Assembly (NCBI GenBank): GCA_000802095.1
Contig: JUEB01000013.1
Location: 186,001-250,000, forward strand
DNA: 64,000 bases
DNA from: Peptococcaceae bacterium BICA1-7
Lineage (GTDB): Bacteria; Bacillota; Desulfotomaculia; Desulfotomaculales; Desulfocucumaceae
Direction of reading: 5' to 3'
In this document: in pieces, positions 1-64,000 of the stretch
How positions within the stretch are numbered: the first letter of the stretch is position 1
How the letters are laid out: each line of letters opens with the position of its first letter
The notes under the pieces: model-generated
Databases searched by the model: none
What the model was told of the DNA's origin: nothing
What the model saw: the letters and a program-made list of their open reading frames with translations, nothing else
Program-made: the position numbers and the translations under genes

Positions 1-1488
1 CTTGCTTTGCAGGTTGCGGGACATATCACCTATTTCATCCAGGAACAGGGTGCCTCCGTCCGCTATGGCAAATTTCCCCTGCTTGCCCCCCTTTTGGGCG
101 CCTGTGAAGGCGCCTGAGGCATAGCCGAAAAATTCGGACTCCAGCAGGTTTTCAGGCACAGCCGCACAGTTTATTTTGACATAAGGCCCCTTTCTCCGGG
201 GGCTGGCGTTGTGAACGGCCTCGGCAAACAGCTCCTTGCCGGTGCCGCTCTCCCCGGTAAGCAAAATGGTGGAACCGCCCCTGGCGGCCACCTCGGCCTC
301 CTGCTTTAACCTGCGCATTTCCCTGTTCACCGACACTATCCAGTCAAAAGTAACGGTAGTGGGGGTCTTTTTGGATTTCTCCTTGTAGTAGCTTAATTCA
401 TGATCCATTTGGGCCAGCCTTTCGGCCAGTTCTTTCACTTCTTCCAGCCGCTGAAAAACTATTCTGCCCACCGCACCAATTACCTTACCGGCCCTGATAA
501 TGGGTATGCAGGAAACTATATAGGGACGCCCGCCGATAACCTGGATTTGGTTGGTTTCCGCCATGCCTGTTTTAAGGGTCCTGGATAATTTTATATTCTC
601 AATGATCCGGTTTACCGGCTTATTCAGCAGATCGGACTCCTTTTTACCCAAAAACCGGCAGGCCGCCTCGTTGACCAGAAATATTTTCTCCTGCTCATCC
701 ACCACAATGATTGCCTCGTAGGCAATATTCAGCACGGTCAGCAGAGTTTCGTACAAACGCTTGGTGGCCTCCAACTCTGAGGCCACCTGGTCAAGATCTG
801 TCAGCGCCTGGAAGATGATTACCGCCCCGGTGACTCCATTTTCATTCACAATAGGGCTTATATTGCACAGTGTGTTGATCCCGTTTAATTTTTGTTTTAC
901 CCCGATAATAATCTGTGCGTCCTTATAAACAGAGGTCATATCCATGCCCGGAAGAATATCGCCGAAGAGACAGCCCTTTATCCTTTCCTGGCTAAGCCCC
1001 AGCATCTTTTCACCTGATCGGTTAATCAGCCTTATTTTGCTTTTTTTATCTATTACGATTACTCCATTGTGCATTTCATTGTAGACAGTATTAAGCTGTG
1101 CCGCCAATTTTTCGGATTCCTTAAACAGGGCCATGATCATATCAACCTTGGTAAAAATACCCAAAACCTTTCCCTGATCGTCTACAACAACACCTGTCCC
1201 CACAGGGCTGCTCTTTACAACCTTCTCAATTTCCGGATAGGGAGTGTCTACATGTATGGTCCCTACCTGGTGGTTGTAATGTCTTTCCAGGGACTCGGAT
1301 CTTTTGGCCCCGGACAGGAAGGCATCCATCAGATTAGCCTTGGTGAAAATACCCACCAGATTGCCCTGGGCATCCACCACAGGCAGCCCATCCAGCTTGC
1401 TTTGCCTCAGTATCCGGACACCCTGCTTTAAGGTGCTGTTTGAATGTAAGAGGGGCACATCCTTTGTCATAATCTCTCCCATACGCAT
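1..1488 (-). CDS. Sigma-54-dependent activator, CBS-PAS-PAS-AAA+ (C-terminus beyond window)
   Basis: Enhancer-binding transcription activator that remodels sigma-54 RNA polymerase. I translated 496 residues from the ATG at 1486-1488, which follows a strong GAGGAGGGGGAG Shine-Dalgarno; the reading frame runs off the left edge. Domains in order: paired CBS motifs (about 1-120), PAS (about 130-235), second PAS (about 245-350), then AAA+ with Walker A GESGTGKE (412-419), the sigma-54 contact loop GAFTGA (459-464) and Walker B GTLFLDEI (479-486). The helix-turn-helix end is not in the window. It lies just behind the beta-oxidation operon on the same strand, separated by a long hairpin. The operon's first gene has a -24/-12 promoter, so this protein is the obvious candidate activator (inference). 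CBS domains usually bind adenine nucleotides or CoA-like ligands, and PAS domains bind small molecules; the actual ligand is unknown. Confidence 0.93.
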   Translation of the reverse strand, partial: MRMGEIMTKDVPLLHSNSTLKQGVRILRQSKLDGLPVVDAQGNLVGIFTKANLMDAFLSGAKRSESLERHYNHQVGTIHVDTPYPEIEKVVKSSPVGTGVVVDDQGKVLGIFTKVDMIMALFKESEKLAAQLNTVYNEMHNGVIVIDKKSKIRLINRSGEKMLGLSQERIKGCLFGDILPGMDMTSVYKDAQIIIGVKQKLNGINTLCNISPIVNENGVTGAVIIFQALTDLDQVASELEATKRLYETLLTVLNIAYEAIIVVDEQEKIFLVNEAACRFLGKKESDLLNKPVNRIIENIKLSRTLKTGMAETNQIQVIGGRPYIVSCIPIIRAGKVIGAVGRIVFQRLEEVKELAERLAQMDHELSYYKEKSKKTPTTVTFDWIVSVNREMRRLKQEAEVAARGGSTILLTGESGTGKELFAEAVHNASPRRKGPYVKINCAAVPENLLESEFFGYASGAFTGAQKGGKQGKFAIADGGTLFLDEIGDMSRNLQSK

Positions 1489-1583
1489 GGATAGCTCCCC
1501 CTCCTCTTATTATAGAATGATTTTTGTTCAGATATTTCTCCTTTTGCTGCTGCATTCCTTCAATATTCTGCAAGAAAGAAGCA

Positions 1584-1639
1584 AAAAAGGGGACAGGCTG
1601 CTTTTTCATTCAAATGAAAAAGCAGCCTGTCCCCTTTTT
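1584..1639 (-). terminator. Perfect 27-bp inverted repeat, probable operon terminator
   Basis: The arms 1584-1610 and 1613-1639 are perfect reverse complements around a 2-base loop. Each arm carries GGGGACAGGCTGC flanked by A/T-rich ends, so the transcript would have a T-rich tail on either strand. It sits 8 bases beyond the SDR stop codon and upstream of the activator start, so it probably ends the beta-oxidation transcript. The stem is far longer than a typical intrinsic terminator and could be a dispersed palindromic repeat doing that job. Confidence 0.75.
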
Positions 1640-1646
1640 ATAATTT

Positions 1647-2414
1647 TTACCTGGGCTGCATTCTGATAGCCCCGTCCAGGCGGATGGTGGTTCCATTGAG
1701 CATGGGGTTTTCAATAATGCTCCGGGCCAGTAGGGCATACTCCTCCGGGTACCCCAGGCGGGACGGGAAGGGGGTCATTTCTCCCAGGGCCTTCTTAACA
1801 CTATCGGGAAGGCTGTCAAACATGGGCGTCTCAAAAAGTCCCGGGGCAATAGTGATCACCCGGATGCCATATGACGCCAGCTCTCTGGCAATGGGCAGAG
1901 TCATTCCAACCACACCGCCCTTGGAGGCGCTGTAGGCCACCTGGCCGATCTGTCCCTCAAAGGCAGCCACCGAGGCAGTACTGATAATTACTCCCCGTTC
2001 TCCCCCCTCATTGGGAGTGTTGGCAGCCATTTTTTCCGCAGCCAGACGGATGACATTAAAGGTCCCGATTAGGTTAACCTGAATAACTTTGCTAAAGCTG
2101 CCCAGGGAGTGGGGTCCTTTTTTGCTTAAAACTTTTTGGGCAATACCGATACCCGCACAGTTAACAACAATATGCACAGCCCCGAAAGCCTCAATGGCCC
2201 TGTCCACCGCCGCCTGTACACTGGCCTCATCTGTAACATCGGTTTTTACAAAAATTGCGCTGTCTCCCAGCTCAGCCACCAGCTTCGCGCCTCTTTCCTC
2301 CGACATATCAAGAATTACAGCCTTTCCCCCACCGGCCACAATATTTCTCACTGTGGCCTCACCCAGACCGGATGCCCCGCCTGTAACCAGGGCCACGCAA
2401 TTGTTAATTTTCAT
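1647..2414 (-). CDS. SDR-family 3-hydroxyacyl-CoA dehydrogenase (HSD10-like)
   Basis: 255-residue short-chain dehydrogenase, full length for the family. It shows the Rossmann motif TGGASGLG near residue 11, the NAG-type segment (NCAGIG), and the catalytic YSASK with an upstream serine in STASVAA. The pattern around residues 105-160 and the C-terminal [12 protein letters not shown] resemble type-2 (HSD10/ERAB-like) 3-hydroxyacyl-CoA dehydrogenases, which oxidise 3-hydroxyacyl-CoA with NAD. The start ATG at 2414 follows GGGAGAG with good spacing. It is the last gene of a leftward operon that already encodes ligase, dehydrogenase, hydratase and thiolase, and it supplies the otherwise missing dehydrogenation step. 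Substrate chain length cannot be read from sequence. Confidence 0.88.
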
Positions 2415-2479
2415 AGCTATCTCTCCCTACTGTATTTATGTTTTATAGTTAATTAATTATATAGCTTACACTATTGCTA

Positions 2480-3631
2480 TTAATCCAGCCTTTCGATAAT
2501 GGTGGCATTGGCCATGCCATGCCCCTCACACATGGTCTGGAGCCCATATCTTGCTCCTGTTCTCTCCAGCTCATAGAGCATGGTAATCATCACCCGGGCC
2601 CCGCTGCAGCCCAGGGGGTGTCCCAGGGCTATAGCGCCCCCGTTAGGATTGAGCTTTTCCGAAGAGGCCCCCATTTCCACCAGCCAGGCCAGGGGAACAG
2701 GGGCAAAGGCCTCATTAACCTCAAAGATATCAATATCCTTGATAGAAAGGCCGGCTTTGGCCAGCACCATATGAGTGGCGGGAATGGGGCCGGTGAGCAT
2801 TAAAGTGGGGTCAGACCCCACCACGCTGCGGGCCAATACCTTGAAACGGGGCTTTAATCCCAATTCCAGGGCCTTCTCTCTGGACATAACCAGAATAGCC
2901 GATGCGCCGTCGCTGATCTGGCTGGAGTTACCGGCGGTAATTTTTCCGTTCTCCTTAAAGGGGGTTTTCAGCTTGGCCAGCTTTTCCAGAGAGGTATCCC
3001 GGCGGGGGCCCTCGTCGGTCTTAAATATTGTTTTGGTTCCATCCGGCAGGGTTACCTCCAAAGGCATTATTTCCCTGTCAAAACGTCCTTCTTCCTGGGC
3101 TTTAAGGGCTTTCAGATGACTTTGCAGTGAAAATTCATCCAGCTGTGCCCGGCTAAAGCCCCATTTATCGGCTATTCTTTCTGCGGAAAGCCCCTGGGGT
3201 ATAATCTCATAGCGGGAGGTCAGCTCTTTGCTGAATTGTGTATCTTTAAAACTGGACCCCATGGGTACCCTGGTCATATTCTCTATGCCTGCGGCCACAA
3301 CCACATCCATGTCGCCGCTGATGATGGCCTGGGCCGCAAAGTGCACCGCCTGCTGACTGGAGCCGCACTGCCGGTCCAGGGTGGTCCCCGGCACATGGGC
3401 AGGATAATCGGCGATCAGTGCCGCTTCCCTGCCAATGCACATGGACTGCTCACCCACCTGTGAAACACAGCCCATGATAACGTCTTCCACCAGCCCGGGA
3501 TCGATCCCGGCCCTTTTCACCAATTCTTTTAGCGCCAGCCCGGCCAGATCCTCCGACCGGATACCGCTAAGCATCCCACCCCGGCGTCCCACCGGCGTTC
3601 TCACAGCCTCAACAATAACTGCCTCTCTCAT
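2480..3631 (-). CDS. Acetyl-CoA acyltransferase (thiolase)
   Basis: 383-residue thiolase catalysing CoA-dependent cleavage of 3-ketoacyl-CoA. The nucleophilic cysteine lies in DRQCGSSQQA near residue 88, the histidine in GGAIALGHPLGCSG, and the C-terminal active-site cysteine in the variant MCEGHGMANA (commonly CxGxGxG). I chose ATG 3631 because AAAGGGTGG lies 6 bases upstream; an in-frame GTG at 3640 is too close to that site. It is part of the leftward beta-oxidation operon, downstream of the enoyl-CoA hydratase. A degradative role is favoured by context over a biosynthetic acetoacetyl-CoA thiolase role. Confidence 0.93.
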   Translation of the reverse strand: MREAVIVEAVRTPVGRRGGMLSGIRSEDLAGLALKELVKRAGIDPGLVEDVIMGCVSQVGEQSMCIGREAALIADYPAHVPGTTLDRQCGSSQQAVHFAAQAIISGDMDVVVAAGIENMTRVPMGSSFKDTQFSKELTSRYEIIPQGLSAERIADKWGFSRAQLDEFSLQSHLKALKAQEEGRFDREIMPLEVTLPDGTKTIFKTDEGPRRDTSLEKLAKLKTPFKENGKITAGNSSQISDGASAILVMSREKALELGLKPRFKVLARSVVGSDPTLMLTGPIPATHMVLAKAGLSIKDIDIFEVNEAFAPVPLAWLVEMGASSEKLNPNGGAIALGHPLGCSGARVMITMLYELERTGARYGLQTMCEGHGMANATIIERLD

Positions 3632-3667
3632 TAAAACCACCCTTTCGCAAATATATTTTAAGTCCTC

Positions 3668-4450
3668 TTACCTGTGTTTGAACTGAGCCTTCCTTTTTTC
3701 AATAAAAGCACTGACCCCCTCCTGTACATCCTGGGTTAAAAAAACCCTGTCAAAAAGGTCAGCCTCAATTTTCAATCCCAATTCCAGGCTGACCTGGACT
3801 CCCCTGTCCACAGCCTGTTTAATGAGGTTTAAGGCCACCCCCGGGCGTGAGGCCAGCTTTTTAGCCAATTTCATGGCTTCACCAGTAAGCTCCGGGGCCG
3901 GGACAACCCTGTTGACCAGGCCGATTTCCAGGGCCTCCCGGGCCGAAATGGGGTCCCCCAGAAACATCAGTTCCTTTGCTTTGGCTTCCCCAATCAGCCT
4001 GGGCAGACGCTGGGTCCCTCCACCCCCGGGGAAGAGCCCCAGAGTTATCTCCGGCAGGCCAAGCTGGGCGTTGTCCGCCGCTATGCGAAGGTCGCAGGCC
4101 AGGGCAAGCTCACAGCCTCCCCCCAGGGCAAAACCATTCACGACAGCAATGGTGGGCTTGGGAAAATTATCCAGAGCATTAAACATTTTGTGAGTCTCCA
4201 GGGCAAAAGCCCCGGCCAGCCCGGACTGCCCTTTGAGCAGTCCGGGAAACTCCTTTATATCAGCACCGGCCATAAAAAATCTTTCACCGGCCCCGGTAAC
4301 CACCAGCACCCTGACCTCATCGTCTTTACCCAGGGCTTCCAGATGCCTCAGCAATTCTACAGAAACCTGGCTGCTTAAAGCGTTTGCCGGTGGATTATTG
4401 ATGGTCAGAATAGCCACCTGGTTTTCCTTTCTCAGATCCACCTTTGCCAT
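3668..4450 (-). CDS. Enoyl-CoA hydratase/isomerase (crotonase family)
   Basis: 260-residue crotonase-fold enzyme, normal length for the family, hydrating 2-enoyl-CoA. The oxyanion-hole segment FMAGADIKEF and the GGGCELALACDLRIA block are present. The catalytic glutamate region PEITLGLFPGGGGTQRL is also conserved. The ATG at 4450 has AGGAGG 8 bases upstream. The open frame extends further upstream, but that part overlaps the acyl-CoA dehydrogenase and looks unlike protein. It sits between the second acyl-CoA dehydrogenase and the thiolase in the same operon. Confidence 0.93.
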   Translation of the reverse strand: MAKVDLRKENQVAILTINNPPANALSSQVSVELLRHLEALGKDDEVRVLVVTGAGERFFMAGADIKEFPGLLKGQSGLAGAFALETHKMFNALDNFPKPTIAVVNGFALGGGCELALACDLRIAADNAQLGLPEITLGLFPGGGGTQRLPRLIGEAKAKELMFLGDPISAREALEIGLVNRVVPAPELTGEAMKLAKKLASRPGVALNLIKQAVDRGVQVSLELGLKIEADLFDRVFLTQDVQEGVSAFIEKRKAQFKHR

Positions 4451-4479
4451 TATAAATACCTCCTGTTCACTTTGTTTTT

Positions 4480-5649
4480 TTATAATCCCAATTCTTTGGC
4501 GATGATGCTTTTCATTACCTCGGTGGCCCCGGCGAAGATGTTTTGCACCCTGACATCCCGGTAGTCCCGGCAGATGGGATATTCCTCCATATAGCCATAG
4601 CCCCCGTAAAGCTGCAGGCACTGATAGGCCACCCGGTTGGCCATTTCGGTAATCCAGTATTTGGCCATGGAAACCCTTTTCACCACATTATTGCCTTCCA
4701 TGTGATCCTCAATCAGCCTCTCCAGAAAGACCCTGCCCAGCTCGATTTCGGTAGCCATTTCTACAAGCTTAAAGGTATTGTGCTGGAATCTGGACACAGG
4801 TTTGCCGAATATGGTCCGCCCGTTGGTGTAATCCATAGCCTCTTTGAGCATTTTTTCAGCCAGGGCCTGGGCGCTGATGGAGGCCACCAGTCTTTCCTGC
4901 TGCAATTTTTGCATCAGACATATGAAACCTGCCCCCTCTTTACCCAGCAGGTTAGCTGCCGGCACCCGGCAGTTTTCAAAAAACAGCTCCACCGTGTCCT
5001 GGCTTTTTAAGCCCATCTTGTGCAGTCTGCGCCCTTTTTGAAAGCCGGGAGCGCCGCTTTCAACCACTATAAGACTTATTCCCCGGTGAGGGGGGTTTGC
5101 TTTGGGGTCGGTTTTGCAGGCCACAATCACCAGGTCGCAGTGCTCTCCCCCGGAAATAAATGTTTTGGCCCCATTCAAAACATAATGGTCCCCATCCTTT
5201 TCCGCCACCGTTTTAAGAGCGGACAGGTCGGATCCGGCATCGGGCTCGGTCATGGCCACGGCGGCAATTATTTCTCCGGACACACAGCCGGGGAGCCACT
5301 TCTGTTTTTGTTCCGGGGTGCCAAAGGAGTTAATGTACGGCACCACAATATCGCTATGCAGGGGGAACATTACATGGGTTCCTGCCCTGGCCAGTTCTTC
5401 GGCAATAATAACCGAGTAGCCGAAATCAGTCCCGGAGCCTCCATACTGTTCCTCCACCCAGGGGCACAAAAAGCCCTGGCTGCCGCATTTAAGCCATGCC
5501 TCCCGGGGCACCAGCCCCTCCTCTTCCCACTGCTGGTAGCAGGGCAGTATTTCTTTGTCAATAAATTTTCTAAAAGCGTCCCTGAATATTTTATAATCGC
5601 CGGAATTAAGATCAATGGTCACTATTTCATCCCCCCCAGGTTTTTTCAT
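4480..5649 (-). CDS. Acyl-CoA dehydrogenase, long-chain/isovaleryl-like subtype
   Basis: 389-residue FAD-dependent acyl-CoA dehydrogenase. The flavin and substrate segments AMTEPDAGSDLSALKT, FISGGEHCDL and YGGYGYMEEYP are present. At the C-terminus the usual catalytic IYEG glutamate is replaced: the protein reads NIFAGATEVMKSIIA. Long-chain and isovaleryl-CoA dehydrogenases share this substitution and use a glutamate about 130 residues earlier; here that would be the Glu of LKEAMDYT. So the enzyme is probably active and of that subtype. ATG 5649 follows GCGGGAG; GTG 5622 (reading VTIDL) is an alternative start. It lies directly downstream of a second, differently built dehydrogenase. Electrons would pass to ETF, which is not encoded in this window. 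Confidence 0.92.
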   Translation of the reverse strand: MKKPGGDEIVTIDLNSGDYKIFRDAFRKFIDKEILPCYQQWEEEGLVPREAWLKCGSQGFLCPWVEEQYGGSGTDFGYSVIIAEELARAGTHVMFPLHSDIVVPYINSFGTPEQKQKWLPGCVSGEIIAAVAMTEPDAGSDLSALKTVAEKDGDHYVLNGAKTFISGGEHCDLVIVACKTDPKANPPHRGISLIVVESGAPGFQKGRRLHKMGLKSQDTVELFFENCRVPAANLLGKEGAGFICLMQKLQQERLVASISAQALAEKMLKEAMDYTNGRTIFGKPVSRFQHNTFKLVEMATEIELGRVFLERLIEDHMEGNNVVKRVSMAKYWITEMANRVAYQCLQLYGGYGYMEEYPICRDYRDVRVQNIFAGATEVMKSIIAKELGL

Positions 5650-5700
5650 GCAACTCCCGCTAGGAGAATGTTGCAAAGGGCATGCCTGCCAGTCAACTGC

Positions 5701-6840
5701 TCAGAAAAGCCTTCTGGCAATAGTCATTTTCTCAGCCTCTTTAGCCCCTTCGTAAATCTCCAGTATCTTTGCATCCCTGTAAAATCTCTGAACATCATAC
5801 TCATCGATATAGCCATACCCACCATGGAGCTGCAAGGCCTTGTCAGCCAGCCAGACGGCACTTTCCCCGGAATAGTACTTGGCCATGGCATTTAGCGAAG
5901 GGTCCAGCTGACCGTAATCAGCCTTCCAGGCCGCCTTGTAAGTTATGCACCGGGCCAGTTCCACACGGGTAGCCATCTCGGCAAGCTGGAACTGAACACC
6001 CTGGTTCACCGCCAGGGGCCTGCCAAAAGTTTTTCTTTCCTGCACATACTGTATGGTCTTATCCAGTGCCCCCTGGCCCAGCCCCACACCTTGAGCAGCC
6101 ACCATAATCCTGGTCAGGTCAAAAAAGTGCATTAACTGGTAGAAGCCTTTGTTTTCCTGTCCGATCAAATTCTCCTGCGGCACCCTGACATCCTCAAAGG
6201 TTATTTCCGCCGTATCGGTGGCCCTGATACCCATTTTCCCGTGAATTTTTGATTTGGTAATGCCCGGACTGTCCGCCTCAACAATAATAAGACTGTGCTG
6301 ACTGGTTCGGCTTTCTGCCCCGGGGTTGGTAACGCAAAGCACCACCATAAAATCACAGATGGTGCCATTGGTGATAAACATTTTGCTGCCGTTGAGGATA
6401 TAGTCCTGGCCATCCTTTACCGCCCTGGTTTTTGCACCGGCCACGTCTGTGCCGGCATTCGGCTCGGTATAAGCCCCCGCACAGATGGCCTCCCCATTTA
6501 CAAGAGGAGGTAAGTACTTTTTCTTTTGCTCTTCAGTACCGTAAAGCATTATATTTTCCGATCCAAATGTAGCTGCCAGAACCGCCAGGCCAAGACCCAT
6601 GTCTATCCTGGAAAACTGCTCCATAACAAGGGCGGTCTCTATCCAGCCAACCCCGGCCCCACCGTACTCCTCCGGAATAATAATGCCTACCAGGCCAGTC
6701 TCACAGGCCTTTTTCCATAACTCCCGGGGATACTTTTCTTCCCTGTCACACTCTTTGGCGATTGGCTCAAATTCTTTCTTGGCGAATTTATAGGCCATAT
6801 TTTGCAGGTCCTTCTGCTCTTCAGTAAGCTCGAAATTCAT
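5701..6840 (-). CDS. Acyl-CoA dehydrogenase, short/medium-chain-like subtype
   Basis: 379-residue acyl-CoA dehydrogenase of standard length. Motifs include AYTEPNAGTDVAGAKT, MFITNG, QLHGGYGYIDEY and, near the C-terminus, EIYEGAKEAEK. The last retains the glutamate that acts as base in short- and medium-chain enzymes. The ATG at 6840 follows GGAGG with 9-base spacing. It is co-directional with the two CoA ligases upstream and the long-chain-like dehydrogenase downstream. The two dehydrogenases differ in base position, so they probably handle different acyl-CoAs rather than being simple duplicates (inference). Confidence 0.93.
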   Translation of the reverse strand: MNFELTEEQKDLQNMAYKFAKKEFEPIAKECDREEKYPRELWKKACETGLVGIIIPEEYGGAGVGWIETALVMEQFSRIDMGLGLAVLAATFGSENIMLYGTEEQKKKYLPPLVNGEAICAGAYTEPNAGTDVAGAKTRAVKDGQDYILNGSKMFITNGTICDFMVVLCVTNPGAESRTSQHSLIIVEADSPGITKSKIHGKMGIRATDTAEITFEDVRVPQENLIGQENKGFYQLMHFFDLTRIMVAAQGVGLGQGALDKTIQYVQERKTFGRPLAVNQGVQFQLAEMATRVELARCITYKAAWKADYGQLDPSLNAMAKYYSGESAVWLADKALQLHGGYGYIDEYDVQRFYRDAKILEIYEGAKEAEKMTIARRLF

Positions 6841-6874
6841 TAACCGGAAACCTCCATCTTTTTTAATACTAATA

Positions 6875-8389
6875 TCAGTTGGAACGTGGTGTTTGTTCAC
6901 TTCTCAGCACTGTTTTCAGCACCTTTCCCGACGGGTTACGGGGCAGGGCACTGGTAAAAACCACCTTGCGCGGCTTTTTATAGCCAGCCAGATGGCCCAC
7001 TGTAAATTCAATCACCTCGGCCTCGGTAAGCTCTTCCCCCGGCCGGGGAACTACCACAGCACAAACCGTTTCCCCCCACTTGGGGTCCGGAATACCAATT
7101 ACCGCCACTTCCAGTATTTTGGGGTGCTGGTAGAGCACAGCTTCCACCTCGGCGGGATAGACATTTTCTCCGCCACTGTTGACCATGTCTTTTTTCCGGT
7201 CAACGATATACAAAAAGCCTTCATCATCACTGCGGGCCAGATCACCCGTAAACAGCCAGCCGTCACGCAAAGTCCCGGCAGTGTCTCCGGGCAGGTTGTA
7301 ATACTCTTTCATCACCGTAGGGCCCCGGACAATTATTTCCCCAATTTCCCCTGTGGAAACATCCCGGCCCTGCTCATCAACCAAACGCACCTCCAGGGTA
7401 ATCAAGGCCTTCCCCACCGAGCCCTGCTTGCGGAAGGCGTCCTCCGACTTTAAAATGGTTACCCCCGGGCCGGACTCCGTTAAACCATAAACATCAATAA
7501 CTCCGGCATTGGGGAGGATCTCCCCGAGCTTCTTTTTTAATTCTACCGGCATAATCGAAGCCCCGGTTGCCGCTAGCCTGACGGACGATAAATCCAGTTT
7601 ATCCACTCCCGGCACCTGCAGCAGAAAACTATACATTGCCGGAACCAGGAAAAGGCTGGTAATCCTCTCATCGACCAACTTTTGGGCCAGAGCCGGCGGG
7701 TTGAAGGAAGTTTCCACCACCACAGCCGCTCCCATAAAAATATGGGGCAGGAGCCAGCAGTTAAGGGCAGCGGAGTGATACAGGGGCGGCGCCACTATAC
7801 AGCGGTCCTCGTGGTTGAAGCGGGCTTCCACCACCATATTCATGGCGTTCCAGATGCTGTTGTCATGGGTGAGCACCGCCCCTTTGGGCCGGCCCGTGGT
7901 TCCTGAAGTATACAGGATCAGATTGGGATCATCTCCCCGCACCTCAACAGCAGGCGGCACCTCCCCGGAGGCCAGGAATTCATCGTATATTCCCCCGCCC
8001 GGCGCCACTTCCTGGTAAATTTTCAGAAGGGGCAGATCCTTCTTCACCGCCTCCACCGTTTCACGGTAGGTGGAACCATAAAAGAGCATCTTACTTTCGC
8101 TGCTGTTCAGGATGAAGGCCAGTTCTCCACCGACCAGACGGTAGTTCAGGGGAACTCCCACCGCCCCCAGCCGGGCTGTGGCAAAATAAATTTCCACAAA
8201 CTGGTCGCAGTTTTCCATCAATAAAGCTACTTTATCGCCCTTTTGCACTCCGCTGCGGGCCATAGCACCGGCCAGACGTTCCACCCGCTGGTATAGCTGC
8301 TGCCAGGTTTGACGCCGCACACCGCAGACCAGCGCTTCCTTGGCCGGGTATTTAAACGCATTGCGGGCAAGCAGGGATGATATATTCAT
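6875..8389 (-). CDS. Acyl-CoA synthetase (AMP-forming ligase)
   Basis: 504-residue ANL-superfamily ligase that activates a carboxylic acid with ATP and CoA. The AMP-binding P-loop reads LYTSGTTGRPKGAVLTH. Further motifs are DVYGLTESGPG, the hinge region LFTGDLARSDDEGF, VNSGGENVYPAEVE, and the catalytic lysine in PRNPSGKVLK near the C-terminus. ATG 8389 was chosen because AGGAGG is 7 bases upstream; the in-frame TTG at 8395 abuts that site. It has the layout of fatty-acid or aromatic acid CoA ligases; the substrate is not deducible. Confidence 0.92.
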   Translation of the reverse strand: MNISSLLARNAFKYPAKEALVCGVRRQTWQQLYQRVERLAGAMARSGVQKGDKVALLMENCDQFVEIYFATARLGAVGVPLNYRLVGGELAFILNSSESKMLFYGSTYRETVEAVKKDLPLLKIYQEVAPGGGIYDEFLASGEVPPAVEVRGDDPNLILYTSGTTGRPKGAVLTHDNSIWNAMNMVVEARFNHEDRCIVAPPLYHSAALNCWLLPHIFMGAAVVVETSFNPPALAQKLVDERITSLFLVPAMYSFLLQVPGVDKLDLSSVRLAATGASIMPVELKKKLGEILPNAGVIDVYGLTESGPGVTILKSEDAFRKQGSVGKALITLEVRLVDEQGRDVSTGEIGEIIVRGPTVMKEYYNLPGDTAGTLRDGWLFTGDLARSDDEGFLYIVDRKKDMVNSGGENVYPAEVEAVLYQHPKILEVAVIGIPDPKWGETVCAVVVPRPGEELTEAEVIEFTVGHLAGYKKPRKVVFTSALPRNPSGKVLKTVLRSEQTPRSN

Positions 8390-8409
8390 TTGCAATCCTC
8401 CTGTCTACT

Positions 8410-10059
8410 TTATCTTTTTTTCAGCTCTTCCCGCAGCACTGATTTAAGTATTTTTCCTACCGGGTTGCGGGGTATGGCTTCAATGAACTCCATTCTTTCG
8501 GGAAGCTTATAAACCGAAACACCCAGCCCCCTCATAAAGGTTTTCAATTCCTCCAAATCGATCTCTGCCCCCTGCCTCGGCACCACGAAAACACAGGTGC
8601 GCTCGCCCAGTATTTCATCCGGCATGCCCACCGCAGCCACATCCGCAATGCCCGGATGCCCTAAAAGACTGTTTTCCACTTCCTGGGCGCTGATATTATA
8701 GCCGCCCCGGATGATGATATCCTTTTTCCTGTCGAAAAAGCTTATGAAGTTTCCTTCCTTTATTTGAAACAGATCTCCGGTATAAAAGTAACCTTCAGCA
8801 TCAAAGGCCTTTTCAGTCAGGTCAGGCCTTTTGAAATACCCCGGCATGATGTTTGGCCCCTTATAGGCCAGCTCTCCCACAGCACCGGCTTCCTTCAAAA
8901 CGTGGCCGCTGTCCGGGTCCACCACCTTGGTTTCAATGCCTTCCACACTTGCCGCCCACTTTATGCCCGGCTTGCCGAACTGGGGCAGGTGATCCACCCT
9001 TTTTTCCATATCCGGTACGTCCCTGGGGCCGGATACTATGGCTGTTCCCTCGTTTTGACCCCATATATTTCCTATTTCTATACCCCATCTCCTCTTGAAC
9101 TCCTGTACGGTAAACAGGGAGGGCGGGGCTGAGCCCAGTGTAATGGACCTGGTGGCGCTTAAGTTAAATTTGTCCACCTGGGGGTGCTTGGCGATTACGT
9201 TGGCCACAGCGGGCACCAGCAGGGTATAATTTACTTTCTCCTCAATCATCTGCCTGATAAATAACTGGGGATCGAAGGGGTGGTGAAGCACATAGGTGCC
9301 GCCCAGAATAATCCACGGTATAAAGGTGGTGCCCAGGGAAGCCATATTTACCAGCGGCCCGGCGGTAAGCTGCACATCCCCTTTTCTGATGTCCGCCGCC
9401 TGAATCCCCATATTGCACTGAAATAGCCAGTTATTATGGCTTAAAGGGCAGCCCTTTGGCTCTGCTTCGGTACCGGAAGTCCAGCAAAGGGTAAAAATAT
9501 CATTGGCAGAAATATGTACAGCGCCAAGAGCCTCAGGATCGGCCTCTCCCCCGGCAAACTCCCTGATATCCTGCAAGGTCAGCAATTTTATTCCCGGAAC
9601 CCTGGTCTGCAGCTCTTCACCCATTTCCCCGTGCTTAAAGCCCTTAAAATCTTTCACCGTGATAAACATAGCGGCCCCGGTAAGCCTGGCCACATACTCC
9701 AGGTCTTTGAGCCTCCACTGCATGGGCACGGGCGAAATCAGCCCCCCGGTCCGGGCAATGGCTAAATAAAGCATGGCCAGCTCCCAGGTATTGGGCAGTT
9801 GAACCATAATTATACTGTCTTTGACAATCCCTGCTTTTAAAAGAGCAGTGGCTACCGCATCAACTGCCTTATCCAACTGCTGATAGGTAATCCTTTCCCC
9901 CGGAGTACCGGTAAGCTCCATTCTGTTTAAGGGGTCCACCAATGCGGTCCGTTCGGGGTCCCCGGCAACATGCTCCTTAAAATACTCGATCAGGTTCTTT
10001 TTCCCCCACCAGCCTTTTTCGGTGTAATCAGCAATTTTTCCGGCTGAAGCCAGAATCAT
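8410..10059 (-). CDS. AMP-dependent acyl-CoA ligase, aryl/cyclic-acid-like
   Basis: 549-residue AMP-forming ligase, first gene of the operon. The P-loop is the variant LCWTSGTEAEPKGCPLSH. Later motifs are NIWGQNEGTAI, YFYTGDLFQI, IIRGGYNISAQEVE and the C-terminal lysine in PRNPVGKILK. The overall pattern resembles dihydroxybenzoate-AMP ligase and cyclohexanecarboxylate/benzoate-type CoA ligases more than classical fatty-acyl-CoA synthetases (impression, not measured). ATG 10059 has GGAAAGGAG upstream; the frame runs further back but that part is the leader. Expression is probably from the -24/-12 promoter at 10180-10194, giving a leader of about 110 bases. Confidence 0.9.
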   Translation of the reverse strand: MILASAGKIADYTEKGWWGKKNLIEYFKEHVAGDPERTALVDPLNRMELTGTPGERITYQQLDKAVDAVATALLKAGIVKDSIIMVQLPNTWELAMLYLAIARTGGLISPVPMQWRLKDLEYVARLTGAAMFITVKDFKGFKHGEMGEELQTRVPGIKLLTLQDIREFAGGEADPEALGAVHISANDIFTLCWTSGTEAEPKGCPLSHNNWLFQCNMGIQAADIRKGDVQLTAGPLVNMASLGTTFIPWIILGGTYVLHHPFDPQLFIRQMIEEKVNYTLLVPAVANVIAKHPQVDKFNLSATRSITLGSAPPSLFTVQEFKRRWGIEIGNIWGQNEGTAIVSGPRDVPDMEKRVDHLPQFGKPGIKWAASVEGIETKVVDPDSGHVLKEAGAVGELAYKGPNIMPGYFKRPDLTEKAFDAEGYFYTGDLFQIKEGNFISFFDRKKDIIIRGGYNISAQEVENSLLGHPGIADVAAVGMPDEILGERTCVFVVPRQGAEIDLEELKTFMRGLGVSVYKLPERMEFIEAIPRNPVGKILKSVLREELKKR

Positions 10060-10179
10060 AAAAACAGCTCCTTTCCAACTATTAATAATATTTTGACATT
10101 TTACCGCCTGAACACCACTGTCACCATAAGCTCCCGGCAGCGCCCTTATTTCACCACCGGAACTTTTTAATATGTATAA

Positions 10180-10194
10180 GCAAAGACTTTGCCA
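10180..10194 (-). promoter_or_regulatory. Sigma-54 (-24/-12) promoter of the beta-oxidation operon
   Basis: On the minus strand this reads TGGCAAAGTCTTTGC. The GG and GC dinucleotides are exactly 12 bases apart, matching the TGGCAC-N5-TTGC consensus except for one base in the -24 block. Transcription would start near 10168, about 110 bases before the first ligase. A sigma-54 activator gene at the other end of the operon supports the call. Confidence 0.8.
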
Positions 10195-10256
10195 CAAAAA
10201 AAACCTTATATAATAAGCAATCATAAACCCCTGACGCTGCCATCACCGCACTGTCC

Positions 10257-10286
10257 TGTACACTTGACAACAACAGTCAGTGTACA
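10257..10286. promoter_or_regulatory. Inverted repeat TGTACAC...GTGTACA, candidate activator site
   Basis: TGTACACTTGAC is followed after a short spacer by GTCAGTGTACA, an inverted repeat apart from one inserted base. It lies roughly 65-90 bases upstream of the -24 element, where enhancer-binding proteins usually bind. It could instead serve the ECF sigma gene that starts rightward at 10414. Confidence 0.5.
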
Positions 10287-10310
10287 CCTCAAGTTATTAC
10301 CTTGGGGGCA

Positions 10311-10336
10311 GAAAAAAACCGCCGTATTGCGGCGGT
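10311..10336 (-). terminator. Hairpin with T-run, minus-strand terminator
   Basis: The arms ACCGCCG (10318-10324) and CGGCGGT (10330-10336) flank a 5-base loop, and the minus strand continues into seven T residues. No leftward gene lies immediately upstream on this strand. It therefore probably insulates the sigma-54 operon from antisense transcription through the ECF gene, or ends a small unrecognised transcript. The rest of the 354-base gap 10060-10413 holds the promoter and repeat listed separately. Confidence 0.6.
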
Positions 10337-10413
10337 GTAAAGGGATTTTGCATCAATTTATCAAATACTGTATTATTCAATCCTCCGGAGGCTGGTAAAA
10401 ATGAGGCGATATC

Positions 10414-11193
10414 ATGACTGATGAACTTACCGAGCTTTTTGACCAACTATATCGCGATAACTATGTCAAGGTATTCCGGCTAGCCCTGGGACTCACCCAC
10501 AATCCCAATGACGCGGAAGATATAACCCAGGAAGTTTTTGTACGGGCTTTTCGCTCCTATCAAACCTTTCGTGAAGAAAGCTCTTTTTTTACATGGATAT
10601 ACCGGATTACCGTCAATGTGGCCAATGATTACATGAAACAAAGAAGTAAACTGCCCGTCTACGAAATTGCCGAAGATGCAGGTTGCTCTGTTGATGATTT
10701 GGCTGATCCCCATCCTGATTACAGCCCGGAAACCAAATTAATGATCAATGAAGTAATGCGGGTCTGCATGGCTGCTTTCACTGAATGTCTGCCCGTCAGC
10801 CAAAAAAAAGTTTTCTTCTTGGCAGTAGGATTAGGTCTGCCGCACAAAATTGTGGCCGAAATATTGGATTGTTCGGTCAGTTCGGTGAAATCGTCGCTGC
10901 ACCGGGCTAAAAACAGATTGATTGGCTACATGGAAAGCAGGTGCCAATTAGTTAAAGAATCAAATTCCTGCCGTTGTGAGCAATGGATTAAACGTGGCAT
11001 TTCGCGAGGATGGATAACTAAAGAGTGTATAGCCAACCCTCTGCCCAAAATTACCATTCCGGCCGGGGTAAAAATATACATGTGGGATTTGCGGGATATA
11101 TACAAAAATGTTTACCTGGCAGACAACGATGAAGTATTGGCAAAGTTTTTTAAAGAAGGCTTTGCCCAAAAGAAATGGGCTACTTTTTCTTAA
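10414..11193 (+). CDS. ECF-type RNA polymerase sigma factor with cysteine-bearing C-terminal extension
   Basis: 259-residue extracytoplasmic-function sigma factor. Region 2 spans about residues 10-80 (NPNDAEDITQEVFVRAF and FFTWIYRITVNVANDY). Region 4 spans about 120-175, with the helix-turn-helix LPHKIVAEILDCSVSSVKSS. Beyond it is an extension of about 80 residues containing CRCEQWIKRG and a further Cys in ITKECIA, then a segment not obviously related to sigma factors. Typical ECF factors stop near 180 residues. No anti-sigma gene is adjacent, so control may be built into the tail (inference). ATG 10414 follows GAGGCG. The downstream neighbour is a Cys-rich DUF3795 gene 64 bases away, perhaps in the same transcript. 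Confidence 0.88.
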   Translation: MTDELTELFDQLYRDNYVKVFRLALGLTHNPNDAEDITQEVFVRAFRSYQTFREESSFFTWIYRITVNVANDYMKQRSKLPVYEIAEDAGCSVDDLADPHPDYSPETKLMINEVMRVCMAAFTECLPVSQKKVFFLAVGLGLPHKIVAEILDCSVSSVKSSLHRAKNRLIGYMESRCQLVKESNSCRCEQWIKRGISRGWITKECIANPLPKITIPAGVKIYMWDLRDIYKNVYLADNDEVLAKFFKEGFAQKKWATFS

Positions 11194-11257
11194 TTTTTTT
11201 GCAACCTTTTGCTCTTTTGTCAGTCTAACCAGCAATATAAATTAAGGAGGCTGAAAA

Positions 11258-11668
11258 ATGGATTATAAACAGATGACAGCGCCCTGCGGTCTGGATTGTT
11301 TTAATTGTTTTATTTATTCCGGTTATGCCGATAAGGAGCTGCAGGCCAGGGTTTTAAAAGAGGCTGGCTATTCATTGGAAATAGCTATTTGTAAAGGCTG
11401 CCGCAACGAAAAAGGAAAGATTCCTAATCTCCCAATGCCTTGCAACGTGTATCCCTGCGCAGAAAAGAAAGGTATTGCATTTTGTTGTGATTGCTCTGAT
11501 TTTCCCTGTGATTATCTCCATCCATATGCTGACCGGGCCTCTCAGTTGCCACATAATACCAAAGTTTTTAATCTGTGTTTAATAAAAAAGATGGGCTTGG
11601 ACGCATGGGCCAAAGATAAAGCAAACAGTGTCAGGAATGTCTATTATACCGGCAAGTGGAAACTGTAG
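11258..11668 (+). CDS. DUF3795 cysteine-rich protein
   Basis: 136-residue protein with the DUF3795 arrangement: APCGLDCFNC near the N-terminus, then CKGC, a CNVYPC block and FCCDCSDFPCDYLHPY. These clusters look like metal-binding knuckles. The family is widespread in anaerobes and has no established function. The start follows AAGGAGG. It probably shares a transcript with the sigma factor and is followed by a hairpin at 11706-11743. Confidence 0.88.
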   Translation: MDYKQMTAPCGLDCFNCFIYSGYADKELQARVLKEAGYSLEIAICKGCRNEKGKIPNLPMPCNVYPCAEKKGIAFCCDCSDFPCDYLHPYADRASQLPHNTKVFNLCLIKKMGLDAWAKDKANSVRNVYYTGKWKL

Positions 11669-11705
11669 CAAAAAGCATAACAATGGACTCGCCCCTGTGA
11701 AAATA

Positions 11706-11743
11706 AAACAACTCAACTTTCCAGACCGAAAGTTGAGTTGTTT
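11706..11743. terminator. Bidirectional terminator between convergent genes
   Basis: A 16-bp perfect stem (11706-11721 with 11728-11743, core ACAACTCAACTTTC) and a 6-base loop, with A/T-rich flanks on both sides. It separates the rightward DUF3795 gene from the leftward GT2-GH130 gene. Confidence 0.75.
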
Positions 11744-11777
11744 AGTTATTGAAAAAAGAGCAAGCAGTGCTACTCTA

Positions 11778-14700
11778 TTAAATATCTGTACCATAATTGT
11801 TCTTCCCTCCAACCTCCTGCCTGACGGATTCCGGTATCAGATCGCCGACCCGGCCGGTGGCAAGGCATATATGGGTATCTGCAGCGCCATAATAAACCAG
11901 TATTTGGTCATCGGCGTCCAGCACTTCCTTGTCATTAGCCGGCACCGCGCCGCAGGTGAAAACAACATTGGGCACCCAGCTCTCCCCTTCTTTTCCTATT
12001 TCATACCCGGTTTCGGGAGAGAGGACCGGATTGGGAGAACGGTAGATCAGGCGCTCCGGATTGTCGAGGTCGATCAGTACAACGCCCAGACGATACACCC
12101 TGTTGCGGTCGACACCGTGGTAGATAAGCAGCCAGCCGTATTTGGTCTTGATGGGCTGGGAGCCCGCTCCTATTTTTAAGGAGTCCCACATCCATCCCGA
12201 ACGCGGACCCAGGATGATGGAGTGCTTTTTTTTGGGCGCCGGAAACTCCAGCTTATCCAGGTGCACCATCCATATGCTTGGCTCTATCCGGTGGTAAATA
12301 ATATATTTCCCATTAATTTTTTCTGGAAACAGTATGGCGTCCTTGTCCCAGATGTCCTGGAAAGCAAGGCCCTTTCTTTCCCATTTGTCAAATCTTTTGT
12401 TTAACAGGTCCTCCAGCCCTATGGCAGCGGCCGAAACCTGTGCAATGACACCGTCGTAGGCAGTGTAAAGCATATATATCCTGTTGTCGAATATGGCTAC
12501 CCTCGGGTCTTCGACACCTTTTATTTCCGTCCTGTCCTGTGGCACAAACACAGGCTCCGGAAGTCTCTCCAGCACTTTGTAGCCGTCCGTCACGGCCAGC
12601 CCGATCCGCGACACATCATCATCTCCGTGCGCCCTGTAGAGCAGGTAGACCCTGTCTTTTACCCGGAAGGCAGCCGTGTTTAAGACGTACTTGCTTTCCC
12701 ACGGGTGCTCCTTTATTGGACTCAGCATAGGATTGCCCGCATACCTGACGAGGGGCTTTGCCGGCGGGTAATCCTGAGACTCCTGCACCACTACGGTCAC
12801 ATCTTTGGGCCTTATTCCCAAAAGGACATCAATAAGGTTTTCGCTGGCCCTGCCCTCACCTATGAGCTGGATCACCGTTTTCATGATTTCTCCGGGGTCG
12901 TAGCCCAGTTCTTCATATATTTCCTCAAGGAAATCGTGGTTGAACCACTTCTCCTCGACATGGCTGGAAAGCGAGGTAGGAATACCCTTTCCGCCCTTGT
13001 AGCTATAGCTGGCCCAACTCCAGACCGAGCACGGCAGGAATGTGCCGTCGGCAAGAACCTGGCTCAGGCCGTAGCCATTACACATAATGTTTATCAGCCG
13101 GGCCTTTTCGTTTTGGCCGACATCCGCCAGCCTCTGTGACAGCGCCCGAAACTGGCTGATTAGCGCACGGTGATGGAAGTTTTCAAATAAATTGTGTACG
13201 GAAAAGGCAATGGTTTCGTAACGCCCAACCAGGGAGTTGAGTATCTTGCCACCCAGGTTTTTCCTCTCTTTGGCGTAGGTTCTCCAGAGGATGTCGTAAT
13301 TTTCGGCCATCATAATATGCCTGGCCACAAAGAGGCAGAAGCGCAGCCTCGGATAGTCCCCTCCCACACCTTTATTCAGAGGCCCGACCACAATCCTGGA
13401 GGCGATCTTGTTGAAGTCGGAGACATTTCCCAGCTTCACCGTGCCGTTAAGTACCTTTGCACCCAATATGATGGGCTTGATCTCCACCTCACCCATTCCA
13501 TCCGGCCCCAAATTATCCATCATCCACAAAAGTGACCTGTCCCCGTACTTCCGGGTCTCAACCAGGTTGGCCAGGCTGGCGGCATCCCTGACGTCCATTT
13601 TTTTAATGAGATCCCTGGGATTCTTGCATCCCGCAGGGATCATCACATTGAGCGGCGGAAAACGGAGCAACATCTCCCTTATGACCTCATCTTTTATGGA
13701 AAAAATCATGGGAGAGTGGAACAGCCGGAAAATGCCGTCTATTACCTGCCCAATTCCCTCTTCGGTGTATAAGTCCCCCGGCAGCAGCTCTTCCATAGTT
13801 TTTTCCAGTTCGCTCATGAATTCTTTCATACACACGATTATCGTTTTGTAATCAGCGTTTTCCGACGTCCCCAGCCCGTCGCGGAGAAAGCTGCTAAACG
13901 CTTCCTGATAGCGGGACTGGAGGCGGTGGAACATTTCTTCCGACGAAACAACCTTGCCTTTACGCCCCTCTATTTTTTTGGGCAGCACGGTGGGTATGCC
14001 TGGTATAAATTCCAGGTAGTGGGCCGGTACGAGGGGCGGCTTCGTTTCTAGATCCTTTTGCTCCCACAACAGCATAAAGTGATCCCTCAATCTTAGAAAG
14101 TCTTTTCTTTGTTCTTCTTTGGCTAAAGACACCTCACTTGAGACAATAAAGTCGGTATCAACGCTTTTAATGCCTTCCAATTGTTTTTCCACGGACTGAA
14201 TGTTCCCAATGAAGCTGGACACCCTCCCGTTGAAGGCAAAAGTGAGTTCGTCCAGGAGATCGTCGCTGCACACACCAGTGACAAACCAGTACTTAAACAG
14301 TATGCGATATACTATATCGGCCCATATTTTTCCTTCTATTATTAGCTCTTTGTCCGTTACCGGCCGGGTGTCTTTGCTGCCTTCGTAAAGGTGGTCGTAG
14401 TAGGAGGTGTCACAAAGTATTTTGTACTGGCTGTAACTGTATCTGAACTGGGGGTCCCGGATAGACGGGGTAGGCTTATAGGGCTTATCATTGGTCCTGC
14501 CGCCATAAATATCGGGCGTCCTGATGATTAACCTGCTGCCGGTCCAGTAATCCTCATCCCTCTTTATACATTCAAACAATGACCTGGCGTTTTCTTTAAA
14601 AATATAGTTTAGTTTTTCAATAGAGATTTCCCCCAGCTTAGTGCCCAGCTCCACCTCGCAAATCTTTTTGTTCCAGCGCATAGCCCGGCTAACCAGCCAG

Positions 14701-15362
14701 GGGTCGATTCCGAACCCCCACGTGGTGTCAGTCCAGAATTTTATATCGGCGCAAAAGTCCTCCACGGTGTCGTGGGATATGGCATAAACACCGCTCAAAG
14801 TCCCCTTGACGTTGTACCCGTAAAATACCTCCAGCAGTTGGGCCGTGAACAGGCTTCCCAAAAGGTTCTCAAAATAGTGCCTATGGAAAGATGTCACCAC
14901 CAAATCATATTCTTTTCTGATGGGCTCTATAAGGCGCCTGATCCAGTCGGGCTGCAGCCCTCTGCCTTCCTCCCGCACCAGGTCGGCCGCAAATATAACC
15001 GCATCGGCCTCCAGCATATTGGCTATCTCCAATATCGCCCTTATACTGGCCCCTCTGCCATTGCTCCCGGGCTTCATTAAAAATTCCAGGTGGGGGGCTT
15101 TTAAATCCAGACGCCTGATGGATGCCAGCGTTTCTGTTCCTACGGGGTCCCCCACGCAGATGATCAGAGACTTGCTCATTTCCTGAAGGCCGGCCAGCCC
15201 TTCATCCAACACTTTCAGCACTTCGGGCAGGATATCCTTTTCATTATAGAAAGGGATGCCGATTACCACATTGACTTCATTAAACAACTTTGCCTTTTCA
15301 ATATACTCATTGATGCTCTCATTAAAAAGTGCCTCTAAATCATTCAACCGCTCGACGCCCAT
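11778..15362 (-). CDS. Fusion of GT2-like glycosyltransferase and GH130 mannoside phosphorylase-like domain
   Basis: 1194-residue cytoplasmic protein (no signal peptide). Residues about 25-330 resemble a GT-A fold transferase, with VVIGIPFYNEKD, the nucleotide-sugar region PGSNGRGASIRA, and AADL in the DXD position. The layout recalls mannosylglycerate or glucosylglycerate-type synthases. A helical middle of about 500 residues is unrecognised. Residues 866-1180 form a GH130 five-blade propeller: RYAGNPMLSP at its start, the catalytic-acid segment GVEDPRV (Asp 952), and IGAGSQPIKTKYGWLLIYHGV. GH130 enzymes phosphorolyse beta-mannosides to mannose 1-phosphate. ATG 15362 follows GGAGG at 8 bases. 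It lies at the end of a leftward run with another GH130, next to a GDP-mannose synthesis operon. Transferase substrate and product are unknown. Confidence 0.85.
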   Translation of the reverse strand: MGVERLNDLEALFNESINEYIEKAKLFNEVNVVIGIPFYNEKDILPEVLKVLDEGLAGLQEMSKSLIICVGDPVGTETLASIRRLDLKAPHLEFLMKPGSNGRGASIRAILEIANMLEADAVIFAADLVREEGRGLQPDWIRRLIEPIRKEYDLVVTSFHRHYFENLLGSLFTAQLLEVFYGYNVKGTLSGVYAISHDTVEDFCADIKFWTDTTWGFGIDPWLVSRAMRWNKKICEVELGTKLGEISIEKLNYIFKENARSLFECIKRDEDYWTGSRLIIRTPDIYGGRTNDKPYKPTPSIRDPQFRYSYSQYKILCDTSYYDHLYEGSKDTRPVTDKELIIEGKIWADIVYRILFKYWFVTGVCSDDLLDELTFAFNGRVSSFIGNIQSVEKQLEGIKSVDTDFIVSSEVSLAKEEQRKDFLRLRDHFMLLWEQKDLETKPPLVPAHYLEFIPGIPTVLPKKIEGRKGKVVSSEEMFHRLQSRYQEAFSSFLRDGLGTSENADYKTIIVCMKEFMSELEKTMEELLPGDLYTEEGIGQVIDGIFRLFHSPMIFSIKDEVIREMLLRFPPLNVMIPAGCKNPRDLIKKMDVRDAASLANLVETRKYGDRSLLWMMDNLGPDGMGEVEIKPIILGAKVLNGTVKLGNVSDFNKIASRIVVGPLNKGVGGDYPRLRFCLFVARHIMMAENYDILWRTYAKERKNLGGKILNSLVGRYETIAFSVHNLFENFHHRALISQFRALSQRLADVGQNEKARLINIMCNGYGLSQVLADGTFLPCSVWSWASYSYKGGKGIPTSLSSHVEEKWFNHDFLEEIYEELGYDPGEIMKTVIQLIGEGRASENLIDVLLGIRPKDVTVVVQESQDYPPAKPLVRYAGNPMLSPIKEHPWESKYVLNTAAFRVKDRVYLLYRAHGDDDVSRIGLAVTDGYKVLERLPEPVFVPQDRTEIKGVEDPRVAIFDNRIYMLYTAYDGVIAQVSAAAIGLEDLLNKRFDKWERKGLAFQDIWDKDAILFPEKINGKYIIYHRIEPSIWMVHLDKLEFPAPKKKHSIILGPRSGWMWDSLKIGAGSQPIKTKYGWLLIYHGVDRNRVYRLGVVLIDLDNPERLIYRSPNPVLSPETGYEIGKEGESWVPNVVFTCGAVPANDKEVLDADDQILVYYGAADTHICLATGRVGDLIPESVRQEVGGKNNYGTDI

Positions 15363-15486
15363 GAATAAAACCTCCGTTAAAAATTTATTTTACGCCAGAA
15401 GCCTTATTCTTGCGCTCCCCGTTGCCGGACCACCCGTTTTTGAGCAGTGTCAGCCAAATAATCAATATCCCGATTTATGTTTGCTT

Positions 15487-17757
15487 TCACAGGGCCGTTT
15501 TTCGGTCCAGTATTTTAAATATGTTAACATCTTTCAGGCACGTTATGGCCTGGGCAAAGGCCAACACCGATTCTGCGCCGCTGTTAGCGTTGCTGCCAGT
15601 CTCGGTGAGACCGTCCAGAGGATAGTCTTCCTTCAGGTTATACACCGGCACTCCCAGTCTGTTTTTGCCAAAAAACCAGCTGAAGGCCTTATTCGCCAGG
15701 TCGCGGTAGTTTTTGTCATTGGTCTGCCGCAGGGCCTCGCAGTATGCTTCCACCAGGCAGCCAATCTCTACGGGCTGCTGATCAAAAAAAGCCCTCTCCT
15801 CCCCTAAAACAAGCCAGCCCTTGTTGCCCACCAGGTCGAAGTAAGTACCATTATACTGTGTTCTGGTCAGAAAGTTTAAAGTCACCAATGCCGTTTCCAG
15901 ATAAACTTTTTCCTTAAGAATACTGTGCGCCATCATCAGAGCAAAGGGCAGCTTGGCATTGGAATAGGTAACAGAGGGCTCAAACCAGTCCCAGTGAGGC
16001 CTTTTATTATCATTGTAGAGTCTGACCAGGTAGTCTGCCCCTGCCCTGAGCAGCTCGCCGGCCTTCGGCGCCTCAGTGAATTTTTTAAGGTATTCGGATA
16101 ATCCACAAATGCCGTAGGCCACCGCCTTGGGATAAGTGGACAGCGGTATCCCCGCTTGCCGGCCGTCTATGGCCCGGTCGAATACTTCCTTGGACAGCGT
16201 AGCCACAGAGGGATCCGTGCTCAGAGCGGCGGCGCTGCCAAGGCCCATCAATACGCGGCCAAAGGTGTCATCGCCACCGTCCTCGTCCAAAATCCGCCGG
16301 TCATAGCCCACAAAATTATGGAACCGCCCATCCTTTCTCTGTACATATAGTATGAAGGCCATGTATTTTTTGGCCAGCTGATAATAACCGGGCTTCTTGT
16401 CAAAGCGGGCCACCTTCATAATTATCCCCAGCGCCCTCCCGACATCATCAGCGGAATAGCCGTGCTTCAGGTCGGGAATGCCGTGCTTGGTGTGCTGGAA
16501 GATGCCGGTATCATCAGTCATGCGCTCAAACATACTATACAGATTGCGTCTTCTCAGATAATCCCGGCTGCTTTTGTAGACCACGCCTATTCTCTGCAGC
16601 TTTTTCATCGAGAATTCTTTGTAAACCTCTTTGAACAAGCCGTGGTAAAGCTCGGCCACCCTGGACCAGATCATCGATCGCCCGTATTCGTATGCGGCCA
16701 GGCGCGTCTTCCGCATGTCCTCCTGATGGGAAAAAACCCCGCTCAGGGTCCTGGCCAGAGCTTTTGGGTTATTGAAGGGCACCAGGTGACCACGGCCTTC
16801 GGCAAGCACTTCCTGGGCGTAGTGATAGGGGGTGGAGACCACCACCTTGCCCAGTGCCACAGCATAGGCCAGCGTCCCGCTGGTTATCTGCTCCTGAGAA
16901 TGATAGGGGGTTACATACACGTCGGAGGCGCTTATGTAATTATACAGCTCTTCGTTCGTCGCGAATTTGTCGATAAACAGCACATTATCTTCCAGTTTAT
17001 TTTCCTGAGTCAATTTCTGGAGGCTCTCCCGGTACCTTTCCCCGTGAATCTTAGCCACTTCCGGGTGGGTTTTACCAAGTATGACGTACAGCAAATCGGG
17101 ATGGTTGCGGACCACTTCGGGAAGGGCTTCCAGAACCAGCTCAAACCCTTTCCCGGGGCTCAGCAGGCCAAAAGAAAGGAGCACAAGGCGACCGGCCAGG
17201 CCCAGTTCCTTTTTGAAAGGCTCCGTCTCGACAAAAGGAAGGTCGGGCACACCGTGCGGTATCATCACTATTTTTTCAAGGGGGACGTAGTATACTTCAT
17301 TAAGTATTTCGATAGCTTTGTTGCTCATTACTACTACCCGCTGGGAGCGTTGGATAACCTCGATGAGGGAGGTATAATAACCAAGGGTGGGCTGTTGAAG
17401 CACAGTATGGATGGTTGTTACCACCGGTTTTTTCAGCTTTTCCAGCAGCCTTGCAATATGGCGTCCCTCAGGGCCGCCAAACAGGCCGAATTCGTGCTGG
17501 AGGTTGACCACCTGCAGGTCAGCTGCATTAATGTCCCCGGCGGCTCTGGTGTAATCGGATACTTTATTTTTGTCAAAGAAAAAATTGACTTCCTGGGGAT
17601 ATTCACCCGAGGTAAGTCCACCTACTGCTACAATTTTACCGGCTGATGCATAGAAATTCTCATACGAAGTGAATAAATTATGCGTAAAAGTGGCGATTCC
17701 GCACTCTTTTGGGATATATGAACTAATAAAACAAGGATTTATTCCTTTTTGACGCAA
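15487..17757 (-). CDS. GT4 glycosyltransferase fused to an (alpha/alpha)6-toroid glycosidase-like domain
   Basis: 756 residues. The N-terminal half (about 1-375) is a GT-B transferase: ECGIATFTHNL, the HEFGLFGG region, and nucleotide-sugar contacts in FGLLSPGKGFELVLEAL and ITSGTLAYAVALGKVV. The C-terminal half (about 385-745) is helical with repeated aromatic-Gly motifs such as GYSADDVGRALG, DEDGGDDTFGRVLMG and SNANSGAESVLAFAQA. This pattern is typical of six-hairpin toroid enzymes. The TTG at 17757 follows GGAGGTGA with suitable spacing. No signal peptide is seen. It is flanked by GH130 genes on both sides. The toroid half could hydrolyse, epimerise or simply bind the glycan; I cannot assign a family. 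Confidence 0.82.
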   Translation of the reverse strand: MRQKGINPCFISSYIPKECGIATFTHNLFTSYENFYASAGKIVAVGGLTSGEYPQEVNFFFDKNKVSDYTRAAGDINAADLQVVNLQHEFGLFGGPEGRHIARLLEKLKKPVVTTIHTVLQQPTLGYYTSLIEVIQRSQRVVVMSNKAIEILNEVYYVPLEKIVMIPHGVPDLPFVETEPFKKELGLAGRLVLLSFGLLSPGKGFELVLEALPEVVRNHPDLLYVILGKTHPEVAKIHGERYRESLQKLTQENKLEDNVLFIDKFATNEELYNYISASDVYVTPYHSQEQITSGTLAYAVALGKVVVSTPYHYAQEVLAEGRGHLVPFNNPKALARTLSGVFSHQEDMRKTRLAAYEYGRSMIWSRVAELYHGLFKEVYKEFSMKKLQRIGVVYKSSRDYLRRRNLYSMFERMTDDTGIFQHTKHGIPDLKHGYSADDVGRALGIIMKVARFDKKPGYYQLAKKYMAFILYVQRKDGRFHNFVGYDRRILDEDGGDDTFGRVLMGLGSAAALSTDPSVATLSKEVFDRAIDGRQAGIPLSTYPKAVAYGICGLSEYLKKFTEAPKAGELLRAGADYLVRLYNDNKRPHWDWFEPSVTYSNAKLPFALMMAHSILKEKVYLETALVTLNFLTRTQYNGTYFDLVGNKGWLVLGEERAFFDQQPVEIGCLVEAYCEALRQTNDKNYRDLANKAFSWFFGKNRLGVPVYNLKEDYPLDGLTETGSNANSGAESVLAFAQAITCLKDVNIFKILDRKTAL

Positions 17758-17923
17758 AAATATTCACCTCCGTGTTAAAATATTTATTAATACCAGGACT
17801 CCTTCCTGCTTCGGGCATAATTCCCGTATTTATTTCATAAATTCACATATTAACCATGTAACTTAAATTATACAACATAACAAAAGGTTATACAATGGAC
17901 TGCCGGTTTTAGCGGACCTGCAG

Positions 17924-18871
17924 CTACATGGGACTCCTTGAGCTTTCCAGGCACATGGCAGCAAGATCACTGATGTTGGCGGCGCCGACGCACATAACTT
18001 TGTCCGCGCCTCCCCAGTAAATCTTTACCGTGCCGTCCTCCTCGGGGACAGCCCCGCAGGTAAAGACCACGTTGTGTACGTAACCCGTAATCTCCCAGGG
18101 ATCTTCAGGCTGGAGAATCCACTCGTCGGCAACACCCAGTATTTTCGACGGATCATGCAGGTCGTGGAGAATCACTCCCAGCCGGTATACAGCCCCGTCC
18201 ATCGTGCGAAAGACACCGTGATAGATATTCAGCCAACCCTTTTCAGTCTTGAAAGGTGTGGCGCCGGGGCCTATCTTCATTTCATCCCAGTGGTAGCCGG
18301 CCGGTTTAACAAGGACTTTTGAGTCGCCCCAGTGAACCAGGTCGGGTGAATAGGAAATCCACATAGACCAGGGGCTGATTTCGGAATGGGGGCGGTCCAG
18401 CCGGACGTAACGCCCGCCAAACCTCTGCGGGAAGAGCACCACGTTGCGCAGGTCCGCCTGGGTGATCATTGAAATCCGCTCGACGGATAAAAAGTCTCTG
18501 GTCCTGGCCAGGCCGATTCTCACCCCGTGCCTGGAATAGGCGCTGTAGGTGATCAGAAAATCCCCGTCAATCTGGCAGATGCGCGGATCCTCGATGCCAT
18601 ACTCCTCATACTCGCCCCAAACACCGTCCCTCAGCGGGGCCATGAAAGGCTCGGGCCGTACTTTAAATGAATAGCCGTCTGCACTTTCAGCCAGACCCAA
18701 AATGGAGCGGCCATTGAAGAGGTGTGAGCGAAAAACCATAAAATAGCGGCCATCTGTTTTCACCACACCCGCGTTGTGAACGGTGGCCACAGGGTAGGGC
18801 ACATCGTCCCTGGTCAATATCGGATTCCCGGCGTACCTCTGGACAACCGGCCCCATCTTTTTAGGGCTCAA
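17924..18871 (-). CDS. GH130 beta-mannoside phosphorylase homologue
   Basis: 315-residue single-domain GH130 protein, typical length. It shows RYAGNPILTR at the N-terminus, the catalytic-acid loop GIEDPRI, a phosphate/substrate segment KIGPGATPFKTEKGW followed by NIYHGV, and VVFTCGAVPE near the end. Characterised relatives reversibly phosphorolyse beta-1,4- or beta-1,2-mannosides, releasing mannose 1-phosphate. I prefer the TTG at 18871, placed 8 bases after GGGAGG and overlapping the upstream gene's TGA by 4 bases, which suggests translational coupling; TTG 18877 and ATG 18856 are alternatives. Linkage specificity is unknown. Confidence 0.88.
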   Translation of the reverse strand: MSPKKMGPVVQRYAGNPILTRDDVPYPVATVHNAGVVKTDGRYFMVFRSHLFNGRSILGLAESADGYSFKVRPEPFMAPLRDGVWGEYEEYGIEDPRICQIDGDFLITYSAYSRHGVRIGLARTRDFLSVERISMITQADLRNVVLFPQRFGGRYVRLDRPHSEISPWSMWISYSPDLVHWGDSKVLVKPAGYHWDEMKIGPGATPFKTEKGWLNIYHGVFRTMDGAVYRLGVILHDLHDPSKILGVADEWILQPEDPWEITGYVHNVVFTCGAVPEEDGTVKIYWGGADKVMCVGAANISDLAAMCLESSRSPM

Positions 18872-19908
18872 AAGCAAAACCTCCCTGTATTTGTACTTTT
18901 TTTACCGATAATTTTATGATAAACGCCCAAATAATCCTCCACCATGCGCTCTCTTGAAAATCTCTTCTCCACTATCTTCCTGCACTTCCGGCGCGACACC
19001 GCATCCAGGCTGCGCACCGCCTCTGCTGCGGAACAAACGTCGCCCACCAGGAAACCGTTGGCCCCGTTTTCTATTATCTCCGGCATGGAGCCCCTGTTGA
19101 AGGCCACCACCGGAGTTCCGCAGGCGCCAGCCTCCACAACAGAGAGCCCGAAGGGCTCACTAAAATTTATTGGGTGAAGCAACGCCCTCGCTCCTCCAAG
19201 CAGCTCATTTCTAAGCTCCGGCCCCGCGACACCCGCATACCTGACCCTGACACCGTCGAGGTGGGGCTCGACAGCCGATCTGTAATAATCACTGTCCTGG
19301 ATAACACCCGCCAGAATCAGCCTCATACCGGTCTGCCTGGCAATTTGGACAGCCTCGGCAGCCCCCTTGTCATGGTGAATGCGGCCGAAAAAAAGCAGAT
19401 AGTCCCCTGGTGTTTCCTGAAAAGTAAAATTCTCAAGGTCGATCCCGTGGTAGACAGTGCCTATATAGCTGAGCTCCGGCGATCGGTCAGCGTTGCTTAT
19501 AGATACGTAGTAAGTCTTTTGGTTGTATTTTCTGTATACAGGAAGTATTTTGGGTGATGAAAACCCATGGATAGTGGTAAGTACCGGGGTGTCCGTCAGA
19601 CCTGAATAAGTGAGGGGCAGAAAATCAAAATTATTATGGATTAAATCGAAATCCCCAGCCCTTTCAAACAGCTCGGATATGTGTAGACACTCCCAGACCT
19701 TTGGGTCAAGGGTCTTGTCCTCCTCGTAGGGCCTCGGCGCGATAGCGTGGAGCTTCGCCTGTGTTACGGAGTCTGCCGTGGCGAAAAGAGTCACATCAAT
19801 CCCTCTGGCGGCCAGTCCCTCGGTCAGCAGTGAAACCACCCGCTCCCAGGGACCGTACCCCAGCGGGGGAGTCCTCCAGGCTATGGGAGAAAGCATGGCT
19901 ATCTTCAT
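18868..19908 (-). CDS. GT4-family glycosyltransferase
   Basis: 346-residue GT-B retaining transferase. It begins MKIAMLSPIAWRTPPLGYGPWE, a glycine-rich acceptor loop seen in this group. It then shows VYHGID, FGRIHHDKGAAEA and the donor-binding EPFGLSVVEAGACGTPVVA with the conserved E-X7-E glutamates. The ATG at 19908 follows GGAGG. It is first in the leftward mannose-glycan operon and is coupled to the GH130 gene by a 4-base overlap. A GDP-mannose donor is suggested by the divergent GDP-mannose genes only (inference). Confidence 0.88.
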   Translation of the reverse strand: MKIAMLSPIAWRTPPLGYGPWERVVSLLTEGLAARGIDVTLFATADSVTQAKLHAIAPRPYEEDKTLDPKVWECLHISELFERAGDFDLIHNNFDFLPLTYSGLTDTPVLTTIHGFSSPKILPVYRKYNQKTYYVSISNADRSPELSYIGTVYHGIDLENFTFQETPGDYLLFFGRIHHDKGAAEAVQIARQTGMRLILAGVIQDSDYYRSAVEPHLDGVRVRYAGVAGPELRNELLGGARALLHPINFSEPFGLSVVEAGACGTPVVAFNRGSMPEIIENGANGFLVGDVCSAAEAVRSLDAVSRRKCRKIVEKRFSRERMVEDYLGVYHKIIGKKSTNTGRFCF

Positions 19909-19965
19909 CTAAAACCTCCAGCCAATTTTTATTATTTTTGCTATTTATATGTACTTCTATTAATT

Positions 19966-19997
19966 ACAGGAATTTCCTGTATTATATATGTTATAAT
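19966..19997 (+). promoter_or_regulatory. Perfect palindrome and -10 box between divergent mannose operons
   Basis: ACAGGAATTTCCTGT at 19966-19980 is a perfect 15-base palindrome around a central T. A TATAAT box lies at 19992-19997, so the palindrome covers the spacer/-35 area of a rightward promoter that would drive the guanylyltransferase gene. No good -35 is visible, which fits an activator- or repressor-controlled promoter. Confidence 0.5.
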
Positions 19998-20042
19998 ATA
20001 ATTTTATGGAATATTTATTTATTATTGGAAGGGGGGAGTACT

Positions 20043-21116
20043 GTGCCTTTTGCAGTTATTATGGCTGGCGGTAGAGGAGAAAGGTTCTGGCCGCGGAGCA
20101 GAATGGCAAAGCCAAAGCAATTTTTAAACCTCATCGGCGAGAAAACAATGCTGCAGCTGACCGTAGAAAGGATCGAAGGACTGGTCGGAATATCAGACAC
20201 CTATATCGTGACCGGTTCGGATTTTAAAGACACCATTCTGGAACAAATCCCCAAACTGCCCGAAGAAAACATCATTATCGAGCCGTTTGGCCGGGACACG
20301 GCCGCAGCCATAGGACTGGCCGCCCTGGTCCTGGGGCAAAAAAAACCCGGGGAGGTCATGATTGTTTTGCCGGCCGACCATTATATCGGCAACATGCGCA
20401 AATTTCACGAAGTATTAAGAAGCGCAGTGGCCACCGCAGGCCTGGGAGACAAAATGGTCACCCTGGGCATCACTCCCCACAGTCCTGAAACCGGGTACGG
20501 CTACATTCACCTTGGCGAGTTGACTAACACCTTTTCCAGAACACCTGTCTACCGGGCCGTCCGCTTCCTGGAAAAGCCCAACTACGCCCGCGCTCTGGAG
20601 TTCCTCTCCAGCGGGGACTACCTCTGGAACAGCGGAATGTTTGTCTGGAGGATCGACACCATTCTTGAAATGATAAAAAAACACATTCCCTCGCTTGCAG
20701 AGAGGCTTAAGGAGATCGAAGACACCCTCGGAACTGACCAGTACCAAAAAACGGTTAAAAAAGTCTACTCGGAACTACCGAAGGTCTCCATAGATTACGG
20801 CATAATGGAAAGGGCCGACAACGTTTTAGTCATTCCCTGCGATTTCGGGTGAGACGACATCGGGAGCTGGACCGCTCTTGAGAGATTCGTTGAAAAGGAT
20901 GAACTCGGCAACGTCCTTCACGGGGAGGGAGTCTTGCTGGATACGGAAAACACCTATGTTGTCACCAATAAAAAGACCGTGGCGCTGTTAGGAGTTAAAG
21001 ACCTGATCGTTGTAAACGACAATGACAGCCTGCTAATCTGCCACAAAAGCCGGGCCCAGGAGATAAAAAAGGTTGTGCAGGCTTTGAGTGCTAAAGGGTT
21101 TAACAGTGTTCTATAA
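20043..21116 (+). pseudogene. manC: Mannose-1-phosphate guanylyltransferase interrupted by in-frame UGA
   Basis: The frame from GTG 20043 (GGGGGAG upstream) gives the nucleotidyltransferase signature MAGGRGERFWPRSR, a PKQF motif, VLPADHYI and a normal fold up to codon 269. Codon 270 (20850-20852) is TGA where the family has Trp in DFGWxDxGSW. The same frame continues without further defects for 87 sense codons (DDIGSWTALERF through a normal C-terminus) to TAA at 21116, giving 357 residues if read through. The enzyme makes GDP-mannose from mannose 1-phosphate and GTP. Either this is a fresh nonsense mutation or sequencing error (TGG to TGA), or UGA is read through. The truncated product would lose conserved metal and sugar-binding residues. 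Confidence 0.85.
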
Positions 21117-21155
21117 AAATGTTCATATAAAATTAATATACAAAGGAGACAGCAA

Positions 21156-22538
21156 TTGACGTTAATTAGCCCGCAAATTTTCCGCCAGTATGATATTCGC
21201 GGCGTTGCTGAAAAGGACTTGTCCAATGAAACCGTGGAACTGCTTGGAAAGGCTTTCGGTACTTATGTTAAGGAATCCGGCTCCCGCAAAGTTTTAGTGG
21301 GCAGAGACAACAGGCTCAGCTCCGACCGGCTGCGGGACGCCATTATCAGAGGTCTTCTGTCCGCTGGCTGTGACGTCACCGATATAGGGCTGGTTGTCAC
21401 ACCAATGCTTTACTACTCCAGGGTTCACTTCGGCATAGACGGGGGAATTATGATCACCGGCAGCCACAACCCACCGGATGAAAACGGCTTCAAGCTCGCT
21501 TTGGGAAGCGGGACCATTTACGGTGATGAGATTCAAAAGCTAAAAGACATTATGATTTCAGGGAATTTTACTTCAGGCTCGGGTCGGCTGGAAAAACTGG
21601 ACGTGGTACCCCCCTACCTTGCTATGCTCAAAGAAAAAATCCAACTGGGCCCGAGAAAGTTAAAAGTTGCAGTGGACTGCGGCAACGGCACGGCCTCGCT
21701 GTTTGCCCTGCAAATCCTGGAGGCGTGGGGCTGCGAGGTAATACCGCTGTACTGCGAATCAGACGGCTCTTTCCCGAACCACCAGCCGGACCCGGTCAAA
21801 ACGGCAAACCTGGCAGAGCTAAGAAAAGCCGTTTTAGAAAAGGGTGCCGATGCTGGCCTCGCCTTTGACGGCGACGCTGACAGGATCGGCGTGGTGAACG
21901 AGTCGGGCGGAATTATCTGGGGAGATTTGCTGATGTGCCTGTACTGGCGGGAGATCATGGCCAATCACCCCGGGGCCCAGGCAATCATTGAGGTTAAGTG
22001 CTCTCAGTCGCTGGTGGACGAGGTTGTCCGGCTGGGGGGCAGGCCATTCTTCTACAAAACGGGTCACTCTCTGATCAAGGCCAAGATGAAGGAAATCGGG
22101 GCAATCTTCACCGGAGAGATGTCCGGGCACATGTTCTTCGCAGACGAATTCTACGGCTTTGACGACGCCTTTTACGCAGCCGGCCGCCTGCTGAGGATTC
22201 TCTTACGCTCCAAAGAGCCCCTCTCTAAAATGCTGGCTGAAGTACCCAAATATTACTCTACGGCTGAAACCAGGGTCCCCTGCCCTGACCAGGACAAGTT
22301 TACGGTGGTAAAGGGGCTGGTGGAGCTATTCAAGCGCCAATTCGAGGTCATCGACGTTGACGGGGTGCGGGTGCTCTTCGGTGACGGCTGGGGCCTGGTC
22401 CGGGCGTCAAACACCCAGCCTGTTCTGGTAGCCCGCTGCGAGGCCAAGACCCCTGAAGGGCTGCAGAGGATCTGCGACACCATGCAGAAAGCCCTGTCCG
22501 GGTTTTCTGAAGTTGAAAAATTCAATTGGGAGTACTAG
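21156..22538 (+). CDS. manB: Phosphomannomutase/phosphoglucomutase
   Basis: 460-residue alpha-D-phosphohexomutase interconverting sugar 6- and 1-phosphates, full length. The N-terminal FRQYDIRG, the phosphoserine loop MITGSHNPP, the metal loop DGDADRIG and sugar-binding EMSGH are all present, as is the C-terminal phosphate loop around RASNTQPVL. The start is a TTG following AAAGGAGACAGCAA. It lies 39 bases after the guanylyltransferase and 27 before the isomerase, in one operon converting fructose 6-phosphate to GDP-mannose. Confidence 0.93.
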   Translation: MTLISPQIFRQYDIRGVAEKDLSNETVELLGKAFGTYVKESGSRKVLVGRDNRLSSDRLRDAIIRGLLSAGCDVTDIGLVVTPMLYYSRVHFGIDGGIMITGSHNPPDENGFKLALGSGTIYGDEIQKLKDIMISGNFTSGSGRLEKLDVVPPYLAMLKEKIQLGPRKLKVAVDCGNGTASLFALQILEAWGCEVIPLYCESDGSFPNHQPDPVKTANLAELRKAVLEKGADAGLAFDGDADRIGVVNESGGIIWGDLLMCLYWREIMANHPGAQAIIEVKCSQSLVDEVVRLGGRPFFYKTGHSLIKAKMKEIGAIFTGEMSGHMFFADEFYGFDDAFYAAGRLLRILLRSKEPLSKMLAEVPKYYSTAETRVPCPDQDKFTVVKGLVELFKRQFEVIDVDGVRVLFGDGWGLVRASNTQPVLVARCEAKTPEGLQRICDTMQKALSGFSEVEKFNWEY

Positions 22539-22565
22539 AAAGTACTGATTATTGGGAGGTACCAA

Positions 22566-23645
22566 ATGATTGACCGGGAAAAAATACTTAACGACGCGGA
22601 GTACATGTACCAGGCCGATACTAAGGAGATGTTTCAGTCCCTGGCCGCGCTTGCGGGCCAGTGCAATACAGCCTGCTGGGATCTTACCGGAAACGTTGAC
22701 CTGCCAGCTGTGGAGGCAATATCCAACGTAGTGGTGACCGGGCTGGGAGGATCGGCAATCGGGGGAGACCTGTTGCGGATCTATTGCCTTGATAAATGCC
22801 AGGTGCCTGTGGTGGTAAACAGAAATTACGTCATGCCTGAATTTGTCGGTAAGGATACCCTGGTCTTTGCTGTAAGCTATTCCGGCAACACCGAGGAAAC
22901 CATCAGCGCCTATCTGGACGCCAGGAAAAGGGGCGCCACCATTATAGCCATCACCACCGGCGGCAAACTGAAGGAAATGGCTGATGGTGACGGAGCAACA
23001 GTTATACCTGTGCCTGGAGGTATATCACCCCGATCTGCTTCCGGTTTTCTTTTTATACCCACCCTTCGCATCATGGAAAAGCTGGGTTTTTTGTCCGGCA
23101 TTGCCGAAGAGGTTGAGAAGCTGGTGGACCACCTGAAAAAACTGCACGAAAATCTTAAGCCGGAAATACCGGTGGAAAAAAATTCAGCCAAACAGATGGC
23201 CTTGAAACTTTATAACCGTATACCGGTCATCTGGGGGTCCAGCGGCACCACGGAGGTGGTTGCCCAGAGGTGGAAGGGACAGATAAACGAAAATGCAAAG
23301 TCGCCTGCCTACTGGAACGTTTTCCCGGAGCTAAACCATAATGAACTGGTGGGCTTTAGATTTCCGGAAGCCCTGCTAAAGCAGCTGCACATTGTAATTT
23401 TAAGGGATGACCAGGACCACCCAAGGGTGCAAAAACGCATTGAAATATCCAAGAACGTCATAAGCAAGACCGTTGCCGGCATCACCGATGTCCGGGCCAG
23501 CGGAGGAGATCTCCTGGCCCGGACGTACTCCCTTATTTACAGCGGAGATTACACAAGTGTGTACCTGGCCTTTCTATATGGTGTAGACCCCGGCCCGGTG
23601 GAAGCAATTGATCACCTCAAAAATGAACTGGCAAAGGATTATTAA
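22566..23645 (+). CDS. Bifunctional phosphoglucose/phosphomannose isomerase
   Basis: 359-residue SIS-domain isomerase of the archaeal/bacterial bifunctional PGI/PMI type. SIS motifs are GLGGSAIGGDLLR and VSYSGNTEETISAY; the second half has SSGTTEVVAQRWKGQINENAK and ELNHNELVGF carrying likely catalytic Glu and His. ATG 22566 follows GGGAGG. It interconverts fructose, glucose and mannose 6-phosphates and thus feeds the mutase and guanylyltransferase upstream in the operon. Confidence 0.9.
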   Translation: MIDREKILNDAEYMYQADTKEMFQSLAALAGQCNTACWDLTGNVDLPAVEAISNVVVTGLGGSAIGGDLLRIYCLDKCQVPVVVNRNYVMPEFVGKDTLVFAVSYSGNTEETISAYLDARKRGATIIAITTGGKLKEMADGDGATVIPVPGGISPRSASGFLFIPTLRIMEKLGFLSGIAEEVEKLVDHLKKLHENLKPEIPVEKNSAKQMALKLYNRIPVIWGSSGTTEVVAQRWKGQINENAKSPAYWNVFPELNHNELVGFRFPEALLKQLHIVILRDDQDHPRVQKRIEISKNVISKTVAGITDVRASGGDLLARTYSLIYSGDYTSVYLAFLYGVDPGPVEAIDHLKNELAKDY

Positions 23646-23654
23646 AGAGATTTT

Positions 23655-24167
23655 TCATACAGTAGGGGGAGGAATTAACCAATTCTTTTTCCTGTGCAAC
23701 TTAATCATTGCATCATAACCCTTGTAGTCATCGGAAAGAATTTCCCAGATAAGCTCCCTGATGTCATCCCTTGTTGACTCTGACAACCCATTCATATCCA
23801 GTGATAAGCCGAATTTATAAATGTCTTTTACAGTGTTGGCAATCTCATCATCTTGGATGTAAGTATTTGGCTCATCGTTTTTTCCGATAATATCAAGGTT
23901 TTTCCGCTGGGGTACTGCAGGAACTTCCAGCCCTTCTTTATGCATAAAAACTTGGATTTTTTCTATGTGGGGAATAATTAGCATTTCTACTCCTAAATTT
24001 AGGGATTTTTTTAATTCAACGTCTTTTGCCTGAGCTAAAAAAAATTCGGTTATGGTCAACCCAATATTTTTAAAGCGTCCAATATTCCATAAACTGAGGG
24101 CTTCCCCCCAATTCATTTTGTCTTTCGGCTGCTGACCTGTTAAAAGGCTTGTGAGATCCAAAATCAA
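23655..24167 (-). CDS. DUF3231 (spore-associated) protein
   Basis: About 170 residues resembling DUF3231, a helical coat-F/ferritin-like family found in endospore formers. It begins with NWGEALSLWNIGRFK, continues with a helix containing VEMLIIPHIEKIQ and a short VPAVPQRKN link, and ends in a second helical half with LSDDYKGYDAMIKLHRKKNW. The start is TTG, either 24167 or 24161, both near an AGAGGGGGG site. It converges with the isomerase gene, leaving a 9-base gap. Function is unknown; a coat or germination role is suggested only by family distribution. Confidence 0.7.
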   Translation of the reverse strand: MILDLTSLLTGQQPKDKMNWGEALSLWNIGRFKNIGLTITEFFLAQAKDVELKKSLNLGVEMLIIPHIEKIQVFMHKEGLEVPAVPQRKNLDIIGKNDEPNTYIQDDEIANTVKDIYKFGLSLDMNGLSESTRDDIRELIWEILSDDYKGYDAMIKLHRKKNWLIPPPTV

Positions 24168-24340
24168 TACCCCCCTCTATAGATATTACTTTAATTATTT
24201 TCTTCTATAGTTTGACATTTCATACATAAGATTAACCAAAAGAAAAGCCTTCCCTTGTCTTCCCTGCCGGATTCCAAACTGAGACCCCAACATTTCTACA
24301 AGGGCCCGTTGGAGCAGTTGGGCTGTGTAGCTAAATTTAT

Positions 24341-24458
24341 GGAGCTGTTAACAAACTGTGTTTAAAACAAAGAGGCGTCTAAAAACCCAAGAAATCCAAG
24401 AGTTTATAAGACGCCTTTCTATCCAAAACCTTAATTTTGAGTATTTGTCAACAGCCCC
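24341..24458. repeat. MITE-like element or decayed IS end with terminal inverted repeats
   Basis: GGAGCTGTTAACAAA (24341-24355) and TTTGTCAACAGCCCC (24444-24458) form an imperfect terminal inverted repeat (13 of 15). An internal inverted pair AGGCGTCT/AGACGCCT lies at 24373-24380 and 24409-24416. No transposase is present. The ends look like IS termini (GGGGCTGTTGACAAA type). It occupies the middle of the 588-base gap 24168-24755, which otherwise holds only a possible gene remnant near topB. Confidence 0.5.
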
Positions 24459-24619
24459 AATTGCGTCGGTGCCGTCTTTACAGACGTACAGGATATAGTT
24501 TAGCCGAAGGGTATGCTGATCGGATTCAACCACCCAACCGGCCCTTTAGCAACAACAAGTTGACCCTACAGCTGCCCGAATTGATTTAGCTTAAATCTTT
24601 TTCAGACTACCGTATTACT

Positions 24620-24755
24620 TCAGCGCTTTAAAGCTTCATAATACTTTCCTGGTGAACTCCGGCCAATCAGGAATACATTTTCAGCTTCTCCGACCAAACG
24701 GAAATACGCCCCTGGCCCCTCCGACAGCACAATCCAGCATAAGCTATTTTTATCA
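24620..24755 (-). pseudogene. Possible remnant of a small protein gene downstream of topB
   Basis: The minus strand holds an open stretch ending in TGA at 24620-24622 that reads like protein: NSLCWIVLSEGPG, then YFRLVGEAENVFLIGRSSPG and KYYEALKR. It has no ATG, GTG or TTG near its upstream end and runs back out of frame into the topB stop region. It may be the tail of a decayed gene or chance. Family not recognised. Confidence 0.3.
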
Positions 24756-26825
24756 TCATTTATCCCTGCCTTCCCTGGCCAGCGCCTCCTTCAGCAAGTC
24801 CCCCAGGCTGCTGCCGATGGACCCCTGATCGCTGTACTGGGAGATCAGCCTCTGGTTAACCTGGCTTGATTTCCTGGAGCTGGAAAATCCCATAGCGTCA
24901 GCCTTCTCAGGCTGCCGGTGCCCGCAGGCGCGGTCCTGACAGACCAGAGTTTTGCCCCGCTTGCCCTTGACCAGCAGCATATATTTGCCGCAGAGGGGGC
25001 ACTTGGTCCTGGATATATTGTCCGCCTTATAGACGGCGGTGTCCGCCGCCACGCTGCGCACCAGATCCATGGTGTTGTTTTTGATGTCACTGATGAATTT
25101 GACCCTGCTTCCCTTCCCCTTGGCTATATTGGTCAGTACCTGCTCCCACTGGGCGGTAAGCTCGGGGCTCTTAAGCTCCGGGGCCACCAGGTTGATCAGC
25201 TGAAAGCCCTTGGAGGTGGGCACCAGTTCCTTGCCGCTGCGCTCTATATAATTGTTATACAGAAGCTTCTCAATAATGTCCGCCCGGGTGGCCGGGGTAC
25301 CCAGGCCGCTGCCCTTCATTGCTTCCCGCAGTTCCTCATCCTCAATAAATTTGCCCGGGCTTTCCATAGCCGTAAGCAGGTTGGCCTCGTTATAGCGGGC
25401 CGGAGGCTTTGTTTTGGCCCTGAGGGGCTTAATGCTTTTAACCTGCCGCTCCTCTCCCTTATTGAGGCTGGTCAGTGTCTGGTCCGGCAGGGAATCCTCC
25501 CTGCCCTCTTCCCGGTCGGCCATATTTTTGGCCACCGCCCGCCAGCCCTGATCCTTGACCACCTTGCCCCGGGAATAAAAGCTCTCCCCGTTTACCAGAG
25601 TGACCAGGGTAAGCTGCTCATACCGGAAGGGCGGGTGAAGCACAGCCAGGAAGCGCCGGACTATAAGGTCGTGCAGGCTCTTTTCCCCGGCGTCAAGATC
25701 GGCAGGCCTATAAGGCTGCTCGGTGGGAATAATGGCGTGGTGATCGGAAACCCTGCTGTCATCCACAAAGCGCTTGGTAACTGTCAGAGACTTTTGCAAA
25801 AGCTGCCTGGCGGCCTCGGCATAAGGTCCCGCCGCAATGCCCTTTAGCCTGGCCGGCAGGGTGGGCACCAGGTCCGAGGAGATATAGCGGGAGTCGGTGC
25901 GGGGATAGGATACCAGCTTGTGCCTCTCGTAAAGTCCCTGCAGCACACTTAAAGTCTTCTGGGCCGAAAAGCCCAGCCTCCGGTTGGCGTCCCTTTGGAG
26001 CTCGGTCAGGTCATAGGCCAGGGGCGGCGGCTCGCTCTTGCTCTCACGGCGCACCTCGGCTATTCTGCCGGGGTGTCCCTTTAATTTGCCGGTGAGCTCC
26101 TCCACCCGGGCATAGTCAAATATACGGCTGCCCTCTTTCCCCCGCCAGTCTCCGTAATAATCCCCAAAGTCAGCCCGGATGGTCCAGTAGTCCACCGGCA
26201 CAAATTTTCTTATCTCTTCCTCCCGCTGCACAATTATGGCCAGGGTGGGGGTCTGCACCCGGCCGGCGGTAAGCTGGGCATTAAATTTACAGGTCAGCGC
26301 CCGGGTAACATTGAGTCCGATGAGCCAGTCGGCCTCGGCCCGGCAGACTGCCGCATCGTACAGATTATTATACTCGGGCCCCGGCTTCAGCCTGGCAAAG
26401 CCCTCCTTTATGGCGGCATCGGTCTGGGAGGAAATCCACAGCCTTTTGAAGGGCTTTTTCCAGCTGACCAGCTTCATTATCCAGCGGGCCACCAGCTCAC
26501 CCTCCCGCCCGGCGTCGGTGGCGATAACCAGTTCCCCGATATCCTGCCGCCTCATTAAGCTACTGACCACCTGAAACTGGTGGGAGGTCTGGCGGATTAC
26601 CTTGAGCTTCATCTGATCCGGCACCATGGGCAGGTCTTCCAGCCGCCACTCTTTATATTTTTTATCGTAGTCCTCGGGCTCGGCCAGGGTGACCAGGTGT
26701 CCCAGTGCCCAGGTCACCACGTACCGGGTCCCCTCCAGATACCCCTTGCCTTTTACATTACAGCCCAGGACCCGGGCTATTTCCCGGGCCACGCTGGGCT
26801 TTTCCGCCAGTACCAGTGCTTTCAT
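24756..26825 (-). CDS. topB: DNA topoisomerase III
   Basis: 689-residue type IA topoisomerase. The TOPRIM domain begins with LVLAEKPSVAREIARVLG and includes the metal motif ATDAGREGEL. The catalytic tyrosine lies in LVSYPRTDSRY. AQLTAGRVQTPTLA is the conserved domain-II hinge. A C-terminal zinc-ribbon CPLCGKYML...CQDRACGH is followed by a basic tail. Length and motifs match TopB rather than TopA. No adjacent conjugation genes are seen, so a chromosomal housekeeping copy is likely, although TopB genes also occur on mobile elements. Confidence 0.95.
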   Translation of the reverse strand: MKALVLAEKPSVAREIARVLGCNVKGKGYLEGTRYVVTWALGHLVTLAEPEDYDKKYKEWRLEDLPMVPDQMKLKVIRQTSHQFQVVSSLMRRQDIGELVIATDAGREGELVARWIMKLVSWKKPFKRLWISSQTDAAIKEGFARLKPGPEYNNLYDAAVCRAEADWLIGLNVTRALTCKFNAQLTAGRVQTPTLAIIVQREEEIRKFVPVDYWTIRADFGDYYGDWRGKEGSRIFDYARVEELTGKLKGHPGRIAEVRRESKSEPPPLAYDLTELQRDANRRLGFSAQKTLSVLQGLYERHKLVSYPRTDSRYISSDLVPTLPARLKGIAAGPYAEAARQLLQKSLTVTKRFVDDSRVSDHHAIIPTEQPYRPADLDAGEKSLHDLIVRRFLAVLHPPFRYEQLTLVTLVNGESFYSRGKVVKDQGWRAVAKNMADREEGREDSLPDQTLTSLNKGEERQVKSIKPLRAKTKPPARYNEANLLTAMESPGKFIEDEELREAMKGSGLGTPATRADIIEKLLYNNYIERSGKELVPTSKGFQLINLVAPELKSPELTAQWEQVLTNIAKGKGSRVKFISDIKNNTMDLVRSVAADTAVYKADNISRTKCPLCGKYMLLVKGKRGKTLVCQDRACGHRQPEKADAMGFSSSRKSSQVNQRLISQYSDQGSIGSSLGDLLKEALAREGRDK

Positions 26826-27154
26826 AAAAACCCCTCAATTCCGCTTCTATTTACAGCATTGCTTATTTTTGTTCTCTTTACTGGTTTTATTGTACCAGCC
26901 ATGGCCTTGTCCTTCAAATTTGTTTTCAACGCACTAAGGGGTGGGGGAATTTCTCACTCAACAGACTTCCTCCCCGTAATTTATTTTATAAACTACTGTT
27001 TTAAGGGAAAATTAATAATTGGGAAAGATGATTTAATACCTTTTTATTATTATTAATGATCAGGAAAAAGATAGTCTTTCGAAAGAGGCGGAATATGACT
27101 CCGGGGAGGATAAAACGGGGAAAGCCCTGAATAAAAAAGGAGCAGGTGATCCAA
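26826..27154. other. Intergenic region between divergent topB and ferritin-like gene
   Basis: A 329-base A/T-rich spacer that should hold both divergent promoters. A weak candidate rightward promoter is TTGGGA at 27019-27024 with an A/T-rich -10 region near 27042-27048. A short CTTTCGAAAG palindrome occurs near 27080. A 24-codon, very basic open frame at 27056-27130 lacks a Shine-Dalgarno and is not called. Nothing else is recognised. Confidence 0.5.
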
Positions 27155-27643
27155 ATGTACGCAAAGGAAATGGAGATTTTAAAAACAGCCATACTGAATG
27201 AGAATGAGGGCTTCCAGTTTTACAGGCTGGCGGCTGACAGCATGAATGACGGGGAGGTCAGGGCTGTTTTTGAATTCCTGGCCAAAGAGGAAGAGGGGCA
27301 CGAAAAATGGCTCAGGGGAATAGCCAGGGATCTGATGGGCAATAATCCCCCTTCTGTAGAGATAATACCCGGCCCAGAGACCAGCTCTCCCGGCATATTT
27401 ACCAGGGACAATATAAAAAGTGCCGGCAGCCTGATAGTCTCCGCCCTGCATATAGGGATCATGATGGAAAAGGCCTCCATGGACTACTACCGGGAAGCCG
27501 CCCAAAAAACCCAGCTGCCGGAGGTAAGGGATCTTTACCTTAAGCTCTCCCACTGGGAAAAGGATCACCTGGACCGGCTGGAAAAGGCCTATGACTTTGC
27601 CAGGGAGGAATGGTGGGCCAAACAGGGATTTTCTCCGGCATAG
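27155..27643 (+). CDS. Ferritin-like (rubrerythrin/COG1633-type) protein
   Basis: 162-residue four-helix bundle protein. Carboxylate-bridge ligands are visible as NENEGFQFY in helix 1, EEEGHEKWL in helix 2, EKASMDYYREAA in helix 3 and WEKDHLDRLE in helix 4, the di-iron pattern of rubrerythrin-like proteins. There is no C-terminal rubredoxin domain. I chose ATG 27155, preceded by AGGTGATC which matches the 16S tail; GTG 27146 is possible. Likely role: iron or peroxide handling in an anaerobe (family inference). Confidence 0.8.
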   Translation: MYAKEMEILKTAILNENEGFQFYRLAADSMNDGEVRAVFEFLAKEEEGHEKWLRGIARDLMGNNPPSVEIIPGPETSSPGIFTRDNIKSAGSLIVSALHIGIMMEKASMDYYREAAQKTQLPEVRDLYLKLSHWEKDHLDRLEKAYDFAREEWWAKQGFSPA

Positions 27644-27694
27644 ATCACACCGGGGCTCCTTATACCACAAATACGGTAATTGGAGTGATATATA

Positions 27695-28345
27695 ATGAGC
27701 ACATATTTAAAAAAAGCACTGATCATGACCGCCATAATTCTCCTGCCTGTAGTACTGGCAGCCTGTGCAGAGAAGAAAGCCGATAATAACCCCGGCCCAG
27801 GCCCCCAAAGCGCAGCTGAAAAGCCCATAGGCGCATACCTGCCGCTCCAGACGGGCAACCGCTGGGAATACGCGGGATCAGGCAATGAATACGCCTCATA
27901 CACGCAATCCGTTACCCGGCAAAAGGACGGCAAGTATCAGGTTATGGTTGACAACGGCGGGACCATAACCGCCAACAGGCTTGAGGTGCAAAGCGACACT
28001 ATCATCAGAACCTACCGGGAAGGAGAGGTCTATGACGACAGGAATATACTGGATGAGCCCTCCAACACAGAGGCTATCCTGCTGAAACTTCCTATAACAG
28101 CCGGAACCTCCTGGATAAGTGAAGGAGACACCTATAAAATAGCGCAGACAGACGCCCGGGTAGATGTGCCCGCAGGGTCTTTCAGCGGCTGTGTTGCAGT
28201 GGAGGCAGCCTATAAGGAGGGAAATTCCCGGTCCCTTAACTACTATAAGGAAGGGATTGGCCTTGTAAAGTCCGAGTTCATACTGGAATCAGGCGAAAAA
28301 ATTGTTTCCGATCTGGAAAAATACAATGTGGGGAGCAAGCGTTAA
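27695..28345 (+). CDS. Predicted lipoprotein, function unknown
   Basis: 216 residues with a lipoprotein signal: a short basic N-terminus, hydrophobic LIMTAIILLPVVLA and lipobox LAAC, giving a lipidated Cys near residue 25. The mature part starts with a Pro/Gly-rich linker. It then has YLPLQTGNRWEYAGSGNEY and a beta-rich domain with VDVPAGSFSGCVAVE, a pattern common in uncharacterised extracytoplasmic Firmicute lipoproteins. The ATG follows GGAG. It converges with the GGDEF/HD-GYP gene so that the two stop codons overlap by 4 bases. Confidence 0.75.
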   Translation: MSTYLKKALIMTAIILLPVVLAACAEKKADNNPGPGPQSAAEKPIGAYLPLQTGNRWEYAGSGNEYASYTQSVTRQKDGKYQVMVDNGGTITANRLEVQSDTIIRTYREGEVYDDRNILDEPSNTEAILLKLPITAGTSWISEGDTYKIAQTDARVDVPAGSFSGCVAVEAAYKEGNSRSLNYYKEGIGLVKSEFILESGEKIVSDLEKYNVGSKR

Positions 28346-30996
28346 AACAACTGAGCAAATTTCTCCACCAGGGAGGGGTCAAACTGAATGACGGCAAACC
28401 TACTCAGCTCGGATAGGGCTTCGTCGTGTGTCAGGGCTTTCCGGTATGGGCGATCACTGGTCATGGCGTCATAAGCGTCTACAATGGAAATGATGCGGCA
28501 TTCCAGGGGGATATCCTCTCCCTGCAGTTTCAGCGGGTAGCCACCGCCATTCCACCACTCATGATGTTTTAATATCCAGTCTGCGATAGGCGACAGGTCG
28601 GGGGCCGCCTGGGCAATACGGTGGCCGATTTCACAGTGCCGCTTCATTTCAGAAAATTCATCGGCTGTGAGTGAGCTGGACTTAAAGAGAATGCGATCAG
28701 GTATGCCTACCTTTCCTATGTCGTGGAACTGTGCCAGAAGCCGCAGATCGGTAATGCTGCTTTCTGTCAGTCCGGCAATCCTGGCCAGGTCTGCCACCAT
28801 CCACTTTAACCTGTCAGCATGGCCTTCAGTGATGTAGTCCCTGGCCTCAAGGGCCTTCATAAGCGCCTGGACAATGGCGCTGCGGGTGCTCTTGACACGG
28901 TGCAGCTTTTCCCGGTACATGTTATTGTCGGCTTCCTTGAAAATGTCGCCTACACCTTTGCCTGGATCATTGGTGGCAAACCCCACCGATATGCTCAGCG
29001 GCAGTTCGGCATTGACCGAATTGTACCGTTCCAATAAGTCCTTTAGCCTGCCGGTGGATACTTCAGCTGAAGCATAGTCAGTATTGGGAAGCAATATGGC
29101 GAACTCGTCCCCTCCAATACGGGCCACAACGTCTCCTTCGCGAAAACACTCTTTGATGGTGTTGGCGGCGGCTATCAGCAAGGCATCCCCGTAGTCGTGC
29201 CCGAAGGAGTCGTTTACAAATTTAAGTCCGTCCACGTCGCACACGATTACGCTTACCTGGTTATAGCGGCCTCTCTCCAGCCGGAGGACCTCCTCCTCGA
29301 AATAAGTGCGGTTAAATAATCCGGTAAGTGAGTCGTGGAGGCTTAGATATCTGAATTTTTCATAATTCTGCCTTAGTTCATCCTGTATCACGTTGAGTTC
29401 CTCGATTGTGGCCTCGAGCTCTTCATTGCTTTGCTGGAGCGTTTTCTCCGCCTGCTTTCTCTCGGTGATGTCTCTGGCGATGGACAGAGCCACCTTCTCT
29501 CCGTTCAAAGTAAAAACGTGTGTGTTTATTTCCATGGGTATTCTTTCGCCGGACCTTGTAATTTGTTCAATCTCAAAGGAGGCGCGGCCCTGATCCATGC
29601 ACTGTCTCCAGATCCCCGAAACTTCATCCAGGTATTCTTCAGACATTATGTCACCGGTGGTCATTGATAAAAACTGGTCCTTGCTGTAGCCCAGCTTCCG
29701 GCAGGCAATATCATTCGCCTCGATTATCGGGCCGGGAGTCCCATCCCCGGAGAGTTTTATTAAAAATATACAGTCATTTGCCTTATTAAAAAGAGTGCGG
29801 AATTTTTCTTCGCTTCCCCTGATCAATTTCTCGTTATTCTGAAGCTCTTTATACTGTTTTTTCAATTCTTCCTTTGCCCGGGAAAGCTGCAGCACTGTGG
29901 ACAGAAGTTCTTGGTTTTTTGCCTGGAGGCCTTCCTCTGCCCGGCATCGAACCAGCGCGCTTACGAATATCTCCCCTACTATTCTTATCAATTTTATAGT
30001 TTCTTCCGGCCATCTTTTCTCCCCCCGCACCGAGTCCAGGCCCAGAAAGCCGTAAATCAGATTTTTGTAAATTAGAGGAACGGCCATGATCGATTTAATC
30101 CCCTGGGCAAGGAAATGTTCTTTTTCTGTGAGGGCCTCGGGTGGAAGCCCGGCGATATCAGGAATATGTACCTTCTTATATAATAACAGCCTTCCCATGA
30201 TCCATGGCAGATCTGTAATGGGTATATCCTGAAGGGTTAGAATTTGGGGACTTATCCCCTTTGCACACCACTCATGGGTGTTGCTCATTATGGTTCTATC
30301 TTCGGAGAAGAGAAACAAATAGCTGCGGTCAACACCAACAAACGTACCGATCTCTTTAAGGGCGCGGCTTATCCCCCGGTCAACTTCGCCGGGCCCAAGC
30401 TTAATAAACCTTGTGGATATTCCGGTGACAAGCTTTTCAAACTTTACCTTCTCTTTAATTTCATTCTCAAGCCTCTTTTGACTGGTAATGTCTTTAAAGG
30501 TTATCACCGCCCCGGTCAGCCCGTAGCGCTCTTTAATGGGTGTGCTCACATACTCCACCAGGACTGCCGTGCCGTCCTTCTTCCAGAAAACATCTTCCTC
30601 CACCCGGTGGACAAGCCCGTCTTTAATGGTGGCGCAAAGAGGACACTCATGCTCAGGGTAGGGGCTCCCGCCCAGCTTTGTGTGGTGCCAGGTGGAGTGG
30701 CTGCGCCGGCCGATAAGCTCCCTTGTCCCATAGCCCAGTATTTTTGCCGCTGCCGGGTTGACAAATGTGATTATCCCTTTTCTGTCCAGTCCGAATATAC
30801 CTTCCCCCGTAGAATTTAAAATAAGTTCATTTTGTCGGTTTAACCTTTCAATATTATTTCTCCAACACTGAAGCTCCTCTTCCAGTTGCCTAAGGCGGTC
30901 TTTAAAAGAGGTCAAAACGCCCGGATGTATTTCCTTGCTTGCTCCCTGGCACTCAGGAATACTGTTTTCTTTCCTGACTTTTATACTGCTTTCCAC
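28342..30996 (-). CDS. PAS-GAF-PAS-GGDEF-HD-GYP cyclic-di-GMP enzyme
   Basis: 884 residues from GTG 30996. Domains in order: coiled coil (about 30-50), PAS with a Cys-bearing insert (SPYPEHECPLC), GAF, a second PAS, GGDEF with the intact active site RIGGDEFAI, and HD-GYP with QFHDIGKVGIPD and HHEWWNGGGYP. It has no membrane segment. Both the synthesis and hydrolysis halves keep their key residues, so it could make and degrade cyclic-di-GMP. An upstream in-frame ATG at 31047 exists, but a terminator-like hairpin lies across 31021-31054, so I prefer the GTG preceded by GGTGAT. It lies downstream of the MCP on the same strand. Confidence 0.85.
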   Translation of the reverse strand: MESSIKVRKENSIPECQGASKEIHPGVLTSFKDRLRQLEEELQCWRNNIERLNRQNELILNSTGEGIFGLDRKGIITFVNPAAAKILGYGTRELIGRRSHSTWHHTKLGGSPYPEHECPLCATIKDGLVHRVEEDVFWKKDGTAVLVEYVSTPIKERYGLTGAVITFKDITSQKRLENEIKEKVKFEKLVTGISTRFIKLGPGEVDRGISRALKEIGTFVGVDRSYLFLFSEDRTIMSNTHEWCAKGISPQILTLQDIPITDLPWIMGRLLLYKKVHIPDIAGLPPEALTEKEHFLAQGIKSIMAVPLIYKNLIYGFLGLDSVRGEKRWPEETIKLIRIVGEIFVSALVRCRAEEGLQAKNQELLSTVLQLSRAKEELKKQYKELQNNEKLIRGSEEKFRTLFNKANDCIFLIKLSGDGTPGPIIEANDIACRKLGYSKDQFLSMTTGDIMSEEYLDEVSGIWRQCMDQGRASFEIEQITRSGERIPMEINTHVFTLNGEKVALSIARDITERKQAEKTLQQSNEELEATIEELNVIQDELRQNYEKFRYLSLHDSLTGLFNRTYFEEEVLRLERGRYNQVSVIVCDVDGLKFVNDSFGHDYGDALLIAAANTIKECFREGDVVARIGGDEFAILLPNTDYASAEVSTGRLKDLLERYNSVNAELPLSISVGFATNDPGKGVGDIFKEADNNMYREKLHRVKSTRSAIVQALMKALEARDYITEGHADRLKWMVADLARIAGLTESSITDLRLLAQFHDIGKVGIPDRILFKSSSLTADEFSEMKRHCEIGHRIAQAAPDLSPIADWILKHHEWWNGGGYPLKLQGEDIPLECRIISIVDAYDAMTSDRPYRKALTHDEALSELSRFAVIQFDPSLVEKFAQLF

Positions 30997-31020
30997 GTTA
31001 ATATCACCGCACTCCAGTTT

Positions 31021-31054
31021 AAAAGGGATGAAGAATAAATTCGTCATCCCTTTT
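31021..31054 (-). terminator. Terminator after the chemoreceptor gene
   Basis: AAAAGGGATGA (31021-31031) pairs with TCATCCCTTTT (31044-31054) around a 12-base loop. On the minus strand it lies about 55 bases beyond the MCP stop and ends in a T-run. It overlaps the longest possible N-terminus of the GGDEF gene, which argues for a later start there. Confidence 0.65.
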
Positions 31055-31107
31055 TATTCGTAATTGTGAATTGTGGGTAAAATCCGGGGCTTGCTCTCTT
31101 AAGCCAC

Positions 31108-32703
31108 CTATACTTTGAATCTGCCCACCAGGAGGTTCATCTCTTCGGCCAGCCTGGACAGAGAATCAGCGGAGGCCGATACCTCTTCCATGGCCGCGGT
31201 CTGCTCTTCGGTGGAAGCGGCCACGTTTTGCACCCCTGCCGACATCTCCTCGGTGGCCGAGGCCACTTCCTGGATTTGAGTAGAGAGGTCCTGTACGGCG
31301 CTGATAATATTCTGGAAGTTTTGCCCCACTTCCTGAACCACCCTGGTTCCACCCTCCACTTCCCTTCCGCCATCAGCCATGTTGTTGACAGCCTTCTGGG
31401 ATTCAGTCTGGATGGCGCTGACCAGGCCGCTGATTTCTTTGGTGGCGTTTGCCGACTGCTCGGCCAGTTTTCTGACCTCCTCGGCCACAACCGCGAACCC
31501 TCGGCCCTGCTCCCCGGCCCTGGCGGCCTCAATGGCTGCGTTCAGCGCCAGCAGGTTGGTCTGGTCAGCGATGCTGGTAATCAGATCGACAATCTGGTTA
31601 ATCTCCTGGGTTTTTGTATTCAATCCGTCTATAGCTACAGAAGCTTCCTTGGCGGTGCCGGCAATAGCCTGCATCTGACTGTTGATGGTTACCAGGCCGC
31701 CGCTCCCCTCGTTAGCGTGCCCCTTGGTAACCTCCGAGGCCTGCGAAATTGACTGCACGTTGGCGGTGACCTGCTCCACGGTGGAGGCGATTTCTGTCAT
31801 GGTGGCCGCGTTCTCGCTGGCCCCGGCGGAGGTTTGCTGGGCACTGGAATTAAGCTGCTGGGAAGAGGCCGACAAAGCCGAGGACTTTTCCATTATCTCC
31901 CTTACCAGCCCTCTCATCTCGCCCACCATGGTCTTAAAGGCGGTGGCCAGCTTTCCTATTTCATCCCCGGACTTTACTTCAATGTCGGAGGTCAGGTCCC
32001 CCGAGGCTGCCACGTTGGCCACATTTACCAGGCTGGCAACCGGACCGGTAATACTGCGGGCGATGAAGAAAGCAGTCAATAGACCCAGCAGAACTGCCGC
32101 GCCACCAGTGGCAAGTATCATGATAAGTGCTTTTGCATAGCTATTCTTTGCCTCTTCGGCGCGGATAGCAGTGCATTCACTGGCATATGCATTTAACTCC
32201 CTAAGAGTGTCCCGCCATTCGGTCACCTTGGGCTGTGATTCCTCCAATAATAATTTGACGGCCTCCTCCTTCTTGTTGGCCATGGCAAGTTCAACAATTT
32301 GATCGTTTATAGTCCTGGCTTCTGCCTTCAACTTCTTTGCCTTCTCCAGCAGAGCCCTTCCTTTTTCACTGTTAAGCATACCTGGAAGCACTTTTTCAAA
32401 TTGCTCCTCGTTTTCATTGTAACTTTCCCTCGCCGAGACAATTCTCTCTTTCTCAGTATTTTGAGCCGGCACGTCATTTAGCAGCGCGATAGTTCGTATC
32501 ACCCTGGTGACTACATGAACCGAATCCAGCATATTGTTGGCCCGTTCCACCTGTACATTATTAATGTCGGTAATTTGTTGCAAACTGTTGTTTATCTCTT
32601 TCATCTGGGAACTTCCAACAACTATTATAGCTATCATAAGCGCTAATACAAGGGCAAAGCCAAGAGCAAGGCGAATCCCTATTTTCAGGTTGCCAAATTT
32701 CAT
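31108..32703 (-). CDS. Methyl-accepting chemotaxis protein
   Basis: 531-residue chemoreceptor. TM1 spans about residues 12-32. The extracytoplasmic four-helix sensor runs to about 185. TM2 ([21 protein letters not shown]) is followed by a HAMP domain and a long coiled coil. The signalling tip is canonical: [23 protein letters not shown] 32703 follows GGAGGAG; the in-frame GTG at 32712 is less likely. The neighbouring cheW gene, 28 bases upstream on the same strand, probably shares its transcript. The ligand is unknown. Confidence 0.93.
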
Positions 32704-32731
32704 AACTTCCACTCCTCCCGATCAATACACT

Positions 32732-33136
32732 TTAAGCCACTTCAGAAAGGTCTATTACCAGCCACAGCTGTTGTTTCTTTTTTACAATGCACTTTATAAA
32801 GGACATTACCTCGCCTAAACGCGATATTTCCTCGACCTCCTCATTGGTGTAGGAACTGACCTCCAACACCCTGTCCACAATCAGCCCCACTGTTTTGCCG
32901 TTAAATTCAACGACAACAATCCTGGTTTCACTGTCGCTCTCCTTTTCCGGCAGCCCCATTCTCCGGGAAAGCTTGATCACCGGGATTACTTTTCCACGGA
33001 GATTTAAGATGCCCTCTATTTCCGCATAGTCGGACACCGGGGTTATCTCCGTCAAGCGAATTATTTCGTGCACATATATGATGTCAATGGCGTAGTGGAC
33101 GCCTGCCAACTCAAGAATAACAGCCTGGCTTGTCAA
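32732..33136 (-). CDS. cheW: CheW-type coupling protein
   Basis: 134-residue CheW domain protein, somewhat shorter than the usual 150 or so. It has the two-lobed beta pattern: YAIDIIYVHEIIRL, the conserved ILNLRGKVIPVIKLSRRMG, and VGLIVDRVLEV. The start is TTG, 9 bases after GGGAGG. It links chemoreceptors to CheA; the next downstream gene is an MCP and no CheA is in the window. Confidence 0.9.
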   Translation of the reverse strand: MTSQAVILELAGVHYAIDIIYVHEIIRLTEITPVSDYAEIEGILNLRGKVIPVIKLSRRMGLPEKESDSETRIVVVEFNGKTVGLIVDRVLEVSSYTNEEVEEISRLGEVMSFIKCIVKKKQQLWLVIDLSEVA

Positions 33137-33193
33137 CTTTTTTTCCCTCCCTTTGTGTTTTCATCACAAAACAAAAACGACCCAAACTGACAT

Positions 33194-33257
33194 AAAACCC
33201 CTATATCCCCCCCAATGTATTTTACATCTGTGAACTGGCGGAGAATATAGGGGTTTT
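33194..33257 (-). terminator. Inverted repeat downstream of the response-regulator gene
   Basis: AAAACCCCTATAT (33194-33206) and ATATAGGGGTTTT (33245-33257) are perfect 13-base complements around a 38-base loop. It lies after the leftward response regulator and before cheW. T residues follow the stem on the minus strand. A terminator or a processing structure is likely. Confidence 0.5.
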
Positions 33258-33375
33258 CCCTAATTATGCCTTTATATTTGGCCTGATTTATACCTTTCGA
33301 ATCCTTATTATGGTCATTTAAAAACCCTGTTTCAATCATTTTCCGACCCTGGTATTTGCGCCCAGGAGCCCGGTT

Positions 33376-34011
33376 TTATATGGAAATCAATCCCTCCCTG
33401 ACGGCATATTTAACCAGATCGGCCAGATTATACAGGCCCAGTTTGTTCATAATCTGACTGCGGTGCGCTTCGACTGTTTTCTTGCTTATTTTCAGCAGTG
33501 AGGCGGCCTCAGCGGTGGTTTTCCCCTCGGCGATAAGTTGCAGTATTTGTCGCTCCCTAACTGTCAGCAATTGCTCTGAATTGTTATTTTTCAACTGTGC
33601 CATATAATCTTTTATAACCAGGCCGGCAATACCCCTGCCCAGGTAAAAGCCATTCTCCTGGCAGGAGGTCAGCGCCTGGATGAGCTCTTTGTAGTCGCAG
33701 CTCTTGGTGATATATCCGCAAGCCCCCGCCTTGATCATCTTGTCCAAATACCACTTCTCCGAGTGCATGGTCAGGGCGATCACCTTTATGCCCGGATTTT
33801 CCGAGGTTATTTTTAGTGTGGCCTCAATGCCGTTTAAATTGGGCATGGAGATGTCCATTAAAACCAGGTCCGGGGAAATTTCCCGGGCCTTCTGTACAGC
33901 CGTGATGCCGTCCCCGGCCTCGGCAACTATCTCAATGTCAGGTAATTTTTCCAGCAGGGAGCGAAGGCCGTCCCGTATAATCTGGTGGTCGTCGACAATC
34001 ATAATTTTCAA
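33376..34011 (-). CDS. NarL/FixJ-family response regulator
   Basis: 211 residues: a receiver domain with acidic pair VDDHQ, phospho-acceptor Asp 53 in LVLMDISMP and Lys in GYITKSC, then a LuxR-type helix-turn-helix (LTVRERQILQLIAEGKTTAEAA through KTVEAHRSQIMNKL). The TTG at 34011 overlaps the kinase stop codon by 4 bases and has GGAGAGG upstream; ATG 34002 is an alternative. Coupled translation marks it as the partner of the adjacent kinase. Confidence 0.92.
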   Translation of the reverse strand: MKIMIVDDHQIIRDGLRSLLEKLPDIEIVAEAGDGITAVQKAREISPDLVLMDISMPNLNGIEATLKITSENPGIKVIALTMHSEKWYLDKMIKAGACGYITKSCDYKELIQALTSCQENGFYLGRGIAGLVIKDYMAQLKNNNSEQLLTVRERQILQLIAEGKTTAEAASLLKISKKTVEAHRSQIMNKLGLYNLADLVKYAVREGLISI

Positions 34012-43150: not shown

Positions 43151-45139
43151 ATGAAAAAGGTATATGTAATACTGGCCTTTCACGCCCATGAAATGCTCTG
43201 GGACCTTCCCGAAAAGATGTTATCCTACCTGGAGGACAACAACCCCATGAAGGAATCCTACCAGGATATAAACTACCTTAAAAAAAGGCATGAAGAGGGG
43301 CGCGACATATACTCACTGTGCAGCAGGCTGGGAGACAGACTTGACGCCCCCATGTGCGTGGAATACACCAACGAGCTCCTGGTTCAAATCAGGGACGTAA
43401 TGCCGGAGGTATTTGAAAGGCTTATGGAGGACTACCGCCGGGGAAGGCTGCACCCTGTATATGGCCACGCCCACCACACCCACGTTTCACTGCTGCGGGA
43501 CGGGGAGATTACCCAGGAAATAAACTGGAACCGCCAATACCTGCATAACTGCATGGAGGTACCCTACCCCAGGTATAACGGGCTCTTTCCTCCGGAAGAC
43601 TCCTTTAGCTACGACAAAATGGAGGCTATAGAAAAAGCAAATATAGACTATGTTATTTTCCCCCACCTGAACAGGGAAAAGGGGCCCTTTGAAATACTGG
43701 GAGAAGGGGATTACGTTTATAAGCCCTTTTTGATCCGCACCCCCCGGAAAAATATTATCGCCCTGCCCCGTAATTTTCCAATTTCACAGGAAATATGGCG
43801 GCCCATTACCAGGATGAAAAGAGACGATGTAAAATCCCAGGGGTACATGCTGGGGGATTTTCCTGTGTTTGACAACGAATACCTTTATGACCAGCGGGAA
43901 GAGTTTCCCATAGACCTGGAAAAAGGGGTGGCCCTGTACAAGGAGATTCTACGCCGGGAACTGGCCAGAGCGCCGGAAAATGGCCTACTGGTCTACATCC
44001 AGGACCTGGAGCTGATGGATTTTGGCGATATTGCCCTGGAGATAATGGAAAAGGCCTGGCAGGATGTACTGCGGGAAGAGGGGGATAAGTATGATGTGCG
44101 CTTTGTCACCCCCGACACCTATATTGATGAAGTGGTGGCCCCGGCAGGTGTGGAGAGCCTTCCGGAAATAAAGTTCGATCGCCTGTGCTGGGCGCCTGAA
44201 ATAAGGCTCATACTCCGGGTGGATGGCCACTATCCCCCCCTGGGGGTTACCGGCGTGGGCCGCTATGACATCCATAAAACAGGGCTTTACCACCACCCCC
44301 ACATCTTCTGGGAAAACGGCAAATATTTCTGCGGCATATTCGACACACTGCTGGAAAACTTCTGCCTGTCCACCAACATTCCGGCCTATGTGGGGCGTTT
44401 GGGTGAAACCGGGTACGACCTGGCCCGGGAGAGCCCGGACTCCCAGGCAGTATTATACTCAAGGCTGATGAAGAGGGCCTGCAACTGGGGCTGGAGGCCG
44501 ACCGAGGGAAGACAGAAGCGCCCCTGCCTGCTGGGCTATCTGGTTTGCCAGGTTTTGCTGGACAAACTAAGGCAAATCCCCCCCCAAATGGCCTTAAGCC
44601 GCCGCTTCAGAGAGGCTGACCCCCGCCACCTGGTGGGCATCTGTGAAACACTGAAAGTTTTTATCGACGGTCGCCTGAACTACCTTAAATACGGCCTGGA
44701 CCGGTATGCCGGGGAAAAAGGCGGGGATTTAAGGGCCGCCTATGCGCTATTCGATCCGGTTCAGCAGTGGAAGGCCACAGCCCTGGAAAAGGCCGGGGCG
44801 ATGTACACTGCCAGCCGGCAGGGCCCGGACGGGCTTCTCCCCTTTCTGAAGCTTCTTCAGGAATACTGCCAGGGGGTTTACGTGGCCACCGACTATATTC
44901 AGAGAATCTGGACGGAATGCCCTGACAGTGAATACATGGTGGATAAGATGTACCACTATCTATACGACATATATCCCCCCATTTTCCCGTCCATGATAGA
45001 AAGAATAGACTCCATGAGCGACCGGGAAACAGAGGAATACTTCTCCCCGGGCCAATTCAGGGAAGGCCTGGAACAAACGGGGTTCCCTGTCTGGCCTGAT
45101 AATAACAAAATGACAGCAGATTATGCGCGTCCTGAATAA
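43151..45139 (+). CDS. GH57-like glycoside hydrolase/glucanotransferase
   Basis: 662 residues. The N-terminal AFHAHEMLWDLP resembles the first GH57 motif. A segment reading NGLFPPEDSFS fits the motif that carries the catalytic glutamate region, and LLVYIQDLELMDFGD would supply the aspartate motif. The C-terminal third is helical, as in GH57 enzymes. No signal peptide is present. It probably works with the upstream GH13 on glycogen-like alpha-glucan. Family placement is by motif only; alternative GH38-like deacetylase/mannosidase folds share the (beta/alpha)7 barrel, so certainty is moderate. Confidence 0.7.
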   Translation: MKKVYVILAFHAHEMLWDLPEKMLSYLEDNNPMKESYQDINYLKKRHEEGRDIYSLCSRLGDRLDAPMCVEYTNELLVQIRDVMPEVFERLMEDYRRGRLHPVYGHAHHTHVSLLRDGEITQEINWNRQYLHNCMEVPYPRYNGLFPPEDSFSYDKMEAIEKANIDYVIFPHLNREKGPFEILGEGDYVYKPFLIRTPRKNIIALPRNFPISQEIWRPITRMKRDDVKSQGYMLGDFPVFDNEYLYDQREEFPIDLEKGVALYKEILRRELARAPENGLLVYIQDLELMDFGDIALEIMEKAWQDVLREEGDKYDVRFVTPDTYIDEVVAPAGVESLPEIKFDRLCWAPEIRLILRVDGHYPPLGVTGVGRYDIHKTGLYHHPHIFWENGKYFCGIFDTLLENFCLSTNIPAYVGRLGETGYDLARESPDSQAVLYSRLMKRACNWGWRPTEGRQKRPCLLGYLVCQVLLDKLRQIPPQMALSRRFREADPRHLVGICETLKVFIDGRLNYLKYGLDRYAGEKGGDLRAAYALFDPVQQWKATALEKAGAMYTASRQGPDGLLPFLKLLQEYCQGVYVATDYIQRIWTECPDSEYMVDKMYHYLYDIYPPIFPSMIERIDSMSDRETEEYFSPGQFREGLEQTGFPVWPDNNKMTADYARPE

Positions 45140-45152
45140 GACCCAGGTGATT

Positions 45153-45187
45153 TTCTCCCGGGCCGCCATAAAAAACTCCCGGGAGAA
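45153..45187. terminator. Bidirectional terminator between GH57 and treZ
   Basis: TTCTCCCGGG (45153-45162) pairs perfectly with CCCGGGAGAA (45178-45187) across a 15-base loop, with T-rich or A-rich bases on both sides. It separates the convergent GH57 and treZ genes. Confidence 0.75.
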
Positions 45188-45202
45188 TGAAAATGGTCCT
45201 TT

Positions 45203-46999
45203 CTATGGGCTGTTTTCATAAATAATCATCTGCCCCTTTCGCAAAACCCCTTCCCGGGCATCTTCACACCCGCCGTAGGAATGGTCCAGGGAATTGAATA
45301 TCACCCGGCCGGGGGTATGGCTTATGGCCACATCACCTGCTCCCAGGTTAAACAGGCCGGTAAGAGTCTGATCATTATTCCAGCGGGCTATGCTGACCAG
45401 CCCGCTTCTTTCCTCAACCTCCACCTGTAGCCTGTCCTTGTCCAGCGTTTTCAGGACCGGGTGGGAGCGCCTCAGGCTGATAAGATCCCTGTAAAAGCTG
45501 AACAGCCCCTGGTTTTCCCTGTCCCACCGGCTGCCGGGAGTCAGCCTGGAGGAGTAAAAAGTCCGGGGGTCCTGGGGATCGGGGACATCTCCCCAGGTAA
45601 ACTGGGCAAACTCCTTTTTCCTGCCCCGGGACACAGCCTCTTTTAGCCCGGGATCTCCGTAATCGGTGAAGAAAAGGAAGGGATTCTTTTCCCCGTACTC
45701 TTCCCCCATAAAAATAAGGGGCAGGTAGGCGGAAAATAAAACCAGCCCTGCGGCAGTCTTCAAATAACAAAACTCCACCAGTGTGGAGAGCCTGTCCCCC
45801 CGGGCCCGGTTACCCACCTGGTCATGGTTTTGCAAGGCCACCACAAACTGTTGGCCGGGTTTGTGAAAGCCTTCGGTCCCCCTCTCCCTCTTCCAGTATT
45901 TAGAGTACTGCCCGGTGTATAAATAGTTCCTATACACCTTTTCCAAATCACCGATGCGGCCGTAATCCATGTAATACCCTTCCCGCTCCCCGGTCAGCGC
46001 CGTGTGCATGCAGTGGTGAAAATCGTCCATCCACTGGGCGTCCATGCCATAGCCGCCCTGGTCCAGGGGATCTATAAGACGTATATTATTTTCATCACTC
46101 TCGGCAATGACAAACTTTTTACAGCCCTGCCGGACGGCACAGTTTTTGGCGGTAATGCTTATCTCCTGGAGAATATGGATGGGGCTGTCGTCCTTGATGG
46201 CATGGACTGCATCCAGCCTGAGCCCGTCCAGATGGTATACCTCCAGCCAGTAGCGGACACTGTCCAGAACCATTTGCCTGGTATGCCCGCTGTACAGGTC
46301 ATCATAGTTTACCGCCTTCCCCCAGGGGGTTTCATGTTTATCGGTGAAATAGGGGCCGTAGGCAGGCAGGTAGTTGCCCTCCGGGCCGAAGTGATTATAG
46401 ACCACATCCAGAATTACAGCTATGTTTTTCCGGTGACATAAGTCCACCAGCCTCTTTAATTCATCCGGGGAGCCGTAATTGTGGTTGACACTGAAAAGGT
46501 TAACCCCGTCATAGCCCCAGTTCCACCTGCCGGGGGTCTGGGCAACAGGCATCAGCTCAATGGCGCTGATCCCCAATTCCACAAAGTGATCCAGCCTTTG
46601 GGCAACGGCGTCAAAGGTGCCATCGCCGGAAAAGGCGCCTACGTGGATTTCCATGATCACCAGATCTTTTAGCTCTCTTCCCTGCCAGTTCCCATCCCCC
46701 CACCTGTATGCCTCATGGTCTATAACCCTGGAAAAGCCGTGCACCCCATCGGGCTGAAAGTTGGAATACGGGTCGGGGTATTCCCCGTGGCCGTCTATTT
46801 TAAATTTGTATAAGAGGTCCAAACCCAGCCCGTCTATGGTTGCGCTGTATATATGAGGCGCCTCCCTAAGCATGGGCGCCTCCACTTCCCGTTCTCCGGC
46901 CCTGATCACCAAACCTGCCTCCCGTTTGTCAAAGGCAAAAACCCTGAAACAAACCTGGCTTTTTTCCCTGTTGATAATATTTGCGCCCATTTTGAACAT
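45203..46999 (-). CDS. treZ: Malto-oligosyltrehalose trehalohydrolase (GH13)
   Basis: 598 residues. An N-terminal E-set (about 1-100) precedes a GH13 barrel with DVVYNHFGPEG, nucleophile Asp in GLRLDAVHAI, Glu in VIAESDEN and Asp in QNHDQVGNRARGDR. These variants are characteristic of TreZ, which releases trehalose from maltooligosyl-trehalose. The partner TreY is not in the window. The ATG at 46999 has only a GGGG stretch about 11 bases upstream. It is divergent from treT across a repeat-rich spacer. Confidence 0.85.
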   Translation of the reverse strand: MFKMGANIINREKSQVCFRVFAFDKREAGLVIRAGEREVEAPMLREAPHIYSATIDGLGLDLLYKFKIDGHGEYPDPYSNFQPDGVHGFSRVIDHEAYRWGDGNWQGRELKDLVIMEIHVGAFSGDGTFDAVAQRLDHFVELGISAIELMPVAQTPGRWNWGYDGVNLFSVNHNYGSPDELKRLVDLCHRKNIAVILDVVYNHFGPEGNYLPAYGPYFTDKHETPWGKAVNYDDLYSGHTRQMVLDSVRYWLEVYHLDGLRLDAVHAIKDDSPIHILQEISITAKNCAVRQGCKKFVIAESDENNIRLIDPLDQGGYGMDAQWMDDFHHCMHTALTGEREGYYMDYGRIGDLEKVYRNYLYTGQYSKYWKRERGTEGFHKPGQQFVVALQNHDQVGNRARGDRLSTLVEFCYLKTAAGLVLFSAYLPLIFMGEEYGEKNPFLFFTDYGDPGLKEAVSRGRKKEFAQFTWGDVPDPQDPRTFYSSRLTPGSRWDRENQGLFSFYRDLISLRRSHPVLKTLDKDRLQVEVEERSGLVSIARWNNDQTLTGLFNLGAGDVAISHTPGRVIFNSLDHSYGGCEDAREGVLRKGQMIIYENSP

Positions 47000-47045
47000 A
47001 GTATAGATAGCCCCTTCTACAATACTTGAGGGTAATACCTCCGGT

Positions 47046-47274
47046 CGGGAGACAGGAGACGGCTTACAAGTATTTCTTCCTGTCAGGAGACAGTAGACAG
47101 GAGGTGCTTATAAGTATTCCCTTCTGTCAGAAGACAGTAGTCTGCATGCCCGTCTTCCAGGTGGGGTAGATTCCATATCTGGAAACCCCCGGTGCTCAAC
47201 TAAAGCTAAACGAGCCCAATAGGAATACCCTGACCAACTCCTGTCTACTGTCTACTGTCTCCCGTCTCCTGACC
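47046..47274. repeat. GACAGGAGACAG-type direct and inverted repeats between treZ and treT
   Basis: Two degenerate tandem copies of a unit of about 50 bases (each containing CTTAYAAGTATT, a TTCTGTCAGRAGACAGTAG-like block and GACAGGAG) lie at about 47046-47150. TCAGGAGACAGTAGACAGGAG at 47083-47103 is mirrored by an inverted copy at 47238-47272 that has one extra CAGTAGA-type unit. The whole 320-base divergent spacer is dominated by these repeats; no clear promoter was identified within it. Confidence 0.7.
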
Positions 47275-47319
47275 CGGGATACATTCTTTGAAGAAAAAAA
47301 TAATAGGCGAGGTCAGATA

Positions 47320-48573
47320 ATGGAACTTGTACAAACCGCTGCTAAAAAATACAGTGATTATCAGGAAATAATCGATACAGGCACCACAGCGCAGCTGGAT
47401 TATTATGTGAATAGGCTGCGGGATAAAAAAATAGCCATGGTCAACGCCACGTCCTATGGCGGGGGGGTGGCCGAAATACTCCACTCCATGGTGCCTCTGG
47501 CCAGGGATATGGGGCTGGACATGGAATGGCGGGTAATTCAGGGTGCTGACGAATTCTACAACGTAACCAAGGACATGCACAACTGCCTGCAGGGACAGGA
47601 GGGAAGCCTCAGCGAAGAGGCTCAAAACATCTACCTCAAATACAATGAGCTAAACGCCGCCGCCGCTAAAGACTGGCACTATGACTATATAATCATCCAC
47701 GACCCCCAGCCGGCGGGGCTTATTGAATTTTTAAAGACAAAGTCCGATGCCAGGTGGATATGGCGCTGCCACATAGACACCTCCACCCCCAATCAGGAGT
47801 ACTGGAGCTTTTTGTATCAATACATCAGCCAATATGATGCCTGTATTTTTACCATGGAGGATTTTGTCAACGAAAAAGAAAAGTTTCATAACCTTACCTT
47901 CATCACCCCCTCCATCGACCCTCTCAGCACAAAAAACACTCCTCTGGACGAAGAAGAGGTAAGGCGGATTATAGCCCGTTTCGGAGTGGACATACACCGG
48001 CCTCTTATATCCCAGATTTCCCGCTTTGACCCCTGGAAAGACCCCCTGGGAGTAATCGACGTATACAAAATGGTTAAAAAGGATTTTCCCAGTGTACAGC
48101 TGGCCCTGGTGGGGTCAATGGCCTCTGATGACCCGGAGGGCTGGGACTACCTGTACCGGACTTTGAGAAGGGCCGGGGAGGACTATGACATTAAAATAAT
48201 TACCAATTTTAATGGTGTGTCCAACCTGGAGGTAAACGCCTTTCAAACCGCCTCAGATGTTTTGCTGCAGAAATCCTTAAGGGAAGGGTTCGGGCTAACG
48301 GTTTCCGAGGGGCTGTGGAAGGGAACACCGGTAATAGGCGGCAATGTGGGGGGCATAAAGTATCAGATTGAGGAAGGGGTTACCGGCTACCTGGTGGACA
48401 CCGTGGAAGACTGTGCCGAAAAGGTGCTCAGAATACTGAGAAACCCCACTCTGGCCCAGGAGATGATTGTGGCCGGCAAGGAAAGGGTGCGTGAGCACTT
48501 TTTGATAACCACGCACCTTTTAAATTATCTTAAATTACTTGACAGCTTTGACGGCCCGCCCGTTAGTAATTAA
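47320..48573 (+). CDS. treT: Trehalose synthase (glycosyltransferring), GT4
   Basis: 417-residue GT-B enzyme of the TreT/trehalose phosphorylase-like group, which joins NDP-glucose and glucose reversibly. The family opening MVNATSYGGGVAEILHSMVPL is intact, as are YIIIHDPQPAGL, ISRFDPWKDPLGVIDVYK and the donor-site motif REGFGLTVSEGLWKGTPVIGG. ATG 47320 follows GAGG. With treZ next door it suggests trehalose as a major compatible solute or reserve, made by two routes. Confidence 0.88.
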   Translation: MELVQTAAKKYSDYQEIIDTGTTAQLDYYVNRLRDKKIAMVNATSYGGGVAEILHSMVPLARDMGLDMEWRVIQGADEFYNVTKDMHNCLQGQEGSLSEEAQNIYLKYNELNAAAAKDWHYDYIIIHDPQPAGLIEFLKTKSDARWIWRCHIDTSTPNQEYWSFLYQYISQYDACIFTMEDFVNEKEKFHNLTFITPSIDPLSTKNTPLDEEEVRRIIARFGVDIHRPLISQISRFDPWKDPLGVIDVYKMVKKDFPSVQLALVGSMASDDPEGWDYLYRTLRRAGEDYDIKIITNFNGVSNLEVNAFQTASDVLLQKSLREGFGLTVSEGLWKGTPVIGGNVGGIKYQIEEGVTGYLVDTVEDCAEKVLRILRNPTLAQEMIVAGKERVREHFLITTHLLNYLKLLDSFDGPPVSN

Positions 48574-48592
48574 AACCCCTCGCTGGCAAATA

Positions 48593-48624
48593 GCAAAGTG
48601 AGCCTCTTTCGAGGCTCACTTTGC
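48593..48624. terminator. Hairpin terminator after treT
   Basis: GCAAAGTGAGCCTC and GAGGCTCACTTTGC form a perfect 14-bp stem with a TTTC tetraloop. T-runs are weak on both sides. It separates treT from a convergent gene. Confidence 0.7.
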
Positions 48625-48675
48625 CTGTAATTGCTTAATATTTCTTATTCCTAATACTCTGGTATGATGCCGGGG

Positions 48676-49266
48676 TCATTGGGCAGAATCATGGCAGGTA
48701 CCCGGTTTATGGCAGGGATCATTACAGGGATCATGGGAGCCCGGTGCGGGGTCCATACAGGACATACATTCTAAAACATTAAGGTTGCCGCAGAGTATGC
48801 CGCTGAAACAGTATACCACCTGATCCCTTTTGGTGGCCAGCAGGGCTGCCTGAATATTCCCTGTGCCGGGAATGTCGCTGACATACAGCGAGGCCTGGCA
48901 GTCCTGGAAATCGCAGTCACAGATTTTGACACGAACATCACACCAGTTGGTGAGGGCCTGGTTTTGAGGCTCTTTGTTGAGTATTACCTGATTGGGGTTG
49001 CTGGAGGCTACCACTGCCAGCACTTGCCCCGACGGAGAAGCTTCAGTGAATCTGAGCGTTCCGAATGGCCTGTGACATTCACAGGTGGCGGCGAATTTCA
49101 GGGCATATCTGTTCAGGGTATTATTGTCCGTGCCCTCACCCCTGGCAGAGGCGGCCGGCCTCAAAAGCTCTGCCGTGCCCGTTATAATTTCCTGTTGCTT
49201 ATCTGCCGCCACAGTCCCCTCCGGCACTGCCTCATCTATATTGACGGTTTTTTCTTCCTCGGACAT
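48676..49266 (-). CDS. Uncharacterised protein with Cys/His-rich C-terminal tail
   Basis: 196 residues from ATG 49266, which follows AGGAGGG. An acidic N-terminus of about 60 residues is followed by a beta-rich core with CECHRPFGTLRF and CDVRVKICDCDFQDCQ. The last 30 residues are rich in Cys, His and Pro (CMSCMDP, HDPCNDPCHK, GTCHD). There is no signal peptide or membrane segment. The tail looks like a metal-binding or cross-linking segment, similar in style to spore-coat or S-layer-associated proteins, but I do not recognise a family. It is monocistronic: a terminator lies downstream and the next upstream gene begins 100 bases away. Confidence 0.7.
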   Translation of the reverse strand: MSEEEKTVNIDEAVPEGTVAADKQQEIITGTAELLRPAASARGEGTDNNTLNRYALKFAATCECHRPFGTLRFTEASPSGQVLAVVASSNPNQVILNKEPQNQALTNWCDVRVKICDCDFQDCQASLYVSDIPGTGNIQAALLATKRDQVVYCFSGILCGNLNVLECMSCMDPAPGSHDPCNDPCHKPGTCHDSAQ

Positions 49267-49365
49267 TATTAATCCCTCCTTTATATAACAGTATACGGGA
49301 GGGAAGGAAAATGTTACCGCCCCAAGCAGATCAAAATTCAAGTGGCCGGTGCTGCTCTATGTATG

Positions 49366-49863
49366 TTAACCCCGCCCAAAATAGTCCTGCCCGGCCAGTA
49401 CTACCGAGGTTTCGATTTGCCGTTCCGGAATTGACCAGTATTTTTTTAAAAGCCTGTTTTTCTCCTCCCGGTCAACCAGCTGAAAGCCGTGCTTTTCATA
49501 AAAGCCGATGGCCCAGACGGCATCCGCCCAGGTGCCAATCAAAATGGGGCGGCTTGCTTCACCGGTCAGAAAGGACAGCAATCTCCCTCCTGTGCCCTTA
49601 TTGCGCATAGCCGTGCGCACATAGGCATGTCTTATGAGAGTTACATCCTGAACATTCTGCAGTCCCATAACTCCAATTAACTGGCTGTCATCTTCATAGC
49701 CCCAGAACACCACTCCCTCCTCCAGCTCATGCTGGAGTTCGCTCTCGGACATATACGGATCTTTCCAGCGGTCTGCGGGGATCACCCCCCGGTAAGCCCC
49801 GGCGGAGTCATTTATTATAGAGTAGATGCTATTAAAATCCCCCTTTATGCACTTGCGGATCAT
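49366..49863 (-). CDS. GNAT-family N-acetyltransferase
   Basis: 165 residues with GNAT topology: IRKCIKGDFNSIYSIINDSA (beta1-alpha1), ELIGVMGLQNV-type beta strands, the acetyl-CoA loop VRTAMRNKGTGGRLLSFL (R/QxxGxG/A) and AVWAIGFYEKHGFQLV near the end. ATG 49863 follows GGAGG at 7 bases. The acceptor substrate is unknown. Confidence 0.88.
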   Translation of the reverse strand: MIRKCIKGDFNSIYSIINDSAGAYRGVIPADRWKDPYMSESELQHELEEGVVFWGYEDDSQLIGVMGLQNVQDVTLIRHAYVRTAMRNKGTGGRLLSFLTGEASRPILIGTWADAVWAIGFYEKHGFQLVDREEKNRLLKKYWSIPERQIETSVVLAGQDYFGRG

Positions 49864-49992
49864 GTTGACACCTCCATATTTTTTTATCATAGGCTGATCT
49901 GGATGTATTTTAACCCCCGGGTCCCGGGATGGTATTGTACAATTTTGCTGTTTTACCTTCTGACCACAGCCTTATATACACAGAAAAACAAT

Positions 49993-50024
49993 AAGGGATT
50001 CTCACCTTAATGCGTGAATCCCTT
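49993..50024. terminator. Hairpin terminator between GNAT gene and cyclase operon
   Basis: AAGGGATTCTCAC (49993-50005) pairs imperfectly with GTGAATCCCTT (50014-50024). It lies about 90 bases beyond the leftward cyclase gene, whose transcript it probably ends. A close variant occurs at 59143-59175. Confidence 0.6.
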
Positions 50025-50111
50025 CGCTTTATCTATTACACCTTTTTTCCAGGCGCTGTTTGAAGGTCTGAAACGGGACTTAAAGAATCATGGTATAAAT
50101 TTCAGTAATCC

Positions 50112-51998
50112 TCAAACAGATCCCTTCAAGTAGTGGCCAAAGGTCACCAGGGGCCAGGCAAACCGGTAGCTGTGATAATTTATATAGAATCCCCCGGGCA
50201 GCCCCTGCCCGGTTGGGTACGATCCGGCAACTCCTTCTACGTCCACCAGCTCCAGCAGCGCTTCCATCCCCCTGTCCACGGCAGGGCTTTCAGCCAGTCC
50301 TGCGGCTATCAGTGCATCAAGAGCCCAGGCGGTCTGGGAGGGTGTGCTGAAGCCAAGGGGTATGTACCTCCTGGCGCTGTCGCTCAGACAGGATTCACCC
50401 CACCCGCCATCTTCATTCTGAATGGATAAAAGCCATTTAACTGCTCTTTCCACGCACCGGCCCCGGTTTAGTCCCACCGCCTTAAGCCCTGTAACAGCCG
50501 CCCAGGTGCCGTATATGTGGCAGATACCCCAGCGGCCATACCAGGAGCCGTCTTTATTCTGGTTTTTTAAAAGCCACTGTGCCCCTCTCTGAATCTGCTT
50601 TTTGGGGAGGTCCGGCCCGGCATAGCCCCCTAAAAATTCAAGGGCCCTCCCTGTCAGATCGGCCGAGGAAGGGTCTGTCAGCGCGGGCAGCGCATCAGGC
50701 ATGGGCAAAAGCTCAGGCCACTTTTTATTCCTGTTTCTTTCAAAGGCCGGCCAGCCTCCATCACTGTTCTGCATACTCAAAAGCCACTCCAGCCCGGCTC
50801 TCCATGGCGGTCCCCAGGTTTCCGGCCTTTCGGCCGCCTGCCGGTAAAGTGCCCGCAGGGTGTAGGTGGTGTCATCAACATCGGGGTTTATGGTATTTGA
50901 GTCAGAAAAACCCCAGCCTCCGGGGTGGCCACTGCTGCTTATTTTCCAGTCGCCACACCTGATCTGCTGCTTCGGCCAGAGGTAGCCGGCAGCCCTTTCC
51001 ACCGCCGGGTGGCCGTACATTTGGGCCTGCTGCAGGGCGTACGAAAGCAACGCCGTATCCCATACGGTAGAGGTCGTCTCCTGCTGGTGAAACCTCTTTT
51101 TCCCGGGGCCTTCCTCACACAGTATCATACTTTCCAGGCCGTCCACCGCCCTTACTATAGCCGGGTGCCTTTGATCACAGCCAAGGGCCAGCAGGGCAAA
51201 GATCATTAAGAAAGTGGCGGTAAAATAGCTGTAAAGAGTGCCGTCCCCTTCCGTTCGGGACAGCATATGCCTTTCCAACTCAGCTAAGGCCGGGCTATTC
51301 CCCCCGGGAAAGGGGAACTGGGAGCTATTTTTTAGCTTTCCGGTTTCCTCCAGCAAAAGACCGGGAGCTTTAAGGGGCATATGGGGCTCCGCCCCGGGTG
51401 GGTAGAGGTCTGAAAGGTCTGGTCCTTCCGGCAGTTTAAGGGTAAACCTCCGGTCCGCACAGATGAATATAGGGGCCGAGTGGACCCGGGCATACCCCAC
51501 CAGGTCAAAAAAATTTACCGGCGCCCAGGTGGGAAGGAGCACCAGCTCCACCGGTATTTGTGGCATTCTATCCCATGAATACTGGCCGGTAAGTGCCAGC
51601 ATCACCCTGGTCAGGGAGCCTGCCTCCGGTATGCCGCCCCGGGACAGGATAAAATCCCTGGCTGCTTTCATTTCCGGGTCATCCTTTGCTTTGCGGCCGG
51701 CCAGCAGAAGGGCATAATAGGCTTCAATGGTGGCGGAAAGATTCCCTCCCGGCTCATCATAAAACAACTTCCAGGCGCCGTTTTCCCGCCTGGAGATTAT
51801 TCTCCGGGCCAGCCCCTCAATAACCGTCCTGTGGTCCATGTTTAAGTGACGCAGCAAAATTATCATAAAAGCATCGGTTATGGTTCCCGACTCGAAGCAG
51901 TAATTCCAGGCCCCGTCAGATCTCTGAACCCCGGCCAGATATTCAGTTAAATAAAGGATTTTTCCATACACCTTTTCCCTCAGGCCCGAACCAGCCAA
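50112..51998 (-). CDS. sqhC: Squalene-hopene/tetraprenyl-curcumene-type terpene cyclase
   Basis: 628 residues, the usual length for this class. The protonating motif is DVDD (373-376, in NPDVDDTTYTLRAL). Several QW repeats are visible, such as WLLSMQNSDGGW, WLLKNQNKDGSW and WLLSIQNEDGGWGE. The protein lacks a signal peptide; such cyclases sit monotopically on the membrane. Relatives include hopene cyclases and the Bacillus sporulenol synthase, which acts on C35 terpenes in spores. The start is TTG, 8 bases after AAAGGGGT. It is last in an operon after a cis-prenyltransferase and a HAD phosphatase; no HpnCDE or squalene synthase genes are nearby, so squalene is not an obvious substrate. Confidence 0.88.
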   Translation of the reverse strand: MAGSGLREKVYGKILYLTEYLAGVQRSDGAWNYCFESGTITDAFMIILLRHLNMDHRTVIEGLARRIISRRENGAWKLFYDEPGGNLSATIEAYYALLLAGRKAKDDPEMKAARDFILSRGGIPEAGSLTRVMLALTGQYSWDRMPQIPVELVLLPTWAPVNFFDLVGYARVHSAPIFICADRRFTLKLPEGPDLSDLYPPGAEPHMPLKAPGLLLEETGKLKNSSQFPFPGGNSPALAELERHMLSRTEGDGTLYSYFTATFLMIFALLALGCDQRHPAIVRAVDGLESMILCEEGPGKKRFHQQETTSTVWDTALLSYALQQAQMYGHPAVERAAGYLWPKQQIRCGDWKISSSGHPGGWGFSDSNTINPDVDDTTYTLRALYRQAAERPETWGPPWRAGLEWLLSMQNSDGGWPAFERNRNKKWPELLPMPDALPALTDPSSADLTGRALEFLGGYAGPDLPKKQIQRGAQWLLKNQNKDGSWYGRWGICHIYGTWAAVTGLKAVGLNRGRCVERAVKWLLSIQNEDGGWGESCLSDSARRYIPLGFSTPSQTAWALDALIAAGLAESPAVDRGMEALLELVDVEGVAGSYPTGQGLPGGFYINYHSYRFAWPLVTFGHYLKGSV

Positions 51999-52029
51999 TG
52001 TGATTACCCCTTTGACATTTTTTTACGAC

Positions 52030-52662
52030 TTACATTAATGAATTTATAATTCCGGTTATTTCTGAAGGTGAACTGACTATATAATCCGGCTTTTCCTTGG
52101 CCAGGCGCTCTTTGGAATCATACCCCCAGGCAACTGCAATGACTTTTACATTATTTTTTTTGCAGGCCACTATGTCCCTGCACTCATCTCCAATATAGAT
52201 TACCTGATCATTTTTTAGCCTGTTTCTGTTGAGAAAAAGATTTATCCCCATATCTTTGCCAAAAATATTAGCTGAGGTGTAAATATTATCAAACGCAACG
52301 ATATTTTCTTTTTTAAAGAGAGCATTTATATTGGTGATGGAATTGGATGACATTATGCTTAGCTTAAGTCCACTTACTCTAAGGTCCTGAATTGCCTTAT
52401 CGATTCCACTGACCAATGGCACAGTATTAACAGACTTCCTGTATCTTATATTAACCTCGGCGGCAATCAGGGGGATTAGATAAACAGGCAGCTGAATGGC
52501 CTTTATTCTCTCAAGTATAGACAGGCTGCGGAAATATTCTTGCTCCTCCTTTTTAATCTTTTGGAAGTTGTATTTTTCGGCCAGATCATTGATTATTCCG
52601 GCGGTTAAATATTTGGAGTCCGCTATAGTCCCGTCAAAGTCAAAAATAACGTGCTTTATCAA
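52030..52662 (-). CDS. HAD-superfamily phosphatase
   Basis: 210 residues with all four HAD motifs: DFDGTIADS (nucleophile Asp), SIMSSNS, a Lys in FGKDMG, and YIGDECRDIVACKKN. The helical cap placement fits the phosphoglycolate phosphatase-like subgroup. The TTG start follows AAGGGGT. It lies 19 bases after the cis-prenyltransferase gene and 31 before the cyclase. In this position it might remove phosphate from a prenyl (di)phosphate, but that is inference only. Confidence 0.85.
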   Translation of the reverse strand: MIKHVIFDFDGTIADSKYLTAGIINDLAEKYNFQKIKKEEQEYFRSLSILERIKAIQLPVYLIPLIAAEVNIRYRKSVNTVPLVSGIDKAIQDLRVSGLKLSIMSSNSITNINALFKKENIVAFDNIYTSANIFGKDMGINLFLNRNRLKNDQVIYIGDECRDIVACKKNNVKVIAVAWGYDSKERLAKEKPDYIVSSPSEITGIINSLM

Positions 52663-52681
52663 TTTAATACCCCTTCTTTAA

Positions 52682-53452
52682 TCAATTCAATTTAAGTCCT
52701 CCGTAGCGGCGCTCCCGCTGCTGGTAGTCAGCCAGCGCCTGCAGCAGGTGTCTCCGTTTAAAATCCGGCCAAAGCACATCGGTGATGCAGATTTCTGAAT
52801 AGGCCGACTGCCAGAGTAAGAAATTGCTTATTCTGGATACGCCTGAAGATCTTATAATCAAATCCGGATCGGGCTGCCCGGCGGTGTAAAGGTGATTTGA
52901 AACCGTCCAGGTGTTGATCTGTCCAACATTTAATAGCCCCGCCGCCACCGAGGAGGCTATGGCACACACGGCGTCGGTTAATTCCTGACGCCCCCCGTAA
53001 TTAAGGGCCACATTGAAAATAAGTCCGCTGTTGTCCCTGCTCTGCCTCACAGCCATGGACAGGGTTTCCCGGACCTTTTCAGGAAGCCCCCCCAGCCCTC
53101 CGATGGGATTAACCCGCACTCCTTTTTGGCATAATTCTTTTATTTCATTACTCAGGTAGTCCACAACAAGTTTCATTATGCTGTTTACCTCTTCCGGGGG
53201 CCTTTTCCAATTCTCCGTCGAAAAGCCATACACCGTCAGCACCTTGATTTTTAAATCACAGCACAGCTTTATAATATCTTTCAGGGACTCCACCCCCGCC
53301 TGGTGGCCCAGGGAGCGGGGCAGCCCCCTGTTCTGCGCCCACCGGCCGTTGCCGTCCATTATTATGGCGATGTGCCCGGGCAGGTTTTGACTGTCGATAA
53401 TCTCCAGCAGTTCCTTTTCATTCAGATGGACATACGGGCTTTCATCTTTCAT
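52682..53452 (-). CDS. uppS: Cis-prenyltransferase (undecaprenyl diphosphate synthase family)
   Basis: 256 residues. The diagnostic MDGNGRWAQ, the LTVYGFSTENWKRP block, NVALNYGGRQE and DLIIRSSGVSRISNFLLWQ are intact, as is the C-terminal WPDF. It condenses isopentenyl diphosphate units in cis. Housekeeping uppS genes usually sit with frr and cdsA; this one is with a phosphatase and a terpene cyclase, so it may be a dedicated paralogue. A structured leader ending in a terminator precedes it. Confidence 0.92.
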   Translation of the reverse strand: MKDESPYVHLNEKELLEIIDSQNLPGHIAIIMDGNGRWAQNRGLPRSLGHQAGVESLKDIIKLCCDLKIKVLTVYGFSTENWKRPPEEVNSIMKLVVDYLSNEIKELCQKGVRVNPIGGLGGLPEKVRETLSMAVRQSRDNSGLIFNVALNYGGRQELTDAVCAIASSVAAGLLNVGQINTWTVSNHLYTAGQPDPDLIIRSSGVSRISNFLLWQSAYSEICITDVLWPDFKRRHLLQALADYQQRERRYGGLKLN

Positions 53453-53642
53453 AAAATCAACAGGCCTCCCTGCAGCCCCCGTGACAGTTTACGGCTATAC
53501 GGCCTGACCTGACTTGCAGCCGCCTTTTCAGGTAAACTTTGGGCGCATGTTTTATCTGGTTATCCGGTTATATTTTGGTAATGTATGTTATGAAATACTG
53601 AAAAATTTTGTTCCAGATTGACCTTGTATAGGCAAAACTGCA

Positions 53643-53764
53643 TAAAAAACAAACCCCCTTACAAATCCCGTTGCCGGGACCAGGAGGGGATTTATATATC
53701 GGTAAAAGAGTTGATGCCCACTCTGTTTGATCACCCGGACTGATAAGGCGGTCCCGGGTGATCA
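53643..53764 (-). promoter_or_regulatory. Structured leader with terminator upstream of uppS operon
   Basis: On the minus strand an 11-bp perfect helix (TGATCACCCGG at 53728-53738 with CCGGGTGATCA at 53754-53764) comes first. About 40 bases later a G/C stem follows (core TCCCG at 53666-53670 with CGGGA at 53675-53679, outer CCCC/GGGG) that runs into GTTTGTTTTTT, an intrinsic terminator. About 190 bases then remain to the uppS start. No leftward gene lies upstream, so this is either an attenuated leader or a small RNA. It matches no riboswitch class I recognise. It occupies most of the gap 53453-53855; the remaining part has a TATAAT-like box near 53820 for the rightward gene. Confidence 0.45.
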
Positions 53765-53855
53765 ACGGTCTTCCCGGCAGTACCATAGACCTTCTTCTTT
53801 TTATATTTGCAGGGTTTGCATATAATAGTATTATATTCCGGCTATAGGAGGAGAA

Positions 53856-55094
53856 ATGGATTACAACCTGATTGTGGTTGGTGGAGGACCCGCAGGTATT
53901 ATGGGAGCAGCAGCGGCGGCGGCAAAAGGCTTAAAGGTTATTTTGCTGGAGAAAAACGAAAAGCTGGGGAAAAAGCTTTATATAACAGGCAAAGGCCGGT
54001 GCAACTTTACCTTTTACGGCGACCTGGATGATTTCCTGAATAACATCACCACCAACAAAAAATTTTTATACAGCGCCTATAAAAGCTTTACCAATCACCA
54101 ATTGATCGGACTTTTGGAGTCATTGGGAGTTAAAACAAAGGTGGAGCGCGGCAGCCGGGTTTTTCCCCAGTCGGATAAATCCAGCGATGTGATTAAAGCT
54201 CTGCAAAAACACCTGCAGTCCAATAATGTAGAGGTCAAACTGGAAACCGACGTAAAAAGAATAATGGTAAAAAACCAGCAGGTAACAGGTGTGCTTTTAA
54301 AAGGCCGGCAAATCTCGGGGGAAAAGGTCCTCATCGCCACCGGGGGCCGGTCCTACAGCCAAACCGGCTCTACCGGAGACGGCTATAGAATGGCACAGCA
54401 GCTGGGGCATTCTGTGGTGGAGCCAAAGCCTGCCCTGGTTCCCCTGGTAACCGGTGAAAAGTGGGTTAAAGACCTGCAGGGCCTTTCCTTAAAGAATGTG
54501 GCAGCGAAGGCGGTAATAAACGGCAAGGTGAAGGCGGAGCAGTTTGGGGAAATGCTTTTCACTCATTTTGGGGTATCCGGGCCCATTATACTGAGCATAA
54601 GCAGCTTTCTGACAAAAGAATCCAGCTTTCCGGTGACCCTTACAATTGATTTAAAGCCGGCGCTGTCCCAGGAGCAATTGGATGCCCGGCTGCAGAGAGA
54701 TTTTATTAAATATACCGGAAGACACCTGAAGAATTCACTGGATGCTCTGCTGCCCCAAAAAATGATTCCTATAATCATAGGGCTATCCGGCCTGGATCCC
54801 CATACCCAGGTAAACCAGCTTACCAAAAAAGATCGGGGGCTGCTGGTGGATACCTTAAAAAAAATCAGCCTGACCGTTACCGGCACCCGCCCGCTGAGCG
54901 AGGCCATAGTTACCAGTGGCGGGATCAGTGTAAAGGAAATCAACCCCTCCACCCTGGAGTCAAAAATAATTAAAGGACTTTATTTTGCCGGGGAGGTAAT
55001 TGATGTTGACGCCTTAACCGGGGGGTACAATTTACAGATAGCCTTCTCCACCGGATATCTTAGCGGGATAAGCTCGGCCCGGGCAGATCATTAG
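53856..55094 (+). CDS. BaiN/HI0933-family flavoprotein oxidoreductase
   Basis: 412-residue two-dinucleotide-binding flavoprotein. The FAD site is LIVVGGGPAGIMGAAAAAAKG. The family-specific ITGKGRCNFT is followed by VFPQSDKSSDVI and TGGRSYSQTGSTGDGY. At the C-terminus VTSGGISVKEI and YFAGEVIDVDALTGGYNLQ contact FAD. ATG 53856 follows AGGAGGAGAA. Members include BaiN-type bile-acid-related reductases and many uncharacterised proteins; the substrate cannot be told here. Confidence 0.9.
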   Translation: MDYNLIVVGGGPAGIMGAAAAAAKGLKVILLEKNEKLGKKLYITGKGRCNFTFYGDLDDFLNNITTNKKFLYSAYKSFTNHQLIGLLESLGVKTKVERGSRVFPQSDKSSDVIKALQKHLQSNNVEVKLETDVKRIMVKNQQVTGVLLKGRQISGEKVLIATGGRSYSQTGSTGDGYRMAQQLGHSVVEPKPALVPLVTGEKWVKDLQGLSLKNVAAKAVINGKVKAEQFGEMLFTHFGVSGPIILSISSFLTKESSFPVTLTIDLKPALSQEQLDARLQRDFIKYTGRHLKNSLDALLPQKMIPIIIGLSGLDPHTQVNQLTKKDRGLLVDTLKKISLTVTGTRPLSEAIVTSGGISVKEINPSTLESKIIKGLYFAGEVIDVDALTGGYNLQIAFSTGYLSGISSARADH

Positions 55095-55122
55095 CCTCCA
55101 TCAGGCCTTAGAACTCCGGCCG

Positions 55123-56958
55123 TTATGGAGCTGCGGAAAACAGACTGAGCCCATGGCCCTCCGGATACAGAAGGCCTGTGCCGTCAGAGCCCGGTATGGG
55201 CACGGGCAATTTGCCGGTGGGATTATTCAGCCCGAAAATAGTATTTACCCCTGCAGCCACATTGGGGCCGCCGGCTGTTCCATAAACAGCCAGATAGGCT
55301 TTCGCCCCAGGTATGAACGCTATATCGTAAGGGTCCCCTATAGCCATGACGGCCAGAGGTGTATGCAGAGCATCAGCCCGGCTTATAAGGTCATTAGAAA
55401 AGGCTGCCCGCCAGCCCTGAGGGCTCCTCTCCTCCTCATTATAGCTGCAGGTGCCGTGTATAACAAAGTCAGCCCCCCCAAGAGCTATTTTATGCTGGTC
55501 TGTTAACCCTCCAAGCAATTTGTAGGCAAAGCCCCTGACCCTGACATTGTTTAGCCCCTTTTCTTTAACTGCTGACTCTATGGCGCTTTCCATAACGGCC
55601 AGACTTTCCTTGGAAGGGGCAAAGAATACTATACTGCTGCCTGCCTCAGGTTTAAAGGGCAGTATATTCTCGTTTTTCAGGAGCGTAACAGCTTTCTCAG
55701 CCGCGCTTCTCTCAGCCGCCCTGCTTTCCTGGCCGCCCACAATAGCCCCGGCCCTGGAGATTCTCTCTTCTATACCAAGGCTAAATGCGTCACCCCGCGC
55801 TATTCCACCCCCGGATATTTTAATAATTCCGTTGTTTAGCTTAAGCTCCAATATCCTTTTAACCGACTGGTCGATTCTAAAAACACTGATTTCACCTTTT
55901 TCTACAGCATCAATTACTCTTTGGCTGGCTTTCTCCAGGCCGGTATGAACCATGAGCATGTCCGCCCCGGCCTTTATAGCCATAACTGCCGCCTCTTCCT
56001 GGGACCCCGTGTAATTAATGACCGCTTTCATATGCAGGGCGTCAGTTAAAATAACCCCCTTAAACCCCATTTCATTTCTGGCCAGCCCGGTCAGCACTTT
56101 AAAGGAAAGGGTGGCTGGTATATATAAATACCTATTCTCTTTACTAGAGTAACTACTGGTGTCATCAATAGCCGGGTAGGCCACATGGGCAGTCATTAAA
56201 ATACCGGCCCCGCTGTTGAAGGCCTGCTGGAAGGGCCTAAGCTCTACATTCCTTAACCTGTTCAGGTCATAAGGTATTACCGGTGATCCGGCGTGAGAGT
56301 CCAGGGCGGTGTCGCCATGGCCGGGGAAATGCTTCACAGTGGCTATTACACCGGCTTCCCGGAGGCCTTTTAGATAGGCCTGCCCCATATCGGCCACCAA
56401 CTGAGGGCCGGCCCCAAAGGATCTTATTCCTATGGCTGAGCTGCTGCTGTTTTGATGGACATCCAGCACCGGGGCCAGGTTAACATTTATCCCCAGTGCT
56501 TTAAGCTCTCTTCCAATAACAGCCCCCGCCCTACTGGCGTTTTCCAGCGACCGGGAAGCGCCAAGGGCCATATTGCCGGGCATATTTGTACCCATGGGCA
56601 GCCTTGTCACCCTTCCGCCCTCCTGGTCGGTGGCTATAAGCAAGGGAATGTTTCCGGCATTTCTTTGAAGCATATCGGTAAGCCTGACTGTTTGTTCAGT
56701 ATTCTGGAAGTTATAACTGTATAATACAATGCCCCCGGCATGGTTTTTGTTAATTAATTGGGCCTGGACGGCACTCAGTTCAGTGCCGATAACAGTAGTC
56801 ATAAACAGCTGGCCAACTTTTTCCTCAATACTCATACCCGACACATATTGATCCAGCGGCTCCGAAGCATCCCCCGCTATTGCCCCGCTGCCGGCACAGG
56901 GGCTGATCGGAATAAGTATCAGTGCCACACTGATTAAGACGCAGCTTAATTTCCTCAT
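55123..56958 (-). CDS. Secreted GH3 beta-N-acetylhexosaminidase (NagZ-like)
   Basis: 611 residues from ATG 56958. A signal peptide (MRKLSCVLISVALILIPISP) ends near residue 25. The GH3 barrel contains ATDQEGGRVTRLP, the NagZ-type His-Asp loop KHFPGHGDTALDSH and the nucleophile Asp in GVILTDALHMKAV. A second alpha/beta domain (about 390-600) follows, making this the two-domain form seen in Firmicutes. It probably trims N-acetylglucosamine from cell-wall muropeptides outside the membrane. GGAGGAGGGAG lies about 15 bases upstream, so the in-frame TTG just before is possible. It stands alone. Confidence 0.88.
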   Translation of the reverse strand: MRKLSCVLISVALILIPISPCAGSGAIAGDASEPLDQYVSGMSIEEKVGQLFMTTVIGTELSAVQAQLINKNHAGGIVLYSYNFQNTEQTVRLTDMLQRNAGNIPLLIATDQEGGRVTRLPMGTNMPGNMALGASRSLENASRAGAVIGRELKALGINVNLAPVLDVHQNSSSSAIGIRSFGAGPQLVADMGQAYLKGLREAGVIATVKHFPGHGDTALDSHAGSPVIPYDLNRLRNVELRPFQQAFNSGAGILMTAHVAYPAIDDTSSYSSKENRYLYIPATLSFKVLTGLARNEMGFKGVILTDALHMKAVINYTGSQEEAAVMAIKAGADMLMVHTGLEKASQRVIDAVEKGEISVFRIDQSVKRILELKLNNGIIKISGGGIARGDAFSLGIEERISRAGAIVGGQESRAAERSAAEKAVTLLKNENILPFKPEAGSSIVFFAPSKESLAVMESAIESAVKEKGLNNVRVRGFAYKLLGGLTDQHKIALGGADFVIHGTCSYNEEERSPQGWRAAFSNDLISRADALHTPLAVMAIGDPYDIAFIPGAKAYLAVYGTAGGPNVAAGVNTIFGLNNPTGKLPVPIPGSDGTGLLYPEGHGLSLFSAAP

Positions 56959-57045
56959 CAATATTTTTATCCACTCCCTCCTCCTAAAAATGACTGAGCA
57001 GTCATAACTCAAAGGGTTATTGGGGTTTATGTTCTTTATAAAACT

Positions 57046-58971
57046 TTATTTCCTACTGGCTATTTTTTCAGCCAGCTCATTTAAGTAGACCCACCTTTCC
57101 AGCATCTCCTGCAGCTGCTTATCCAGGTCTTCCTTTTCAGCCAGTAATTGCTGCAGAAGAATATAATCGGCAGCCGCCTCATCAATTTTTATTTTTATAC
57201 TATTGATTTTTTCCTCAATCCCGGCGATAGCATCATCTATTTGGTCATATTCTTTTTGTTCCTTAAAAGAAAACTTTAAAGGCCTTTCCCTCTTTTCACC
57301 CGGATCAGCCTTATCCACAGCACCGTATTTTTTATCAACAGCCTCTTTTACTTTATCCACAGCTTTATCTGAAATATTGCTGTCTTCGCAGCGGCTGCCT
57401 CTTATTCTTTGAAAATCAGAGTAATTGCCCGGGTACTGAACTATGCTTCCATTTCCTTCAAAGGAAAAAATCTTTTCGGCCATTCTGTCCAGGAAATACC
57501 TATCATGGGAAACAGCTATTACAGCCCCTTTAAAGTCCTCCAGATAATCCTCCAGAATGGTGAGTGTTTCTATGTCCAGGTCATTGGTAGGCTCATCCAG
57601 AAGCAGTATGTTGGGCGCCTCCATAAGAACTTTAAGCAGATTCAGCCTTCTTTTCTCTCCACCTGAAAGCTTCTCTATAAGGGCCCACTGCAGAGCAGGG
57701 GGAAATAAGAATCTCTCCATCATCTGGGCCGCGCTTATTCTATGGCCCTCCGCCGTGCTTAGGTATTCCGCCCCCTCTTTTATAAACTCTATAGCCCGCA
57801 TACTGCCGTCCATATGCTCAATTTCCTGGGAGTACAGCCCAATCTTTACGGTTTCCCCTATCTCTACCCTTCCACTGTCCGGCTCATCCCTGCCGCCTAT
57901 TATATTTAAAAGAGTGGTCTTGCCAATTCCATTAGGCCCTACTATGCCAACCCGGTCATTTCTCAGCAGGGTGAAATTAAAATCATCTATCACCCTGAAG
58001 TCATTAAAGCTTTTTTCTATGTGCAAAAGCTCTATTGTCTTTTTGCCCAGACGGCTGGACGCTGCTGTAAGCTGCAGCTTTTCCTCCCTTTCAGGCCCGG
58101 TCTGCTCACTTAGCTTTTCAAAGCGCTCTATTCTGGCCTTCTGCTTGGTGGTTCTGGCCTTGGCGCCCTTCTTTATCCAGGCCAGCTCTTTCCTGAAAAG
58201 ACTCTTTCTTTTTTGGCCACTGGCCTCCTCCATCTCTTCTCTTTCCAGCTTTTTCTCAACAAAGTGGCTGTAATTGCCTTTGTAGGAATAAAGCTTCCCC
58301 CGGTCCAGCTCTATAATCTGGTTTACCACCCTGTCCAGAAAGTACCGGTCATGGGTAATCATAAGCAGGGCGCCACTTTTTTTATTGAGGTACTGCTCCA
58401 GCCAGTCTATGGTATCATTGTCCAGGTGGTTGGTGGGCTCATCCAAAATCAGTAATTCTGAAGGGTTAACCAGTGCAGCCGCCAGGGCTATCCTCTTTTT
58501 CTGCCCTCCGGACAGGGTATCTATCCTGGCATTAAAATCGGTAACACCTAACTTTGTCAGTATGGTTCTGGCTTCACTTTCCATATTCCAGGCGTTCATG
58601 GCGTCCATATCATGAGTAAGCTTCAATATTCTTTCACTGGAATTTTCCCGGCCGGATAAAGCCTCCTCATACTCCCTGATCAGCTTCATAACAGGGGAGC
58701 TCCCTTTAAAAACCTGCTCCAGCACCGACGCTTGGGGATCAAAACAAGGATTCTGGGGGAGGTATTCTATCCTGACAGAGTTTCCTCTAACCACCACTCC
58801 CTCATCAGGCTGCTCCACCCCGGCAATTATTTTCAGCAGCGTGGTCTTGCCGGTGCCGTTAATGCCTATTAATCCTATTTTATCTCCTTCATTTATACCA
58901 AGGCTTATATTGTAAAGCAGTTTTTTTTCGCTATAGCTCTTACAGATATTTTCAGCGCTTAACAGATTCAT
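57046..58971 (-). CDS. ABC-F family ATPase (Uup-like)
   Basis: 641 residues with two ABC cassettes and no membrane domain. Walker A motifs are GINGTGKTT and GPNGIGKTT; signature motifs are TLSGGQKKR and LSGGEKRR; Walker B segments are LLILDEPTNHLD and ILLLDEPTNDLD. The inter-domain linker around residues 240-300 is charged, and the C-terminal part (about 560-635) is a predicted coiled coil, as in Uup. Such proteins act on ribosomes or branched DNA rather than in transport. It follows the GH3 gene's region on the same strand but probably has its own promoter in 58972-59140. Confidence 0.93.
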   Translation of the reverse strand: MNLLSAENICKSYSEKKLLYNISLGINEGDKIGLIGINGTGKTTLLKIIAGVEQPDEGVVVRGNSVRIEYLPQNPCFDPQASVLEQVFKGSSPVMKLIREYEEALSGRENSSERILKLTHDMDAMNAWNMESEARTILTKLGVTDFNARIDTLSGGQKKRIALAAALVNPSELLILDEPTNHLDNDTIDWLEQYLNKKSGALLMITHDRYFLDRVVNQIIELDRGKLYSYKGNYSHFVEKKLEREEMEEASGQKRKSLFRKELAWIKKGAKARTTKQKARIERFEKLSEQTGPEREEKLQLTAASSRLGKKTIELLHIEKSFNDFRVIDDFNFTLLRNDRVGIVGPNGIGKTTLLNIIGGRDEPDSGRVEIGETVKIGLYSQEIEHMDGSMRAIEFIKEGAEYLSTAEGHRISAAQMMERFLFPPALQWALIEKLSGGEKRRLNLLKVLMEAPNILLLDEPTNDLDIETLTILEDYLEDFKGAVIAVSHDRYFLDRMAEKIFSFEGNGSIVQYPGNYSDFQRIRGSRCEDSNISDKAVDKVKEAVDKKYGAVDKADPGEKRERPLKFSFKEQKEYDQIDDAIAGIEEKINSIKIKIDEAAADYILLQQLLAEKEDLDKQLQEMLERWVYLNELAEKIASRK

Positions 58972-59142
58972 ACCGATCCCTTTCTTACGAGCAATTATAA
59001 TAAAGGCCCTTGGCCGCCTCTTCTCCTTGTTTTATGTTCGGTAATGCCACAGTCTATACCTTCAAGTATTTTTTTTACTCCACCCTGCCGCTAAAATACA
59101 GTGCTCCTGGAAGAGGCATACTTTCTCAGTTAAACAAAAAAT

Positions 59143-59175
59143 AAGGGATCCACACCGCTAAAGTGAGAATCCCTT
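59143..59175. terminator. Terminator after the RND pump gene
   Basis: AAGGGAT (59143-59149) pairs with ATCCCTT (59169-59175), with additional CAC/GTG pairing inside. It lies just beyond the leftward RND gene. It closely resembles the hairpin at 49993-50024. Confidence 0.6.
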
Positions 59176-59199
59176 CATGTTATATGTTCTGGTTATACT

Positions 59200-62100
59200 T
59201 TATAAACCTGGAGGGCAGTTCAGTGGAGGTTTTGTGGGCTGTTCCGGCAAAGCGGAACGGTTTTTCCGTTTATCCCACCAGTCCTGGCACCCCTCTGACA
59301 GGGAATAGAGCACAGGCACCAGTATCAGGGTAATCAGAGTGTGAAAAATCAAACCGAAAATAACCACCGTGGCCAGGGGCGCCTCCAGGTCCGATCCTTC
59401 GGCAAAGGCCAGGGCCAGGGGCAGCATACCCAGGATGGCGGTTAACTTGGTCATCAGTATGGGGCGCACCCGGTTGCGCACGGCCTCCATAATGGCCTCC
59501 TGCAGCTGATAGCCCCGGCTGCGCAGCACATTAATGCGGTCAATCAGTAAAATGGCGTTGGACACCACAATGCCAATCAGCATGATAAAGCCCACCATCC
59601 CAATTGGATTGACCACCCGCTGGGTTAAAACCAGACCGACAACCACACCCACCACAGCCATGGGCAGCGACAGCATAATTATAAAGGGATGGCTAAGCCG
59701 GCCAAACTGCGCCACCATGATTACATAAATTAAGGCAACCGCCCCAAGAAAAACATAAAGTACACCGGAGGCGTTCTCCTTCTGCTGCTTCAGGGCTCCA
59801 GCCATTTGGACGCTGTACCCGGCCGGCACCGGCAGGGCCTTTAGCTGCTGCTCAATGACCCGCCCGGCCGCCCCCAGGTCGCTTCCAGTCAGCTCGGCCT
59901 TCACACTGACAACCCGCTCACCCTCTTTGTGGTTAACGGTCATCAGGGTCTTGGTGTACCTCCACTGCACCAGATCGGCCAGCGGCGCCAGGGCGCCGGA
60001 TTCTGACTGCACCATCACCTGGCGCAGCTGATCCGGATGCTGCATCCACTGCTCCGGATACCGGGCCAGCACATCCAAATCCAGGCCATTGACCGACATG
60101 GTGGTAATGCTTTGCTCACCCATCAGGGCGGACAGCTGCCGGACCAGGGAGTTCTCATCTACTCCCAGGCGCTCCAGGACAGCGGCCCGGGGCACCAGGC
60201 TAATTTTATCAACGCCCTGCTCAAAATCGCTGCGTGGATTGCGAACACCCGGAACTGCAGACAGCATTTTCTCCACCTGGGCGGAGATCTGCTGAATAAT
60301 CTCCATTTCTTTTCCGGAAACCTCCAGTTGCACCGGGGTGTCACCGGCCCCACCGCCAAAGCCCACTTCTACCCTCTCCACATACTGAAGGGACTTGAGA
60401 CGATCATTGATCTCCTGCAGCACAACCTCCCTGGATCGTTTTTGCTCCTTTTTGCCCTTCATCATCATATGCAGGGTAGCCCTTTCCCTGTAGGCCTCCT
60501 GGTAAATCTCCCTCAATTCCGGGAGGTCTGACAGACTGTCCACCGCCTGCCGGGAAGCCGTGGCGGTTTCCTCCAGAGATGTGCCCCTGGGCATGATTAT
60601 CCTGGCCTGGATGTAAGACTCATCCACTGACAGGTCAGTCGTTGTTTTTACCAGTGGAGAAAGCAGCACGGCGGCCACGAATAGCCCCAGCGCCAGCAGT
60701 ACTGTTTTTACCCGGTGGCGCAGGGCCAGGGACAGCACCCCGGTTAGTGCCCTGGTAATGCGCGCGCCCAGGCTATTCTCCGGGGCGGGAGCCAGACTCC
60801 TGCCCAAAAAGCTGTTGGCGTACACCGGAACAAAAAGGACTGCCGCCACCGTGGACGATACAATGGCGATAGTCACGGTGAAGGCGATGGTGCTCATGAT
60901 GGGCTTATACTCCATCCCACCCAGATTGGCCAGCAGCAGGGGAAGAAAAACAACTATAATGGTCAGCTGGGAAGTCAGCACCGGGGTGATCACCTCCCGG
61001 GTTCCCCTGGCAATGGCCCTGTCCAGAGGCTCCCCCTGCTCCCGGAAATGGTAAATGCTTTCCAGCACAACAATGGCCGCGTCAACCATCAGTCCCACAG
61101 ACAGACTGAGGGAGAGCAGGGTGACCAGGTCAATGTTGTAGCCCACCAGCTTCATCCCAATGAAGGTCATCAGCACCGACAGGGGAATGGTAGTGGATAT
61201 CACCATGGTAATCCGCCAGTTTCTTAGAAAAACAAATAGAATAACAATGGCCAGAGTGCCGCCGATGATCACATCCCGGCTTAAATTGGTTACTGCATGC
61301 TGAATAAAGGTGGCTCCGTCCTGAACCTTGGAGATTTCATAGCCTCCCCGAGCTTCCTGGTTGATTCGGTCTATTTCCTGCTGTACGGCTGCGGCTGTAT
61401 TGATCACGTCACTGCCCGCAGCCCTGTTGACCACCATCATTATGTAAGGACTGCCGTCCCTGATGAATACGGCATCGGCACTTCCACCCCGCAAATCCTG
61501 AACGTTGGCCACCTGCCTTAACATCACCTGCCCCGAGGGTGTCTGAACAGGCACTTCACCAATCTGCTGTATACTCTTAAAAGAGCGGTCCACTTCAATC
61601 ACCGTGTCGAACCCGGGGTTTTTCAGTGTACCGATGGCCTGCCTTACGTTGGAGGACTGCAGCTGATCGATCACCTGGCGGGGAGTCAGCTGATAGGCGG
61701 CCATCTTTTCGGGGTCCAGGGTAATCATTATTTTATTGCTTACATTGGTGGTCTCAACCTCTACATCCTTGACATCGTTGACCGCCTCGATCCGGTCCTT
61801 GATCACGGTGTTGGCCAGATTCAGCAGGGTGGGCAAATCGTCTCCGGACAGGGCCAGCAGCATTAAAAACTCATCACCGTAATCGGCCTGCCTGACATCA
61901 ACATTTTTAGCGTCCCTGGGAAAGCCGCTGCGCAGCCGGTCAACGATGGACTGCACTTCCTGCTTGACTTCCTCCCCCTTGCCCTCCCGGGCCTGAACCG
62001 ATATACGCACCGATCCCGTCTTGCTGGACGATGTGAACTCCTCTATTTCCGCTATCGATTTTAATTCTTTCTCTATTGGCTTGGTAACCTTTTCCTCCAT

Positions 62101-62280
62101 CTCTTCGGAGGGCAGGGAGCCTCCCCAGACGCTTATTTCTACCCAGGGAAGGTTTGTTTTGGGAACCAGCTCCCGGTTGAAGGAGAGCAGCGACCCAGCC
62201 CCGGCCACCACAATCAAAAAGGTTAAAAGGTAAACAATAAGCTTTTTACCCAGAAAATAATGAATAAGCTTTTCCACCAT
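59200..62280 (-). CDS. RND-family efflux transporter
   Basis: 1026 residues, standard for AcrB/SwrC-like pumps. TM1 lies near residues 12-32. A first large loop runs about 33-330. TM2-6 follow in the 330-480 region, then a second loop (about 555-830), and TM8-12 to the end. The TM4 proton-relay segment reads VGLMVDAAIVVLES, so only one of the usual two adjacent aspartates is present. It overlaps the upstream adaptor gene by one base (TGATG), so the two are co-translated. No outer-membrane channel gene is present, fitting a monoderm or an unlinked partner. Substrate is unknown. Confidence 0.92.
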   Translation of the reverse strand: MVEKLIHYFLGKKLIVYLLTFLIVVAGAGSLLSFNRELVPKTNLPWVEISVWGGSLPSEEMEEKVTKPIEKELKSIAEIEEFTSSSKTGSVRISVQAREGKGEEVKQEVQSIVDRLRSGFPRDAKNVDVRQADYGDEFLMLLALSGDDLPTLLNLANTVIKDRIEAVNDVKDVEVETTNVSNKIMITLDPEKMAAYQLTPRQVIDQLQSSNVRQAIGTLKNPGFDTVIEVDRSFKSIQQIGEVPVQTPSGQVMLRQVANVQDLRGGSADAVFIRDGSPYIMMVVNRAAGSDVINTAAAVQQEIDRINQEARGGYEISKVQDGATFIQHAVTNLSRDVIIGGTLAIVILFVFLRNWRITMVISTTIPLSVLMTFIGMKLVGYNIDLVTLLSLSLSVGLMVDAAIVVLESIYHFREQGEPLDRAIARGTREVITPVLTSQLTIIVVFLPLLLANLGGMEYKPIMSTIAFTVTIAIVSSTVAAVLFVPVYANSFLGRSLAPAPENSLGARITRALTGVLSLALRHRVKTVLLALGLFVAAVLLSPLVKTTTDLSVDESYIQARIIMPRGTSLEETATASRQAVDSLSDLPELREIYQEAYRERATLHMMMKGKKEQKRSREVVLQEINDRLKSLQYVERVEVGFGGGAGDTPVQLEVSGKEMEIIQQISAQVEKMLSAVPGVRNPRSDFEQGVDKISLVPRAAVLERLGVDENSLVRQLSALMGEQSITTMSVNGLDLDVLARYPEQWMQHPDQLRQVMVQSESGALAPLADLVQWRYTKTLMTVNHKEGERVVSVKAELTGSDLGAAGRVIEQQLKALPVPAGYSVQMAGALKQQKENASGVLYVFLGAVALIYVIMVAQFGRLSHPFIIMLSLPMAVVGVVVGLVLTQRVVNPIGMVGFIMLIGIVVSNAILLIDRINVLRSRGYQLQEAIMEAVRNRVRPILMTKLTAILGMLPLALAFAEGSDLEAPLATVVIFGLIFHTLITLILVPVLYSLSEGCQDWWDKRKNRSALPEQPTKPPLNCPPGL

Positions 62281-63332
62281 CAGTCTCCCTTAGCCACAAT
62301 TTTTTCGCCTTCCACAATATAGGCTATTCCAGCAGAAATGACCTGCTCTCCGGCCTGCAGCCCTTCCAGTATCTCAATGCTGTCTTCCAGTATCCTTCCA
62401 ACCTGCACGCTGCGCCGCCTGGCCTCTCCATTTTCCACCACCAGCACATACCGGTCATCCTGATTAATACCCACACTGCTTAGCGGCAGCACTATACCGG
62501 TGGACAGGGTGCGGGGCACCTCTACCCTGGCCAGCATGCCTCCGCGCCATTCCCCGGCGGGATTTGGCACGGTCACCTCCACACGGTATTTGCCGGTCTG
62601 GGGGTCTGTTACCGGTGCAATGAAGGTCACCTCTCCCTGTTCCCGCCCGCCGCCGTCCCGCACAACGGAGGCTGTTTGCCCCAGCCGGTACTGGTCAATT
62701 AAATCGCCGGTAACATCTATGATTACTTTCACCTGGGATAAATCCACCAGCCGGACCAAGGGTGTCCCCGGGGTGGACATTTCCCCCGCCTGCCGGGTAA
62801 CCTCTATGACTGTTCCCGAAAAGGGGGCCACCAGTTTTTCCTGTTCAGTATTTTGCTCTGCCTGCGCCAGTAAGCCGGCGGCCTGATCAACTTCCCTCTG
62901 ACGGCTTTCCAGATCAACCCTGGAGATAGCGGCAGCGGCAAAGAGCGCCTCGCTCCTTTGCAGGTCAGCTTCCTTTTCCTCCAGCTTCCGCCGGGCATCC
63001 TCCAGCTGCAGCTGCAGCTGCCTGCGGGAGCCGGGTGTTCCTCCCTCAACTACCGCCAGCACTTGCCCGCTGCTGACAGCCATTCCCTTTTCAGCATATA
63101 TATCCACTATGGTGCCGGAAACGCCGCAGGATAAATCCGCCTCCTGCCTGGCTTCCGCCACCCCCGTGGACTGGTGCATACCGGGCTCGGCTTGCTTTTG
63201 CACCGTGATCACCCTGGCAGTTTTTCCCTCACTGCCTTTTTCCTGATTTTCAGGGTCTCCGTCAGTACCGCAGCCCGATGAAAGAAGCAGCAGCGCCGAT
63301 AACAAGAATGCCATGAACTTTCGGCTAAACAT
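62280..63332 (-). CDS. RND efflux periplasmic adaptor (membrane fusion) lipoprotein
   Basis: 350 residues with a lipoprotein signal (LLSALLLLSSGC lipobox, lipidated Cys near residue 21). The lipoyl half-motif GTIVDIYAEKGMAVSSGQ, a coiled-coil hairpin (about 105-160), the second lipoyl half VAPFSGTVIEVTRQAGE and a beta-barrel with YRVEVTVPNPAGEWRGGM follow the standard adaptor order. It precedes and overlaps the RND transporter gene. Confidence 0.92.
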   Translation of the reverse strand: MFSRKFMAFLLSALLLLSSGCGTDGDPENQEKGSEGKTARVITVQKQAEPGMHQSTGVAEARQEADLSCGVSGTIVDIYAEKGMAVSSGQVLAVVEGGTPGSRRQLQLQLEDARRKLEEKEADLQRSEALFAAAAISRVDLESRQREVDQAAGLLAQAEQNTEQEKLVAPFSGTVIEVTRQAGEMSTPGTPLVRLVDLSQVKVIIDVTGDLIDQYRLGQTASVVRDGGGREQGEVTFIAPVTDPQTGKYRVEVTVPNPAGEWRGGMLARVEVPRTLSTGIVLPLSSVGINQDDRYVLVVENGEARRRSVQVGRILEDSIEILEGLQAGEQVISAGIAYIVEGEKIVAKGD

Positions 63333-63587
63333 ATAAAATAATTCCCCCTATGCGCAATCCTCTATATCACAGACGTTTATGGAGGCCTTTTTCTTTCAAT
63401 TTTTTAATTTAATTATGTATGAATTCTAACTCCAAAAACTTCAAGGAATATTTGAATAAAATTAAAATCCCATTAAAGATTTTAAAAAAATATTCATCAT
63501 CGTCCAGCATTGAGATGGAGGGGTCCTCCCAAAAGCAAGTCTAATATTTATGAGGTGGCCGCTTGGACAAAACTACCCCAGGAAGAC
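63333..63587. other. A/T-rich upstream region of the RND operon
   Basis: About 255 bases of A/T-rich sequence that should contain the leftward promoter for the adaptor gene. No convincing -35/-10 pair, open frame or conserved structure was identified. Together with the adjacent hairpin it fills the gap between the two leftward genes. Confidence 0.4.
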
Positions 63588-63619
63588 AAGGGACTCCCAC
63601 AAAAAAGCGGGAGTCCCTT
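63588..63619. terminator. Terminator after second chemoreceptor gene
   Basis: AAGGGACTCCC (63588-63598) and GGGAGTCCCTT (63609-63619) form a perfect 11-bp stem, with an outer CAGGAAG/CTTCCTG pairing. It lies just beyond the stop of the leftward MCP gene. Confidence 0.75.
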
Positions 63620-63648
63620 CTTTACTTCCTGGGAGAAGATGAGTTTAT

Positions 63649-64000
63649 TTATACTTTAAATTTATTAACAGAGGCCTGCAGCCTGGTGGCGATATCGGCC
63701 AGTTCCTGGGTGGCGCTGGCCACCTGCTGTATAGTGGCAGAAACCTGCTCGTTGCTTTCAGAAAGACGCTGGGTGCCCTCACCGGTCTGCCTTGCGCCAA
63801 GGTTTATTTCCTCGATCAGGCTTATGTTGCTGTTGACCGCCCCGATGATGCTTTCCAGGGCAACCCCTGCCTCCCCGGACAGTATGACTCCCTCCCTTAC
63901 CTCAACCTCACCGTTTTCCATGGCCCGGACGGCGCCATCCACCCCAACCTGTATTTGTTTGATCAGCTCTCCTATTTCTCTGGCAGCCGAGGCAGATTGC
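63649..64000 (-). CDS. Methyl-accepting chemotaxis protein, C-terminal part
   Basis: The reading frame enters at the right edge and ends at 63649, giving about 116 residues. They show the adaptation and C-terminal helix of an MCP: QSASAAREIGELIKQIQ, NSNISLIEEINLGARQTGEG, NEQVSATIQQVASATQEL and a final LQASVNKFKV, very like the end of the MCP at 31108. The sensor and signalling tip lie outside the window. Confidence 0.88.
   Translation of the reverse strand, partial: QSASAAREIGELIKQIQVGVDGAVRAMENGEVEVREGVILSGEAGVALESIIGAVNSNISLIEEINLGARQTGEGTQRLSESNEQVSATIQQVASATQELADIATRLQASVNKFKV

Follow-up and report, generated by a model that had tools for sequence, protein, structure and literature searches.

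The window, by which we mean the whole 64,000-nucleotide stretch of DNA that was analyzed, contains a cluster of genes arranged in two divergent rows (11778-23645), and the ORF ends and family matches found here agree with those proposed in an earlier, sequence-only reading of the same DNA (Table 1). All of the genes named in that reading are present, except that the mannose-1-phosphate guanylyltransferase is split by a TGA codon under the standard code. The terminator-like hairpin is a consensus match from a scan that found 14 sites where shuffles led us to expect 16.1, and no tRNA was found in the window.

Table 1. Features of the gene cluster and of the FUS protein, with positions in the window
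Feature	Position	Strand	Basis
Intrinsic-terminator-like hairpin, 16 pairs, T-rich tail, directly 3' of FUS	11706..11743	-	consensus match only
FUS, 1194-aa fusion protein	11778..15362	-	ORF, families, conserved architecture, structure model
FUS residues 867-1181, GH130, beta-1,2-mannoside phosphorylase type (predicted)	11820..12764	-	phmmer, VIA, residue conservation
FUS residues 430-866, conserved middle domain (~435 aa)	12765..14075	-	structure model, homologue alignment
FUS residues 31-429, GT-A domain, predicted mannosylglycerate synthase (GT78) fold	14076..15272	-	VIA-align
GT4 domain (residues 1-385) and putative alpha-helical toroid (residues 386-756)	15487..17757	-	PF00534 E 3.5e-20
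GH130b, second GH130	17924..18877	-	phmmer 193 bits to 1vkd
GT4b, GT4 glycosyltransferase	18868..19908	-	Pfam
Divergent intergenic region separating two transcription units	19909..20042	.	ORF ends, sequence
Mannose-1-phosphate guanylyltransferase frame with in-frame TGA 20850-20852	20043..21116	+	PF00483 first part, PF22640 second part
Phosphomannomutase/phosphoglucomutase	21156..22538	+	NF046027 492.5 bits (cut-off 600, below); PGM_PMM I-IV over cut-off
Bifunctional phosphoglucose/phosphomannose isomerase (SIS type)	22566..23645	+	NF006426 533 bits over cut-off; PF10432

FUS joins a GT78-fold GT-A domain, a middle domain and a GH130 domain in a conserved fusion, and since this architecture recurs in other genomes, it is not a product of chance. 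The transferase and GH130 domains had been recognized before, but the conserved domain between them was overlooked. Conservation was followed in a set of 52 homologues, obtained from 90 ORF hits that were reduced to 61 by removing duplicates and lengths outside 1050-1320 aa and then passed through a 93% identity filter (alignments A3 and A4 hold 51 and 47 of the 52), and mean pairwise identity is lowest in the transferase part (0.39), intermediate in the middle domain (0.49) and highest in the GH130 part (0.70). The model of full-length FUS is of middling confidence (pLDDT 72, pTM 0.43), with block pLDDT values mostly of 60-90 in the transferase part that fall under 50 at about residues 290-340.

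In VIA-align, the transferase domain superimposes on mannosylglycerate synthase (2y4j_B) with a Z score of 30.6 and an rmsd of 2.8 over 348 residues of a 377-residue chain, which is nearly its full length, at 14% identity, compared with a Z score of about 18 for glucosyl-3-phosphoglycerate synthase. The model thus predicts for the N-terminal domain of FUS the fold of a GDP-mannose-using enzyme. At the level of sequence, the Pfam GT2 match is weak and below cut-off, and a profile of 47 FUS transferase sequences reaches the GT2 structure sll0501 at E 4.5e-6, along with further polyprenyl-phosphate sugar transferases, while mannosylglycerate synthase was not reached at E<=10 in the PDB sequence search. 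The DxD motif of GT-A enzymes binds metal; D127, the last Asp of a candidate DxD, is kept in 46 of the 52 homologues and absent in six, and the first position of the motif is variable.

The middle domain is well modelled when taken alone (pLDDT 88.6, pTM 0.87), and FUS thereby brings to light a domain without an assigned fold. Foldseek returned zero matches for this model at E<=0.001, the best VIA Z score is 7.6 (a DUF885 protein) and the next 5.4, which leaves the fold match unclear, no Pfam family is common to more than two of 51 members or convincing in any of them, and the PDB search gave no convincing sequence relative (best E 0.12). Many of the VIA rows are zinc metallopeptidases, but a zincin was rejected given these low Z scores and the empty Foldseek result, and also given that HExxH occurs in just one of the 52 middle domains and that no His position is kept in at least 47 of them.

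The C-terminal part of FUS belongs to the GH130 family (PF04041, 180.6 bits, cut-off 26), although it scores below the NCBIfam cut-offs of the named equivalogs, including that for beta-1,2-mannobiose phosphorylase (244.6 bits, cut-off 450). Its closest relatives are two Thermoanaerobacter beta-1,2-mannoside phosphorylases, 7fip (phmmer 207.6 bits, VIA Z 29.1) and 9fj8 (200.5 bits, Z 29.6), with 42-43% identity over the structural alignment and the five-bladed propeller fold in common. Asp952, Lys1007, Arg1025, Lys1063 and His1082 are kept in all 52 homologues, and so is Glu951 directly before the catalytic Asp952, a position at which GH130_1/2 enzymes are described as having Tyr, not Glu (PMC4599007). 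In all three aligned enzymes of the Thermoanaerobacter type, the columns of R1025, K1063 and H1082 likewise hold basic residues, two of these enzymes having Arg where FUS has K1063, and we assign the three as candidates for phosphate binding, in place of the Glu pair of mannosidases. Lys1007 is common to the Thermoanaerobacter-type enzymes and is Arg in the other four, RN-type, sequences aligned. Beta-1,2 specificity is conferred by Lys199 of BT3780 (PMC4599007), of which Lys1007 is probably the counterpart, judging by spacing and by that account, BT3780 itself lying outside our alignment. Taken together, the domain bears the signatures of a beta-1,2-mannoside phosphorylase, and phosphorolysis is its predicted activity.

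The neighbors of FUS on the same strand are further transferases and a second GH130. The GT4 and toroid domains form a single fused ORF in the window and two adjacent ORFs in other lineages; the term "toroid" comes from the sequence-only reading and would fit a weak GH127 match, and the profile of the toroid alignment A5 reaches 7tem at E 2.1e-12. At other FUS loci, relatives of GT4b form fusions with a mannose-6-phosphate isomerase cupin (PF01050 E 5.7e-34 at L032). GH130b has as its best PDB match TM1225 (1vkd), a beta-1,4-mannooligosaccharide phosphorylase (PMC8950772), and carries Arg-Asn in place of Lys-Asp, so that the beta-1,2 lysine is missing. It is also rarer, occurring at 5 of 33 FUS loci, and the earlier proposal that both GH130 proteins act on one polymer is not borne out.

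The rightward row had been read as a complete path from fructose 6-phosphate to GDP-mannose, and the gene families are as proposed, but an SIS isomerase of the type in the window was found at only one of 54 non-duplicate homologous loci, that of the sister species. Three isomerase types occur at FUS loci, namely, the SIS type, type I and a cupin that is either fused to GT4b or alone, and the mannose-activating genes as a whole recur in differing arrangements. The TGA within the guanylyltransferase is codon 270 counted from the GTG at 20043, is followed by an open frame up to a TAA at 21114-21116 and is also found in the sister species. A second, uninterrupted guanylyltransferase match lies on another contig of the same genome (C14), and both matches score below the family's curated cut-off. 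A genome-wide change of TGA to Trp was not adopted, as the FUS, selA and glgA matches in this genome have no inner stops. The hairpin 3' of the TGA is too weak to be named a SECIS element (z -1.7; 10 sequences among 200 shuffles fold equally well). That the window gene may be a plain pseudogene was considered and not adopted. Searching viral contigs for the pattern of the codon motif gave 14 stretches and was uninformative.

Among 299 sampled genomes of the phylum, 38 carry FUS, the window's own included, and flanks were examined for part of these. At 33 non-duplicate loci with at least 5 kb on each side (a set that omits L054, which has no middle-domain hit at threshold, and L057), the neighbors include the GT4c partner at 27, the toroid at 26, the guanylyltransferase at 18 and phosphomannomutase at 14, so that within the stretch examined GT4c is missing from 6, the toroid from 7 and the guanylyltransferase from 15, at one of which a hexapeptide-type nucleotidyltransferase takes its place. 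Over all 54 non-duplicate loci, many of them cut by contig ends, the respective numbers are 35, 36, 24 and 20. A guanylyltransferase at E <1e-80 is encoded in 31 of the 37 other FUS genomes, and in the remaining six, all of family f39, no convincing one was found genome-wide. The order and orientation of the linked genes vary among loci.

These data bear on what FUS may be for. The nearly full-length fold match to mannosylglycerate synthase would suit a small solute, with the GT78-like domain making mannosylglycerate or a close relative and the GH130 domain trimming or salvaging beta-mannosyl decorations, no polymer being formed. We consider this unlikely, as GT4 and the toroid, the most constant partners, go beyond what a disaccharide needs, the second-best relative of the GH130 domain is an oligomannan phosphorylase, and the transferase profile did not reach mannosylglycerate synthase by sequence. 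A cluster of GH130, guanylyltransferase, GT4 and ABC importer genes in Thermoanaerobacter was interpreted as GDP-mannose salvage (PMC4264767), and one may likewise suppose that imported beta-mannosides are phosphorolysed to mannose 1-phosphate and converted to GDP-mannose here, the transferases serving other glycans. A locus with an unfused GH130, a nucleotidyltransferase, GT4c and a toroid in one row (L131) would fit such a route. However, no ABC importer or other transporter and no LacI-type regulator was found among the cluster genes of the window, whereas ABC-type and LacI-like ORFs (from N-termini read by eye) accompany a near relative of 7fip at L123, a locus of the same family as L131 (f81), and the transferase fusion together with the adjoining phosphomannomutase and isomerase genes would point to synthesis. 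Salvage is an explanation in which we place little confidence, and less than in a small solute.

FtsE/FtsX-like ORFs, again recognized by eye from their N-termini, lie within 5 kb of FUS at seven loci (L094, L095, L097, L102, L103, L114 and L120), and the transferases might accordingly be imagined to build a surface or spore-associated mannan whose chain ends are controlled, or whose fragments are recycled, by GH130. Against this, the proteins of the cluster appear to be soluble: no membrane helix is apparent in the six uninterrupted cluster proteins (maximum 19-residue mean hydropathy <=1.52, the guanylyltransferase lying outside the scan), with signal peptides assessed solely via the hydropathy scan and the N-termini, and neither a lipid-carrier transferase nor a flippase was found among the cluster genes. 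Of all the alternatives, an envelope or spore glycan seems to us the least probable.

From the computed architecture, the folds predicted for both end domains, the active-site residues and the gene linkage, we infer a donor, an acceptor, a linkage, a direction, a product and a physiological role for a cytosolic mannoside cycle that is soluble and has FUS at its center, and we think that such a cycle has slightly less than an even chance of being correct. Mannose-6-phosphate isomerase, phosphomannomutase and guanylyltransferase would supply mannose 1-phosphate and GDP-mannose, the GT78-like domain would transfer mannose from GDP-mannose to a small, perhaps glycerate-like, acceptor with retention (alpha) to give a primer, and the GT4 enzymes, one of them tied to the toroid, would build on this primer. 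Within FUS, the GH130 domain could then reversibly add and remove beta-1,2-mannosyl units with mannose 1-phosphate and phosphate, and since this reaction is reversible, mannose would be recovered as mannose 1-phosphate without ATP. The end product would be a beta-1,2-mannosyl oligomer or polymer that stays in the cytosol. A cytosolic mannose cycle had been suggested from the DNA alone; the GH130 signatures, the fold of a GDP-mannose-using enzyme and the recurring mannose-activating genes speak for it, while a single polymer shared by both GH130 proteins finds no support.

Nor did we find support for a reserve in place of glycogen, as the window's organism itself has a glycogen synthase and the negative association between FUS and this enzyme vanishes at the level of families. 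Glycogen synthase (TIGR02095 over cut-off) occurs in 9 of the 38 genomes with FUS and in 152 of the 261 without it (p 9e-5), but counted by family the figures are 5 of 11 and 67 of 112 (p 0.52). Our results lead us to speculate, as a rather doubtful extension of the cytosolic cycle, that Peptococcaceae- and Syntrophomonas-type anaerobes possess a mannogen-like system whose product, a beta-1,2-mannan or an oligomannoside, is soluble. In such a system, GT78-like priming and GH130 extension or mobilization would reside in one polypeptide, the middle domain would be a new carbohydrate-acting or chain-holding fold, and the origin would be independent of GT108. If the cycle exists, one protein would both synthesize an internal mannoside and recover it, and beta-1,2-mannoside phosphorylases would gain a testable physiological home. 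FUS and the adjoining mannose-activating genes hint at an unrecognized internal mannose store or solute in many anaerobes, and ATP-free recovery of a sugar phosphate could be useful to those that are energy limited.

The gene set has a partial precedent, although it had been thought to match no described bacterial pathway. The Thermoanaerobacter cluster Teth514_1785-1796 is described as comprising a guanylyltransferase, GT4, two beta-1,2-mannoside phosphorylases, GH5, two hypothetical proteins and an ABC transporter, and according to that account no potential source of 1,2-beta-oligomannan had been identified in Thermoanaerobacter (PMC4264767). A guanylyltransferase and GT4 adjoin GH130 in the window too, but the Thermoanaerobacter GH130 enzymes are separate proteins that come with an ABC importer, whereas the window has GH130 fused to a GT78-fold and an unassigned domain, phosphomannomutase and isomerase genes and no importer in the cluster. 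On the transferase-GH130 fusion, we recognized no paper, by title and abstract, among the matches listed from open-licence PMC. 9fj8 (Teth514_1788, 1,2-beta-oligomannan phosphorylase) and 7fip (Teth514_1789, beta-1,2-mannobiose phosphorylase) share with the FUS domain the fold, the catalytic Asp, the candidate phosphate-binding basic residues and the lysine; in FUS these belong to a domain within a large fusion, with a predicted activity. Mannosylglycerate synthase (GT78; 2bo4/2y4m) likewise resembles FUS residues 31-429 in predicted fold, the sequence profile of that domain did not reach it, and the FUS domain is fused to two others.

Mycobacterial polymethylated polysaccharides are glycerate primed and are made with a GT-A glycosylglycerate-type primer enzyme and a GT4 elongase, with glucose where our hypothesis has mannose, and no methyltransferase was noted in the window cluster. 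The mannogen system of Leishmania (GT108) uses GDP-mannose. A single-sequence phmmer search with FUS gave 18 PDB matches at E<=1, and none of them is a GT108 chain (6Q50 is a GT108 entry; PMC8950772). If our hypothesis holds, FUS and its partners would nevertheless share with Leishmania mannogen an intracellular beta-1,2-mannan under the control of a phosphorylase (PMC8950772).

A model of the full-length 1194-residue fusion protein FUS, built from 22 sequences (pLDDT 72.1, pTM 0.43), structurally matches mannosylglycerate synthase over residues 31-429 (Z 30.6, 14% identity), with glucosyl-3-phosphoglycerate synthase next (Z ~18). At its other end, residues 867-1179 and 866-1177 match two Thermoanaerobacter enzymes, the oligomannan phosphorylase 9fj8 (Z 29.6, 42% identity) and the mannobiose phosphorylase 7fip (Z 29.1, 43% identity), respectively. 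The middle domain gave a confident model alone (51 sequences; pLDDT 88.6, pTM 0.87), but neither Pfam and PDB sequence searches nor structure comparison with Foldseek and VIA gave it a clear relative.

The GH130 residues E951, D952, K1007, R1025, K1063 and H1082 are kept in 52/52 non-redundant homologues; glutamates replace the phosphate-binding basic residues in hydrolytic GH130 members, according to PMC4599007. The same paper states that Lys199 of BT3780, conserved in two Thermoanaerobacter proteins, likely confers beta-1,2 specificity, and we infer that K1007 is its equivalent. This column reads KD in three Thermoanaerobacter-type enzymes and RN in three proteins of the GH130b type (the second, stand-alone GH130) and one GH130_1-like protein. 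Because FUS has the KD-type K1007, its GH130 domain reads as a beta-1,2 phosphorylase, whereas GH130b, with RN, does not. The nearest match of GH130b is TM1225, a beta-1,4-mannooligosaccharide phosphorylase according to a table in PMC8950772. GH130b and the GH130 domain of FUS are the genome's only PF04041 matches at E<=0.001. Mean identity among FUS homologues is 0.39 for the transferase, 0.49 for the middle and 0.70 for the GH130 domain; since the transferase is more variable and its D127 is absent in 6/52 homologues, it may be weakened in some copies.

Genes of the FUS cluster in the window
Feature	Position	Unit	Basis
FUS	11778-15362	leftward	ORF + family searches
GT4-toroid protein	15487-17757	leftward	ORF + family searches
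GH130b	17924-18877	leftward	ORF + family searches
GT4b	18868-19908	leftward	ORF + family searches
Guanylyltransferase frame	20043-21116	rightward	ORF + family searches
Phosphomannomutase	21156-22538	rightward	ORF + family searches
SIS-type phosphoglucose/phosphomannose isomerase	22566-23645	rightward	ORF + family searches

The divergent units are separated by a 134-base gap, and a 16-pair terminator-like hairpin lies 3' of FUS, such sites not being in excess across the region. An ECF-type sigma factor with an additional C-terminal stretch (10414-11193) lies ~0.6 kb past the end of the leftward unit. A hydropathy scan of the six uninterrupted cluster proteins revealed no apparent membrane helix. 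Because the enzymes appear soluble, GDP-mannose is supplied and a GT78-fold transferase and a phosphorylase share one chain, the simplest reading is a cytosolic mannoside primed from GDP-Man, whose beta-1,2 part would be extended or withdrawn according to the Man1P/phosphate balance; its primer, linkage, length and role are all putative. Rival products are a small solute or an envelope or spore glycan. The sequence-only reading had proposed a reserve; against this count the organism's glycogen synthase and the failure of a negative FUS-glycogen synthase association to hold at family level.

The guanylyltransferase carries an in-frame TGA (20850-20852, codon 270) inside a conserved motif, where 20 of 21 homologous loci have tryptophan and one, the sister species L023, also has TGA. 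Over the 87 codons that follow, 11 synonymous and 3 non-synonymous changes separate the window from L023 (Ks 0.21, Ka 0.015), a pattern improbable without selection (p 1.7e-5, simple binomial; 2.5e-4, milder expectation) that gives signs of purifying selection 3' of the TGA. The genome contains selA, as well as an uninterrupted second guanylyltransferase copy. Selenocysteine or read-through may occur at this normally tryptophan position; the interruption may reflect read-through, recoding, two cooperating fragments or a late change that is shared.

FUS-length matches occur in 6/60 relatives and FUS in 38/299 phylum genomes (own genome counted in both), the latter taking matches that extend well past GH130, with G267, G295 and G137 partial or in pieces. 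Five genomes (G157, G348, G255, G243, G119) hold two copies, and locus L028 a tandem pair (L028:8210-17861). A named-genome scan gave 35 loci, one (L057) with a GH130 match only and 34 with FUS, several truncated at contig ends; 33/34 are marked metagenome-assembled, with titles mainly of Peptococcaceae, Pelotomaculum, Desulfotomaculum and Syntrophomonas type. The window's FUS shares 95% identity with that of L023 (titled Actinobacteria) and 82% with that of L046 (titled Deltaproteobacteria); both records have the same gene order where covered, and these titles look wrong. Proteins of 413-661 aa akin to the FUS transferase domain only (22-24% identity) occur at L110, L111, L112 and L113, adjoined by LacI-like ORFs in L110 and L113.

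Neighbors are given as raw counts, uncorrected for background and under bit-score thresholds set by this analysis, for 33 non-duplicate loci whose flanks reach 5 kb or more on both sides. The commonest are the GT4 partner GT4c (27/33) and the alpha-helical toroid (26/33), which are fused in the window type and encoded by two separate ORFs in several others, followed by guanylyltransferase (18/33, plus one locus with a hexapeptide-type nucleotidyltransferase), phosphomannomutase (14/33), GT4b (12/33), GH5-like (6/33), GH130b (5/33), and type I (3/33) and SIS (0/33) isomerases. Besides the divergent window type, gene orders include co-directional guanylyltransferase-phosphomannomutase-FUS and GT4c-toroid-FUS. 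Mannose-6-phosphate isomerase takes three forms at FUS loci: SIS in the window, type I adjoining FUS in L116/L024 and others, and the PF01050 cupin, fused to GT4b relatives (L032:13588-14952, L091:7006-8364) or unfused (L108:5608-5973). Guanylyltransferase matches at E<1e-80 occur in 31/37 FUS genomes (own excluded), none of them, nor the window's frame, reaching the family cut-off; the six without belong to family f39. A toroid gene and the guanylyltransferase sit no more than 5 kb apart in G080 and G123 (f39) and in G335 (f133), with FUS elsewhere. In FUS-free genomes, toroid genes adjoin stand-alone GH130 genes (G160:C42, G317:C57, G070:C10, G240:C37); the link between toroid and GH130 thus extends beyond the fusion. 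ORFs reading like FtsE and FtsX lie within 5 kb of FUS at L094, L095, L097, L102, L103, L114 and L120.

One of the closest known systems is the Thermoanaerobacter cluster, described in PMC4264767 as a guanylyltransferase, a GT4, two beta-1,2 phosphorylases, a GH5, two hypothetical proteins and an ABC transporter. That paper proposes a salvage role, and salvage of imported mannosides is likewise a rival for the FUS cluster. Likenesses to the Thermoanaerobacter cluster are seen at L123, where a close 7fip relative is found with an adjoining second GH130 and ABC-like and LacI-like ORFs, and at L131, with the row GH130-nucleotidyltransferase-GT4c-toroid. By sequence, FUS lies outside GT108, no chain of which is among its 18 PDB sequence matches (E<=1). 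The association of GT4, GDP-mannose and GH130 is thus already published in part (PMC4264767); what differs from the cluster as described there is the fusion of GH130 with a GT78-fold domain and an unassigned domain.

Follow-up and report, generated by a model that had tools for sequence, protein, structure and literature searches.

The window, the whole 64,000-nucleotide stretch of DNA that was analysed, carries on its minus strand a gene for a 1194-residue protein in which three parts follow one another in a single open frame. The initial annotation had described it as a GT-A-like part joined to a GH130 phosphorylase in one frame at 11778–15362, and its coordinates, strand and length are confirmed. 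The features of the gene and its surroundings are as follows.

11778..15362, minus strand: three-part fusion gene, 1194 aa; a single open frame, with homologues fused in the same order
15371..15375, minus strand: Shine-Dalgarno GGAGG, seen in the sequence 8 bases upstream of the ATG at 15362
14073..15362, minus strand: residues 1–430, GT78/GT81-type glycosyltransferase fold plus helical C-terminal part, with an altered active site (stand-alone homologues; mannosylglycerate synthase match)
14979..14990, minus strand: altered DxD, AADL, residues 125–128; first Asp lost, second (D127) kept
12768..14072, minus strand: residues 431–865, middle domain without recognised relatives; no family match, seen only inside the fusion
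11781..12767, minus strand: residues 866–1194, GH130 phosphorylase domain plus short tail (PF04041; nearest solved structures 7fip and 9fj8)
12501..12512, minus strand: EDPR, GH130 catalytic-acid motif, residues 951–954
11706..11743, minus strand: terminator-like hairpin with a 16-pair stem, directly after the stop codon
15487..17757, minus strand: GT4x, GT4 glycosyltransferase with a C-terminal domain of ~380 aa (Pfam; neighbourhoods); the most constant partner
17924..18877, minus strand: GH130s, stand-alone GH130, 317 aa, 38% identical to the fused GH130
18868..19908, minus strand: GT4b glycosyltransferase (Pfam), conserved in many loci
19761..20852, plus strand: mannose-1-phosphate guanylyltransferase (GMP), family match
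21156..22538, plus strand: phosphomannomutase/phosphoglucomutase (PMM), family match
22566..23645, plus strand: bifunctional phosphoglucose/phosphomannose isomerase, family match

The fusion gene is the last of four minus-strand genes, which run in the order GT4b, GH130s, GT4x and fusion, and the genes for GDP-mannose supply diverge from this operon. For the guanylyltransferase, similarity begins at about residue 97, and its real start therefore probably lies later than 19761. No hydrophobic segment long enough to span a membrane was found in the fusion protein (best 19-residue mean 1.33). A gene for an ECF-type sigma factor (10414–11193, plus strand), with a C-terminal extension of ~80–90 residues past region 4, is convergent with the end of the operon.

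Were the join an assembly error, as the initial annotation had considered, homologues should consistently be encoded as two separate genes; they are consistently fused. Among 60 near genomes, the fusion stands in one frame in five relatives (identities of 96, 92, 84, 82 and 76%), residues 1–865 match frames of ~1170–1275 aa across the phylum, down to ~27–30% identity, and the fusion is encoded at 34 loci in genome contigs, some of them cut by contig ends. With the middle domain alone as query, the fusion was detected in 48 of 398 genomes sampled from one phylum, a count that leaves out the marginal match in G142 (E 1e-3). Shorter frames sit at contig ends (G267 and G295) or begin at base 1–3 of a contig. 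The exception is locus L135 (G484:C15), where residues 2–552 and 553–865 lie in two adjacent frames, through either a pseudogene or a sequencing error; convincing split-gene homologues were not found among the sampled genomes. Since independent genomes carry the fusion as one frame of ~1170–1275 aa, an assembly error or a recent join was rejected. In the GH130 tree the fused domains form one group apart from stand-alone GH130 proteins (support 93/91, just below the tree's starred level, with L028_10602 counted as a fused GH130), so that a single origin is the simplest reading. The three parts diverge in a correlated way (r 0.82–0.89, as shared descent alone would also give), with mean divergences of 0.62 for the GT part, 0.53 for the middle domain and 0.30 for GH130. 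The fusion is real and old, and common to many anaerobic Firmicutes.

The GH130 domain is recognised by Pfam PF04041 with an E-value of 5e-53 (180.6 bits, the cut-off being 26). Its motif GVEDPRV is intact, as annotated initially, and E951, D952 and R954 within it are invariant in the 48 fusions. Nine active-site positions (N895, R910, E951, D952, K1007, R1025, K1063, H1082 and D1162) are likewise the same in 48 of 48. The catalytic acid D952 and the −1 subsite residues N895 and D1162 align with Asp98, Asn28 and Asp287 of Teth514_1789, as expected of a GH130 enzyme. The basic residues R1025, K1063 and H1082 have identical counterparts in the aligned phosphorylase 7fip, a pattern of phosphorylases rather than hydrolases, and they presumably bind phosphate. 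K1007 aligns with a Lys common to Teth514_1788 and Teth514_1789 that has been tied to β-1,2 specificity (PMC4599007); judged by this alignment, the fused GH130 would be of the β-1,2 type.

The N-terminal part gives a fainter signal in Pfam, where the GT-A-like family PF00535 (GT2) matches at E 8e-4, below the curated cut-off. Stand-alone proteins of ~430 aa from other Firmicutes, however, align nearly end to end with residues 1–430 (tblastn E ~1e-22; alignment), and these in turn match glucosyl-3-phosphoglycerate synthase (GpgS; E 3e-16) and, more faintly, the GT domain of mannosylglycerate synthase. Mannosylglycerate synthase is also the best fold match of residues 31–430 in a predicted model of modest confidence (Z 16.6, rmsd 7.1–7.5, 314–325 residues aligned). 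Residues 330–430 align with the C-terminal helical part of the stand-alone GT78/81-like enzymes and of mannosylglycerate synthase. Residues 1–430 are thus a whole GT78/GT81-type glycosyltransferase fold, helical tail included, and the stretch of about 500 unknown residues initially placed at 330–865 shrinks to ~431–865, which is indeed unrecognised.

The active site of this fold departs from that of its relatives, contrary to the initial reading of intact GT motifs. GpgS and MgS have an ion network at the donor sugar, made up of the first DxD Asp, a Lys and an acid, and contact the metal through the second DxD Asp and a His (PMC2581804). The window protein has A125, R103 and D220 at the former positions and D127 without a metal His at the latter, its DxD reading A125-A126-D127. 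Of the 48 fusions left after dereplication, one retains the first DxD Asp and one (L104) the metal His, against 39 for the ion-pair acid D220, 43 for D127 and 45 for the ribose-side E41; all 48 have R or K at position 103. Within the 430 GT columns, the first-Asp position ranks 237th in conservation and E41 and R103 rank 19th. In 17 of the 48 homologues a Glu stands at the first-Asp position and could take over the role of the Asp. The DxD and His are intact in all three stand-alone homologues aligned. Since the GT78/GT81 signature of both DxD Asp residues and the metal-binding His is incomplete in the window protein, we describe its N-terminal part as a GT78/81-derived fold and do not count it as a functional member of those families. 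The GT site has decayed further in L102 and L107. L102 (8335–11985, minus strand) is a paralogue, the second fusion copy in genome G157, in which the GT site is strongly decayed (GFPLYRN, SSYL) and GH130 is intact.

Judged by these residue patterns, nucleotide-sugar binding probably survives in the GT fold, with part of the usual machinery lost, and catalysis by an unusual site may persist. The invariant GH130 site, the altered GT site, the GT part's greatest divergence and the decayed GT beside an intact GH130 in L102 all point to the fused GH130 as the likely catalytic core of the protein.

For the middle domain, the profile search that the initial annotation had proposed bears out its statement that this region resembles nothing recognised: there was no credible match to residues 431–865 in Pfam, NCBIfam or PDB sequences. 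The best PDB-sequence match, a capsid protein at E 0.078 over 44 residues, looks like chance. A whole-protein model from a shallow alignment reached a mean pLDDT of 64.8 and a pTM of 0.43, and the structure comparison list (VIA-align) scarcely probes residues 431–865. With this domain as query in the 398 genomes of the phylum, it occurred only within the fusion and never without GH130. Its end, residues 751–850, is the best conserved stretch outside GH130. The fusion family thereby offers a conserved domain of 435 residues that resembles no recognised family.

The surroundings of the gene recur with it. In the majority of the loci examined, though not in some distant members, GT4x, PMM and GMP are found no more than a few kb from the fusion, and the C-terminal domain of GT4x is present in 43 of 48 fusion genomes as against 51 of 350 others (Fisher p 9e-26, relatedness ignored). 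This domain (15487–16629, minus strand, ~380 aa) has no Pfam match and is a separate gene of ~340–370 aa in many other Firmicutes; one separate copy, L145, weakly resembles GH88/GH127-type α/α folds. The stand-alone GH130 of the operon (17924–18877) reads L-R-N where the fused GH130 has D-K1007-D and thus lacks the Lys tied to β-1,2 specificity; the substrates of the two may not be the same. Where related genomes lack the fusion, GT4b, GH130s, GMP/PMM and GT4x accompany a GH130 protein of ~450–500 aa, whose place the fusion seems to have taken. Examples are L138:9830–11326 and L139:7599–9065, GH130 proteins of ~490–500 aa with an unrecognised N-terminal part, which lie between GMP/PMM and GT4x.

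The fusion, the homologies, the residue patterns and the neighbourhood are computed directly, and from them we infer substrate, binding role and reaction direction. No weight as evidence of homology is given to an hhalign E-value that is inflated by the presence of both rows of alignment A4 in alignment A2. We tentatively favour, with somewhat less than even confidence, an intracellular GH130 β-1,2-type mannoside phosphorylase that acts on a mannose glycan and carries, besides a unique domain of 435 residues, a module derived from a GT that probably binds a nucleotide sugar. The chemistry would be done at the GH130 site, converting β-1,2-type mannosides and phosphate reversibly to α-mannose 1-phosphate. 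With the donor-positioning Asp and the metal His lost and the nucleotide-sugar pocket kept, the GT fold most likely serves to bind GDP-mannose or an acceptor's mannosyl end and would not reach a normal transfer rate. The middle domain, which has a conserved stretch rich in Trp and Tyr, would present the glycan to the GH130 site. Together with the neighbouring GT4 enzymes and the GDP-mannose genes, the protein would extend, trim or recycle an intracellular mannose glycan, mannose 1-phosphate going back to the pool. As this compound connects phosphomannomutase, guanylyltransferase and glycan, the enzyme could put mannose back or take it out at no cost in nucleotides. A binding role for one half, suggested initially for GH130, is plausible, but by the evidence it falls to the GT half and not to GH130. 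The family would then show a glycosyltransferase site seemingly shifting from catalysis to binding. Against this explanation, the nucleotide-side GT residues are among the best conserved of their domain, which would also fit an active but unusual transferase, and the Glu of 17 homologues could stand in for the first DxD Asp.

The main rival, a bifunctional enzyme resembling cyclic glucan synthase with a GT half that still catalyses, is possible though doubtful. It draws on an order of GT, middle domain and phosphorylase that is shared with cyclic glucan synthase, where the phosphorylase end serves to adjust the length of the chain (PMC10834661), on the adjoining GDP-mannose supply genes, on the retained nucleotide-contact residues, and on the fact that the three parts have one origin and diverge in a correlated way. 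The loss of the first DxD Asp and metal His in nearly all homologues and the further decay in L102 and L107 count against it, as does the lack of a membrane segment such as cyclic glucan synthases have in their N-terminal part (PMC10834661). We consider unlikely a bolder proposal, a widespread bacterial β-mannan (mannogen-like) synthase-phosphorylase, in which an unusual, perhaps metal-independent GT78-type site of this soluble chain would prime and GH130 extend or trim an undescribed intracellular mannose reserve or solute of anaerobic Firmicutes. It is improbable that two independent enzymes are joined for co-expression only, their halves not cooperating: pathway genes cluster anyway and a separate ~450–500 aa GH130 protein occupies the same place in related genomes, but the sampled genomes show no fission, one origin and a middle domain that is never alone, and physical cooperation is therefore favoured. 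The initial suggestion of a switch between making and breaking one same bond is very hard to sustain even though both halves are mannose-related by homology, since the GT half groups with the retaining GT78/GT81 enzymes, which give α products (family knowledge; PMC2581804), whereas GH130 phosphorolysis is inverting and acts on β-mannosides (family knowledge; PMC4599007), and the altered GT site, which may have changed stereochemistry, does not restore it.

We compared the fusion with known systems. Teth514_1789, a β-1,2-mannobiose phosphorylase, and Teth514_1788, a 1,2-β-oligomannan phosphorylase (PDB 7fip, 9fj8; PMC4264767), share the GH130 motifs, and their genes also adjoin GDP-mannose supply and a GT4; unlike the fusion, they are single-domain proteins of ~300 aa without the GT fold or middle domain. 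Cyclic glucan synthase likewise unites transferase, middle domain and phosphorylase in a single chain (PMC10834661), an analogy only, as it has other families in all three places and is membrane-bound and glucose-specific. The Leishmania mannosyltransferase/phosphorylases (GT108; PMC8950772) have a five-bladed propeller related to GH130 and serve intracellular β-1,2-mannan turnover, which we infer for the fusion; they are single-domain, with both activities, GDP-mannose transfer and phosphorolysis, in the propeller and neither a GT78-like nor a middle domain. The C-terminal domain of the fusion matches the GH130 profile. No paper on a fused GT78/GT81-GH130 architecture was found among the literature naming GT78 or GT81 with GH130; the fusion, built from known families and one unrecognised domain, is apparently undescribed in the literature searched. 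Should the proposed function hold, the fusion would be for mannose what glucan synthases with a built-in phosphorylase controlling chain length are for glucose, and would point to intracellular β-mannan metabolism in many syntrophic and related Firmicutes.

With mannosylglycerate synthase (GT78) and glucosyl-3-phosphoglycerate synthase (GT81), the fusion shares the fold and length of residues 1–430, the ribose Glu, the basic residue and the second DxD Asp; it differs from them in lacking the first DxD Asp and the metal His and in being joined to two further domains. At locus L132 (7413–8699 and 12832–14097), a stand-alone 428-aa GT78/81-like synthase is clustered with genes for a LacI-type regulator and a sugar ABC transporter and with a glucosylglycerate-hydrolase-like gene, and is possibly a further type of glucosylglycerate-type synthase.
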